Origin: Platanthera guangdongensis
Lineage: Eukaryota > Streptophyta > Magnoliopsida > Asparagales > Orchidaceae
Assembly (NCBI GenBank): GCA_039583875.1
Contig: CM077150.1
Span: 174,849,499 to 174,913,498 of the forward strand
Length of the DNA: 64,000 nt
Direction of reading: 5' to 3'
Shown here: in pieces, positions 1 to 64,000 of the stretch
How the letters are laid out: each line of letters begins with the position of its first letter
Position numbering within the stretch: position 1 is the first letter of the stretch
Program-made: the position numbers and the translations under genes
The notes under the pieces: generated by a model
Databases searched by the model: none
The model's input: only the letters and a program-made list of their open reading frames with translations
What the model was told of the DNA's origin: nothing

Positions 1-8
1 CCCTGACA

Positions 9-48
9 CCTATCGTATAAAATGGTATGGGACGTTTTATACGATAGG
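9..48. repeat. Perfect 14-bp inverted repeat upstream of an LTR TATA box
   Basis: Arms CCTATCGTATAAAA (9-22) and TTTTATACGATAGG (35-48) are exact reverse complements separated by 12 bases. It lies about 40 bp upstream of the TATA box of LTR A. It may be a regulatory palindrome or chance structure; no protein is identified. Confidence 0.7.
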
Positions 49-85
49 CCCTGAAAAGCGACCCCTTGGTCTATAGGGGTAATCC

Positions 86-95
86 CTATAAATAA
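86..95 (+). promoter_or_regulatory. TATA box of LTR A
   Basis: CTATAAATAA matches the plant TATA consensus and lies in the LTR region upstream of pyrimidine-rich sequence. Transcription would run rightwards into element A. Confidence 0.55.
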
Positions 96-724
96 ACGGT
101 TATATTTCTTGTTGCTCTTACTTACTCTTATTACTGCTTTTACTTACTTGCTACTCCTTACTGTTTACTTTTGTTACATACTTGTTTGCTCATGTTTAAT
201 TATTGTGATACCCCTGCCATACCTTAATATTTTATTCCTTAGGGTAGATGTCACCTGCTTGATTACGCCATGCTTTTGGTCTTCCTTTTCACTCCTTTCC
301 GCCCGGTGCCTAGGAGCCACGGGTAGAGGGGTGGGGGATTGTTGACTGAGTCTAGTTTGACTGACGGTCGTTTGACCACCATATTTTAGGTGCTCCGGAT
401 GGTAGATAGGGAACAGCCGCAGGAGACGTAACACCAGCAGGGTACGGTGCAGATGGAGATGGGCCAGTGTAGCTCGGGTGGACAGGCATCCGGATCCGTG
501 AGTGTTGCCGAGTATTAGTAGTTTTACTTTTATGAGTGGATTATAGTGAGGTTATCATGTACCGGGCATTCACTTTCTCGTGATGTGGACTATTTATTTG
601 TCATGTGATTTCCTCTTTCTATTATGGACTTGGATGCTTACACTTTCAATCATCATACATTCTGTCGATGGTGATCGATTTGGCCGGCAGAATCAGCGTT
701 TTGTAGGGATGACCTTCCCGGTGC

Positions 725-729
725 GAAGG
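725..729. repeat. Target-site duplication GAAGG, left copy, of element B
   Basis: GAAGG at 725-729 directly precedes the TG end of B's left LTR, and the same five bases at 11116-11120 directly follow its CA-side end. This proves a single insertion event and defines B's limits exactly. Confidence 0.93.
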
Positions 730-2550
730 TGTCACAACCCGCATTTCCTCAACGAGTACCTCGTATCAGAGCAAGAGGAACTACGGGTTATGATGCCACG
801 TCGTACAGGGGATAACTGCACACGCTCAGGCAACCCTTGACGCTTACTTTATGAGTTGAAATTCAACTGTTAAACGCAAGAAAACTATTTCATTTGATGG
901 CTGTATCCCTCGGCCTTAGGGATCAAAACTGTATTTGTACGCGGCGGAAACACTTTGGTTATTTATGACGATCTCCTATATGCAGTCTATAGTGATACTA
1001 CGATAAGAAATCATCTTTGTTTACGTCATTTGGAAAATAAGTATTTGGTAACCAAAACATGTTATGCATGAATACAATAATAGATTTGTTTAGCTTCAAA
1101 ATATCTAATGCAACCTACCATAAATCCTTCTCAAAAGCAAGTAGACATCATTCCATCCAAGTGAGTCACATTAGCAGTCTAGTTCATATTTCACACAAAA
1201 GAAAACCCACCAAATGGGCGTCAACAAGCTGACACGAACCCATTGGGGGTGAAAGTGTGTCTGTACAGCAAAATAAAAACTACCTTGCCAAAGAAGCTCG
1301 GCAAGCTCCACAGAAACTCCACCAACAACTCTAGCCGCTTAACCGACTACAACCTGCACCTGAGGCATTCAAGAAAGAATACCTCAGCAACCATCAAAGC
1401 TATACAAAAGAAAGCATGAATTTCATAATTGATAAAGAAGGGGCTTACCGACCCCGTAGTAATGTTTAAGTAAAAAGAGTGCATAAAACAAGTGTGTATA
1501 AGTAGCAAACAATGTCATTCCCAAGTGTTAACCGCACCAAGTGCGTCCAAGTTCAACAAGTCCTGCTCCACCCGCAGGAGAAAAAGGGCAATACATATGC
1601 CCAAACTCAGCATCTTACAAACCAGAAACAACCAAACGAGTGAAACATAAGCAGCGGTTAAGTTCAATTCCGCAAGATTCTTTCGGTGGCGGCCCTAAAG
1701 TGGAACGCACCAAACAAAACCAGCCCAAATCGGGGCCAAAGTGGTCTCTCTAACCACAAAAAACCAAAACCCGGTGGCCACAGGCTGAAACCACACCACC
1801 CCTTGCAGAATTTTCACACAAACGCTCCTGCCATGGTTCACAATTCGCCTCGCAAAACGCCCCATAACCCAAGCTAAACACGTTCCTTTCATCGTTCTCA
1901 CGCATGACGACAAAATGCCCAAGTTATGTCAAGAAAAAGACTACATGATGAACTACAGGAATTACACGATTCATGGCGCTACATGAACGACATGATGAAG
2001 GACAAGAATACATCACATGATTAGGCAAGAAAAAGGCTACATGAACATGAATCAAATTAGAAAGGCTAGATGAACAAGAATCCAATAGCTACATAAATCA
2101 CATGAACAAGAGAAATTTAAGAGCATGGGGAAATTAGCTACATGAATCAAAGTCGTTCAGCATAGGGAAATTTAAGAGCATAATAAATCTAGTGAGGAAG
2201 AACCCAAAACAAGAAGAACAAGCTCATGAAACTTGAAAGAGAAACTAGCTATTTTGTTTGCACAATTAAAATCAAGAAAGAAGATGGGCAAGGGTGAAGA
2301 ACACCGCTTGCCTGAACCGAGACGATGCTGCGACGGCTGCTCCTTTCTTTCCTTGCCTTGCTTGCTCCCTTGCTCTCTTGCTTTCTCTTTGAGGATGAAG
2401 AAGAAGATGAAGAGAAGGTGAAAATGAGAAACACAATTCTCTGTTTCGGCCTTAATTCCTCCAGAACAGAGCTGGACCGTTAGATGCTGAACCAAGGAAA
2501 AGAACGGCACCAAAAAACTGGAAAAACTCGATTTTTCAGGCCGGTCACGC

Positions 2551-2574
2551 CCTGTGTCACGCACGTGACACAGG
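2551..2574. repeat. 24-nt palindrome in LTR B
   Basis: Arms CCTGTGTCACG and CGTGACACAGG are perfect reverse complements around a 2-nt centre, followed by the tail GCGTGT. The same architecture recurs in element C at 13536, 13638, 13739 and 13841, and in element H at 51055. This copy lies in the ~115-bp segment missing from B's other LTR. A shorter relative, GGTCACG/CGTGACC, is at 2659-2674. Confidence 0.8.
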
Positions 2575-2781
2575 GCGTGTTCCTTAAGCGGCGCAGAAAG
2601 TCGGCAATCCCGAGTTTATCCACACGGTACACGGCCGGGTACATGCCCGTGACTGGTCGGTCACGCCCGTGACCTAGGGCGTGTAGCCCGTGTCTCGACA
2701 CCTCGTAGACACAAAGTGTCGACACTCGACTCAGCTGGACACGCCCTGTGACAGGCCCGTATCACAGGCCCTGTCCCCTCG

Positions 2782-2836
2782 CTCGACACCCGACACTCGA
2801 CACTCGACACTCGACACTCAACACTCGACACTCGAC
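2782..2836. repeat. 10-bp tandem repeat (CTCGACACTC-type) in LTR B
   Basis: About five copies of a 10-bp unit with minor variation. The same array is at about 10590-10643 in the other LTR, so it predates the insertion. Confidence 0.8.
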
Positions 2837-3306
2837 AAAGCGGGACACGCCCTGTGACACGCCCGTGTCAGGGGGCGTGTACCCCATTCGTCGAGCTCAA
2901 CTCGACGCAAGAAAAAATCGTCGAGTCAAGGAGGTCACGCCCAGGTCACGGCCTGGGTCACGCCCGTGTCGGGGGGTGTGTCTAGCACAAAAATGACCAT
3001 TTTTCCCTATTTTGAAAAATGTTCCTGTGTCGTCCTAGACCATTTTTGCCTTAAGCACTTTTTACCCTCTTTTTTTTTCCTGAACCAGCAACTTATTTTG
3101 AGTAACATTACCGGGCGCGAAAAGTGCAAGCATTCCCTAAGAGGCCTCACCGAGTCCCTAATTTGGACTCCGGTTTGCTGGGGAATCGTGCAACTCGGCA
3201 ACCAAAACAGCCACTCGCAAGCCCGCGGGAAAAACTATGCTCAAACTACGGTAAAAGCCAACATAATGCCCAACATGCAGACGCAATCAAAAGCCGGGGC
3301 GTTACA

Positions 3307-3323
3307 ATCACTCCCCCTAACAA
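3307..3323 (-). other. Polypurine tract of element B
   Basis: On the - strand the purine-rich run TTAGGGGGAGTGAT lies directly next to the LTR start TGTAAC. In this family it primes plus-strand DNA synthesis. Position and composition fit; function is inferred. Confidence 0.75.
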
Positions 3324-3414
3324 AAAGTTTCGCCTCGAAACTTTTCACAAACACAAATACATGAGCAAACCAAAACATGAATTCAACCAAACACCAAGTC
3401 ACATACCAACTTAT

Positions 3415-4404
3415 CTACGGGAACAAATGATGGTGAGCCGCCCTCATTGTTGACTCGAGTTCCCACGTCGCGCTTTCCACATCCTGATTTTTCCATAGCA
3501 CCTTGACCATAGGAATCTTCTTTTTCCGCAACACGCGATCTTGGGAGTCCAATATCCGGATGGGCATCTCCTCATATGAAAGGTTCGGCGCTAATTGCGG
3601 CACAACGTCCAACACTTGCTTGTCATTCCGCACACACTTGCGAAGTTGGCTAACATGAAACACATTGTGAACACCAGGAAAGTTCACGGGTAATTCTATT
3701 TTGTAGGCGGATGCTCCAACTCGAGCAAGAATCGTGAAGCTACCCACAAATCTTGGGTCTAATTTGCGTTCTTTCCCAAACCTTTTAATCCCAACCATTG
3801 GGGAGACTTTCAAGAAAACGGAATCCCCCACCGCAAATTCTAATTCCGACCTTCGTCGGTTGGCATACTTTTCATATCGCTCTTGGGCGATTCGGAGCTT
3901 CTCCCGAATACCTGGGATGGCAACTTCCATGTCCTCGAGTGCCTCTGGGCCCAACAAAGGCCGCTCGCCAACTTCAGTCCAAAAGAGGGGAGTCCGACAT
4001 CGACGCCCATATAACGCTTCGAACGGAGCCATTTGCAAGCTTTCTTGATAGCTGTTATTATATGCGAATTCCATAAGCCGCAAACGTTCATCCCATGCTC
4101 CGTCATACTCAAGAATATAGCATCGAATCATATCTTCCACAATTTGGTTTACTCTTTCGGTTTGGCCATTCGTTTGAGGATGATAAGCCGTGGAATATCG
4201 CAAATCTGTCCACAAACCCTCTTGTAGACTTCGCCAAAAACGAGAGGTAAAGCGGGAATCTCGGTCTGAAATGATATTCACAGTCACACCATGCAGTCGG
4301 ATGATCTCGTTCAAATAGAGCTCCGCTATTGTCTTCATCGGGTAGTTGACCTTAAAGGGTATGAAATCAGCACACTTGGTCAATCTATCCACGACCACCC
4401 ACAC
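3415..4404 (-). pseudogene. Element B integrase core and chromodomain-like C-terminus
   Basis: A 329-residue open stretch at the C-terminus of pol. It starts inside the integrase core (WVVVDRLTKCADFIPF), has the second catalytic Asp in ISDRDSRFTS and the Glu in GQTERVN, then the conserved SLQMAPFEALYGRRCRTPL stretch. The GPF/Y-like segment and a chromodomain-like end (KIPMVKVLWKN, ATWELE) follow. Chromodomains of this group bind modified histones and direct insertion to heterochromatin. The stretch itself is uninterrupted, but it is cut off from the upstream half of integrase by an in-frame TGA that looks like a CGA arginine codon hit by C-to-T. Confidence 0.9.
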
Positions 4405-4416
4405 GGAGTCATGTCC

Positions 4417-5238
4417 TCATAGAGATCTTGGTAAACCTGTAATAAAATCCATGGAGATGCTTTCCCACTTCCAGGTTGGAATCTCCAATGGTGTCAACTT
4501 GCCACCAGGCCTCCCATGATCAGCTTTCACCCGCTTGCAAGTATGACATTCCGATACAAATTGCGCTATATCTCTTTTCATTCCATACCACCAGACAATT
4601 TGTTTCAGATCACGGTACATTTTTGTTGAGCCTGGATGTTAGGCCATACTTGTGCCATGTGCTTCCTTACACACCATCTCGCGAATATCTCCAACCGCGG
4701 GAATACAAAATCGACCACAATACTTTAACGTGCCTGCACCATCAATCGCAAAATCTGGTAATTCAGCCTTTTCAGTCCGAAGAAAGAAATGTAAAAGATC
4801 AGGATCATCTTTTTGATGTTGTCTTGCAAGCACCAGCCATGACGGTTCTTCTATTGCCGAATGACTTTGTGGGTCATATTTTCCCACGGAAATATCCATC
4901 AATAGAAATTCTTCCACAAGACGGTCGACTGAAAGATGAAATAATTTCCCCGTCTTCCGACTCAAAGCATCGGCCACAACATTCGCTTTCCCCGGGTGAT
5001 ACTGAATGTCCACGTCATAATTAGCTACATACTCAAGCCATCGCCATTGGCGCAAATTAAGTTCTTTCTGCGTGAAGACATACTTCAAGTTTTTATGATC
5101 TGTAAAGATTTTACACTGTGCACCATACAGTAAGTGTCTCCACAACTTCAATGCAAATATCACCGCTGCAAACTCCAAATCATGTGTTGGGTAGTTCCTT
5201 TCATGGCTTTTCAACTGCCGAGACCCATACGCAATCAC
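4417..5238 (-). pseudogene. Element B RNase H and integrase N-terminus
   Basis: One frame with an internal stop near 4639. It begins in RNase H ([43 protein letters not shown]), which removes the RNA strand during reverse transcription. It continues through the linker to the integrase zinc-binding part ([21 protein letters not shown]) and the first catalytic Asp (SMDFITGLP). The stop precedes HPGSTKM, where relatives read [10 protein letters not shown] frameshift near 5240 separates it from reverse transcriptase. Confidence 0.88.
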
Positions 5239-6257
5239 CTTCTTGCATTAACACACATCCAAGTCCAACGTGCGACGCATCCACGAACACTTCAAAATCC
5301 TTTCCTTCTGTCGGTAAGATCAACACAGGAGCAGTACATAACCTGTTTTTGAGTTCCAGGAACGTGGCCTCACACTTGTCATTCCACTCAAACGCCATAC
5401 TATTCTGGGTTAAGCGAGTCAAAGGTGCGGCCAACGTAGCAAAACCTTCTACAAATCTGCGATAATAGCCGGCCAAGCCCAAGAAGCTTCGAATCTCATT
5501 GGGGGTCTCCGGTCTTCTCCACTCCATGGCCGCAGCAATCTTTTCGGGATTCACTGCAATTCCATGGTGATTAATGACATGACCCAGAAAAGCAACTTGC
5601 GGCAACCAAAACTCGCATTTGCTTAGCTTGGTGAATAACTGTTGATCTCGCAAAGTGGCCAATACGAATCGCAGATGCTGTTCATGCTCCTCAGCACTGT
5701 GGGAGTAAACAAGAACGTCATCAATAAAAACCACCACAAATTTATCCAAGTAGTCCTTAAACACCCTGTTCATCATATCCATGAAGGCTGATGGTGCGTT
5801 GATCAAACCAAACGACATCATCAGAAATTCAAAATGGCCATGCCTTGATCGAAATGCAGTCCGCGGAATATCAGACTCCCGGACCTTGAGCTGATGATAG
5901 CCCGAGCGGAGATCAATCTTCGAAAATATGGAACTGCCACGCAGTTGATCAAACAAATCATCGATTCTTGGCAGTGAGTATTTGTTTTTAATCGTCACCT
6001 TGTTCAATTCCCGGTAATCGATGCAAAGCCGCACCGACCCATCTTTCTTCTTTACAAATAACACTGGTGCACCCCAAGGTGATGAACTCGGCCTGATAAA
6101 CCCCTTTGCCAACAAGTCATCCAGCTGTGTACGCAACTCTACTAGCTCACGCGGGGCCATCCTGTACGGCTCTTTCGCAATCGGTCGCGTACCCGGCTCC
6201 AAATCGATCACAAACTCGACATCACGATCAGGGGGTAGACCAAGAAGGTCAGTAGGA
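5201..6257 (-). pseudogene. Element B reverse transcriptase
   Basis: Encodes the polymerase that copies element RNA into DNA. Visible motifs in order: [84 protein letters not shown], the catalytic [15 protein letters not shown] and [11 protein letters not shown]. All expected blocks are present. It enters out of frame from the protease because of a one-base excess in a run of 8 T (sense strand; A run at 6257-6264), and leaves by a frameshift near 5240. Confidence 0.9.
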
Positions 6258-6790
6258 AAAAAAATCTGGAAATTCACGCACAACGGGAATCTCCTCCAAA
6301 CGTGGCAAAACAACACTAGTCCCCACATCGGAGACAAAACAAGCAAAACAGTCGGAAACAAACATCGTCCGAACACATACCGCCGAAATCCCTGGAGACT
6401 CCTGACAAGAATCACCATACACACTTCCTGGCTGACCATCGTCTTTGATAAAATCCAAGCGCTTTCCTCTGCACTGGATGATGGCGTCATAGCGGGATAA
6501 CCAATCCATGCCCAGAATGACGTCAAAATCGTCCAAATCGATCACCTTGCAATCAGCCCTTGCTAAGAAATCGCCCAACAAAATGGGACAATCAAGAAGA
6601 CCCCAGTCTGCCACCACAGAAGCACCAGAAGGAAATTTCACCAAAAACGCATTGCCCACTCGATCTGGTGTCAAATGATATCGATCCAGAAAGGTTCGAG
6701 CCACAAATGAATGGGTCGCGCCAGAATCAAAGAGAACACGCGCCCAACGGTTCTTTACCTTAAAGTTTCCTGAGATAACTTGAGGTGACG
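6249..6790 (-). pseudogene. Element B retroviral-type aspartic protease
   Basis: Cleaves Gag and Pol after particle formation. The active site is VLFDSGATHSF (about 6737-6705 on the - strand), followed by the hydrophobic [12 protein letters not shown] flap-region motif. Gag reads straight into it through QVISGNFKVKN with no interruption. That contrasts with elements A, C and F, which carry an intron-like insert at exactly this boundary. It ends in the broken frame DFFSY-stop at a homopolymer. Confidence 0.88.
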
Positions 6791-6839
6791 TCTGAGCTTC
6801 CTCTAAAGAGACCACATTCAACTTCCCTTTACCTTTGTC

Positions 6840-7984
6840 TACACGCGGAGGCGGAGGCAAAGCCTGGAGTGGTGCGGGTTGCAAAACAGGTTGGATCTGC
6901 GGGCACCTTGCACGAAGATGTCCTGGTCTGCCACACTGAAAGCACACCTTGTCTTTGGCCCAGCAGCGGCCCACATCATGACCTCTTCTCCCACAAAATG
7001 TACACTCCAAGTCTCTGGTTGGCGCACCCTAAATGGCGTGCACCTGCTCCTTCTTTTGCATCCCCAACCGCTTGAAACATTTCTCAAACGGGTGACCGGC
7101 TCGGCCACAGAAGCTACATAGTTCCTTCTTTTTTTTACGTCTGACTCGTGGGACATTTTCTCTCCGACCAGCTGTCTCTTGCCCTGCCTCATCTGCTGCC
7201 CTCTTTGTTTGGCATTTTCGATAGCTTCCACCTTCAATGCTGCCTCAACCACAGTAGTGTAACTTGTCGCTCCATACGCACTTGCGAACTGCTGCACTTC
7301 GCTGCGGAGCCCACCCAAAAATCTCTTTATTCGGTCAGCTTCCGTAGTCACTAATCTCGGAGCGAACCGACTTAGCTTGATAAACTCCATTTCATACTCA
7401 CTAACTGTGAGTTTCCTCTGCTTCAAATACAAGAACTCATTCATCAGGCGGTCCCATTCAACTGTCGGTAGAAACTTACGCCGTAACATTTCTTTGAACG
7501 CTTCCCACGAACAGCCCGCCCCTAAGCCTTCCTTTTCTCGTAACCACCAACCTTTTGCCAACCCTTTCAGTTGATAGGCAACAAGCATCACCTTCTGGTC
7601 CTCAGTAACGCCAGAATAGACAAACATTTCTTCCAACGTGATCACCCAATCATCCAAGAGCACAAAGTCTGCTTTTCTATCATACGTCGGTGGTCCAAGT
7701 CGCTGAAACTGCGAGATGAAAGTCATCGCAGGAGGAACCACAACTGGGGGTGTCACTGCCACTGAAGGAGTCGAACTAGTGGGGCCTCTAACCATCTCTT
7801 GTCCTCTTGGTGCCAGCCCCGACATCGCTGATGACATAGCTTGAAGCTGGGACTGTACCTCCTGCACCTGCCTCGTCAAAGCCTCATTACTTTGGCATAA
7901 ACTATCCATCAGGGCATTATTCTGCGCGCCCGAAGACTCGCCCTCGGATTGGGGAGTTTGCCTTGTCACTGGACGCTTCGACAT
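6840..7984 (-). pseudogene. Element B gag (capsid and nucleocapsid)
   Basis: Chosen start is the ATG at 7984 giving MSKRPVTRQTPQSEG; an upstream in-frame ATG (8056) gives an unconserved N-terminus. A coiled-coil-like segment (LTRQVQEVQSQLQAMSS) precedes the capsid domain (LKGLAKGWW, WEAFKEMLRRKFLP, YEMEFIKLSRFAP). Three CCHC zinc knuckles follow: CSFCGRAGHPFEKC, CTFCGRRGHDVGRC and CFQCGRPGHLRARC. The frame shifts in an 8-base A run (T run 7129-7136), and a TAG follows the first knuckle. Three knuckles is more than the single one in elements A, C and F. Confidence 0.88.
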
Positions 7985-8640
7985 CCTATTAACACGTTCA
8001 CTCTTGTCACACTCAAACCCAACAAAACACACAACGGCTATGTACAGACCATACATAAAGAAAGATGAACATCAACTGCTAACTTGCTTTAGGAGTTTGA
8101 GAATGCTGGTATGCCTAACCTAAAGATGACTCACCGTCATCCCACTAACTTGTGCCTAAACCATGAATGCATGACTTTCTTTGATCCAAAACCATGTGTG
8201 TACAGGTGTCATCATGTACGTCTTAGCTTGGCACGTTGTGCTTATGTAATGTTATGTTATGCGTGCTGTGCTATGCATTCTAGAAAAGGCCTTAATGCAT
8301 GCCATGAGCGGTCGTACGCATCACAATGCTATGCATCCCATACTACATAGCATTGCATGCAACGAATAAAAGAAAACGTGCTAGTCGCATCCATGTGGTG
8401 AGGTTATGCATCCCATACTACATAACCCTCACATGTTGCCCCTATGGTGGATCCATATACAACCACATATTATGCATCCCATACTACATAATATGCCCCG
8501 TATACTTCTGTTCATGCCATGAGTGTAGTGTACGTGCTTCGGCCAAGACATACTGGTGGCACCTCGGTGTGTGTATGAGATGATGCTTATAAGCACAAAA
8601 AAAGGGAAAGTTTGCCCGACCAAATGTCAAGCAAACCTCC
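7985..8640 (-). other. Element B untranslated leader
   Basis: About 650 bp between primer site and gag with no convincing reading frame. It holds three related hairpins (8324-8495) and a repeated surrounding phrase (CATGCCATGAG at about 8300 and 8513). In retroelements this region normally carries RNA dimerisation and packaging signals. Confidence 0.7.
8324..8495 (-). other. Three leader hairpins with an invariant 12-nt loop
   Basis: Hairpin 1: arms CAATGCTATG (8324-8333) and CATAGCATTG (8346-8355), 10 bp perfect. Hairpin 2: GTGAGGTTATG (8398-8408) and CATAACCCTCAC (8421-8432), 11 bp with a 1-nt bulge. Hairpin 3: CATATTATG (8466-8474) and CATAATATG (8487-8495), 9 bp perfect. All three enclose the same + strand loop CATCCCATACTA. 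The stems differ yet stay complementary, which points to selection on RNA structure. Spacing is about 70 nt. A packaging or dimerisation role is inferred. Confidence 0.75.
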
Positions 8641-8651
8641 CTCTGATACCA
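8641..8651 (-). other. Element B primer-binding site (initiator Met tRNA type)
   Basis: On the - strand this reads TGGTATCAGAG, the sequence complementary to the 3' end of plant initiator Met tRNA, three bases inside the 5' LTR end (GTGACA). Confidence 0.92.
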
Positions 8652-8653
8652 AC

Positions 8654-11115
8654 TGTCACAACCCGCATTTCCTCAACGAGTACCTCGTATCAGAGCAAGA
8701 GGAACTACGGGTTATGATGCCACGTCGTACAGGGGATAACTGCACACGCTCAGGCAACCCTTGACGCTTACTTTATGAGTTGAAATTCAACTATTAAACG
8801 CAAGAAAACTATTTCATTTGATGGTCGTATCCCTCGGCCTTAGGGATCAAAACTGTATTTGTACGCGGCGGAAACACTTTGGTTATTTATGACGATCTCC
8901 TATATGCAGTCTATAGTGATACTACGATAAGAAATCATCTTTGTTTACGTCATTTGGAAATAAGTATTTGGTAACCAAAACATGTTATGCATGAATACAA
9001 TAATAGATTTGTTTAGCTTCAAAATATCTAATGCAACCTACCATAAATCCTTCTCAAAAGCAAGTAGACATCATTCCATCCAAGTGAGTCACATTAGCAG
9101 TCTAGTTCATATTTCACACAAAAGAAAACCCACCAAATGGGCGTCAACAAGCTGACACGAACCCATTGGGGGTGAAAGTGTGTCTGTACAGCAAAATAAA
9201 AACTACCTTGCCAAAGAAGCTCGACAAGCTCCACAGAAACTCCACCAACAACTCTAGCCGCTTAACCGACTACAACCTGCACCTGAGGCATTCAAGAAAG
9301 AATACCTCAGCAACCATCAAAGCTATACAAAAGAAAGCATGAATTTCATAATTGATAAAGAAGGGGCTTACCGACCCTGTAGCAATGTTTAAGTAAAAAG
9401 AGTGCATAAAACAAGTGCGTATAAGTAGCAAACAATGTCATTCCCAAGTGTCAACCGCACCAAGTGCGTCCAAGTTCAACAAGTCCTGCTCCACCCGCAG
9501 GAGAAAAAGGGCAATACATATGCTCAAACTCAGCATCTTACAAACCAGAAACAACCAAACGAGTGAAACATAAGCAGCGGTTAAGTTCAATTCCGCAAGA
9601 GTCTTTCGGTGGCGGCCCTAAAGTGGAACGCACCAAACAAAACCAGCCCAAATCGGGGCCAAAGTGGTCTCTCTAACCACAAAAAACCAAAACCGGTGGC
9701 CACAGGCTGAAACCACACCACCCCTTGCAGAATTTTCACACAAACGCTCCTGCCATGGTTCACAATTCGCCGCGCAAAACGCCCCATAACCCAAGCTAAA
9801 CACGTTCCTTTCATCGTTCTCACGCATGACGACAAAATGCCCAAGTTATGTCAAGAAAAAGACTACATGATGAACTACAGGAATTACACGATTCATGGCG
9901 CTACATGAACGACATGATGAAGGACAAGAATACATCACATGATTAGGCAAGAAAAAGGCTACATGAACATGAATCAAATTAGAAAGGCTAGATGAACAAG
10001 AATCCAATAGCTACATAAATCACATGAACAAGAGAAATTTAAGAGCATAGGGAAATTAGCTACATGAATCAAAGTCGTTCAGCATAGGGAAATTTAAGAG
10101 CATAATAAAGCTAGTGAGGAAGAACCCAAAATAAGAAGAACAAGCTCATGAAACTTGAAAGAGAAACTAGCTATTTTGTTTGCAAAATTAAAATCAAGAA
10201 AGAAGACTGGCAAGGGTGAAGAACACCGCTTTCCTGAACCGAGACGATGCTGCGACGACTTCTCCTTTCTTTCCTTGCCTTGCTTGCTCCCTTGCTCTCT
10301 TGCTTTCTCTTTGAGGATGAAGAAGAAGATGAAGAGAAGGTGAAAATGAGAAACACAATTCTCTGTTTCGGCCTTAATTCCTCCAGAACAGAGCTGGACC
10401 GTTAGATGCAGAACCAAGGAAAAGAACGGCACAAAGTGTAGCCCGTGTACACGACCGTGACTGGTCGGTCACGCCCGTGACCTAGGGCGTGTAGCCCGTG
10501 TCTCGACACCTCGTCGACACAAAGTGTCGACACTCGACTCAGCTGGACACGCCCTGTGACATGCCCGTGTCACAGGCCGTGTCCCCTCGCTCGACACCCG
10601 ACACTCGACACTCGACACTCGACACTCAACACTCGACACTCGACAAAGCGGGACACGCCCTGTGACACGCCCGTGTCAGGGGGCGTGTACCCCATTCGTC
10701 GAGCTCAACTCGACGCAAGAAAAATTCGTCGAGTCAAGGAGGTCACGCCCAGGTCACGGCCTGGGTCACGCCCGTGTCAGGGGGCGTGTCTAGCACAAAA
10801 ACGACCATTTTTTCCTATTTTGAAAAATGTTCCTGTGTCGTCCTAGACCATTTTTGCCTTAAGCACTTTTTACCCTCTTTTTTTTCCTGAACCAGCAACT
10901 TATTTTGAGCAACATTACCCGGGCGCGAAAAAGTGCAAGCATTCCCTAAGTGGCCTCACCGAGTCCCTAATTTGGACTCCGGTTTGCTGGGGAATCGTGC
11001 AACTCGGCAACCAAAACAACCACTCGCAAGCCCGCGGGAAAAACCATGCTCAAACTACGGTCAAAGCCAACGTAACGCCCAGCATGCGGACGCAATCATA
11101 AGCCGGGGCGTTACA
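8654..11115 (-). mobile_element. Element B 5' LTR (2,462 bp)
   Basis: Matches 730-3306 throughout with scattered substitutions and lacks about 115 bp of palindromic sequence near 10436. It is flanked by the primer site on one side and target duplication GAAGG (11116-11120) on the other. Promoter elements were not clearly recognised. Confidence 0.92.
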
Positions 11116-11120
11116 GAAGG

Positions 11121-11190
11121 TGTCACCGCAAAGCGGTGGTTCTGGGCCTAAGACCCCGGGGGTTGTTGCAAAAAAAAATGGGGTCTTACA
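11121..11190 (+). mobile_element. Element A 5' LTR, right end
   Basis: Resumes the host LTR after B and ends GGGTCTTACA. It is followed at 11193 by TGGATCAG, a decayed form of the TGGTATCAG primer site. This fixes A's orientation as +. Confidence 0.65.
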
Positions 11191-11380
11191 AGTGGATCAG
11201 TGCGAAACTTCGTTCCAACAGAATGTAGTCCACAAAACATGGGACACCCCGCGCGGGCTTAGTTTGAGGACAAACTAGCAGCGGAAGCAATGGTGTGCCC
11301 ATGGGAGGAATCACGTGCAATGCTCACCAGTAACAAAGAGTTTTATGTCAATTTACTAAACTTAAGACCATCTTTTGTAG
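11191..11380 (+). other. Element A leader with 3'-splice-site-like end
   Basis: Short untranslated stretch between the primer site and the gag frame. It ends in a branch-point-like TACTAAAC and a T-rich run closing with GTAG at 11380. The gag frame is open from 11381 and closed by the TAG itself just before it, with no in-frame ATG nearby. This would fit a leader intron supplying the start codon from upstream, but a lost ATG is also possible. Confidence 0.4.
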
Positions 11381-12506
11381 GGTGCGATAAATCCTCCCCT
11401 GCCGCAGGGGACACCTCCAGCCCTGAATGTGATTCCACCCCCATCGGCTCCGATCCTGTTGCAGCAGACGGAGCTGGGGCAAACTTTGACGGCCATATTG
11501 GAGGCCTTTAGGGCACAACAGGCTCCGGCTCTTCAGCCGAACCCCGGAGCAAACTGGTTGAGTGCATTCCGGGGCCTTGCCCCACCATCCTACTTGGGTA
11601 TAGAGACAGCAGTGCGCACGAAGGAGTGGTTAGACATTATGTACTAGATGTTGGTGGGAATACAGTGCCCGGTGGACCTGGCAGTATCGTTGGTGGTTTC
11701 TTGTCTGGAGTCGCATGCGAAGAGGTGGTGGAAGTCGGTGATGGGCACCACTTATGCGGGAGTGGAGATCGTGGACATTACTTGGGAGGAGTTTAGGGCC
11801 GCACTACTGGAGCATTTTGTGCCGTAGTCTGCAAGGGATGAATTGGAGGATAGATTCTTGCAGTTGAAGTAAGGGAACAGGACAGTTCTGGAATATCACC
11901 GGGAGTATACTCATTTGGCCCGGTTTGCGGATTCATACAAGCTGGATGACGTGGGTTACACCAAGAGGTTCTACAAGGGCCTCCGTGATGACCTGAGGCA
12001 GGCCCTCTTGTTCGTGTCTGATGGTACCATGGCCAGGATCTTGGAGATGGCCAATAAGCTGGAGTCGGACTAGCTTGCAGTCCGGGGCAGGAAGAGACAT
12101 GGGGATGATGCAGTGCTAGGAGGGAGAAGGGACCCGTAGAGGGGTCGGGTCATGGGAGAGAGAAGGAACGAGGATCAACCCCGCCAGGAGGATAGGCAGG
12201 AACCAAGGGAGCAGGCATTGCTGGCCCCGCAACCGCTACAGAATAGGGAGGTGCCCAGGATAGGGCGGGGACCACCCACACCACAGCGGTGCTATCACTG
12301 CCATCAGCCAGGGCACATTAGGATTAATTGCCCAACGAGGAATGGGGCCATACCTGCTGCACAGGGTGGCCCACCGGCTCACCAGATTAGAGGTGCCAGA
12401 CGTTGTCGCAGACGCAGATTTCAGGGCGGTGAACACTAGTAGGATGGGGAGCAGGTCTATGCTATGGACTTAGCGCAGCCCCGGAACCTGAACAGGGTTA
12501 TTGCAG
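11381..12506 (+). pseudogene. Element A gag
   Basis: One continuous frame recognisable despite about seven stop codons, nearly all TAG/TAA where CAG/CAA is expected. Capsid motifs: KEWLDIMY, AKRWWKSV, ITWEEFRAALLEHFVP, RFYKGLRDDLRQAL. A single CCHC knuckle CYHCHQPGHIRINC lies at about 12293-12334. The frame continues to GEQVYAMDLAQPRNLNRVIAG, where it reaches a splice-donor-like G|GTATGA. The stop pattern suggests long residence in methylated chromatin. Confidence 0.82.
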
Positions 12507-12598
12507 GTATGAGAGTAATTTTTAGTATTGGAAGAATAATTACACAACCTAGGTTAGAAAACTTTAGACCTAAGCTGTTTTTCCTTTAACTAATTTAG
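12507..12598 (+). other. Intron-like insert (92 nt) between gag and protease of element A
   Basis: Begins GTATGA and ends with a pyrimidine-rich run and TAACTAATTTAG. The Gag frame runs into it and ends in TAA near its 3' end. Removing the 92 nt joins VIAG to IVMACDKPARTLFDTGA in frame (phase 1, inside a Gly codon). Elements C and F have inserts of 76 and 78 nt at the same codon and phase. Splicing is inferred from sequence only. Confidence 0.7.
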
Positions 12599-13461
12599 GA
12601 ATAGTGATGGCGTGCGACAAACCTGCCCGTACACTGTTCGACACGGGGGCATCACACAACTTTGTGTCGGAGGATTTCAAGGATCTAGGCCAGATTCGAT
12701 ATTATACGGGAGATGCCAGGAGGGTGCGTCTCCCCAATGGGATGGAGATCCAGTCCACAGAGAAGTGCCTCCTGATGGTTACCATAGACTGATTAACACT
12801 CGAGAACCCAGGGACGATCCTGAAAATGCCGGACTTCGACCTTGTCTTGGGCATGACATGGCTTGTCTGGAACCATGCCCAGATTGACTGCCCGGCGAGG
12901 AGGGTCGTGATGAGACACGACGACACTTATGCAACATTCGAAGGTACTACTCCGGTTTCACGCCGCCTTCTTTCATCTATTCAGGCCGTCAAGGCCCACC
13001 TACATGGAGACGAGGTATATCAGGTGCTGTTCGAGATGACTGAGGAGAAGGACCTAATTGTTAGCATTCCGGTGGTCTGTGACTATGCCGATGTATTTCC
13101 AGAGAAGCTGCCATGACTGCCTCCGCAGAGGGAGAATGACTTTCAGATTCAGTTGGTTCCAGGGGCAAAGCCGGTATCCAAGGCCCCTTATCGGATGGCC
13201 CCAAGGGAGCTGGCAGAATTTCGGACACAGTTGCAGGAGTTGGTGGAAGAAGGATTCATCAGACCGAGTTCCTCGCCATGGGGAGCTCCGGTCCTATTCG
13301 TGAAGAAGAAGGATGGCACCCTTCGCCTGGGCATCGACTATCGAGCACTAAACAGGCTGACCGTCCGAAATACCTATCCGCTCCCAAGGATAGATGAGTT
13401 GTTCGATCAGCTGGAGGGAGCCCATTGTTTCTCGAAGCTGGACTTGAGGTCAGGCTACTAC
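12599..13461 (+). pseudogene. Element A protease and N-terminal reverse transcriptase
   Basis: Protease active site TLFDTGASHNFVS, then LVLGMTWLVWNHAQIDC, then reverse transcriptase blocks [60 protein letters not shown]. It ends abruptly inside that last block because element C is inserted at 13462. Two in-frame TGA codons occur (near 12790 and 13115). The catalytic DD block and everything after it are outside the window or lost. Confidence 0.85.
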
Positions 13462-15748
13462 TGTAACGCCCCGAAACTCAAAGGAGCAAAGGGGGACATT
13501 TTGGGCCAGTTTGAGTTCTGGCTGAAGGCACGCGGCCTGGGACACGGGCGTGTCCCAGGGCATGTTAAGCCTGTGTCGACACTAAGGCGCGAAGTCGACA
13601 CTTTGGTCTCAACATTGTGTCGAGACTGGGCACACGGCCTGCGACACGGGCGTGTCGCAGGGTCGTGTCGACCCGTGTCGACACTTAGCCGCGAAGTCGA
13701 CACTGTGCTGTGATATTGTGTCGAGACATGGCACACGACCTACGACACGGGCGTGTCGTAGGGCGTGTCAGCTTGTGTCGACACTCGTCCCGCGAAGTCG
13801 ACACTTTGGTGTCGACAATGTGTCGAGACATGGCACACGGCCTGCGACACGGGCGTGTCGCAGGGCGTGTCGACCCGTGTCGACACTTAGCCACGAAGTG
13901 TCGAGACCGTGTACACGGCCTGGAGCCCAGGCGTGTCAAGGTGACACGGGTATGGACACGGGCGTGTCCTAGAACCCGTGCAGTGCTCGGGTTGAAAATG
14001 GGGAAAAATCATGGGGTACACGGCCGGCGACACGGCCGTGTCAGGTGGAACACGGGCATGTCAGCTCGAACACGGGCGTGTTCGATACCCGTGTGAGGTT
14101 CCAGGTGATCCGATTTTGACGGCGAATGAGGCACACGGCCCTGGACACGGGTGTGTGCCAGGCCGTGTTCGGTCCAGATTGGGCATTTCAGTCCCGAATC
14201 GAAGCCGTTCATTTCTTTGACTGAAGATCCAACGGCTGGGGGTTGTTCCTGAAGGGATATACCCGGGTTTTGACTTAGAAAACCCTCACTTTTTCTTAAG
14301 TGATCTCTTTCTAAAGTCTTAGAGAGAGAGGAGAGATAAGTGAAGAAGAAGGAGCTAGATCCGCCATTGGAGGAGCTTCGGAGCTCCGAATCGCAAGCCA
14401 ACTCCGGATCCGCGGAGGCAACGCTAGTGCGGTCATTTCCATCCGATTACTTTCCGATGGCGTCAAAGAGGAACGCAAGGGTAACGATCCTCAACTTGAG
14501 CATGAGTCGCTCTCTTTCTTAGCATAGGAAGCCCGCTCTCGCGAGTTTGTGGAGAGTTGGAGGCGTTCCTTCGGGTAGATATGTGAAGTCCCCGTTGTTT
14601 AGAATTCGTATGTGAGAACAGACATAGGCATGATGTGTGAAGCCTACCCGGACAAGTTAGTCTGGATCGGTGATGTTGCATTGCATAAGGCCGGAGAAGA
14701 CTCCGTGCTATTGGTTGTTTTTCGGGTTTTCTACGCGGTAGATTGCAGCAGGGAGCCTTGGGAACTAACCCAAAGGTGCACCCGGAAAACTGGGCGGATA
14801 CGAGATTTTGCCAACTTGGTGGCTTGAAAGCCAACTTGAACATAACCGGGTTATGTATCATGTGATGGAAATGGGACTCAGGAGAAGTTTGACCTGCGCA
14901 TATGGTTTAAATTACCGTTGCGGGCGCATATGGTTTAAATTACCGTTGCGTTGTGAGCACGGGTTAGATGGAACCGTACCCACTCTATGTCGTTCGGATT
15001 AGGGCCGTTGGCATAGATGAGGGTCTTCGGCGGTCTATGGTTTTAATTACCGTGACCCATGCCAGGAAGACAAACTGCTCATTGTTTGGCCGTCCAAAGG
15101 GGATGGTGGTGAGTCGGCAGACTTAGACTGCGTTCACCAAGAATGTGCCCTGAGTGCACGGGGTGTGTGGCCGTTGAGCCTCCGCCTGTGATGAAATGGC
15201 TATATTTACATTGCTCGCTTATGCTAATGAAATGCAGGGAAGGAGCATCGCCGCCCCGAGTTGGGGGCGGGATCGTTATAATTTGGTCAGCATTGCTGAC
15301 CGTTGCCTTGTTTTGCCACCGTGCGGTGGTTTGTTGCTTGCAGGTGCAGCTGGACTAAGCGGTCAATAGCGGGCTAAAGCCCTTTTTGCAAAGCCGGCCC
15401 TCGAAGGCCCGAATGGAAATGTTTATTGCTTTATTCATGTATGACCGGCCTGCGTGCCGTGGTTTGTAAATCATGTAACAGTCAAGTGAAACATTTTGTA
15501 AGGCCTTAAGGCTTGTTTTGAGTATTTTGTAATAACATTCCTATTTTCGTATTAGTGGACATTCATTCTTGTTGCTGGTTTCTTGTTTACAACCTTTATA
15601 AACTGCTTCCGCTAGAATGCTCTGTGTAGGACGTTGAGATTGGTTGAATGGTTTCCATAAGTAACCGCCCGGTCTGTCTGTGGTATATGGCGTCGGGCCC
15701 CGGCCGGACCTACTGCTATATACTATGCGACGGATAGGGGGTGTTACA
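13462..15748 (+). mobile_element. Element C 5' LTR (2,287 bp)
   Basis: Starts TGTAACGCCCCGAAAC and ends GGGGGTGTTACA, immediately before the primer site. The first 700 bp carry the palindrome array, and the 3' part is shared with the LTRs of D, F and the inverted fragments. The flanking 5 bp at the insertion are ACTAC; the other flank cannot be checked because the 3' end is lost. Confidence 0.9.
13536..13864. repeat. Array of four ~102-bp units each centred on a 24-nt palindrome
   Basis: Palindromes at 13536-13559, 13638-13661, 13739-13762 and 13841-13864, spaced 101-102 bp. The core is GACACG-GG-CGTGTC and outer arms differ but remain complementary: CCTGGG/CCCAGG, CCTGCG/CGCAGG, CCTACG/CGTAGG, CCTGCG/CGCAGG. 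Units also share a GTCGACACTT segment. In the 3' LTR (20913-20936) the third unit is CCTGCG/CGCAGG, so both arms changed together. Confidence 0.85.
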
Positions 15749-15751
15749 ATT

Positions 15752-15762
15752 TGGTATCAGAC
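15752..15762 (+). other. Element C primer-binding site
   Basis: TTGGTATCAGA, three bases after the LTR end, matches the complement of the initiator Met tRNA 3' end. Confidence 0.88.
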
Positions 15763-15972
15763 TACTGGTTTTGGTTGGGCTTAAACTGAATTCGTGGGCG
15801 AATTCTTTTTAAGGGGTGGTGAGCACATTGTGTGCGTCATCGTTATAACGGTAAAAGAACCCATGAATGTCCACTTAGGAATGAAAATACTCGTGTTTGA
15901 GGAACCTGCGTGTTCCTATAAATGCTGTTTGCAATTTATTTGGTCGCTTAACGGTGTTTTGTACCACTATAG

Positions 15973-17115
15973 GTGACCCGAAGTGGTGTTGGGCCGTCAG
16001 AACGCCGAGTTTCTGAGGCAAGTAGTGCACCGGATGTTGCTCCTGCAACACCTCTATCGGCTGAGAATATTCGATTGGTGGCTGAAGCGGTGTTGGCCGT
16101 GATTAATGCGCAGCCTGGAAGGCAAACGCAGCAGCCCGCTCCTATGATGGAGCAAGTACCTCTGCAAGAGGCTGAGCCGAGGAGAGTGGAGCAAGTGGTT
16201 GTTGAACCAATAGTGCCAAGGAGGGCAACTGAGAGGCAGCTAAAGCATGTAATGAGCTTTAACCCTCCGCTATTCTCGGGGTTGGGAACCCCATCTCAGG
16301 CTGAAGACTGGCTCTCCAGGGTAAAGAGAGTCATGACAGCGACGGAGACGGAGGAGTGGCAAATGACCACCATCGCTACGCTCCTTCTGGACGGTGAAGC
16401 GAGGATGTGGTGGGAAGGATTGGAGCTGCACTTACTGAGGGGTAGACAACTTGGTGATGTCTCGATGGAGGAGTTCTCGAGATTATTTTTGGCTAGATAC
16501 CTCCCTTCGACGCAGAAGATAGCGTTGGAGAATGAGTTCCTGAAGTTGGTACAGGGTGAGAGGAGCGTGGATGAATATCTCCACGAGTTTACTCGTCTAA
16601 GTCATTATGCTAGCGCCACCATCATGGATGAGGAGCACAAGACTAATCGCTTCTATGAAGGGTTGAGAGACGAGTTGAGGTTGCTACTCTCGGGGCCGAT
16701 GATGCAGGGTTTCTTAACCTTGGTCAATACTGCCCGGTCCTTGGAGAAGGATATGAAGAATGTGCAGCAAAGAAAAGCTTGGGCGAGAAGAAATCTGGGT
16801 TCAAAGTGCCGACAACTTCAAAGTTTGGCTATCAAAGATTCTTTAAGAAGCATAGGACTTCGGGTACAGCTCCTTCTGGTGCTTCTGGGGCGACTACGAG
16901 TCGGACCCCGGGCGTGTGCTTTACATGTGGAAAGACGGGGCATTTCGCCCGTGACTGTTGGAGCGGACGTCCTAAGACCGAGAGGAAGCCGGGAGCTACT
17001 TATGAAGAGAAGGGCAAGGCGGTGGAGTCGACCGCATCCCATTATGCTCCGGCCCAACCAAGGGTCTACAATCTTGGCCAACAGGAGGTCATTAAACAAG
17101 CTGATGTGGTGACAG
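15973..17115 (+). pseudogene. Element C gag
   Basis: The frame opens with GTG at 15973 (VTRSGVGPSERRVSEASSAP) directly after ACTATAG, with an in-frame TAG just upstream and no in-frame ATG until about residue 58. The capsid domain has QAEDWLSRVKRVM, ARMWWEGLEL, MEEFSRLFLARYLPSTQ and RFYEGLRDELRLLL. A frameshift near 16775 moves the frame to the single CCHC knuckle CFTCGKTGHFARDC and the tail RVYNLGQQEVIKQADVVTD. The unspliced frame ends GAT ACG GTT TAA, four codons past the insert boundary. The conserved N-terminus in F argues that the missing ATG is real biology or a shared loss. Confidence 0.85.
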
Positions 17116-17191
17116 ATACGGTTTAATTTATAGCAAGTCAATTTATTTAAATACTTGTTATGCACATGTTACCTTACCACTACTTGTTTAG
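17116..17191 (+). other. Intron-like insert (76 nt) between gag and protease of element C
   Basis: Same position and phase as in A and F. It ends with CTTACC, a T-rich run and TTTAG. The expected GT at the 5' end reads AT (CAG|ATACGG), so this copy's donor looks destroyed. Removal joins VVTG to [17 protein letters not shown] in frame. Confidence 0.65.
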
Positions 17192-18813
17192 GATTTGTAT
17201 TGATTTGTGAAAATCCGGCACGAGCACTCTTAGATACGGGAGCCTCACACTCCTTCTTGTCCGAAGGATTTATATCACGCATCGGAGTCCCTTCTTCGAT
17301 GGCGAAGGATAAGTTGGATGTGTTGTTGCCCAATGGGTGTTCGATGCGAGCGGATAGGATCTGCGATGTTAAAGTTCGTATTGGGGAGCAGGAGTTCGAC
17401 CTGCAGGCGTCTTTACTTCCGTTGGCGGAGTTCGACGTCATTTTTGGCATGGACTGGCTCTCGGAGCAGCAGGCCCATATAGATTGTGGTAGCAAGGAAG
17501 TCAAGCTGGGAGCAAGTCGTGAGACGACTTTTACGGGCTTAAAGGGGTCGAGCAAGACGTTGATGTCTGCTCTTCAGGTGGTGAAGGCGGTTCGTGCTGG
17601 AGCAGAACTGTTCTTTACACTAGTGGAGGTTGCAAAGCCGAAGCCCGCATTGGATTGTATTTCAGTGGTATCGGAATACCCTGATGTGTTCCCCGCAGAT
17701 CTTCCTGGAGCCCCGCCTCAGCGGGAGATAGATTTTACGATCGAGCTAGTGCCAGGTGCAAAGCCTGTGTCACGATCTCCGTATCGGCTAGCGCCTAAGG
17801 AAATGGCGGAGCTGAAAGTTCAACTGCAAGAGTTGTTGGAGCAAGGGTATGTGCGCCCGAGTTCTTTGCCTTGGAGCGCACCGGTCCTCTTTGTTAAGAA
17901 GAAGGACGGAAGCTTGAGGCTTTGTATTGATTATCGGGAGCTAAACAAGCTAACTGAGAAGAACAAGTACCCGATCCCTCGGATTGATGATCTCTTTGAT
18001 CAGTTAGTCGGGTCGACGGTGTACTCGAAGTTGGATCTCAAGGCTGGGTACTATCAGCTGCGGATAAGGGAGAGTGATATCCCGAAGACAGTGTTTAGTA
18101 CGAGGTACGGGCATTATGAGTTTACGGTCATGCCGTTTGGGCTGACGAATGCGCCGTCAGTGTTCATGGATTTGATGAACAGGACGTTCAGGGAGTACTT
18201 GGACCATTTTGTGATCGTCTTCATCGACGATATTTTGGTGTACTCGCAAAGTGAGGAAGATCACTTCAAGCATCTTCATTTGGTGTTGGAGACGCTAAGG
18301 AGAAATCAGTTGTATGCCAAGTTCTCGAAGTGCGAGTTTTGGCTATCCTCAGTGGCGTTCCTCGGGCATATAGTAAGTGGAGAGGGTATTGCTGTGGATC
18401 CGGCGAAGATTGTTGCGATACGGGAGTGGCCTGAGCTTGCTACGGTAGCAGAAGTCCAGAGCTTTTTGGGGCTTGCCGGCTATTATAGGCGCTTCGTAGA
18501 GAACTTCTCGCGGATAGCGTTACCTCTCACTACTTTGACGAAGAAGGAGCATAAGTTCGTTTGGACGCCGGAGTGCACGCGAGATTTTGAGGAACTGAAG
18601 TGTCGGTTGACCACGGCGCCTGTGCTGAGTTCGCCATGTGGAACCGAAGGCTATGAGATATATAGCGATGCTTCGGGCAGTGGTTTGGGTTGCGTGCTAC
18701 TGCAGCACGGAAGCGTGATAGCTTATGGCTCGAGACAGCTAAAAGTGCACGAGAGGAATTATCCGGTCCATGACTTGGAGTTAGCGGCCGTGATTTTTGC
18801 CTTGAAGCTGTAG
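17192..18813 (+). pseudogene. Element C protease, reverse transcriptase and start of RNase H
   Basis: About 540 uninterrupted codons. Protease [12 protein letters not shown] and [16 protein letters not shown]. Reverse transcriptase [62 protein letters not shown], catalytic FIDDILVYS near 18220, [18 protein letters not shown]. RNase H begins with [11 protein letters not shown] and stops at TAG 18811-18813, where F reads LWRHY, so TGG became TAG. This is the best preserved polymerase in the window besides B. Confidence 0.9.
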
Positions 18814-20566
18814 AGACACTATTTGTACGGTGTGAAGATTGATATCTACACCGATCACAAGAGCCTAAAGTATCTAATTGATCAGAAGGATCTGAATATG
18901 CGGCAGCATAGGTGGATGGAGTTCCTGGGGGACTATACATTCAAGATCCACTACGTGCCCGACAAAGGGAATGCGGTTGCGGACGCGTTGAGTCGCCGAG
19001 CCCCAGCTCAAGCCAATTGGCTATCGGTGCATGATGAGCGGTTGGTGCGGGAGTTGGAGGCGTTGGAGATTGTTTGCGTGGATAGACAATCTAGTGTTGA
19101 AGCAGTTCTGAATTGGACTGAAGTCCAATATGACCTGGCTGATCGGATTCGGCAGGCTTTGGATATGGATGCTCATATGAAGCAGTTCATGATAGAGGCT
19201 CTGGATGGGTCAAATTCCCAATTCGTCGTGGAGGACGGATTGCTTTGGAAAGACGGTCGTCTGTGCGTCCCAAGTGTGGGCAATTTACGGGTGGAGTTGT
19301 TGTACGAGGCACACCATACCAAGTACTCGATTCACCCGGGGAGCACGAAGATGTACCGCGATGTAAAGAAACTGTTTTGGTGGCCGGGTTTGAAGAAGGA
19401 TGTTGGCGCTATACGTAGCGAAGTGCCAAACCTGCGCCTTGGTAAAGGCGGAGTGCCAAAAGCCGGGAGGATTTCTTAAGTCCTTTCCTATTCCGGAGTG
19501 GAAATTCGACGACATCTCTATGGACTTTGTGCACGGTTTGCCAAGGTCGCAGAAGGGAAACGACGCCATTTGGGTGGTTGTTGATCGATTAACGAAGGTG
19601 TCGCATTTTATTCCGCATAGGAAGGATGATCCGGTGGAGAAGTGGCAAAGCTTCTATGTGGATAACATAGTACGGCTTCATGGTGTGCCCCGCAGCATCG
19701 TGAGTGACCGAGATGGGCGGTTCACGTCCAATGATTGGAGGCTTGTGCAGCAAATGTTGGGAACAAAGCTGAAGTTTAGCACAGCCTTCCATCCGCAAAC
19801 GGATGGGCAGACCGAGAGGGTCAATAGAACCATGGAAGACATGCTTCGCATGTGTGTCTTGGATTTTGGAAAGCAATAGGAAGACCACCTTTATTTGGTG
19901 GAGTTCGCATACAACAACAGCTACCAAATGAGTATTCAGATGGCGCCTTTCGAGACCCTATACGGTAGAAGATGTCGCACGCCGTTGTCTTGGTTAGAAA
20001 CGGGTGAGTCAAAGTTGTATAAGCGATCGGAAGTGGAGGATGCTACTTCTTTGGTGAGAACCATTCGGGAGAGGTTTCTTATCGCTCAGGACCGGCAAGC
20101 AAAGTACTATAATGCCAAGCACAGGAACGTGGAGTTCGCTGTGGGCGATTATGTATACTTAAAGATCAAGCCGTTCAAGGGTGTCTCGCGGGTGCGACGA
20201 TTGAAAAAGCTAAGCCCGAGGTACCTTGGACCGTTTGAGGTTCTGGAGCGAGTTGGAGAAGCGGCCTATAGGTTGAAGCTTTCAGTGGAGCTTAGTGGTT
20301 TACACGATGTATTCCATATTTCGGTGCTTCGGAAGGCGGTGCAGGAGCCTACGCAAGTGATCGCGGTCGATCAAGTGCCGGTGGAAAGTTGGCTAACGAC
20401 AAAGGTCAAGCCCGTGCGGATTGAAGACTCGGAGGTCAAGCGGCTACGCAATAAAGAGATCAGGATGGTCAAGGTCCGGTGGGACAATTGCGGTCGTGAG
20501 GAGCTCTCTTGGGAGCGAGAGCAGACTATGCTTGACGAATATCCGGAGTTGTTCCGCTCAGGTACA
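18814..20566 (+). pseudogene. Element C RNase H, integrase and chromodomain-like end
   Basis: RNase H continues ([25 protein letters not shown]). The integrase zinc-binding part ([19 protein letters not shown]) meets a frameshift near 19410, then [10 protein letters not shown]. The catalytic triad is SMDFVHG, VSDRDGRFTS and GQTERVNR. A TAG near 19879 (GKQ-stop-EDHL) again replaces an expected TGG. The C-terminus has QMAPFETLYGRRCRTPLSWL, the LSPRYLGPFEVLERVG segment and the chromodomain-like PVRIEDSEVKRLRNKEI, SWEREQ, ending PELFRSG. Confidence 0.88.
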
Positions 20567-20599
20567 AATTTTGGTTTTGTACATGTCTTCCCTTTATGT

Positions 20600-20636
20600 A
20601 ATTTCGTGGGCGAAATTCTTTTAAGAGGGGTAGAGT
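20600..20636 (+). other. Element C 3' signature and polypurine tract
   Basis: ATTTCGTGGGCGAAATTC followed by TTTTAAGAGGGGTAGAGT directly before the 3' LTR. D (23591-23625) and F (40560-40595) have the same arrangement. Confidence 0.8.
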
Positions 20637-21362
20637 TGTAACGCCCCGAAACTCAAAGGAGCAAAGGGGGACATTTTGGGCCAGTTTGAGTTCTGGCTGC
20701 AGGCACACGGCCTGGGACACGGGCGTGTCCCAGGGCGTGTCAAGCCTGTGTCGACACTAAGGCGCGAAGTCGACACTTTGATCTCGACATTGTGTCGAGA
20801 CTGGGCACACGGCCTGCGACACGGGCGTGTCGCAGGGCATGTCGACCCGTGTCGACACTTAGCCGCGAAGTCGACACTGTGCTGTGATATTGTATCGAGA
20901 CATGGCACACGGCCTGCGACACGGGCGTGTCGCAGGGCGTGTCAGCTTGTGTCGACACTCGTCCCGCGAAGTCGACACTTTGGTGTCGACAATGTGTCGA
21001 GACATGGCACACGGCCTGCGACACGGGTGTGTCGCAGGGCGTGTCGACCCGTGTCGACACTTAGTCGCGAAGTGTCGAGACCGTGTACACGGCCTGGAGC
21101 CCAGGCATGTCAAGGTGACACGGGTATGGATATGGGCGTGTCCTAGAACCCGTGCAGTGCTCGGGTTGAAAATGGGGAAAAATCATGGGGTACACGGCCG
21201 GCGACACGGCCGTGTCAGGTGGAACATGGGCGTGTCAGCTCGAACACGGGCGTGTTCTATACCCGTGTGAGGTTCCAGGTGATCCGATTTTGACGGCGAA
21301 TGAGGCACACGGCCTTGGACACGGGCGTGTGCCAGGCCGTGTTCGGTCCAGATTGGGCATTT
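20637..21362 (+). mobile_element. Element C 3' LTR, first 726 bp
   Basis: Matches 13462-14190 closely and contains the same four palindromes. It stops at GGGCATT where an inverted LTR end (TGTAACACCCC) begins. Confidence 0.9.
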
Positions 21363-22125
21363 TGTAACACCCCGATCCGTCGCATGGCATATAACAGAAG
21401 GTCCAGCTGGAACCCGACGCCATATACCACAGACAGTCGGAAGGGTTACTAAATGAATAAATCAAACCAACCAATTAATACTACACGTCCTAAACACAGA
21501 GCATTCTAGCGGAAGATTTTAAAGTTGAAAGAACCCAAAATTAAATCCATCAATATGAATGTCCACAGCTACAACAATAGGAATGAAAACTCAAATACAT
21601 AGAAACGGGTACATGGCCTTATGGCCTTACAAATGTTCACTTCATAAATAGTGTTTTACATACATCGGCTCGCAGGCCGGCCACACATGAAATATATAAA
21701 AAAACAGCTATTCTACGGCCTTCTAGGGCCAGCACAGCAACATGGGCTCCAACCCGCTATTTGGCGCTCGGCTCCGCAGCACCTGCAAGCACATACCACC
21801 GCACGGTGGCAAATAAAGCAACGGTCAGCTAAAAGCCGACCAAATTATAACGACCCCGCCCCTTACTCGGGACGGCGGTGCTCTTTCCCTGCAAAACATT
21901 AGCCCAACAATATATATATATCGCAATTATAATTCGCCACAGGCGTAGGCTCGCACGGCCAAACACCCCGTGCACTCAGGGCACATTCATGGTGAACCCT
22001 GACAAATCAGTGCATTCACCACCATCCCCAGGATGGCAACAACATGTGAGCATTTAGCCTTTCTGACCACCGTCTAAGGCTCCGACTATGCCAACGGCCA
22101 GTCCCCGTCTTCGTCTCTCGCACCG
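21363..22125 (-). mobile_element. Inverted LTR 3' fragment of a C/D-family element
   Basis: Reverse complement of the last ~765 bp of an LTR like D's (24820-25585), starting at its CA terminus and running into the N gap. It was inserted into C's 3' LTR on the - strand. What element it belongs to lies in the gap. Confidence 0.85.
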
Positions 22126-22625
22126 NNNNNNNNNNNNNNNNNNNNNNNNNNNNNNNNNNNNNNNNNNNNNNNNNNNNNNNNNNNNNNNNNNNNNNNNNNN
22201 NNNNNNNNNNNNNNNNNNNNNNNNNNNNNNNNNNNNNNNNNNNNNNNNNNNNNNNNNNNNNNNNNNNNNNNNNNNNNNNNNNNNNNNNNNNNNNNNNNNN
22301 NNNNNNNNNNNNNNNNNNNNNNNNNNNNNNNNNNNNNNNNNNNNNNNNNNNNNNNNNNNNNNNNNNNNNNNNNNNNNNNNNNNNNNNNNNNNNNNNNNNN
22401 NNNNNNNNNNNNNNNNNNNNNNNNNNNNNNNNNNNNNNNNNNNNNNNNNNNNNNNNNNNNNNNNNNNNNNNNNNNNNNNNNNNNNNNNNNNNNNNNNNNN
22501 NNNNNNNNNNNNNNNNNNNNNNNNNNNNNNNNNNNNNNNNNNNNNNNNNNNNNNNNNNNNNNNNNNNNNNNNNNNNNNNNNNNNNNNNNNNNNNNNNNNN
22601 NNNNNNNNNNNNNNNNNNNNNNNNN
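22126..22625. other. Assembly gap (500 N)
   Basis: Exactly 500 N, which looks like a nominal gap length. Open frames reported across it are artefacts. The flanks are same-family sequences in opposite orientation. Confidence 0.98.
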
Positions 22626-23571
22626 TTACCCAAAGTCTACGTGATTATATTGTACGGTTGCATGGTGTGCCCGCAGTATTGGTTAGTGACCGAAGGATGG
22701 ACGGTTTACATCGAAGGATTGGAGGTTTGGTGCATAGTAATGTTTGGGGTTGGGGGGGGGGAACTAAGCTGAGTTTCATCACAGCCTTTCATCCACAAAC
22801 GGATTGTCAGACGAGAGGGTCAACAGGACTATGGAGGACATGCTTCGCATGTGCATCCTAGATTTCAGAAAGCATTGGGAGGATCACCTGTGTATGGTGG
22901 AGTTTGCGTATAACAACAGCTTTCAGGCGAGCATTGGTATGGCGCCTTTCGAAGCCTGGTATGGGAGGAAGTGTCGTACGCCGTTGTCTTGGTTGGAGGC
23001 AGGTGAATCGAAGTTGTATAAACGTCAAGCGGTCGAATACGCCACTTCAATGGTGCATATAATTCAGGAAAGGTTGAAGATCGCTCAGGATAGACAGTCA
23101 AAGTACTATAACGCCAAGCATAGGAATGTGGAGTTCAGTGTTGGCGACATGGTGTATCTAAAAATACAGCCGTTCAAGGGTGTATCGCGGGTTCGACGCT
23201 TGAAGAAGCTGAGTCCGAGATACCTTGGACCATTTAAAATCCTAGAGCGTGTTGGCGAGGCGGCGTATAGATTGAAGCTATCAGTGGAGTTAAGTGGGAT
23301 ACATGATGTGTTCCACATGTCGGTGTTGCGTAAGGCAGTGCAAGAGCCTTCGCAGATCATTGAGGACAATCAAGTACCGGTTGATTATGAGTTGACAACA
23401 AGGGTCAAGCCGGTACGTATTGAAGATGTTGCAGTCAAACGACTCTGTAACAAGGAGGTCCGGATGGTTAAAGTTCGTTGGGATAACTACGGACGGGAGG
23501 AGCTTTCTTGGGAGCGAGAGCAAGCTATGTTGGAAGAATACCCCGAGTTATTTCATTCAGGTAACATTTAA
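22626..23571 (+). pseudogene. Element D integrase C-terminal half and chromodomain-like end
   Basis: Near the gap (22626-22810) the sequence aligns with C's integrase only with several small indels and a run of ten G, so contig-end errors are likely. From 22804 it reads cleanly: ERVNRTMEDMLRMCILDF, YNNSFQASIGMAPFEAWYG, LSPRYLGPFKILERVG, PVRIEDVAVKRLCNKEV, SWEREQAMLEEYPELFHSG, then a stop. Everything upstream is in the gap or missing. Confidence 0.85.
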
Positions 23572-23590
23572 TTTTGTGTACCTTTTGTTT

Positions 23591-23625
23591 AATTTCGGGA
23601 CGAAATTCCTTAAGTGGGGGAGATT
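23591..23625 (+). other. Element D 3' signature and polypurine tract
   Basis: AATTTCGGGACGAAATTCC then TTAAGTGGGGGAGATT immediately before the LTR. Confidence 0.85.
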
Positions 23626-25585
23626 TGTAACGCCCCGAAAATTGTATTTGATTCAGTCGCGTAAAATGGAATTTTTGGTGCCTGTATAGGGGTACACGGC
23701 CGAGGACACGGGCGTGTCCAAGGCCGTGTCTGGCTGGTGTTTTGGCCGATTTCATCCCGAGAAGGACACGACCACGAACACGACTGCATGACACGGGCGT
23801 CTGCCTACCCGTGTCAGTACCCGTTTTTCAGTTGGGTCGTGTCGGTTGGCGTGGCGGTTATGTGTGACACGCCACCGATCACGGGCATGTCGAGAGACAC
23901 GACACGGCTGTGTCAGGTGGGACACGGGAGTGTCTGCGCCCGTGTGAGTCTCTGTGTTCGACGATCGTGCCTGGATCGAGGCACATGGCCTAGGACACGG
24001 CTGTGTGACAAGCCGTGTTCGGCCCAGGTTTGGAGATTTTTGAGCGGATCTGAGCCGTTCATTTTCTTTTAATAAGATCCAACGGACCAGATGGTTTCCT
24101 ACTCTGTTAAGGCCGAGAATAGGGGAGTTAGTCCTTCATTTCTCTCCAAGGCTTTCTCTTTCCAAGGTGTTAGAGAGAGGAGTAAGAAGAAGGAGGATTC
24201 CGGCCACCAGTGGAGCATCGGAGCACCGTTTTGAGATCTGAGAGCGTATCCATGGAGGAAAGTTCGTTACGAAGAGTACTGTCCGTGTAGTTTTTCCTTG
24301 GCGCCAAAGAGGACTACAAGTGTAACGATTCTCTACTTGAGCATGGGAAGCTCTTTCTTTCTGCATAGGGAATCCCGCTCCCGCGAGTGTGCGGTGAGTG
24401 CGTGGTGTTCCTTGGGGTTAATGTGAATAGTCCCCCCTTGTGATGCATATAGAGTCCGGAATCGAAGTACGGGCATAGGCATTGTGTGTGAAGCCTACCT
24501 GGACGTGTATTGTCTGAATCGGTGATGTTACATTTGATATGTTTTCCTGGAGAAGACTCCGTGCTTTGGGTTTTCGGGTTTCTACGCGGTAGATTGAGTA
24601 GGGATCCTTGGAGGTTAGCTCTAAGGCGCACCCGGAAAACTGAGCGGAATCGTTGTTCTGCTAACTTGGCGGTCTCGGAACCGTCCTTGAACATAACTGG
24701 GTTATGTGATTGTTTGGAAAATGTTGGGATCCGAGAAAACCTTGGCTCGTGCATACATCTTAATGTGAACTATGAGGTTGAGCAACGAATAAGTGGAATT
24801 GGACATGGGCTGTGTGGTTCGGTGCGAGAGACCCGAAAAGGTGACTGGCCGTTGGCATAGTCGGGAGCCTTAGACTAGTCAGGGTCAGAAAGGCTAAAAT
24901 GCTTATATTGTTGCCATCCTGGGGGTGGTGGTGAAGCCGCTGAAGTGTCAGGATTCACCGTTAATGTGCCCTGAGTGCACGGGGTGTTTGGCCGTGCGAG
25001 CCTACACCTGTGGCGAAATATATAGTTGCACTTTATTGTTTAGCTGGGCTAATGAATTGCAGGGAAGGAGCACCGCCGTCCCGACATAGGGGCGGGGTCG
25101 TTATAATTTGGTCGGCTTTTGGCTGACCGTTGCTTTGTTTGCCACCGTGCGGTGGAATGTGCTTGCAGGTACTGCGGAGCCGAGTAACAAATAGCGGGCT
25201 GGAGCCCATATTGCAGTGCTGGCCCTAGAAGGCAGTAAAGAATAGTTGTACTTTACTTTTGTCATGTGTGGCCGGCCTGCGAGCCGATGCATGGAAAACA
25301 CTATTTATTAAGTGAACTATTGTAAGTCCATAAGGTCATGTACCCTTTTAGTGTATTTTGGGTTTCATTCCAGTAGTGTCGTTGTGGACATTCATGTTTA
25401 TTGGATTTAAGTTTTGGGTTCTTTCAACTTTAAAAGCTTCCGCTAGAATGCTCTGTGTAGGACGAGTAGTCTTAATTGGATAGTTTGAATATTCTTATGT
25501 AACCCTTCCGACTGTCTGTGGTATATGGCATTGGGTTCCAGCTGGACCTTCTGCTATATGCCATGTGACGGATGGGGGTGTTACA
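23626..25585 (+). mobile_element. Element D 3' LTR (1,960 bp)
   Basis: Starts TGTAACGCCCCGAAAA, ends GGGGGTGTTACA. U3 has fewer palindromes than C (one near 23700 with core GGACACG-GG-CGTGTCC) and the distal half is strongly C-like. The 3' flank CCGGA has no visible partner because the 5' end is lost in the gap. Confidence 0.9.
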
Positions 25586-25659
25586 CCGGATGAGTCAGGA
25601 GGTCATGTATCTTAAAATTTTCCCCGTTTGAAGATGTTGAATTTAGTTTGGTTCGAATG

Positions 25660-27790
25660 GCATGTCTAGCCCCACCCCCGAGAGGATCTCCTCATCTAGG
25701 CTCCCACTAGCGGGATGGGTCGAATGTGCCTCGGTGGCAAGAAGGAACCAACCCCCGAGAGGATCTCCTCATACAGGCTCCCACTAGTGGGATGGGTCGA
25801 ATGTGCCTCGGTGGCAAGAAGGTTCCAACCCGGAAAGGATCTCCTCATCCAGGCTCCCACTAGCTAGATGGTCGAGTGTGCCTCGGTAGTAAGTTCTTAT
25901 CCTGAGAGGATCTCCTCATCCAGTCTCCCACTAGCTGGATGGGTCAAATGTGCCTCGGTGGCGAGAAGGTTCCAGCCCCGAGAGGATCTCCTCATCCAGA
26001 CTCCCACTAGCTGGATGGGTCGAATGTGCCTCGGTGGCGATAAGGTTCCCACCCCGAGAGGATCTCCTCATTCAGGATCCCACTAGCTGGATGTGTCGAA
26101 TGTGCCTCAGTGGCGAGAAGTTTCCAACCCTGAGACGATCTCCTCATCCAAGCTCCCACTAGCTGGATGGGTCGAATGTACCTCGGGGGCTAGAAGGAAC
26201 CAACCCCGAGAGGATATCCTAATCCAAGCTCCCACTAGCTGGATGGGTTGAATGTGTCTCGGTAGTAAGTTCTTATCCCAAGAGGATCTCCTCATCCAGG
26301 TTCCCACTAGCTGGATGGGTCGAATGTGCCTCTATGCCGAGAAGGTACCAACCCCACAGAGGATCTCCTCATCCAGGCTCGCAATAGCTGGATGAATCGA
26401 ATGTGCCTCGGTGGCGAGAAGGTTCCAACCCCGACAGAATCTCCTCATCCAGGCTCTCACTAGCTGGATGGGTCTAATGTGCCTCAGTGGAGAGAAGGAA
26501 CCAACCCCCGAGAGGATCTCCTCATCTAGGCTCCCACTAGCTGGATGGGTCGAATGTGCCTCGGTGGCGAGAAGGTTCCAACAACGAGAGGATCTCCTCA
26601 TCCAGGATCCCACTAGCTGGATGGGTCGAATGTGCCTCGGTAGTAAGTTCTTATCCCGAGAGGATATCCTCATCCAGGCTCCCACTTGCTGGATTGTTCG
26701 AATGTGCCTCGGTGGCAAGAAGGTTCCAACCCCAAGAGGATCTCCTCATCCAGGCTCCTACTAGTTGGATGGGTTGAATGTGCCTTAGTGGTGAGAAGGT
26801 TCCAACCCTGAGAGGATCTCTTCATCCAGGCTGCTACTAGCTGGATTGGTCGAATGTGCCTCGGTGGAGAGAAGGTTCCAACACCGAGAGGATCTCCTCA
26901 TCTAGGCTCCCACTAGCTGGATTGGTCAAATGTGCCTCGGTGGCGAGAAGGAACCAACCCTGAGAGGATCTCCTCATCGAGTCTCCCACTAGTTGGATGG
27001 GTCGAATGTGTCTCGGTAGTACTTGTCCCAAGAGGATTTCCTTTTCCAGGCTCCCACTAGCTAGATGGGTCGAATATGCCTCGATAGAGAGAAGGAACCA
27101 ACCCCCGAGAGGATCTCCTCATCTAGGCTCCCACTAGCTTGATGGGTCGAATTTGCCTCGATGGCGAGAAGGTTCCAAACCCAAGAGGATCTCCTCATCA
27201 ACTCTCCCACTAGCTGGATGGGTCGAATGTTCCTTGGTGGAGAGAAGGTTCCAACCAAGAGTGGATCTCCTCATCCAGGCTCCCACTTGCTGGATGGGTC
27301 GAATGTGCCTCGGTGGTAAGAAGGTTCCAACCCACAGAAGATCTCCTCATCCATGATCCCACTAGTTGGATGGGTCGAATGTGCCTCGGTGGCGAGAAGG
27401 AACCAAGCCCGAGTGGATCTCCTCATCCTGCATGCTCCCACTAGCTGGATTGGTCAAATATGCCCCAGTAGTAAGTTCTTGTCCCGAGAGGATCTCCTCA
27501 TACAGGCTCCCTCTAGTTGGATGGGTCGAATGTACCTCGGCAATGTGAAGGAATCAACCCCCGAGAGGATCTCCTCATCCAGGCTCCTGCTAGTTGGATG
27601 TGTCGAATGTGACTCAGTGGCAAGAAGGCTCCAACCCCGAGAGGATCTCCTCATCCAGGTTCCCACTAGCTGGATGGGTCGAATGTGCCTCGGTAGTAAG
27701 TTCTTGCCCCGAGAGGATCTCTTCATCCAGACTCCCACTAGCCGGATGGGTCGAATGTGCCTCGGTGGCGAGTAAGTTCCAACCCCAGAG
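25660..27790. repeat. Minisatellite, 72-77-bp units, about 28 copies
   Basis: Each unit contains GAATGTGCCTCGG, a variable middle, GAGAGGATCTCCTCATCCAG and CTCCCACTAGCTGGATGGGTC. Two types alternate irregularly: a 76-77-bp form with GAGAAGGTTCCAACCCC and a 72-bp form with TAGTAAGTTCTTATCCC. Unit length is not a multiple of three, and open frames through it have no coding character. A polypurine tract and LTR start follow, so it is probably an element's 3' untranslated region. Confidence 0.88.
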
Positions 27791-27925
27791 GGTATCTCAC
27801 CACCCAGGCTCCCATTAGCGGGCATGGCAGGTTGACCCCTCGGCGATGTTAAGTGAATTCTACTCAGAGTGGATCTCACCACCCAGGGTCCCATTAGCTG
27901 GCATGGCAGGTTGACCCCTCGAAGA
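27791..27925. repeat. Diverged 82-bp dimer at the minisatellite edge
   Basis: Two copies of a related unit (TCTCACCACCCAGG, CCCATTAGC, GGCATGGCAGGTTGACCCC) spaced 82 bp. The shared CTCCCAxTAGC core suggests an offshoot of the main array. Confidence 0.65.
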
Positions 27926-28008
27926 GGCCATGTATTTTCGGTTGCGAGAGAGCTACACTCAGTGAATACGTTGAGTTGGATGTTTCTTTTCGAGCATGGA
28001 ACTTGCTC

Positions 28009-28140
28009 AAAAAGAGCGGGGATTGTGTACAACCCAGTATTCGCGGAGTGGGGTCCCCCGACTGGCGCAAGGCTTGCTACACATTTTTAAGCTTTTTAGT
28101 GGGTTTTACACTCATGGAGGCAAATTTATGGTTAATCTTG
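28009..28140 (+). mobile_element. Element M polypurine tract and first 115 bp of its 3' LTR
   Basis: AAAAAGAGCGGGGATTG (28009-28025) is followed by TGTACAACCCAGTATTC, the start of an LTR. On the opposite strand, elements G (44076) and the solo LTR (50449) start TGTACAACCCCATAT, so M belongs to that family. Element E interrupts it at 28141. Confidence 0.6.
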
Positions 28141-29393
28141 TGAAAGAGACAGATCTTAACTGAACTAATTAGAGTAAAATCATAGCACAGAATAAAAAAA
28201 GAAGATGAAGCAACCAGAAGAGACACAAGGATTTTATAGTGGTTCCCCAAATCTAGGTAGTCCACTCTTCTACCACCCTGGTAGGAATCTACTCAGGGTT
28301 TTGATCAGGTGACTGCCACTAATGGGTTTTGATCAGGTCCCCAAAAACCAACTCAAGTCTTTTGGAAGGAGACTTGCAACCAGGAATCACTTTTGAAGGG
28401 AGATGACAAACCTTTATACAGGAGGTGGTGAGAGAGTGATTTTATCTTCTCTATCAACAATCAGAGAGAGATTCAAGTGGATATGATGTTAGCAAATAGC
28501 TCCCCCTGAGATATTGATTGGTTCAGGTTAGCAGGAAGCTTTGCTGCAGGGTGATAGGCCTTCACAGTGATGATGTCTCCAGCAGGCTTCTTAGACTGAT
28601 ATTGATTTGTTGTCTCTTGAAAGCCTGGAGCTGATGAAGAACTCTGATGATTATTTTCTTGGTGATGCAGAGTTCCTTTCTTTGTAAAAGACCTTTTTAC
28701 TTCTTCTTGTGTTCTGGGTGTATTCTGTCTGTCTGTTCTATATTCTTCCCTTTATTTGAATTCTGTAGATTTTATGGCGGAAGAAACATTCCCGAGAGTG
28801 AAGATCCTTTGAAAATTGATCCTTACTTAATTCTTCTATAACTGTCTATTTGAATGACTATTTTCACTGGGAATGTTGACTGTAATTAATCCGTAATTAG
28901 TTCTGCCAACTGTTACTGATTGCTCAGAAATCATCGACCTGAACTTTCGTCGAGTTCAACAATGGTCGACCTGAGTTCGACATTCGTCGAACTCAGCTAG
29001 ATTCATCGAGCTGAATATCTTGCCTGCATTCGTCGACCGAAGCTTCCAGTTCGTCGAGCTCAGTTTCTATTTCGTCGAGCTGATAAACTGACTTGCTAAT
29101 TTTATCGAGCTGAGCAAGTGTTGTCCACCAATCGTCGACCTGAGTTCGAAGTTCGTCGAACTCAGCTTCTGTCATCATTCATTGACTTGAGCTTTCGTCA
29201 TTCGTCGAACTGCGTTCGACGATCGTCGAGTTGATTCTCTTACTTTGTCTTAACTGCATTACTTTCAGCAATTCTGGAGCTCTTCTGAATGACCTGTCCG
29301 GAAATAGTCCTATGACCCATGACTATACATGTTGGGTCATTCTAAGCAACCCTAATAGTGTTCCTTGCCTAAATCCTAACTGGGGTTCTAACA
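28141..29393 (-). mobile_element. Element E 3' LTR (1,253 bp)
   Basis: On the - strand it starts TGTTAGAACCCCAG and ends GTCTCTTTCA. It closely matches 30778-32010. 28928-29240 is rich in TCGTCGAxCTGAG motifs. Confidence 0.88.
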
Positions 29394-29407
29394 ATCTCCC
29401 CCTATTT
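29394..29407 (-). other. Element E polypurine tract
   Basis: On the - strand AAATAGGGGGAGAT abuts the LTR start TGTTAG. Confidence 0.75.
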
Positions 29408-29715
29408 GGGTGAGGACACTATTTACATAAATATAAATGAAATACAAGGCAATTAAATACAATTAAATCTGGATCAAGTACTTCTGCTGTTGTTGTTGCT
29501 GTTGTTACAGCTGTTGTTGATCCTTGCCCAAATCTACAGCATTATAATCTGTTGTTGTTGCTGCTGCTATAATCCCCACAAACTGCTGCTACTGCTGGAA
29601 TTTCTGCAGCTTCATTTACAGGCATCTCCCCCTATATGCATAGCCTGGCACAACTTATTTAGCCACTGATATCCTGTGTATTTGCTGGATTGAATTCTTT
29701 TCCTGCAAGGAGATG

Positions 29716-29991
29716 TTAGGAGTTATGGACCCAAAAAACCTTGGGTCCTGGTTCTCTTTTATAATAATCAGAAATAAAAGAATAAAAATTTATGTTTTGA
29801 AATTCTGAGTTCGACGAAAAAAATTTTCGTCGACCTGAGTTCGACGAATGATATTGAGATCGTTGATCTCTATTCACAGAATGATAATAATTGTTTTCTG
29901 TTATCCATTTTCGACAATCTCTGTTTGACGAATTAAATTTGTTTCGTCGAGCACAGAGTCCTGAATATTTCAAAGCAAAATCTTTGTTCAT
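29716..29991 (-). pseudogene. Element E remnant of the gag-protease junction
   Basis: The frame ends YYKREPGPKVFWVHNS. GPKxxWVPK is the conserved phrase just before the protease of long-gag copia elements (compare QGPKRI in element L). The rest is low-complexity and contains TCGACGAA motifs. A deletion must remove everything between here and the polypurine tract. Confidence 0.55.
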
Positions 29992-30165
29992 AGTTCGTCG
30001 ATCTGAGTTCGATGAATAGTATTGATGTCGTCGATCTCCGTTCGACGAAATATTTTGAACTAAGATTTTCTGATGATTTTCATGTGATAATCTGAAATCA
30101 ATATTAAATGTAGCTGAAGAAGAGTCAATGGAAGAAATAACATGATCCTCTTCATCTAATTTACA

Positions 30166-30606
30166 CTATGATTCTTCAAATTCTTCAGCATAGCTGCTCC
30201 GAAAAGCATCTATTGCCATTAGGCAAAATTCTTTTGCTATTATTTCTTCTTCATCCTCAGTCGTGCAGGATGAAGCATCTGAGTCAGTCCAAGGTTCAGC
30301 ATGAAATGGTCTTTCTGTTGCTGATCCAGTAGCCAATGCTGTGAGGGAGTCCCACATCTCTTTTGCAGATGAACATTCAGCAAGTTCTTCAAAAATGTCA
30401 TCAGACATTGACTGTGCCAGAATGTTCATTGCTTGTGCATCAGCAATCTTCATCTTTTGCTGGGCATCTGTCCATTGGGATGATGGAACATCATCTGGAC
30501 TTGTTGTTTGCTGAGGTTGAGCTGGACCTAACAAAATAGATTTAAAGATGTTTTCATCAATGGAGTCCATATAAAATCTAATCCTTGTCTTCCGTAGTGC
30601 AAGCAT
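30166..30606 (-). pseudogene. Element E gag fragment (copia type)
   Basis: A 146-codon frame with the copia gag N-domain: FYMDSIDENIFKSILLGP, WTDAQQKMKIADAQAMNIL and ECSSAKEMWDSL. It then jumps to the acidic WTDSDASSCTTEDEEE and EFCLMAIDAF segment normally found further along. The join at about residue 95 indicates an internal deletion. Confidence 0.75.
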
Positions 30607-30762
30607 ATCTAGATTGCATATGGGTAGTCTGGTGCTTGAAAACTCATCAAGTTATGTCATGATAACTCTAAAGATATTTAAGATCTATCAAAGCATCTTT
30701 TTGTTCAGGTGTTAGCCTGTAAAACCAATACAACCTCTCAGGTGTGGTAGTTTAACCAACCT

Positions 30763-30775
30763 GGATCTGATACCA
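30763..30775 (-). other. Element E primer-binding site
   Basis: On the - strand TGGTATCAGATCC, two bases inside the 5' LTR end. Confidence 0.88.
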
Positions 30776-30777
30776 AT

Positions 30778-32010
30778 TGAAAGAGACAGATCTTAACTGA
30801 ACTAATTAGAGTAAAATCACACCACAGAATAAAGAAAGAAGATCAAGCAACCAGAAGAGACACAAGGATTTTATAGTGGTTCCCCAAATCTGGGTAGTCC
30901 ACTCTTCTACCACCCTGGAAGGAATCCACTCAGGTTTTTGATCAGGTGACTTCCACCAATGGGTTTTGATCAGGTCCCCAAAAACCAATTCAAGTCTTTT
31001 GGAAGGAGACTTGCAACCAGGAATCACTTTTAAAGGGAGATGACAACCCTTTATATAGGAGGTGGTGAGAGAGTGATTTTATTTTCTCTGTCAACAATCA
31101 GAGAGAAGATTCAAGTGGATATGATGTTAGCAAATAGCTCCCCCTGAGATATTGATTGGTTCAGGTTAGCAGGAAGCTTTGCTGCAGGGTGATAGGCCTT
31201 CGCAGTGATGATGTCTCCAGTAGGCTTCGTAGACTGATATTTATTTGTTGTCTCTTGAAAGCCTGGAGCTGATGAAGAACTCTGACGATTATTTTCTTGG
31301 TGATGCAAAGTTCCTTTCTCTATAAAAGCCCTTTTTACATCTTCTTGTGTTCTGCGTGTATTCTTTCTGTCTGTTCTATATTCTTCTCTATACTTGAATT
31401 CTGTAGATTTTATGGCGGAAGAAACATTCCCGAGAGTGAAGATGCTTTGGAAATTGATCCTTACTTAATTCTTTTGTAACTGTCCGTTTGAACGGCTATT
31501 TTCACTGGGAATGTTGACTGTAATTAATCCGTAATTAGTTCTGCTAACTGTTACTGATTGCTCAGAAATCATCGACCTGAACTTTCGTCGAGTTAAACAA
31601 TCGTCGACCTGAGTTCGACATTCATCGAACTCAGCTAGATTCGTCGAGCTGAATATCTTGCCTGCGTTCGTCGACCGGAGCTTGCAGTTCGTCGAGCTGA
31701 GAAACTGACTTGCAAATTTTTTCGAGCTGAGCAAGTGTTGTCCACCAATCGTCGACCTGAGTTCGACATTCGTCGAACTCAGCTTCTGTCATAATTCTTC
31801 GACCTAAGCTTTCGTCGTTCGTCGAACTGCGTTCGACGATCGTCGAGCTGATTCTCTGACTTTGTCTTAACTGCATTTCTTTCAGCAATTCTGGAGATCT
31901 TCTGAATGACCTGTCCGGAAATAGTCCTATGACCCATGACTATACATGTTGGGTCATTCTAAGCTACCCTAATAGTGTTCCTTGCCAAAATCCTAACTGG
32001 GGTTCCAACA
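30778..32010 (-). mobile_element. Element E 5' LTR (1,233 bp)
   Basis: Matches the left LTR; on the - strand starts TGTTGGAACCCCAG. A TATA box (CTATATAAAG, complement of 31049-31058) places the transcription start just left of it. The TCGTCGA motif array lies at 31565-31850, upstream of that TATA box in U3. Confidence 0.88.
31049..31058 (-). promoter_or_regulatory. TATA box of LTR E
   Basis: CTATATAAAG on the - strand. The other LTR has the damaged form TGTATAAAGG at the matching site (about 28413-28422). Confidence 0.65.
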
Positions 32011-32070
32011 ATCTGCATTATATACAAGTAGGGGGAGGAAAAATTTGCGTAGCTTGATAATGCTTGTTGT

Positions 32071-33075
32071 ATCTTCTGAGGGGGGAGGGGGGGTTGTGCG
32101 GCGCGAGTCCGGCACCTGCCCCAGCATCCTCTCAGGGGGGCAGGTGCGGCGCGAGCCCGGCACCTGCCCCGGCCTCCTCACAGTGGGGTGGGTATGGTGC
32201 GTGGCCGGTACCAGCCCCAGCCTCCTCTCAAGGGGGCGGGTGTGGCGTGTGCCCGACAACCGTCTCGACCTCCTCTCAGCGGGGAGGGTGCAGTGCGAGC
32301 CCGACACTCTCCCCGGCCTCCTCTCAGGGGGGGCGGGTGCGGTACGATTCAGACACCCGCCCCAGCCTCCTCTCAGGGGGCGGGTGCGGCGCGAGCTCAA
32401 CACCCGCCCCGGCCTCCTCTCAGGAGGAGGGTGAGGCGCGAGCCCGGCACCCACCCCAGCCTCCTCTCAGGGGGCGGGTGCGGCCCAAGACCGGCACCCG
32501 CCCCGGCCTCCTCTTAGGGGGTGGGTGTGGCACGAGGCTGGTACCAGCCCCGACCTCCTCTCAGGAGGGCGGATGCGGCGTGAGGCCGACACCCGCCCTG
32601 ACCTTCTCTTAGGGCGGCAGGTGCGGCGCGAGCCCGACACCCGCACCGGCCTCCTCTCAGGGGGGCAAGTGCGGCGTGAGCCCGACACCCGCCCCAATCT
32701 CCTCTCAGGGGGGAGTGTGTAGCACGAGCCCGACACCCGCCCGGTTTCCTCTCAGGGGGGCGGGTGCGGCGCGAGCTCGACACTTACCCCAGCCTCCTCT
32801 CAGGGGGAGGGTGTGGTGCGAGCCCGACACCCGCCCGAGCCTCCTCTCACGGGGGTGGGTGCGACGCGAACCCGTCACCCTCCTTGGCCTCCTCTTACGG
32901 AGGCTGGTTTGCCGCGAGCCCGGCACCCGCCGCAGCCTCCTCTCAGGGGAATGGGTGCGGCGCGAGCCAAACACCCACCCCGGCCTCGTCTCAAGAGGGC
33001 AGGTGCGGCGCTAGCCCAACACCCGCCCCGGCCTCCTCTCCGGGGGGCGTGTGCGGCGCCGCCCGGCACTCACCC
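32071..33075. repeat. GC-rich 48-bp tandem array, about 20 copies
   Basis: Units contain CGGCCTCCTCTCAGGGGG, CGGGTGCGGCGCGAGCC and CGACACCCGCCC. The spacing of CCTCCTCTCA is 47-49 bp (32221, 32269, 32317, 32366, 32413). Because 48 is divisible by three, several frames on both strands stay open and give 16-residue repeats, but codon use and neighbours give no support for a protein. It may be the 3' untranslated region of an element. Confidence 0.85.
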
Positions 33076-33128
33076 TGACCTTCTCCACTAAGGTCTCACT
33101 CGGCTTGAGCAGTTCGCCCGAATTGAGC

Positions 33129-34722
33129 TGTAACATCTGCTATCCGTCATGTAGTATATAGTAGTAGGTCCGGCTGGGGCCCAACGCCATATACCACAGA
33201 AAAACCGGGTGGTTACTCAATGGAAACCATCCAACCAATCCAACGTCCTACACAGAGTCACTCTAGCGGAAGCAATTTTATTAGTTGCAATAATAAGAAC
33301 CCAGCACTAGCATGATTGTCCACTAAACAGAACCAAAAGGAATGAAGTACAAATACACAAGTACTGGCCTTATGGCCTTACAATTTTTTTCCTCAAATTA
33401 TATGTTTTTCCAAACCTCGGCACGCAGGGCGGCCATACATGAATAACAGAAAACACTCAAAATTAGGGCTTCGAGGGCCGGCTCAGCAACTTGGGCTTTA
33501 GCCCGCTATTTTATCGCTTGGATCCGCAGCACCTGCAAGCAACAATCCACCGCACGGTGGCAAACAAAAGCAACGGTCAGCTATGCTGACCAAATTATAA
33601 CCATCCCGCCCCCGAACTCGTGGAGGCGATGCTCCTTCCCTGCACTTTATTAGCATAATCAAGTAGTAGAGTAATAACATTACATCACAGGCACAGGCAC
33701 GCAAGGCCACATGCCCCGTGCTCTCAGGGCACATTCTCGGTGATCACGGTCTAAGCCCGCCGACTCACCACCGCCCCCAGGACAGCAATATCTCATGAGC
33801 ATTTGGTATTTCTGGCCACTGCCTAAGACCCACCATTTATGCCAGCGGTAAGTGCCAAGTAACTTTAGGTCTCTTTAACCGAACGACATAGATTGGGTAC
33901 GGTTCCACCTGACCCATTGCTCACACCGCAACGTCGATTAAGTCATCTGCGCAGGTCAAGCTTCCCCGAGTCCCGTATCTCCCATACAATCACATAACCT
34001 AGTTATGTTCAGGTTGGCTCCCAGGCCACCATGTTGGCAAAACCATGCATCTTCCCAGTTTTCCGGGTGTACCTTGGAGTTAATCCCCAAGGCTCCCTGT
34101 TGCAATCTACCACGTAGAAAACCCGAAAAACAAACATTCGCACGGAGTTTTCTCCAGCCATTTATACAATGCAACATCACCAATCCAGACCAACTTGTCC
34201 GGATAGGCTTGACACATCAGGCCTATATCCGTTGTCGATTACAGACTCTACATGTACACAACGAGGAATATTCATGTCTACCCGATGGAACGCCTCAAAC
34301 TCACCGCAAACTCGCGAGAGCGGGCTTCCCTATGCAAAAGAAGTAGAGCTTCACATGCTCAAGTAGAGAATCGTTTCCCTAGCGTTCTTCCTTGGTGCCA
34401 TGGAAAAGTATGGAGATGAAAAGCACCGCCCTCTCCTTGCCTCCATAGATACGAAGTCGGTTTGCGATTTGGAGCTCTGAAGCTCCGCCGGTGACCGGAT
34501 CTAGGCTACTTCTTCCTCCTTTGCTCTCCCCTCTCTCTAGACTTAGAAAGAGAACCATTCAAGTAAAATGAGGGTTTCAAATGCCCAATCCCGGGTATAT
34601 CCCATTAAGAACAACCCCCAACCGTCGGATCCCAAAATAAGGAAACGAACGGCTACGATCTGTAGCCAAAATGTAAAACCTGGGTCAAACACGACCTGCA
34701 ACACGCCCGTGTCCTGGGCCAT
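33129..34722 (-). mobile_element. Inverted C/F-family LTR fragment
   Basis: On the - strand it is an LTR 3' end (terminus TGTTACA at 33129) extending back to the GGACACGGGCGTGTT palindrome near 34705. There it abuts a + oriented piece of the same LTR family. The 5' part of the LTR is missing. It is non-coding. Confidence 0.82.
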
Positions 34723-35710
34723 TTTCTACGCCGCAGATTGCAACAGGGAACCTTGGGTAGTAACTCCGAGGTACATTCGGAAAACAGGGCAGAAGCGTGG
34801 TTCTGCCATCTTGGTGGCCTGGGAGCCAACTTGTACATAACTGGGTTATGTAATATTGTGTTTTCGATACTCGGGCTTCGGGGAAGCTTAACCCAAGCCG
34901 ATGACTTAAATTGTCGTGGCAAGGTGAGCAACGGGTTGAGTGGAACTGTACCCGCTCTATGTGGTTCATTTTTAGAGGCCTACCGATGGCATAGAGGGTG
35001 GGTCTTAGGCTTCGGCTGAAAAAGACTAAAATGCTCACGAGTTTGTCGTCCAAGGTGCGGTGGTGGACTGAGTTCACCGTATAAGTTCCCTGAGAGCACA
35101 AGGTGTGTGGCCGTGTGTGTCTATGCCTGTAGTGAAGTGTGCTTAAATTGTAATTTCACTATCTTGTTTGGTTTTACTAATGCACTGCAGGGAAGGAGCA
35201 TCACCGCCCTGAGTAAAGGGGTGGGTTCGTTATAATTTGTGCATCTTTAATGGACCGTTGTTTTTATTTGCCACCACATCGGTGGATTGTTTATTGCAGG
35301 TGCTGCAGAGCCTAGTGGCAAATAGCGGGCAAAAGCCCTTGTTGTTGAGCCGACCCTCGAAGGAGTATGCTGAAGCTTACTTTTATTCCCATGTTTGGCC
35401 GGCCTGCGTACCGATGTATGGATGACATTATTTGTATAAGTAAACTCTTGTGAGGCCATAAGTCCAAAGTACTTTGTGTATTATTACATTCGTTCCTTTT
35501 GGGTTTTTGTTAGTGGACATTCATGTTGTGGCTGGGTTCTTATTTTTACACATTTAAAATGCTTCCGCTAGAATGTGCTCTGTGTAGGACGTTGGTTTTT
35601 TTTGGAAGGATGGTTTCATTGCGTAACTCTTCGGTCTGTCTATGGTATATGACATCGGGCCCCGGTCGGACCTACTACTATATGATATGTGACAGATAGG
35701 GGGTGTTACA
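34723..35710 (+). mobile_element. Element F 5' LTR, last 988 bp
   Basis: Begins mid-LTR at TTTTCTACGCCGCAG (compare 14728 in C) and ends GGGGGTGTTACA before the primer site. The U3 region is replaced by the inverted fragment. Confidence 0.82.
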
Positions 35711-35712
35711 AT

Positions 35713-35724
35713 TTAGTATCACAC
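35713..35724 (+). other. Element F decayed primer-binding site
   Basis: TTAGTATCACAC corresponds to TTGGTATCAGAC in element C, with two substitutions. Confidence 0.65.
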
Positions 35725-35933
35725 TACTGGTTTCGGTCAACTTAAATGAATTCGTGGGCAAATTCTTTTAAGGGGTGGTGAGCACATGTGTGTGCGTCAT
35801 CGTTATAACATAAAAAGAACCCATGAATGTCCACGAAGGAATGAAAATACACATATTTGAGGAACCTGCGTGTTCCTATAATTGATTTTTACAATATTGT
35901 TCGGTCACTTAATGGTGTTTTGTATGACTATAG

Positions 35934-37080
35934 GTGACCAGGAGTGGTGCAGGGCCGTCAGAACGCCCGGTTTCTGAGGCAAGTAGCGCACCAAATAATG
36001 TGCCTGCAGCACCTCCCTCAGAAGAAACCATAAGATTGGTGGCTGAAGCGGTGTTCGCTATGATAAATTCCCAGACTGCATGGCAAATGCTGCATCCTGC
36101 CCCTGCAGTGGATCAGGTATCGCTTCAAGCGGCGGAACCGAGAAGGGTGGAGTAAGTGGTAGTGGAGCCATTGGTACCTAAGAGAGCAACCGAAAAGCAG
36201 CTCAAGCATGTTATGGGCTTCAATCATCCAGTGTTATCGGGGATGGGAACCCCATCCCAAGCTGAGGATTGGCTCTCCTGAGTAAAGAGAGTCTTGACAG
36301 CTATTGAAACAGAGGAGTGGCAGAAAAACATCATAGCTACTTTCCTATTTGACGGAGATGCAAGGCTGTAGTGGGAAGATTTAAAGCTACATCACCTGAG
36401 GGGAAGGCAACTCACGGACGTCTCGATGGAAGAATTTTCGAGACTATTCTTGTCAAGGTACCTTCCCTCGACTCAGAGGATCTCGATGGAGAATGAATTC
36501 CAGAAGTTGACACAAGGAGAGAGTAGCGTGGACGAGTATCTCCATGAATTTACATGGTTGGGTCGGTATGCTAGCTCTACTTTCGCGGATGAGGAGCATA
36601 AGACAAACCGTTTCTATGAGGGTCTAAGGGATGCCCTAAGGATACTGCTCTCGAGGACTATGACGCAGAGCTTCTTGACCCTGGGCAATATGGCCCGGTC
36701 TTTGGAGAAGGACCTGAGGAATGTGCAAGCGAAGAAAGACTCAAGTGCAAAGGTGACAGAGTTCAAAATGCCTAACTCCTCAAAATCTGTATTCCGTAAG
36801 TGGAATAAGAAAGCTAGGACTTCGGGTCCAACCCCTTCTTCTGGTGCATCTGGGGCGACTACAGTCCGAACCCTTGGCGCGTGCTATAATTGTGGAAAGA
36901 TGGGACACTTTGCCCGAGATTGTCGAAGCGGACTTCCAAAGTCCGAGAGAAAGCCGAGAGCAACCTATAAGGAGAAGGGCAAGACAGTGGAGTCAACCGC
37001 ATCCCACTATGCTCCAACTCAACCTAGAGTCTATAATCTTGGCCAGCAGGAGGCCATAAAGCAAGCAGATGTGGTGACAG
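35934..37080 (+). pseudogene. Element F gag
   Basis: Same frame throughout, with three stops: CAA to TAA at RVE-stop, an Arg codon to TGA at DWLS-stop, and TGG to TAG at ARL-stop. As in C the frame opens with GTG right after GACTATAG and has no ATG. Motifs: QAEDWLS, MEEFSRLFLSRYLPSTQ, RFYEGLRDALRILL, one CCHC knuckle CYNCGKMGHFARDC, and the tail NLGQQEAIKQADVVTG. The unspliced reading ends GGT ACT GTT TAA. Confidence 0.85.
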
Positions 37081-37158
37081 GTACTGTTTAAATTTATAGC
37101 AAGTCAGCTTGAAATACTTGTTACCTTGCGCATGTTAGCTTACTACTGTTTGTATTAG
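37081..37158 (+). other. Intron-like insert (78 nt) between gag and protease of element F
   Basis: CAG|GTACTG donor, CTTACTAC branch-like sequence, TTTGTATTAG acceptor. It contains the Gag stop TAA at 37089-37091. Removal joins VVTG to FVLICDNLAREFFDTGA in frame, same codon and phase as A and C. Confidence 0.7.
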
Positions 37159-38719
37159 GCTTTGTTTTGATTTGCGATAATCTGGCGAGAGAATTCTTTG
37201 ATACGGGGGCTACGCACTCCTTTTTGTCTGTAGGATATATATCGCGCATCAGAGTACCTACTTCGATGGCAAAGTACAAACTGGATGTGTTGTTGCCGAA
37301 TGGGTGTTCAATACGCACGAATAGAGTCTGTGGCATAAAGATACGGATTGGGAGTCAGGAGTTAGATTTGTAAGCGTCGTTACTGCCGCTAGTGGAATTT
37401 GACATGATTTTGGTATGGACTGGCTCTCGGAGCAGCAGACATACATTGATTACAATCGCAAGAAGGTCAAAGTGGGAACTGGTCGTGAGACGACATTTGC
37501 GGGCTTGAAAGGGTTGAGCAATACTTTGATGTCTGCACTTCAGGTGGTTATGGCAGTTCATACTGGTGCAGAGCTGTTCTTCATGCCAGTGGAGGCTTCA
37601 AAGCCTAAGCCTACTTTGGACAACATCCCAGTGGTATCCGAGTACCCTGACGTGTTCCCTGGCGACCTTCCTAGAGCCCCACCTCAGTGGGAGATTGACT
37701 TCACTATTGAGCTAGTTCCACATACGAAACCTGTGTCACGCTCCACGTATCGGTTAGCGTCTAAGGAGATGGCGGAACTGAAGGTTCAACTTCAAGAGTT
37801 ATTGGAACATGGTTATGTGCGTGCAAGTTCGTCGCCTTGGAGCACACCGGTCCTTTTTGTGAAGAAGAAGGATAGAAGCTTACGACTTTGTATCGATTAT
37901 CGAGAGATGAACAAGTTGACGGAGAAGAATAAGTATCCGATCCCAAGGATTGATGATCTGTTTGATCAGTTAGTTGGGTCATCGGTGTACTTGAAATTGG
38001 ATCTTAAGTCTGGATATTATCAGTTGAGGATAAGAGAAAGTGATATCCCCAAGACAGCATTCAATATGAGATACGGGCATTATGTGTTTACCGTCATGCC
38101 TTATGGGCTTACTAATGTGCCATCAGTGTTCACGGACCTGATGAACAAAACTTTCAGAGAGTACCTGGACCACTTCGTGATCGTCTTTATCGACGATATA
38201 TTGGTGTACTCACAGTGTGAGGAGGATCAATTTAAGCATCTGCATTTGGTGTTGGAGACGCTGAGGAGGAAACAAATGTACGTCAAGTTCTCCAAATGCG
38301 AGCTTTGGTTGTCCTCAGTAGCATTCCTTAGTCACATAGTTAGTGGAGAGGAAATTGTGGTGGATCAGGCGAAGATAGTTTCTATACGGGAGTGGCCTGT
38401 ATTGTCCACGATAGCGGAAGTCCGGAGTTTTCTGGTGCTTACCTGCTATTATAGGCGCTTCATGGAGAACTTCTCGCGGATAGCGTTACCCCTCACGACT
38501 CTGACGAGGAAAGATCACAAGTTTGTTTGGATGCCTGAGTGCGCACAAACTTTCGAAGTGTTGAAAAGTCGGTTGACCACAGTGCCAGTTCAAAGTTCTC
38601 CGAGTGGGACCGAAGGCTTTGAGATCTACAGTGATGCTTTGGGAAGTGGTTTGGGTTATGTTCTGCTGCAGCATGGAAGTGTGATAGCTTATGTCTCGAG
38701 TCAGCTGAAGGTCTATTAG
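37159..38719 (+). pseudogene. Element F protease and reverse transcriptase
   Basis: Protease FFDTGATHSFLS, a stop at 37371, then a frameshift near 37410 before [13 protein letters not shown]. Reverse transcriptase is long and open: [53 protein letters not shown] and [12 protein letters not shown]. Several conserved residues have changed (FLGLAGYY to FLVLTCYY), showing relaxed selection. Confidence 0.85.
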
Positions 38720-40530
38720 AGGAATTATTCGGTTCAGGACTTGGAGTTATCGGTCATGATATTTGCCCTAAAGCTGTGGAGGCATTACCTATACGGTATG
38801 AAGGTCAATATCTATACCGACCACAAGAGCCTGAAGTAATTGTTGGATCAAAAGGATCTAAATATGCGGCAGCGGAGATGGATGGAGTTCCTGGGGGACT
38901 ACACATTCAAAATTCATTATGTACCTGGGAAATGTAATGCGGTTGGCGATGCGTTAAGTCATAGGACCCCATCACAAGCCAACTGGTTGTCGGTTCATGA
39001 CGAGCGCTTGATTCGGGAGTTGGAGGCGTTAGAGATCTCTTGTGTTGACAAGCAGACTAATGCTGAATCGTAGTTGAACTGGACATAAGTTCAGTATGAC
39101 CTGGCTGATTAGATTCGGCGGGCTTTGGATTTGGATAATAACATGAAGTAAATCTTGGTTGAGGCTTTGGATGGGTCAAATTCCCAATTTGATGTTGTGG
39201 ATGGATTGTTGTGGAAGGACAGTCGTCTGTGCATCCCAAATGTGGGTAAATTGCGGGTGGATTTGATGTACGAGGCTCATTAGACCATGTACTTGATTCA
39301 TCCAGGGAGCACGAAGATGTACCGTGATATGAAGAAGTTGTTCTGGTGGCCAGGACTTAAGAAGGACGTGGCACTTTATGTGGTGAAGTGTCAAACGTGT
39401 GCCTTAGTGAAGGGGTGTGCCAAAAGCTGGAGGTTTCTTGAAGTCTTTGCCTATCCCTGAGTGGAAGTTCGACAATATTGCAATGGACTTTTTGCATGGG
39501 TTGCCAAGGTCGTAGAAGGGAAATGACGCCATCTGGGTGATCGTATACCGTTTGATGAAGTTGTCGCACTTCATTCCAAATAGGAAGGATGATTCGGTGT
39601 AGAAATTGACAAAACTCTATGTGGATAACATTGTTTGACTTCACGGTGTGCCCCGCCACATCGTGAGTGACCGAGATGGGTGGTTCACATCCAATGACTT
39701 GAGGTTGGTACATCAGATGTTGGGAACCAAGCTGAGTTTCAGCATGGCCTTTCATCCGCAAACGGATGGTCAGACCGAGAGAGTCAACATGATGATGTAA
39801 GACATGCTTCGCTTGTGCGTCTTGGATTTCGGGAAGCAGTAAGAAGATCACCTGTACTTGGTGGAATTTGCTTATAACAATAGCTACCAAGCGAGCATTC
39901 AAATGGCACCCTTTGAGGCCCTTTATGGTAGGAGATGCCGCACGTCGTTGTCATAGTTGGAAACGGGTGACTCGAAGCTGTACAAGCGGCAAGAAGTGGA
40001 AGATTCAACCTCGTTGGTACAAACTATTCGAGAAATATTGTTAATGGCTCAGGACCACCAAGCTAAATACTATAATGCCAAGCAAATGAACGTTAAGTTC
40101 GTTGTTGGTGACTGGTGTATTTGAAAATTAAGTCGTTCAAGGGCGTCTCACGGGTACGGTGCTTGAAGAAGCTAAGCCCGAGGTACCTTGGACCGTTTGA
40201 GGTTCTGGAGAGGATTGGCGAAGCAGCGCATCAGTTAAAGATATCAGTGGAACTGAGTGGTCAACACGACGTATTCCACATATCGGTGTTGTGAAAGGTG
40301 GTGCACGAGCCTTCACAAGTGATTGCAGCCGATCAAGTACCGGTTGATGATGGGTTGATAATGAAGGTAAAGCCCGTTCGTATTGAGGACTCGGAAGTCA
40401 AGCGATTGTGTAACAAAGACATCAGGATTGTCAAGATTTGTTGGGAAAATTGCGATCGAGAGGAGCTCTCGTGGGAGAGAGAGAAGACCATGCTGGAGGA
40501 TTACATAGAGTTATTCCACCCAGGTACCGT
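38720..40530 (+). pseudogene. Element F RNase H, integrase and chromodomain-like end
   Basis: Heavily broken. [13 protein letters not shown], [49 protein letters not shown], then frameshift near 39405, [15 protein letters not shown], [33 protein letters not shown] further frameshift near 40120 precedes PVRIEDSEVKRLCNKDI and SWEREKTMLEDYIELFHPG. More than ten stops occur. Confidence 0.82.
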
Positions 40531-40559
40531 TTATGTCTTGATTATATTTTCCATTCTGT

Positions 40560-40595
40560 AATTTCGGGACAAAATTCTTTTAAGAGGGAGAGGAT
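40560..40595 (+). other. Element F 3' signature and polypurine tract
   Basis: AATTTCGGGACAAAATTC then TTTTAAGAGGGAGAGGAT before the LTR. Confidence 0.8.
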
Positions 40596-42664
40596 TGTAA
40601 CACCCCAAAACTCAAAAGAGGGACGGGCAGCGTTTAGAGCCAAGTTTGAGTCTTTGTAGGGGTCACACAGCCTAGGACCCAGGCGTGTCCTATGGCCATG
40701 TCATGCTCGGATAGACGAACTTTGCTAGTGGTTGACGAAATGCAGTCGACGGTCGTCGAGACAACAAACACCGCCTGAGACATGGGCGTGTCCAGGGCCG
40801 TGTCCTGCTCAGGCTGTTAGCCGGCCTATTTCAGGGGAGGAACATAGCTTAGAGCCCAGGCATGTTCGGGTTGACACAGGCGTATCAAATGTGACACAGG
40901 CATGTCAAGTACCTGTGTCCTCTTTGGAAAGTTTTTGGTCCTATGTCGATTAAGGAACACGCCCCGCAACACGTACGTGTACTGATTGACACGTGCGTAT
41001 CAAGTTCGACACGGGCGTGTCGAGAGCTCGTGTCCTAGTCTGGATGCGACGGTTTCGGCGTCAATTGAGGCACAGAGCGTTGGACACTGGCGTGTCATAA
41101 GCCGTGTTTGGCCCAGGAAACTGATTTTAAATGCAAATTGTCGCCGTCCGTTTCCTTCTTTTGGGATCCAAGGGCCCAGGGCTTCTATTGCTGGGTTAAG
41201 TCCGGGAATAGGGTTTGAAACCGTCATTCCACTTCAAGGTTTCTCTTTCTAAAGCATTAGAGAGAGGGGAGAGCAAGAAATAATGAGGAGGAGAGATCTG
41301 GCCGTCGGTGGAGCTTCGGAGACCCAAATCGCAAGTCGATTTCAGCTCTACGGAGGCGAGATCGTTGCGGTGCTTTTCATCCATCTAGATTTTTGTGGCG
41401 CCAAAGAGAAACGCAAGGGTAATGATTCTCATCTTGGACATGTGAAGTCCTCTTTCATTTTGCATCGGAAGCCTGCTCTCGCGAGTTTGCGGTGAGTGTG
41501 AGGTTTTCTTTCAGGTAGACATGAATATTGCCCGTTGTTTTTGCATGTAGAGTCCGGAATTGAAGTATGGACATAGCCATGGTGTGTGAAGCCTACTCGG
41601 ACAAGTTGGTTTGGATCGGTGATGTTGCATTGCATGAATGGCTGGAGAAGACACTGCGCCGATGGTTGTTTTTCGGGTTTTCTACGCGGTAGATTGCAAC
41701 ATCGAACCTCGAGGACTAACTCCGAGGTACACCCGGAAAATTGAGCAGAAGCGTTGTTATGCCATCTTGGCAGCCTGGGAGTCAACTTGTACATAACTGG
41801 GTTATGTAATATTGTGTGTTCGATACTCGGGCTTCAGGGAAGCTTAACCCGCGCCGATGACTTAAATTTCCATGGCAAGGTGAGCAACGGGTTGAGTGGA
41901 ACCGTACACGCTCTATGTGGTTCGGTTTTAGAGGCCTACCGATGACATAGAGGGTGGTTCTTAGGATTCAGCTGAAAAAAGACTAAAATGGTCACGAGTT
42001 TGCTGTCCAAGGGGCGGTGGTGGACCGAGTTCACCGTATAAGTGCCCTGAGAGCACGGGGTGTGTGGTCGTATGTGCCTACGCCAGTGGTGAAGTGTTCT
42101 TAAATTGTACTTTCACTATCTTGTTTGGTTTTACTAATGCACTGCAGGGAAGGAGCATCGCCGCCCCGAGTAAAGGGGCGGGGTCGTTATAATTTGGTCA
42201 GCTTTATCTGATCGTTGCTTTTGTTTGCCACCGCTTCAGTGGATTGTTGCTTGCAGGTGCTGCGGAGCCTATTGGCAAATAGAGGGCAAAATCCCCTGTT
42301 GTAGAGCCGACCCTCGAAGGCCTATGCTGAAGTTTACTTTTATTCCCATGTGTGACCGGCCTGCGTGCCAATGTATGGAAGACATTATTTATATAAGTAA
42401 ACTCTTGTAAGGCCATAAGGCCAAAGTACTTTGTGTTTTCGTACATTCGTTCCTTTTGGGTTTTTGTCAGTGGACATTCATGCTGTGGCTGGGTTCTTAT
42501 TTTACAACATTTAAAATGCTTCCGCTAGAGTGTGCTCTGTGTAGGACGTTGGTTTTTTTGGAAGGATAGTTTCATTGCGTAACCCTTCGGTCTATATGTG
42601 GTATGGCATCAGGCCCCGACCGGACCTACTATTATATGCTATATGACAGAAAGGGGGTGTTACA
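40596..42664 (+). mobile_element. Element F 3' LTR (2,069 bp)
   Basis: Starts TGTAACACCCCAAAAC, ends GGGGGTGTTACA. U3 keeps decayed palindromes such as GACACGGGCGTGTC near 41016. The flank TCTGG has no match at the left side, because the 5' LTR is rearranged. Confidence 0.88.
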
Positions 42665-43062
42665 TCTGGCTACCGGAACCCTTCCGGAACCGGAGCTGAT
42701 ATGATGAGCTCACTGAAGGGGCTCTCGCCCCCTGCCTGCCGAGAGGGTTCATCGTGCGACATTTGCTCGCTTGCCCTGTCTGCACTGGTCTGTCCCTAGA
42801 ACATCTCCCACCTGGGTACATCCCTTTCCGCCACCTCTGTCAGAACCTCCTTCCCGGGGCGCTGTCCGGGAGCATTCTCGACCAATGACGGAGCAGCCTC
42901 CACCAGGACCTTAGGAGTCTCCCACTCGCCTCTTGCCGAGAAGGCCAAGTGGATGGTTTGCAAGACTTCTCTCCTGAAGTCCTCCAACATCCCCAACGTC
43001 ACACCACTTCCCCGAGAGGGAGCAGCTCCCGAGCAAGCTCCTTCTACTCCACCTCCAGCCAT
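42665..43062 (-). pseudogene. Element G gag N-terminal fragment (probable)
   Basis: An 88-codon frame (43062-42796) beginning MAGGGVEGACSG, with LGMLEDFRREVLQTI resembling the helical N-terminal part of plant gypsy gag. It starts about 60 bp inside an LTR end, the usual place for gag. It is cut off by F's LTR at 42664. Another in-frame choice begins at 43096 in a different frame. The family is not recognised with confidence. Confidence 0.4.
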
Positions 43063-43120
43063 GAGACTTGACTTGAGATTTTCTTATATCAGCCATGGTA
43101 CACGCTCACCGCACCAGAAA

Positions 43121-44076
43121 TGTTGAGGCCAAAAACTAGCATCAACGAGACTTTGGACCTTGGGGTGTTGTCGACACCTATTTCTCCCAAACCTCGACCC
43201 AAGAATAGCCACAAAGAATTGGAAACTGAACATAAGCCTCAGATGGGAGGTCCCTCCACTAACTCGGAAGTTCTCTGAGCGCTTCCCCTCCAAAGCCAAT
43301 TGATGTGCTAGGAGTACCTCAGAAAGCTCTAGAAGGCAAAAAAAGTGAGTATGAGAAAATCCTCCTTCTGAGGTATGTTGTGGGTCTATTTATAGATTTT
43401 CAATATCTGGTCTGCAAAAAGCGTACTTTTGATGCCCTAAAATTACTAAAATGCACCTGGGCTGGTCTGCCAATAGCCAAACTCTGCTGTTCTGAGGAGC
43501 TAAATGCAGACCATGGGTATTTAGGTAATTTTAGGTCTGGGTTCCATCTGGCGGAAGCTCTTTCTGCTGAGCTCTATGGGAACCCTGCTTGCTCTGAGCA
43601 CGAGCCTTCCCGCTACCCCGGGTGGGAACCAAAAGATTGAAGGGGCGTTGAGTGGAGATGCAACACTCAACGCCGAGGGTCGATGGGCTACCTCCATCCT
43701 GAGGCGTGAGCCCCTAATCCTACCCATGGTGGGAGCCTTCTCACCTACCCTGGTTTTTCCATAGTCCAAACCTGAAATCTGCGTTCGACAAACATAACCT
43801 TAAATCGAATGCCTAGCTCGACGAGTTTGCATTCGACGAATTAGGTTCCCAGCTCTACAAATTGAGCTCGACGAACTGGGATTTGATGAAATGTCACTCC
43901 AAGAATTGATGTTCAACGAATGACGTTACTCAACCCCTGGGCGAGAGCCTTCCCGCCTACTTACGGCCTAAGCCTTCCCGCCCGCTTTCTTATTTGATCA
44001 AATTATAAGCCCAAAGCTAGCCTAATCCGGGTCCTTGGGGGATCTTGGTCCCACCCAGTGAATATGGGGTTGTACA
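43121..44076 (-). mobile_element. Element G 5' LTR (956 bp)
   Basis: On the - strand it starts TGTACAACCCCATATTC and ends GGCCTCAACA. It is homologous to the solo LTR at 49546-50449. It contains a TATA box and TCGACGAA motifs (43785-43930). The inner flank (TTTCTGGTGCGG on the - strand) is where a primer site should be, but I do not recognise the tRNA. Confidence 0.78.
43386..43395 (-). promoter_or_regulatory. TATA box of LTR G
   Basis: CTATAAATAG on the - strand, conserved at 49798-49807 in the solo copy. Confidence 0.7.
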
Positions 44077-46296
44077 ATAAATATGTATTGGATGCACACA
44101 TTCAACATTTAACATGCAATAATCATGTCAGAAAAAGATTTGGATAAATTAAATGTTTTTAGTAAATAAATAAAATTAAGTATTTTATTAATTATGAACT
44201 TGCACTTTATTCATTCATGTATATTTTACTGTATTATTCTTTCATGGTGAGTGAAAATGCTCACCGGACTACTATGTTTTTAGGTACCGATGTTGACCAG
44301 GGTGATTATGGGTAGTGAGGAAAATATGTTATATCATGTATGTGTGCACTATGTATAAATCAATGATGTATCCATGTGATCTACTTTGATTATGAATAAA
44401 AATAATAGTTTTGTTAATTTTGTCATTTCTTGCTTTGGAATGTGTAACTATAAAAAGATCCTCAACTCACATTTACTTTTCCCACCTCATTAATTTGAGC
44501 TTACCGGGCCATGGTGTGACAACTTAACTATGTTGAAATGTAGGTTTAGGTTTTGATGTGGGTAATCAAAGATAAAAATGACGGCTAGTCACACCAAGAC
44601 TTAAAGAGAGCTTGCACAAAATAAATGGTCATGGTTTTAAGAACATAGCCAATTCCCAAACCTTTTTTTCAAAAAAGAAAAATTATGCACTATTTTTTTC
44701 ATCATCAATTTTTTAATTATTTCTCTTTTTCCCATTTCTTAGATTTTTCTGATATTTTCAAAAGGAAGGAGAAACAAACCAGCTCTTTTTTCAATAAAAA
44801 TAGCCACCAAAATTAAATAGCTCCAAATCGCTAATAATGTTTTTTATATATATAACCATTATCGAGGTTAGACTTAGGTGTGCGATTAGGTTGCTTTTTA
44901 CGCCTTGGTGAAATATTTGGTGGAGCTGAAACAAAAGGTAGGGTAATAGGCTCAAAGTGGTTTTAACAAAGATAAAAATGTTAGGAATGTGTGCAAAGGC
45001 TCAAACTGGCCAAAAGGAGGTGCCTATATCATATTAATTCTATTGAGTCTAACTTATGTAAGTCTTGGGAATCGCTAGAGGGCAAGTTATAGACATCGAG
45101 AAAGAATACTTTTACTGTTGATTCGTGAAGTATTACTCTAGTAACCTTATACGTACTCACCTAATTTTTTTTTGATTTTACCGATTTCAAAACGAAAGTA
45201 GAATAAACTATTTCCATGCATTTAGAAAAATAAAAATCTAATTGTATGATGAATTTTTAGTTCTACATAAAATTCTACTAACACGTGCACATGACAAGGA
45301 ACACAACAGACCAACAATTCTATTCCAAAATTTAAAATTCAATTATATCATAGAAATTCTCTAAACACTGTGTAAAAGTTAAATACTATGGATTTTTCAT
45401 GTGAATAAATATATAAATAATGATTTATCTAATTAAAAATAAACCTAATTTTTTTGTTATTTCTTAGACATTCTGAGGTAATACTGTGAAGGGCTCTCAC
45501 CGGTACTAGGAGGTAAGATGAGGAGATGTCTCAAACATCCCTTTCTAAGAAATTAACTTTAGATTTTTTAATTATTTTTGATTTTTTTTGTAAAAACTAA
45601 ATAAAAAGTAATTTTTTAGATTTTTTTTATTTTTGAATTTTTTGTTCTTTTTGGAAAAAAAAGAACTATATAAAAGTCAAATATATATTATGTTTTATTA
45701 GAGGGAGGGTTAAACTTGTGAGAAATATTCCCCCATACTTAAATAAAATATTATCCCCATTATATGAAAATAAAACGCAAAGGAAGAGAAAACTTCCCCG
45801 AAGAGTCCATATCCGTACCAAGTTTTACCTGAAAGCAAATACTAAAGAAAAATATGTTATTTTTTTTTGATATTTTTAATTAAAATAAAAAAGTACATGA
45901 AAATGCTAATAATAAAAAATACAATAGTCTTGCTACAAACTTGATACAAAAGGAAGCTTAATCCTCGTCGATATTGCGCCCCTAATGCAGATAGTACGTC
46001 CCCAGTTCCGCAAACTCATGCAAAATATGATTTGTGGAATAAACGTGACTCTGCCCCAACGTGGTAAATCGTCGATCAAAATGTGTAAAACGTGCGTCAA
46101 AATGGGTCTGCATGTGATCTAGTCATGTGTGAATGGACCCAAATTGACGATCCCAATAGGTCGAAGGACTTGTCGCTGGGAAGTAGGCTGCGGTGGTGGA
46201 AGCTGCAGAGTGTGAGGAGTGTCACGGGGACCTTCCCAAAAATCAAGCTCAATGTCTCCACCACTAACTGTTGGCGGGATAGCCACGAACTCGCTA
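44077..46296 (-). other. AT-rich non-coding stretch, probably 3' part of element H
   Basis: Long A/T runs, no open frame of note. CCCCCATACTTAA near 45730 is a phrase I associate with the 3' region of Athila/Tat-like elements. I could not find H's second LTR here. Confidence 0.4.
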
Positions 46297-47160
46297 TCAC
46301 GTCATCGCGAAGGCCGAGAGCCTGTAGGGTCTGGAACTGAATGGTAAGTGGCATCTAAACGCAGTGCAGCCACAGAAGAGTATACCAGATCCCCATCTGT
46401 TTGGCAAGATGAGTGATGAAGTTCCCACCATGGATAGCTCCCAACCTCGCATTCTCGGACTGATGTTGAAAGAAAATCGCAAGTGCGTGACCTAGGTTGT
46501 ATGTGACTCTGTAGAACACACTATATAAATATAGTAAATCCGCCCGAGTCACCACCCCATGGCTATCGCCGCGAACGTTGAGGGTAAAGGTGAGGAGGTT
46601 GTGGAGAATACGAAGGGTAGGGGAAATGAGGTGGCTACCTTTTGAATTTTTGGGACTGTAGGGGACGATGCCGTTACTAGCTAATTTCCAACCAAAAGGT
46701 AAGAAGGTTGGAATGCGAAGATAAATAAAAACGAAGGGTAGAATAAGCGAGAGAGAGAGAATGCCTCATCGCAAAATCCCATCACAACATTGAGCTAGCG
46801 AATGGTGAGTTGATTCACTGTGTCGCCCATCCAAAAGATCATAAAATCGTCATTATCACCCTGACGAAACTCGAAAGATGAGAAGAACTCAACAGTAAGC
46901 TCAAGGAAAGCATGCTCCGAAATGGCAAAAAGAGAACCCTATCCATGGGAGAATAGAAATTCTTGAACTAAAACTGTCGCGCTGAAGGCCGCAAGGATTC
47001 CTCGGTCAAGAATACAGAATATGCCAAAGGGTTTGGCTCATAAATGATCGCTCCTATCTTTTTTGGTTGAGTTCTCAAAGATAAGCATGGCTTCTACCAT
47101 GACGGGATCTGCGGGGTGCTCAGATAAGGAAGCAATAGAGCGAGAACGGTGGCGTGTCAT
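46297..47160 (-). pseudogene. Element H additional ORF (plant transposon protein-like, Athila/Tat type)
   Basis: Reading from ATG 47160 (MTRHRSRSIASLSEHPADPV) with four or five stops and at least one frame change. Recognisable stretches are EHAFLELTVEFFSSFEF, then RADLLYLYSVFYRVTYNLGH, SENARLGAIHGGNFITHLAK and QMGIW. This order (LTxEFLSSFxF, then DLxxLYSM, then GxFITxLA) is that of the extra ORF in Athila-like gypsy elements, whose function is unknown. No polymerase lies between it and gag. Confidence 0.65.
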
Positions 47161-48071
47161 TTTTTAAAGGAAAGAGAGGAATCTCGAGTTAGAGAAGGAA
47201 AGGAGGGGTGGATTTGGTATGGGGGGAAGAAGGGGGAAGAAGGAATTAAATAGGGACATTTATGAGGACACACCCTCCTGTCACCCTCGTGACGGGGGGG
47301 GGGGGGCATATAACCTGCACGAGTGTGAGATGTTGTGACCACTCGGGAAAGGAAAAAAATTGATTTTCTTCAGGTCACGCCACAGAGTCACGCCCGTAAC
47401 CCAGGGGCATGTAACATAAAATAACAAAAAATAGGGAAACCGATTTTTAAATTATGTTTATTTTTTCACTCGGGTTGGGAAAGTTCCGTCACTCTCACGA
47501 TCGTGACCAATGAAGGTCACACCCGTGACTTGAACAGAAGATGGACATAAAATCTCCCCCTCGAAATGAGTGCCAGGTTCCATTTTCCTGGAAGTACACG
47601 CCTGCCAATCAGGCTCGTGACCCACAGGTCACGCTCGTGGCCGGGGCGTGTAAAAGTAAAATTACAGAACTTTTTTTCCCTAATAATTTATTTTCTTTTT
47701 TATATATTTTTATATTTTTTTGATTTACTAAAGAAAATAAATAAAACACAAATTACAGACTTGGAAGAGTCTTGACGTTCAAGCCTAGCTCACCATCATT
47801 CATCAACAAATTTCCAAACCTATAAAAAAACTAAACATATAATTTTAAAAGAAAAAAGATAATCATGGGGTGCCTCCCAAGAGCGCTTTTTATCTCATCT
47901 TTAATCTAGACGGCTATTGTTAGGAAAAAGAAAAATATTAATTGAAGTGAATGAGCAACTCCCTTAATTCACGCTTAGGTGAATTAGCTGAAGTCGCTCG
48001 TCCAGGTACTCCTTCGCTTGATTTTTGATTTTCCTCGTGGCAGGCATCTTGAAAATGTAAATCCAAATCAC
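47161..48071 (-). other. Element H spacer with CACG/CGTG motifs and a conserved junction phrase
   Basis: 47280-47660 carries GTCACGCCCGTAAC, GTCACACCCGTGAC and similar motifs like those in H's LTR. Near 47872 GGGTGCCTCCCAAGAGCGC is a phrase I associate with Athila/Tat elements. A run of 12 G lies at about 47295-47306. There is no credible gene. Confidence 0.5.
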
Positions 48072-49079
48072 CTATATATACTTTAGGTGATTTAAATTTT
48101 TATAGATGAGCGACAAATGGATCGGGTACAAGTTTAATTGCAACCGCTCTTCTTCTCCATGACAATCTATAGCATAAGAAAAATCGAAAATAAGTGTTTC
48201 AGAAAACTTTTCACAAAGAGGAGGCTCATGCGAAATTATATAGATAAGCTCTGGTTGTTCATTTTCTAAAATAAAATTATTATCAGAAAATTCATTTAAA
48301 GTAAAATTATCGGACACCTCATTTTCATGAATTTGAATTCCCAAATATTTAGAAGTTGTGCACGAAAATTCATGAAGAGGAAGAGAGAAATCAGGAGAGC
48401 TAGGAGAAGAAACATGCTCTTCTTCTAATTCACCTGGTGTGCCCATACAATAAATAAATTCTTGAAATAATAATTTTTCTTCTTGTTCGGAATAAGACAC
48501 TAAGGGGATACATGAATATTCATGTTCTTCCATAGGAGAAATATTTTAAGACAAAGAGAAATCTTTAGAACAAGTATTAATAGTTTCTAAATTTTGGGGA
48601 GGAGAAAGAAATTGAATTTGCGAAAATTCCCCAAAATTAGAAGAAGAAAGTTGCGGTGTGGAAAAAGAAGAACAAAAATTCGAATCTAAACAAGTATTCT
48701 CATTAATTGAGAATCCTTTCAGTTGATCTTGCCAACAAGAAAAATTAACATCTGAGTTGGAAGTAAAATTATTTAAATTGGAAAAATTATTCTCGTTAAA
48801 GCTCGAAAAATTATTTTCTTGAAAATTAGTAAAATTTGGAAAATAATTTTCATGGGAATTTGAAAAAGAATTATTATTAAAGTGAGAATAATTATTTTAA
48901 TAATTTTTATCTAAATTATTCTCATATTGAAAATTTTGATAATAATAGTAAAGATAACACTCCTCACTTCGATGAGGAGCACCAAAATAATAACAAGAAA
49001 TTTGACGCTTTCGTGTAGCTTCAACAAGATATACTTTGGTTTGAAACTCGACAACCTTAGCGACCAAATCAGATAACAT
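48072..49079 (-). pseudogene. Element H gag-like frame
   Basis: One frame of about 336 codons with two TAA stops (48897 and about 48553). It starts MLSDLVAKVVEFQTK, followed by CYYFGAPHRSEEC, a knuckle-like CCHC stretch with one altered cysteine spacing, then Asn/Phe-rich sequence and an acidic tail. The place directly after the primer site and the knuckle support gag of an Athila/Tat-like element. It is not typical in composition, so the call is moderate. Confidence 0.5.
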
Positions 49080-49228
49080 TTTGTTTTTTATGAAAGAAAA
49101 TTAAAACAACCTCTACTTAATAAAAGTGTATGTAAAAAGAAAAAGTAAAAAGAGAATTGGGGTAAATAAAAATAGAATGATAAAATTAAAAAAATTTACG
49201 CTTTTAAAATATCAACAATAATAAATCT

Positions 49229-49246
49229 TTGGCGACAGCGCCAAAA
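49229..49246 (-). other. Element H primer-binding site (Asp tRNA type)
   Basis: On the - strand TTTTGGCGCTGTCGCCAA, close to the TGGCGCCGTTGCC primer site known from Athila/Tat elements and lying three bases inside the LTR end. Confidence 0.75.
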
Positions 49247-49249
49247 ACT

Positions 49250-51752
49250 TGATAGTAAAATTTAGGATTAATAATATCTCCAAAATTCTATGAACTATAG
49301 GTTAGAGGACATATCATTCATAGTATAAGATATTTTAAAACAAAATATCAAGTGTTGTATACTCCCAGGCCGGTTGAGTACTTCTACTCACAAAAATTAA
49401 TATTATTTTATCGGAATATAAAAAGAGGTTAATTAAACTATAGAAATAAAATGAAATAAAATATAATATTAGATCTAGAATGCCTTTTGATTAAAATAAA
49501 CTTTCATGAAATGTAAGCTTCTAAATTATCTACTTCGACCGTGGATGTTGAAACCTAAAACTCGGTCTCTTGTAGAGTTCACACTTGGGGAAGGGGTGAT
49601 CGCACACCTACTTCTCTCTTGCAAGCCAAATGACAAAGGAAAACTGACCCAAGGTCTCGGCGTGGAGGTCCCACAAAACACCCGTAGGATCTTAGAGCGC
49701 TTCCCCTCCTTAGCTAAAGGTCGAGCTAAGGTTACCTCATAAAGCGCTAGAATACTCGGGAACAAGTGAGCATGCCTTCTGAGGTACCCATTGGGTCCTA
49801 TTTATAGATTTCTGAAAATGTCCTGCAAATAGCCAACTCCGCTATTTTGAACAGCTATATGCAACCTAACCAGGTCTGCCAACATCATAACTCCGTTGTT
49901 TTAGTAGCCTATGAGCATTCCAGCGAGGGAAAAATGGTAATCATACCTCACAGATCAATGAGCGAGTAGCCCTCATCAACCTTTGATCGGCAAGGGCGGT
50001 GAGTGCAGGATGGAGCTGGCACTCGCCACCTCCGCCAGGACTTTGGTGAGTGCTGGTCCGGACTGCACTGCTCGCATGCCACCAGTTCTTTCAGCGGTCG
50101 GTACTCGGCGAGCGGCCTTGGACTCGACGAAAGGCCGATCGCTCGACAAACACCAAGTTCCATTCGACGAACGATGAGCCCTGTTCGACGAACTGAGCAG
50201 ACTAGGCGGCCCTCTCAATCGCCAAGGCAGAACAACATTGTATGGACTGAGTGGTACTCGCCATTTCTACTCACCTCCCAGTGAGTGCGGGCACTACTAG
50301 CCATACTCGTGTGCCACTAGCCGGGCTCGCTTGGGCGAGCTGGAGGCTACCGAGCTCTGACCCCTCTTGATGCTTGGCCGAGTCTTAAGAAAAGAGAGTC
50401 GCCTGGTCTGGTTCCCGGCAAACACACTCAACAGATATGGGGTTGTACAGTGGAGGTTCCCAAAATACAAAAAATGCCTCTCTCGAGAATACACTCTCGA
50501 TTAAACTTAGGTTAATCGATTAAGATCACTCGGGCAGTCAAAATCCCTAAGCTTCCATTATGCGGTGAACCCCACTATTGGATTTGACTTTAATCCAAAA
50601 GATTTATGTCATCCTCTCTCGAGAAGTGCATGTAACTCCTACCTTTGAGTGATCTACTCTTATCCATAACCTCTCAGTAAATTTAGGATACTGATCTACG
50701 ATCGAAAACATATTCATGATATATGAATTCGATGCAACTAAAATTAAAGATAAATCGAAGTGAATAATAGAGCATGATAAATAAGAGAAGTTTATTTTAT
50801 TCTAAAGTTTATCGTGATCAAGTGCTAATAAAATTAACTACTCAATATGATAAAAGAAATACATAAAAAGATAAAGAGAGACATGATTAAAATAAACAAG
50901 TACTTAAATCTAAATAACAATGCTAAAAGTTATACTACGAAGTGGAAATTATAAAAAAAATGCAAAAAAAGCTAAGAACTAAACTTCCCAAATCTTCCTC
51001 TCCAGCTCCTGGCAATGTCTGGAATTTATAGTAAATTTTCTGGAGAGTCACGCCCCTAGGTCACGCCCGTGACTAGGGCGTGTTAGGTACAAAACTGTCA
51101 TCCTGAAAGCGCGGGAACGATGGAGAAAAACCTCCAACATTTGGTATTTTGCGGGTCACGCTCCTAGGTCACGCCCTTGACCTAGAGCGTGTCTTGACTG
51201 TTCCTGGAAAGGTGGGAACAAGAAATATCGGGATATAATTTTGTGATTGTAGAAGAGGTCATGCCCCTTGGTCATGCCCATGTCCTAGGGCATGTTAGCA
51301 TGGAATAGTAGGGATCAAAAAATTTTCTTCTTAATGTTGTGTCATGCCCTGAGCTGTCTGTCACACCTATGGGTCATGCCCGTGACCTGATGGTATATTG
51401 AACTCTTTAAGTCATCCATGCCCATAGTTATTGTCACGCCCGTGACTTGGGGGCATGTAACTTGAAATGACATGGATATGACCTTTGGCCCTTTGTAGGG
51501 CAACGCCTACTTATCACGCCCGTGTCTCATAGGTCACGCCCGTGACTGGGGCGTGTACTCAGAATTATTGCATATTTTTTCCAAATCTTCTCCTGATTAG
51601 ACCTATCATCTTCAAATTAGTATTTGCAGCCTAGATTAACCTGAAATTAGAAAAAGAAATAAATTAGAAAGTTAATTAATAAAATATAACTATAAAATAA
51701 TTAATTATTAAATAAAAACTATATAAAAGTAACGATAAACTTAGAGTTATCA
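49250..51752 (-). mobile_element. Element H 5' LTR, containing a nested solo LTR
   Basis: On the - strand it begins TGATAACTCTAAG and ends TTTTACTATCA, with short inverted termini TGATA/TATCA. Subtracting the nested LTR and one duplication leaves about 1.6 kb, usual for Athila-like LTRs. The part at 51040-51560 is packed with GTCACGCCCGTGAC-type palindromes, including a 24-nt one at 51055-51078. Confidence 0.72.
49546..50449 (-). mobile_element. Solo LTR of the G family (904 bp)
   Basis: Starts TGTACAACCCCATAT on the - strand and ends with CA (TGTTGAAACC on +). It is flanked on both sides by GTGGA (49541-49545 and 50450-50454). This is the product of recombination between two LTRs of a full element. 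It holds the TATA box at 49798-49807 and TCGACGAA motifs at 50117-50200. Confidence 0.88.
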
Positions 51753-54156
51753 ACTAACAACTCCTATTTCACCCCAACCCATATAAGGTTGAGATCGCTA
51801 TAATATAATTTAATCCTATCAGACTACTCTTGTCTAACTTTCGAATTATATAGCGATTTATGGTTAACCTTGGACTTTCCCAGTTCTATCCTGTGAGGGG
51901 CTTGCAATGATACTAGGAATTATGATTGGCTGAACCACATTATTCACTTTCTCAAGACGCTTAATATTGTTATGCTCCCCTTAATCAAACCCTCTTATAT
52001 ATTTATTCTTAGAAAGTCTATGACAATTTATGCTTCATATAGGGGAATGACGATCTTTCGTTGATCCCAAACTTAACTACTCCTCTTAGGGTCCATGTAC
52101 ACTAACTCACACCATCTCTAGGTAAATCACTTAAAACTCTAACCAACATCACATCAAGGTCCTAAAAATACCTCAACCTAACTAGAACCAAATTGTAACA
52201 CAACTAACCATCGCATCCTTGATTTTATTATGTGCACCCCAAATGATCGATATGAGTGTAGGGATGTAACTACCAAATATTTTATCCAAATGACATACGA
52301 TTAATTACAGCGGTATGAATACTCATTTATGATGAAGTTACAAAGTTTCACAATTTTCTAAATTAAATTGACAATAATTGAATTTTCCTAAAATATATGT
52401 CCCTAGTGGATTTGAACATGAAGTATCACTTTCAAGGGTCCAAACAATGCCAAATAATTTCTACAAGGTCACAATGATAAATAAAAGGACTGGACCAAAT
52501 TTCACATTGTTCCAATATTATTTGATATTTAATTTCTAAATACAAAAATCTGATCCAATAGGTCATGTTACACATAAAGTATTATAAATATTCATCAAAT
52601 AATTTCAAAAAAACTACTGGAGTTTACAAATGATAAATAATTATTTATTCTAGAAATGTAAAATTTAAATAACTCAATTTGAGCACAATTATCCAAATAA
52701 TATAAAAGGGACAAAAGTGATAATTATAACTGTAATCCTAAGATTCTGACTTTTAAAAATTCCAATTAATTTATCCAATGTGTATAATACTAAATCATTG
52801 CTATTGGCAAGGTTTCATAATTTTTGCAACTATTTTAGTCACCATAATTTCATTAATACTCATGCATAATAAAAATACTAATTAATTCATCTGCTAAGCA
52901 AATCAACTCTAAATGTTCTAAAACTTCATGAGGTGTACTTTCACTAAATAAGTACATGTACAAAATTTCACTGGATTTGACGAATCCAATCTTGCTAAAT
53001 TCACAAGATACACATTTTGGCTAAATGCACACCACATATCACAGGCCATAGCCTCATGCAGAGCTCCAAATGACTTGACATTTTTACCAGGGCTTTATGT
53101 TGCTATATTGAGACTCCCACCAAAATTTGGAGTCTATATAATTAGCTTTCACCAAAATATTTCACTTTTATGAAAAATCACATTTGTCCTAAAACTACAG
53201 GAACATTTTGTCCAAAAATTCCCTTTTTTGGACTGTAGGTATATCTATGTATATTGTTATATGCCCCAAATTTCAAGTCAATCCCCATAGCCAATTAAAG
53301 GTTATTAAGGAAATAGTGACTGTCCTACCTTAAGAACCAGTCCCACAAGAATTGCCATACAGGGAGCTAGAATGCCCAAATGAGCTGATTTTAATTTCTA
53401 ATTAAAGTAGACTCACATGACTACCATTTTATGTTTGGTACTTTTCATGTTTCAGCCCAAAAGGGACTCATTTTTCCGGTTCAAAAAGTGTGCATTAAGA
53501 GGATAAATATAATATATTATATGTAATAAATAAATATATCATACATTTCAACGGGTATGATTTTGTCTACAACCTCCAGCCTAAGACCGAGATCAACCCG
53601 ACCTAGATTCATTACCAAGGCCGTTTGCCGGAGATCCTGCCCCTTCGCCGACTATCCACCACAAACACCACCTCCGTCGAGGTGGGGGCTATCGCCGGGT
53701 GGCGGCTAGGCCGCTAGAGGGTTAATTTTTGGTGAACCTGAGAGGAAGCCCAAAATCAGATTTTCATAGAATTTCAAAATGGAAACCGCCTCCTTTGAGC
53801 ACAATTTCAATCCTTAATGATCTAAGAAGCTAGCACAAGGGGAGAGGGATAGAAGCATGCCTGATTTCGGGCTTGGATGTGGCTACTCCAGCGGGTGGCC
53901 ATGGATTTTGGCATTTTCCGGCGAACCTCTCCCGATCTCGATTCTCCACCGAAAGCTTTGATGTAAGAGTCAATTTCAACTGCTTGAGACCTTATAAAGG
54001 TTATGAAAGGATCAAATTGAGCTTTGGGGGCCTCTATATAGGATATCTAAGAATGGGGGATTTCAGCCATGGCCATTTATGGCCTCCTAGATGGTGGCCG
54101 ACCTATAACTGATGGAAAACGCCTCTTCGTCAAGAGAGATGAAAGGAGGGGTTGGG
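51753..54156. other. Unassigned sequence, no gene seen
   Basis: AT-rich up to about 53560, then GC-richer with GCCGGCGA-like and CCGCCxCC phrases (53620-53950) of the kind found in gypsy LTRs on the - strand. The 79-codon frame at 53873-54112 lacks recognisable domains. Probably an old LTR or element flank. Confidence 0.4.
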
Positions 54157-55500
54157 TGTAACAACCCGCATTTTCTCTGCATTTAAACGATATATCAGAG
54201 TAAAATAAAATACGTACTGTGATGTCATGCCATGTAGGGGATTACTGCAGGCGCTCAGGCAAGAACTCGACCCTAACACTTTATATGAAATTCTCATGTT
54301 ATTAAGAAGAAAACATGTTTTAGTTAAGTTTGACGGTCATATCCCTCGGCTCGGTGGAACAACTAGTCCACAAAAAAATATGAATATGCGCTGCGAAAAG
54401 TACTCTGTTTTATATAGATTGACATCCTACATGAGTATAAACATCCAAACAGGACAACTCATGATATGCATACTTCTAGATTTAATACTAATATAGAAAG
54501 AGTCTTTTTACGTAGTTAAAATAGATTGACTTGACTTGAAATATGCTATGATTGAGGTAGTCATAATGATACTTTTATATTTAAAATAACTAACATGTAA
54601 TTCTAACATAAAACCTTCCTAGAGAGCAAGTATCTCAACAAATCATGAAAAAAAGACTTAGCAGCTACCAAGTAACTTAACATTCTACCAAATATCCAGT
54701 GGGCATCAACAACCTGGTACGAACCCACAAAAAAGGCATGTACGTCTGACCTAAATACGAACAACAAAATTACCTCACGAAGGGGAGGTAAGAACCACTG
54801 CTATTACGGCAGAAAACCTAAGGCCACCAACTCTAGCTACCCAATCTGCTATAGCTCCAAGCCTGAGGCATTCAAAAGAAAAGAATGCCTCAACAAAAGG
54901 GTACAAGTAGTAAAAGAAAACTAAAGGTAAATAACAAGAGAGGTTAAAGGGTTACCAGCCCAAAACATAAATAGCTGCTAAACCACAGCATACAAATCAT
55001 AAGGCAATAAGCAAAAGAAGGATTTATAGGGTTTTAAGTATAATAAATTACACCAAGTGCGATATGAATTCATGTTTTATTAACATTTGCAAGTGTTTGC
55101 ATAAAAACATATGTGCTCAAAACAGGTGAATCATTAACACCGGTAAAAAACGGTACTAAGTTGGGGGCCACATTGTTCAACACCAACCTTCAGTCTAAAC
55201 ATCTCAAAAATACACTATGGTGGTGGCCACTTTGTCCAAAACAAACCAACAGTCCATAAGAAGAGAAGTAAACCCACCAGGTGTAATGATTCATAAACCG
55301 ACATCAAGTTGGTGATCCTTTAAACAATGCCAACCTAGCCATAAATAACCATCCTATATATACCCATAAGTTGGCGGTCCTTTATCCAATGCTAATCCAG
55401 GGCCACAAATATCCGTGCATTATATAACCATGCAATACATAAATAACCAAGGCCGCCGACAGCCATGCATTATATAAACCGACAAAACGAAAACTAAGGC
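54157..55500 (-). mobile_element. Element J: LTR related to B's LTR
   Basis: Starts TGTAACAACCCGCATTTTC on +, the counterpart of B's TGTCACAACCCGCATTTCC. It aligns with B through GGGGATAACTGCA, CATATCCCTCGGC, CATCAACAACCTGGTACGAACCCA and ACTCTAGC-GCCTGAGGCATTCAA. No primer site lies to its left, so it is a 3' or solo LTR. The right end is uncertain. Confidence 0.7.
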
Positions 55501-55589
55501 TTATCATTAGATTTTCATGATGATGTAAAGGGAAGAAAACCAAAAGTTACTAAGGTAAACTTGACGAATATTACTTGATGAACTTCAAA

Positions 55590-56000
55590 GTCACTTGACA
55601 GACTCATCAAAATTGACAAAACACAAGCTCTAAGATCACTCGATGCCAAAACACAGGCTTCAAGTTCACTCGATGCCTAAATACAGGCTCTGAGTTCACT
55701 CGATTCCTGGACAGATACAATCAAAGCACTTGAGACATAGCTGCTTCACTCAACGCTCTCGATGCCAATGACTACACTCAACGCTCTCGAAGCAAAAGTA
55801 TATTCACTCTATGCCAAGCCTGACTTATTCAACACACTCAATGCCAAACCTTCACTCAATGCTTTTCACTCAACGCTAAGCCTTCACTCGATGCACTCAA
55901 CTCTTTTCACTCAATGCCAAGCCTTCACTCAATGCACTAAATGTTTTCACTTAATGCCAAGATTGTACACTCAATGCACTTAAGGACAAAGGCTAAACAC
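55590..56000. repeat. Irregular array of CACTCAATGCC/CACTCGATGCC motifs
   Basis: More than ten copies of an 11-bp motif separated by 10-25 bp. Complementary forms (GGCGTTGAGT) occur at about 57460, 57530 and 58308, so both belong to one copia-LTR-like stretch. Confidence 0.65.
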
Positions 56001-57610
56001 TAAATGCCTAGCTGAGTTCACTTGACGACTAAGGCATAAACCTGACAAAAATTCTATCTTACCAAAATAAAGGTTAATATACTTATAATAACTAAATTTT
56101 TTTGACAACAGATAAACCTAGACCAAGACTAAGTTCCATAACTTAAGAGAAAGGGAGGGGGAGACAAGGTAGAAGCCTAATATAGGAAAAGGCTTTTCAG
56201 CTCTACAACTTCAGGCACAAAGCCCGACTCTCGGAGTGCTGCAACACTCATATAACTCAGTACCCAACAGGTACCTACCTTACTGCCCTTCCAAGTACCT
56301 ACAGCTCAGCCTCCTCCAAGGCCTACAACTCAGTGACACACTTGTCACCCACCTCAGGCACAAAGGTCGTACACTCAGAGGGCAGCACTCTCATACTTTA
56401 GGTAATTACGCCCTACGACTCAGATCCACACCTGGATCCTAAAGGATGAAGGTGGGTTGATGGATATTTTTGACACATGAGATATTTCTCTATGTCAATC
56501 TTCTTGACTGAGATAGACTCAGCCCAATAATGACTACATGAATTTATTTCCTGAGTCTACCTACACTGAACTAAGAAGTACTTAGTCCTAACTTCTTCCA
56601 CAATAATAAGTAATTACTTGAGCTGGAAGTGACTTGTAGAGCAAAGTTGTGCCTCTTCCTGAACTGAGCCTAAAGCTCAGCCCTAACTACTCCTTCACAT
56701 CACCAAGGATTCTTCCTGCTGGACAGTGAAGTTACTGCAGCTAATTGCTTCTACCTAAGATGAGAAAATCTCAGCTCTAACTTTGCAGACTAGGATAGCT
56801 CTGCCACATCTTCCTTTCCTAGGCTGAGATGATTCAGCCTTAACTTTGACTCCTGAGAAGAAGTCCCCTGAGTCTTCCTTCAGATCTCTGCTTCTTCAAG
56901 CTTCTTCTCTTTACAGCTTCCAGATTAAAATCTTCAAGGTGCTTGTATAACTGGAACTATGAAGAACTTGCACTAAGGGTCGGCCCTTAGCTGCTACCTC
57001 TTTACTCAAAGAAATACTATGGACTAGCTTGCTGGTACAGATGAAGATCACACCAGCTATCTTGTTATTGATGATGTTGATATCAACAGCTAACTTTGCT
57101 CTTCATCTTGCTGACTTGAGCTTCTTGTTCTTCACCTCAGCAATAATGGCGGAGAAGAAGAACTATCTCTTTTCTTTTCTCTGAAGGTTGTCTTCCTCTG
57201 TACGACTTTTTCCTTTTATTAATTTTGACCCAACTGCTCTTGAGCAGTGGGCCCCACACATTTAATGGACAGCAACAAGTTTGAGCAGTGGGCCCCAAAT
57301 ATTTAATGTTCAGCAATAACTTTACTTTAATGCCAATTATCGTACAGTAGGTCTGCGACAACATTTGTCGCGTACTGTAGCCATCCCGCCACTAATTTGA
57401 AATATGTTGACTTGTTGATGTCATCAGATGTGGACTTAGCCAAAAATCAAAGAACATTAGCATAGGCGTTGAGTAAGTAAGCGTCACTCAATACCAAGAC
57501 TTAGACAGATTTACTGTCTTCACTAGGCGTTGACAGCGTTGAGTGAGCAACCTCCACTCAACGCATTTTGCCTTAACCATTTTTCTGCTTAATAGTTGCT
57601 GCTTGTCTTT
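56001..57610. other. Unassigned LTR-like sequence
   Basis: No credible gene. Contains a 41-bp tandem duplication around TGAGCAGTGGGCCCCA (57241 and 57282) and GGGAGGGGGAGA near 56152. The repeated CAGCTC/CTCAGC wording resembles copia LTRs of the E/K type. Confidence 0.4.
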
Positions 57611-57614
57611 CTTG

Positions 57615-57865
57615 TTCTTAGCTGAGATAAACACTTATCTCAGTGGTTGTGCTGAGACCAACACTTGTCTCAATAGTTGTGCTAAGACAAACTCCTGTCT
57701 CAGCGGTTTTGCTGAGACCAACACTTATCTCAGCGGTTGTGCTTAGACTAACTCATGTCTCAGTGATTTTGCTGAGACCAACACCTGTCTCAGTAGTTGT
57801 GCTGATACTAACTCCTGTCTCAACAGTTTTGCTGAGACCAACATTTTTCTCAGTGGTTTTGTATT
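57615..57865. repeat. 30-bp tandem array with internal hairpin, about 8 copies
   Basis: Unit GCTGAGACCAACACTT plus GTCTCAGTGGTTGT. Each unit contains TGAGAC and its complement GTCTCA about 10 nt apart. The 10-residue open frames it creates are a by-product of the 30-bp period. Confidence 0.82.
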
Positions 57866-57999
57866 GATCTTCTCAGATGTCTTAGCTGTCTCGACGCTTT
57901 TGCCTAAGGCAAAGTCTTCCTGCTTCTCTGGCATTGAGAGCATTGAGTGTGTATTCATCAGTCAACGCTTTTTGAGTCAACCCAGTTTCTAAACTTAGT

Positions 58000-58290
58000 T
58001 CGACTAACTAAACTGAGTTCGAGGAATGACGTGCTCAGCTCGACGAACTCTGAACTCAATTCGTTGAATTTTCTGAACTGAGCTCGACGAACTCAGAGTA
58101 TCAAACTCTAAACTTAGCTCGACGAATGGTTAGCTCAGCTCGACGAACTCTAAACTTTGTTCGACGAATTCCTAAAATGAGCCCGACGAACTTAGAATCT
58201 TTAACTCTGAATTTAGCTCGACGAATGGTGAGCTCGGCTCGACGAACTCTGAAATCAGTTCGACGAATTTCTGAACGGAGTTCTACTCAC
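58000..58290. repeat. ~95-100-bp array of AGCTCGACGAACTC motifs
   Basis: About 2.5 units starting at 58037, 58137 and 58231, each with GCTCGACGAACTCTGAA and TTCGACGAATTTCTGAA. The same motif occurs in LTRs of E, G, the solo LTR and B. Confidence 0.78.
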
Positions 58291-58559
58291 AGCCTTTTGT
58301 TGTATGGCGTTGAGTGTGTCTTCATAACTCAATGCCTGTGGACTTAGACAAATTTCTGTCAGCCCATAACATAGGTAAGAGTTTACCTGAATTGGCCACT
58401 TAGGCTACTTCCTACCTTTCCAGCATCTTCACTTTATGACCACTTGTAACATCACTTAGACAACATTTCTAGATTTGTTCCATGGAACATCCTGCGCATG
58501 ATGAGCTTAAACAACATCAAATATAATGATGCTCTTAGTGTTGATGGAGATGCCTTTTT

Positions 58560-59680
58560 AAATCCAATCTAGGGAACACTATGGGTAATGGAACCAACAA
58601 TAGACAGGCAGACATAATACCAGAATAGGTCAAGACTGTCAAGGACCTGGAAGCAAAGCTTACATATGAAAGAAAACTTCTGACTCAGTTCTAAAAACCG
58701 AAGTCAGTGCTACCTATCATAGATACCTTTTCTGCACCATTTAGAAGTGGTGTAGTGTATGAAAAAAACAAAAAGGTTATGAAGAAGTCTGAACCTAAGG
58801 GTAAAGCCCCACTAAGTCCAGTTAAGTTACCTCCCAAGCATCTGAATTCTAACTGATGCATGGGAACATGTGTTCCTAGACAAATGAATTCTGAGTACCT
58901 TACCAGCAAGGTCAATAAAGAGCCGTGTTGGAAGGAACATATATCTAAAGGCAATAAAGGTCAAAAACCACAATAAAGGGTTATCAATCCAGGAAGCCAA
59001 GGGATCCTTGGATCTGGTCTAAATGCATCACCACAAAACCTGAATGGTAAGGGGATAAATTTTATACCACTACCTTGGAAGATGGATGTCAAGTCTAAGT
59101 TGCACAATATAATAACTTCAAATGTGCAACTAAAGATAAGTTACAACCGATTTGAGTGTTAGTGCTGTGGGAAGTTTGGGCATTTTGCCCTAGATTGTTG
59201 GTATAATCCAACAACACCTTCATATATTAGACTCAACCAGTTTTGTTTAGAAAACCAGCTGTGTTTCACATAGCAAGGCCTAACAGGAACCATGGCCCCA
59301 AAACTATTTGGGTGCCTCAGGTGAATTAATTCTATGTTTGTAGGTGGAACCAAGTATCATAGGAAGGCCAGTATAGTACTTGGATAGTGGTTGTTCCAGG
59401 CATATAACTGGAACAAGGAATCTACTAAGGGATTACACTCCAGTTAGGAATGGACCAAAAGTCATCTTTAGAGGGTTAGAGAAAGGACTCACCAAGGGAT
59501 ATGGTAACATTTCTAATGACCATGTTTCAGACAAAAAAGTGGCTTATGTGGAAGGATTGAACCACAATCTGATAAGCATAAGTCAACTTTGTGATATAGG
59601 TTATGAAATTATTTTCCACAATGACAAGTGTCTGATAAGGAATCCAAGTGTTCAAGTGATCATCTTGTAGGCACTATGAG
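58560..59680 (+). pseudogene. Element K: copia gag C-terminus and protease start
   Basis: KDLEAKLTYERKLLTQF and KPKSVLPIIDTFSAPF match the coiled-coil end of L's gag. The knuckle CCGKFGHFALDCW follows near 59165, with a stop in place of one flanking residue. The protease/pre-integrase block (59376-59670) has YLDSGCSRHITG with the catalytic DSG, then GLNHNLISISQLCDIGYE. Upstream gag is missing and downstream pol stops at about 59946, so K is a fragment. Confidence 0.8.
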
Positions 59681-59946
59681 TGGGAGCATTTTTGTTTGGT
59701 TTTGTATCCACAATAACCTAGATTTGTGTGAAGTCACCCTTGAACTAAGATGAATTAAGTTGTATTTGATGTACTGTTTGAGTTATCTATTTGTAGGACT
59801 TAATTTTCCAAGTGTAGACCAATGTCAGTCTACAATGGGTCACCAAACAAAGGACCATACAATGCAATACCTCATTATGTGATCTGTGGTTTTGACTCAT
59901 GTGTAACCTCTCTATTGGGATACACTTCAGTTTCAAGCACTAGGGA
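59681..59946 (+). pseudogene. Element K tail, decayed
   Basis: Continues the copia reading with many stops (GYTSVSSTRDVG is the last readable part). It ends where the LTR of L appears to start. Confidence 0.4.
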
Positions 59947-61132
59947 TGTTGGTGAAAGACATGTTGCTGATTCTATTGAAGAAAGAAAAATACTCATGAA
60001 CTAGAATTTTTCTAAGTGTTTCACTCGAGTAGAAGTCTAAGTACTCGAGTTAAACCCTTAGTCATACTTGAGTAAGTTTAGTCTGAATTTAAGTAAAGGA
60101 AATGGCTCTCGAGTGATTTGAATCTAGCTCTCGAGTGGTCAAATCCATAACTTGGGTAGACCCCTTCTTATTCTCGAGTTAACAAATTTTCTATCTCAGA
60201 ATTATTGTAAGTACTTTACTCAAGTAGTCAAGTTCACCACGAGAGTAGTTTAGACTCTTTATCTCAAGTGATAGAAGCAAAGATCTCGAGTTGTATTTAC
60301 CTCACTCGAGTAGTATTAATTATGTACTCGATAAATCTGCTTATTTCTCAAGTAGTCTAAAACCAGTACTCGAGTAATCTATTTTAAACTTCCAGAATTT
60401 TTCTAAGTCCTTTTCTCGAGTAGCTCACTTCTACCTCTCGAGTAATCCTTCTACATCTCGAGTAACATTTCTGGCACTCGAGTAATCTTCATTCCACTCA
60501 AGTGATTATAGTTTTTGTTCTAAATTCCTTGAAGAACTTCTTCTCGAGTAGTCTGTTATTATCTTCTCGAGAACCTGAAGTAGTACTCGAGTAATTCTTT
60601 CTTCGCTCGAGTATTCCAGTCAATTTTTTCGGAAATTTCACCAAGTCCAAAACTGACGTGATTTTCAAATGCCATGACGTGATTGGTCAACTTGGATGTC
60701 ATTAATGCTAATTATGACCGTTAGGGAGATCTTATATAAGGTCTTGTCAATTCGACTAACACTAACAAGCGCTGAAAAGATATACCTTAAGAATTCTGAA
60801 TCCTGTTTTCTATTTCCAAAACGGAAGCCGCCGCCGACCCTCTTCGTGCAAATCACCTAAGGCTTTCGTCCAAGAAGATTCAGATCAAGTTGACTTACAG
60901 ATCGAGATTGCTTTTCATCTTCTTCATCAACTCTCGGATCGTGTGAGTCAAGAAGTTTCAGATCAGGATGTAGCCGAGCTTCTTCTTCAAAATTTCTAAT
61001 AAAGCCGCAAAGTTCAAAGGAAGAAGACCTTGGACGACATCTCCAGATCTGAGAAAAATTATTGTGATTTAGGTAGACAACTGAACACTCTCAATTAGTA
61101 TTAAAGTGTGGTTGATCATTAAAAGGTTAACA
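59947..61132 (+). mobile_element. Element L 5' LTR (about 1.19 kb, start uncertain)
   Basis: Ends GGTTAACA before a primer-site-like sequence. The start is placed at TGTTGGTGAAAG because it mirrors the AACA end and gives a length like E's LTR. U3 (60020-60620) holds at least 15 exact CTCGAG motifs in the context ACTCGAGTAat/gt. The TATA box at 60731 and a transcript leader follow. Confidence 0.55.
60731..60740 (+). promoter_or_regulatory. TATA box of LTR L
   Basis: CTTATATAAG, also palindromic, about 110 bp after the last CTCGAG motif. Confidence 0.65.
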
Positions 61133-61150
61133 CCTTGATCAGATCTGACC
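61133..61150 (+). other. Possible primer-binding site of element L
   Basis: CCTTGATCAGATCTGACC resembles TTGGTATCAGATCC with small losses. It lies directly at the LTR end. Confidence 0.45.
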
Positions 61151-61176
61151 TAAGTTGTCTTCTGAGTTATTCAAGC

Positions 61177-63474
61177 ATGGACAAAGCCAAAGATTTTGCC
61201 AAGCTTCCCTTGTGCACAAAGAACAACTTTCCAATGTGGAAAGAGAGAATTAGATTCTTCATGGAAGCTGTAGATCCAAGGATCTTCATGATCGTTGAAG
61301 AAGGTCCTTATGTTCCGATGACCCTCTCCACTTTGGATCTAACAAAGAAAGTTCCTAAGAAGTTGATGGATCTAGACAAAGATGAGATTGTGCTTATCTC
61401 TCTAGACAAGAAGGCATAGAATATTATTGCAAGTGCAGTTGATGACTCGATGCTGCAGATCCTGATCCACTGCTTGTCCGCCAAAGAAATGTGGCAGTCT
61501 CTCGTCACTTTTATGGAAGGCTCAGAAGAAGTTAGGGATGATAGAATATCCCATCTTAATTAGAAATATGAAGCCTTCCGACAATGACCCAAGGATACCA
61601 TTGCAGATACGTTTGAAAGTTTCTTCAAGATAGTCAACGTCCTAAGAGTCTACGGCCGCGTCTTCACCAACGTAGCTAAATGAAAAGTTCTTGAGATACC
61701 TAACTAAGGAATGAGATAATAAGGTTTGTGCCATTCGGGAATTTGGAAAGCTAGCTGAGATGGACCCGCAAAATCTCTTTAGAAATCTTATGTCGTATGA
61801 GCTACAAATTTATTCAAGAAATGCTGAATAAGAGAAGAGCAGGTCTTCATCCAAGGAGAAGTCTGTAGCTCTCAAGGAAGACACCTCAAGGAAGTCCAAG
61901 GCTGGCTCTCCTTCCCCAGCACAAGAAGTAAGCGAAGAAGAAACCTCGGAGCCAAATACCTCGGGCTCGGAACTATCTGAAGGAGAGTTCTCACTACTCT
62001 CAAGACAGTTCAAGAAATTCTTGAACAAAAAGAAGAAATGGAAAGGCAAGGATGCCTCCTACCGAAGATCATGTCATGATGGTGATCGACACAGAAAAGG
62101 CACAAGCAGCCATGACAGGTATAGTACTAAACTGAACAAACATATTTATACTGACATCATTTGTTATTGCTATAATAAGCCAGACCATGTCATCGCTAAT
62201 TGCCCTCATAAGAAGAAGGAGGGTGGAAGAAGAGAAGAAAAGAAATCTTCATACAATAACAAGAAAACATAAAAGAGCCCAATAGCCAAGAAGGGCAAGA
62301 CTCTTAGCGACTCTGACTAATCTGATTCGAGTGAAGAAGAAGAAGCCTACTTCAGGCTAATGGCTTAGGCTGATGATGAACAAAAATCCCAGTTCACTGG
62401 GAAGTTAAATTCTCACACTCCTCTCTCTGAATCTGATGTTTCTGAACATGATCATAAGGACAGCTCTTCTGATGATGAGTTTGAACTCATGGCCCAGTAC
62501 AAGAAGTTAATCAAGACTTACGACAAATGTCGACGAGTCTTGAAAACTCAAGCTAAATAGATAAAGTCTCTGAAGACTGAAGAGAACACCTTGAGAGAGG
62601 ATGTCGCTAAGACTGACTCACTCAGAGAGAACTTCAATGCTGCCATTGAGGAATATAATAAGGCTCTCGAGCACCTAGACTTAAAGGAGAAGATCATCAA
62701 AGAGTTGGAAGAACAACTTGCTGCTGAAAAGAAACTTGTTGAAAGTTTCTCGAAGCCCAATACTGTCCTTCCTTTCGTAACTGAATTCTCAGCTAAGGCC
62801 AATGCTGCTGGGCTAGACCATGTTGAAGCTCCTAGTAAATCTTCTAGGAGGAATAAGGCTTAGAGAAAGAATAAGGTGGCTAAGAAGGCTTTGAACAAAG
62901 AAAAAGGGAAAGCCCCTAAAGATCTGACTTCTTTCAAGAAGGTCATATTTCCAACAAACGAGTTTGATCTTGACTTTTCCTATGGTAACTTTGCTAGGCC
63001 AACTTATGTAGAGCCGAAGTCTCGTAACCAAGGATGGACTCATCCCCAAAACTTTGGTGAGAGTGTCTTTAAGGCACCTTATGAAGAAATTATTCTTCAG
63101 AGGTTTGGCCCTTAAAATCATGGTCATAACATTAAGAAAGCACCAAAGGTAAAGCCTATTGTTGAAAAGCCACTGAAGGAGAAGAAATCATGTGATTGCC
63201 ATCACCATGAAGCTTCTTCCTCCAAGAATGTTGTCCGTGCTAGACCACAATCTCAAAAGGTCAAGCAGGAGAATATAAGACAAAGATACAACAAGTTTGA
63301 CTATTGGTGCTGTGGCAAAATTGGTCACTTTGCCATTGACTACTGGTTTAACTCCAAAAATTATGTGACTCCTCAAGTTGGCAATATGAGAAAGACCACT
63401 CATAATGATAATACTCATATGGGGAGTATTCTAATAAGAGACCAAGGACCCAAACGTATTTGAGTTCTTAAGGC
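61177..63474 (+). pseudogene. Element L gag (long copia type)
   Basis: Start MDKAKDFAKLPLCTKNNFPM at 61177, just inside the primer site. The copia gag domain has WKERIRFFMEAVDPRIF, CLSAKEMWQSL and ISHLN. A frameshift near 61680 precedes a Lys/Ser-rich part, the degenerate knuckle CYCYNKPDHVIANC, an acidic segment (SDSSEEEEAYFRLMA, SSSDDEFELMAQYKK) and a coiled coil (REDVAKTDSLRENFNAAI, LKEKIIKELEEQLAAEKKL). A second knuckle-like WCCGKIGHFAID and QGPKRI (GPKxxWVPK) close it. The long, coiled-coil gag fits the Sirevirus/Maximus-like part of copia. At least eight stops. Confidence 0.8.
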
Positions 63475-63488
63475 AAATTGATTTGTAA

Positions 63489-64000
63489 TTGCAGGTATGT
63501 CTAAAGGCCAACAAAACTCCTATCTGGTACTTGGACAGTGGATGCTCTCGACACCTGACCGGGACAAGAAGCCATCTTCTGAATTATTCTCCAGTCTTGA
63601 ACGAGCCAAAGGTCATCTTTGGAGGTTTAGACCGAGGAATTACTAAAGGCTATATAATGATCTCTAACGGTAGTGTATCCTTCTCAGATGTAGCTTATGT
63701 TGAAGGATTGGAACACAATCTCATAAGTATAAGCCAGCTCTGCGATAAAGGATATGTTGTTGTATTTCATGATGATAAGTGATTGATAAAATCGGTTGAG
63801 AATATGGAAACGATTCTATCAGGCACTCGAAGTAGAAATATATTTTGTTTGAATTTCATTTGTATAGACTCTTCTACATAAGTGTGTTTTAAGGCTAAAG
63901 ATAATGCATCTCTTGGTGACCAATGGCACAAGAGATTAGCACATATTAATTTCAAAACTATTAATAAATTATTTTCTCTAAATTTAGTACGTGATGCCCC
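63489..64000 (+). pseudogene. Element L protease and pre-integrase domain, cut by the window end
   Basis: WYLDSGCSRHLTGTRSHLL carries the aspartic protease DSG, then KVIFGGLDRGITKGY and GLEHNLISISQLCDKGY. After a TGA at 63781 the frame continues to GDQWHKRLAHINFKTINKL, the pre-integrase segment with its zinc-type histidines. Integrase and reverse transcriptase would follow beyond the window. Confidence 0.85.

Follow-up and report, generated by a model that had tools for sequence, protein, structure and literature searches.

How does a retroelement whose gag frame is halted by a stop codon ahead of its protease come to make Gag-Pol? The question is raised by three elements, A, C and F, of the window analysed here (the whole stretch of 64,000 nucleotides from the orchid Platanthera guangdongensis), in each of which a short insert separates gag from protease; in a fourth, element B, the frame continues through the same point. 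The Ty3/gypsy order GAG-PROT-RT-RH-INT is present, as judged from the domains that Pfam recognises downstream of gag in C (protease, RT, RNase H, integrase zinc, rve and SH3_Tf2-1, the Pfam matches of the C ORFs including a single RNase H family) and from its gag, recognised by similarity to the predicted Gag P0021 (Retrotrans_gag) of the orchid Platanthera zijinensis. Membership of the elements among the chromoviruses is likely; the Chromo match itself is weak, scoring 18.7 bits (E 0.0016) for C and 21.4 for B, short of the cut-off of 25.1 in each case. The features concerned are these:

6740 to 6800 (approximate), reverse strand: gag-protease point of B, a continuous frame without insert
11402 to 12506, forward strand: gag frame of A, a decayed copy interrupted by internal stops
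12507 to 12598, forward strand: insert of A, a candidate intron of 92 nt, GT...AG, phase 1 in a Gly codon
12507 to 12512, forward strand: putative 5' splice site of A, CAG/GTATGA, 7/9 against the consensus
12570 to 12598, forward strand: 3' end of the A insert, CTAAG (a possible branch region), a pyrimidine run and ATTTAG/G
12599 to 13461, forward strand: protease of A and the beginning of its RT, interrupted at 13462 by element C
13462 to 15748, forward strand: 5' LTR of C (TGTAAC...GTTACA), followed at 15752 by the PBS-like TGGTATCA
15973 to 17126, forward strand: Gag region of C, frameshifted within gag and ending in DVVTDTV and a stop inside the insert
17116 to 17191, forward strand: insert of C, 76 nt, AT...AG, homologous to the insert of F
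17192 to 18813, forward strand: protease-RT frame of C after the insert, open from 17134
20637 to 21362, forward strand: stretch of the 3' LTR of C, sharing 96.8% identity with the 5' LTR across 725 nt
35937 to 37091, forward strand: Gag frame of F, with internal stops, ending in ...DVVTGTV at the TAA of 37089-37091 within the insert
37081 to 37158, forward strand: insert of F, a candidate intron of 78 nt, GT...AG
37159 to 38776, forward strand: protease-RT of F after the insert, with a frameshift near 37409

Elsewhere in the window, self-comparison brought out two long tandem arrays (25671-27842 and 32086-33088, with spacings of about 75 nt and about 48 nt) and a direct repeat of about 1.2 kb (28141-29397 against 30778-32014, 93% identical).

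Read directly in the window, the insert of A runs CAG/GTATGA...TTTAG/GA, between exon ends ...GTTATTGCAG upstream and GAATAG... downstream, and that of F runs CAG/GTACTG...TATTAG/GC, between ...GTGACAG and GCTTTG...; in C the initial GT is replaced by AT, which leaves a dead donor. All three interrupt the same Gly codon in phase 1, after its first base, and their lengths are 2 (A), 1 (C) and 0 (F) modulo 3, each protease frame resuming in phase after its own insert. The gag frame of A runs into the insert and halts at the TAA at 12587, and those of C and F halt at the fourth codon inside (17124 and 37089, respectively); B reads on without insert as ...SPQVISGNFKVKNRWARVLFDSGATHSF. Direct reading thereby confirmed much of what a sequence-only reading had made out: the 92-nt insert of A with its G/GTATGA start and TTTAG end, the gag frame terminating within it at TAA, the common codon, phase and residues modulo 3, and the uninterrupted frame of B.

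The inserts also stand apart in composition. Their AT content is 67-72%, and no other segment of equal length in the gag-pro-RT region is as AT-rich as the insert (0/1788, 0/2685 and 0/2548 for the inserts of A, C and F). At 76-92 nt they exceed the minimum length of plant introns, about 70 nt, and against the 5' splice-site consensus CAG/GTAAGT the donors of A and F score a moderate 7/9 and 6/9. Branch points usually lie some 18-50 nt from the AG; our scan found CTTAC about 15-16 nt upstream of the AG in C and F, and in A strict YTNAY matches only 5-9 nt from the AG and none at the usual branch distance, the 3' end of that insert consisting of CTAAG, which may be the branch region, then the pyrimidine run and ATTTAG/G. 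When A, B, C and F were scanned for GT..AG segments 60-150 nt long that passed thresholds for donor match, AT content and pyrimidines, F returned its insert alone, A its insert and one longer segment with the same acceptor, and B no passing segment; C returned three other segments, one with the acceptor of its insert, the insert itself being out for want of a GT. The inserts had no Rfam match at gathering scores, and fold z-scores of -0.17, -0.96 and +1.74 (-0.39 for an extended F stretch) indicate no unusual RNA fold. The AT-richness of the inserts and the outcome of the GT..AG scan exceed chance.

How many independent cases the window holds is a separate matter. The sequence-only reading had counted three matching inserts, a count that does not survive comparison: C and F (78% over 5.7 kb) belong to a single family and have homologous inserts, in which 63 of 73 aligned columns agree (a score reached by 0/1000 shuffles), so that the window, by these alignments, offers two insert-bearing families, A and C/F, and not three independent cases. 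Of the difference in length and sequence once ascribed to the C and F inserts, length stands (76 against 78 nt) and sequence does not; the AT donor of C had been overlooked. Alignment of the A insert with that of C or F is no better than with shuffles (227/1000 and 304/1000 reach the score).

The C and F inserts are more alike than are the third codon positions of the two elements (519/851; Fisher p 7e-6, or 2e-4 with the four gaps counted). Constraint, our first idea, is kept as an observation only, with transversions alone giving p 0.08 and an LTR comparison p 0.10; nor is the likeness taken as constraint, because recombination could also produce it, the flanks of C grouping with insert-less copies. 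Set beside those flanks, the likeness may reflect constraint or exchange between lineages. At 17116-17117, where C has AT against the GT of F, the altered G is paired with a C in CTG (CHG) context, and the loss of this donor would fit methylation-driven decay. In F, the start of the insert (37078-37097) matches the start of the downstream exon (37156-37175) at 12/20 positions, a likeness that 4/2019 of the other 20-mers within 1 kb equal; the corresponding comparison gives 7/20 in both C and A, no such resemblance. An origin of the F insert by tandem duplication is thus a possible reading of the sequence.

The two insert families recur throughout the genome (4,245,561,818 bases in 274 contigs). 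A query containing the insert, and blind to its absence, gave 40 scored A-type copies (the window and 39 others) out of 997 first-look candidates, in which GT and AG are each kept in 40/40 and the length of 92 nt in 38/40. With an insert-blind query (exon 2 alone), the 40 matches listed comprise 17 known copies (the window and 16 fetched) and 23 newly read; the full insert is present in all 40 listed, and none of them shows a partial deletion. The newly read copies keep GT in 22/23 and AG in 20/23 (one donor and three acceptors mutated), and in three of the 23 (L129, L131 and L134) the insert is lengthened to 119 nt by about 27 additional nt close to its start. Family-wide conservation of GT and AG had been proposed earlier as a check against neutral decay. 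In the A-type copies the dinucleotides are kept in 40/40, yet conservation of the insert at A/T sites shows no excess over the same-query flanks (0.9955 against 0.9957 and 0.9961), and at C/G sites a small one (0.974 against 0.957 and 0.955). The A insert being hardly better conserved than its flanks, retention of GT and AG in near copies says little by itself, and within-A conservation was dropped as proof of selection.

For the F type, 39 copies other than the window were listed, from 6259 first-look candidates, and we read 29 of them. The donor GT is kept in 26/29 and the acceptor AG in 25/29; the insert measures 78 nt in 24 and 77 nt in five; and the gag stop stands at the fourth codon in 27, the frame being open there in two. 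These figures bear on a translational alternative, under which Gag-Pol would be made in the F type by read-through of the stop and in the A type by -1 frameshifting, with the insert as a coding linker. In keeping with it, the F insert is 78 nt long, seven of 11 F-type copies have a single TAA from gag to protease in one frame (one of 11 has none), the fourth-codon stop is kept as just described, and in A the pol frame opens at 12574, before the gag stop at 12587, over a T-run. Yet the five 77-nt copies, which include two sisters (94/86), have protease out of frame; gag stops before pol opens in C of the window, and F of the window has two stops in the way; the RNA shows no unusual fold; and neither read-through nor frameshifting predicts copies that lack exactly the insert. 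Read-through might suffice for many copies with the 78-nt F insert, though not for those with 77 nt, and frameshifting for A at most. We give this alternative very little chance. Frameshifting as a mechanism common to all three elements was ruled out, the lengths differing modulo 3 and gag stopping before pol opens in C and F.

Copies that lack exactly the insert are in fact numerous. A junction pattern of 29 nt of both flanks of A, with at most 3 mismatches, detected 47 insert-less copies (reversed control, 0), and the corresponding C/F pattern detected 208 sites (control, 0). In the copies translated, Gag passes in frame into protease at the junction in 10/10 on the A side, some with later stops or shifts, and in 20/20 on the C/F side. 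Where exact C/F flanks lie 0-30 nt apart, the range covered, 79/79 show the 4-nt spacing of clean loss, these junctions being related by descent and so not 79 events; the same exact-flank kind of test in A gave 2/2 at the clean-loss spacing.

In a flank-only tree of 87 A rows (40 insert-bearing and all 47 insert-less), 40 insert-less copies form one subfamily (among L068-L072 and L092-L128), and the other seven (L063-L067, L106 and L109) sit among the 40 insert-bearers. The fewest changes on this tree are seven, of which at least three are forced by well-supported branches, inner support being low and the bootstrap unsettled. Over 18 diagnostic sites the seven scattered copies carry the allele of the insert-bearing group in 124/126 cells, including the sites nearest to the junction (16 nt to its left and 5 nt to its right). 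On the C/F side, a 51-row tree unites the F-type insert-bearers in one group (100/99) and nests C of the window, which has the insert but a dead donor, in a close-knit set of nine copies without insert (100/100); the tree took in 20/208 insert-less loci, found by the insert-less pattern, and it shows mixing rather than frequency.

The sequence-only reading had named insert-less copies with a continuous frame as the case that would make the inserts random indels. Such copies exist, and their pattern is not that of random indels, with 79/79 exact C/F junctions and seven scattered A copies; exact boundaries and genome-wide copies rule out a random decay indel. A more specific form of deletion deserves weighing, in which the insert would be a non-intronic spacer, lost at times between the AGG/AGG direct repeats at its ends. 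AGG does flank the insert in A and F, and deletion by this 3-bp microhomology would give the same product. Counting the AGG pair, however, repeats of 3 bp or more that could take out most of the insert number 52 pairs in A and 47 in F, and yet the C/F junctions with gaps of 0-30 nt are exact in 79/79 (many sharing descent) and no partial deletion occurs in the 40 insert-blind A matches listed. Deletion of this kind also leaves the GT...AG termini, the AT-richness and the common codon and phase unexplained, and we hold it to be very improbable.

It is about as improbable that the insert-less state is ancestral and that the scattered insert-less A copies received an empty junction by recombination, through template switching or gene conversion. 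Retroelement RNAs recombine, as is generally known, insert-less lineages are plentiful, and the C-F insert likeness (63/73, against 519/851 at third positions) is what exchange would give. Against this, the insert-bearing alleles at -16 and +5 in the seven scattered A copies argue that the empty junction was not imported by a long conversion tract; the converted tracts would need to be about 20 bp or less.

Repeated loss of exactly the GT...AG segment in two families points instead to reverse transcription of spliced RNA, and the exact insert-less genomic copies imply, on genomic evidence, that the segment is probably removed from RNA. We consider it highly probable that the insert is a small, facultatively spliced U2-type spliceosomal intron that separates gag from protease in one clade of Ty3/gypsy elements, probably chromoviruses, with members in this genome and in P. 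zijinensis. The intron reading proposed from sequence is strongly supported by genome-wide copies; the accompanying claim of three different inserts falls, C and F being one family and the donor of C dead.

The scheme that we envisage would run as follows. Unspliced RNA would be translated to Gag only, the gag frame stopping within the intron, and spliced RNA would join Gag in frame to protease and Pol. Unspliced RNA would serve also as the genome, and it must be what is usually packaged, since copies still bear the intron. Now and then spliced RNA would be reverse-transcribed, giving copies that lack exactly the intron, some of which seem to have founded insert-less lineages that multiplied; for these, a Gag-only RNA may be supplied in trans or may be dispensable. 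We infer use of the spliceosome in living cells, and the choice of packaged RNA, from these sequence patterns. A role of splicing in setting the Gag:Pol ratio is plausible, given the free Gag expected from unspliced RNA and a predicted P. zijinensis Gag that ends at the same ...VVTGTV. The 40-copy insert-less A subfamily appears to have multiplied without the intron, which argues that the intron may not be strictly needed by every lineage; insert-less lineages are perhaps helped in trans.

A broader joint reading is speculative, and we would sooner doubt than accept it as a whole. By it, intron-bearers would make free Gag, and their insert-less descendants, making only Gag-Pol, would multiply on the Gag of others; splicing would thereby keep producing the element's own parasites, each loss of the intron being an escape, and the intron itself may stem from a small tandem duplication of coding sequence containing AGG.

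Relatives outside the genome bear on the same point, the nearest named proteins being those of P. zijinensis. The predicted Gag P0021 (KSP39_PZI007980) ends in ...DVVTGTV, exactly where the gag frame of F ends, and the protein with the next locus tag number, P0002 (KSP39_PZI007981), corresponds to half of Pol, beginning beyond the protease motif; P0028 (KSP39_PZI014228) ends in ...EVITGTCKIY, five residues beyond the common Gly. P0026 (KSP39_PZI020165), also of P. zijinensis, is one protein across the gag-protease point (...QVIAGIVFISGKPARTLFDTGA) and may represent either a spliced gene model or a copy without the insert. Twelve others of the 31 proteins fetched, none from P. zijinensis, cross the point unbroken, as gene models or predictions that weigh less than DNA. 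Read-through at the DNA level is seen in L001, L002 and L003. Scans of viral_contigs and one scan of genome_contigs gave no relative; a further genome_contigs scan gave four loci (L001-L004) filed as bacterial but with the look of plant contaminants, of which L004, with a match covering only 102 residues, was left out. Plant-type retroelement sequence (L001, L002, L003 and the protein P0014) is filed under assemblies of Microbacteriaceae, Labilibacter, Robertmurraya and Listeria welshimeri, where it is likely to be contamination. In a protease-RT tree of 25 rows, from which rows of fewer than 180 residues were dropped save P0026, which was added, a single clade (96/97) takes in A, C, F and the P. 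zijinensis proteins P0001, P0002 and P0026, and leaves out B and the 18 other rows; an RT-only tree, without rows of fewer than 100 aligned residues, groups A, C and F at 85/86.

Two annotated P. zijinensis Pol halves begin at MAKDKL, downstream of the insert, and might suggest that translation of Pol is initiated independently there, at a start codon of its own. That start falls after the DTG catalytic motif, and the pol frames of C and F hold no ATG ahead of DTG (A has one), so a separate Pol start would lose the protease motif in C and F. Among the 29 F-type copies an ATG before DTG is lacking in 19 and occurs once in each of two, the motif being mutated in eight. We regard a separate start as extremely unlikely.

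The intron that we favour has partial counterparts among known elements. Ogre and EVADE are given as notable plant exceptions with introns in the available text of a 2025 review (PMC12786077). Ogre (Ty3/gypsy, Tat lineage) likewise has a spliced intron, but at another site: in Ogre/Tat the gap lies between PROT and RT, whereas here the insert precedes the DTG motif of protease, and PR-RT is continuous in C. The present intron would lie between Gag and protease, and measures 76-95 nt in copies seen (plus the 119-nt form); the elements that contain it have an SH3_Tf2-1 domain, and their match to the chromodomain is weak.

A closer parallel in position is BARE1 (Ty1/copia), for which the available sections of the report (PMC3735527) describe a facultatively spliced intron of 104 nt where protease begins, its junctions being CAG/GTAT and CAG/GA; like A (CAG/GTAT...TAG/GA), it has a small GT...AG intron at the gag/protease boundary. 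Its logic, as given in those sections, is opposite and its superfamily different: unspliced BARE1 RNA yields Gag-Pol, and the spliced form, its frame broken, encodes just Gag (PMC3735527). No such loss of the pol frame is seen here, the insert-less copies being in frame in 10/10 on the A side and 20/20 on the C/F side. By the same sections, DNA copies of spliced BARE1 RNA could not be amplified (PMC3735527), whereas genomic copies lacking exactly the insert are present here. For EVADE/EVD and the short-GAG isoforms of other Ty1/copia elements, excerpts of the literature describe splicing that shifts the Gag/Pol balance (PMC12786077; sunflower, PMC7730604; triticale, PMC7765848); in EVADE/EVD splicing makes the Gag-only RNA, and here it would join Gag to Pol. 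CRR and Bagy2 are other plant Ty3/gypsy elements with spliced RNA, CRR losing RT and Bagy2 making an env RNA (PMC3735527, available sections), and neither case is one of an in-frame gag/protease intron. An orchid Ty3/gypsy element is described as a single gag-pol ORF in the portion available of its report (PMC9289625). In titles and abstract openings among the matches listed, a scope outside which most subscription literature falls, we found no report of an in-frame gag/protease intron in a chromovirus.

If the intron reading is true, these elements would be a second plant Ty3/gypsy lineage, after Ogre, to use splicing for the whole polyprotein, with the intron at the gag/protease boundary. 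The DNA itself would record the splicing, in copies without exactly the intron, as a natural counterpart of the marker-intron experiment that, in the available text of the review, demonstrated retrotransposition via RNA (PMC12786077). How often spliced RNA is packaged, and whether loss of the intron helps or harms the element, are questions that the finding would open, and annotation of such elements as "two ORFs" or "frameshifted" may overlook working introns.
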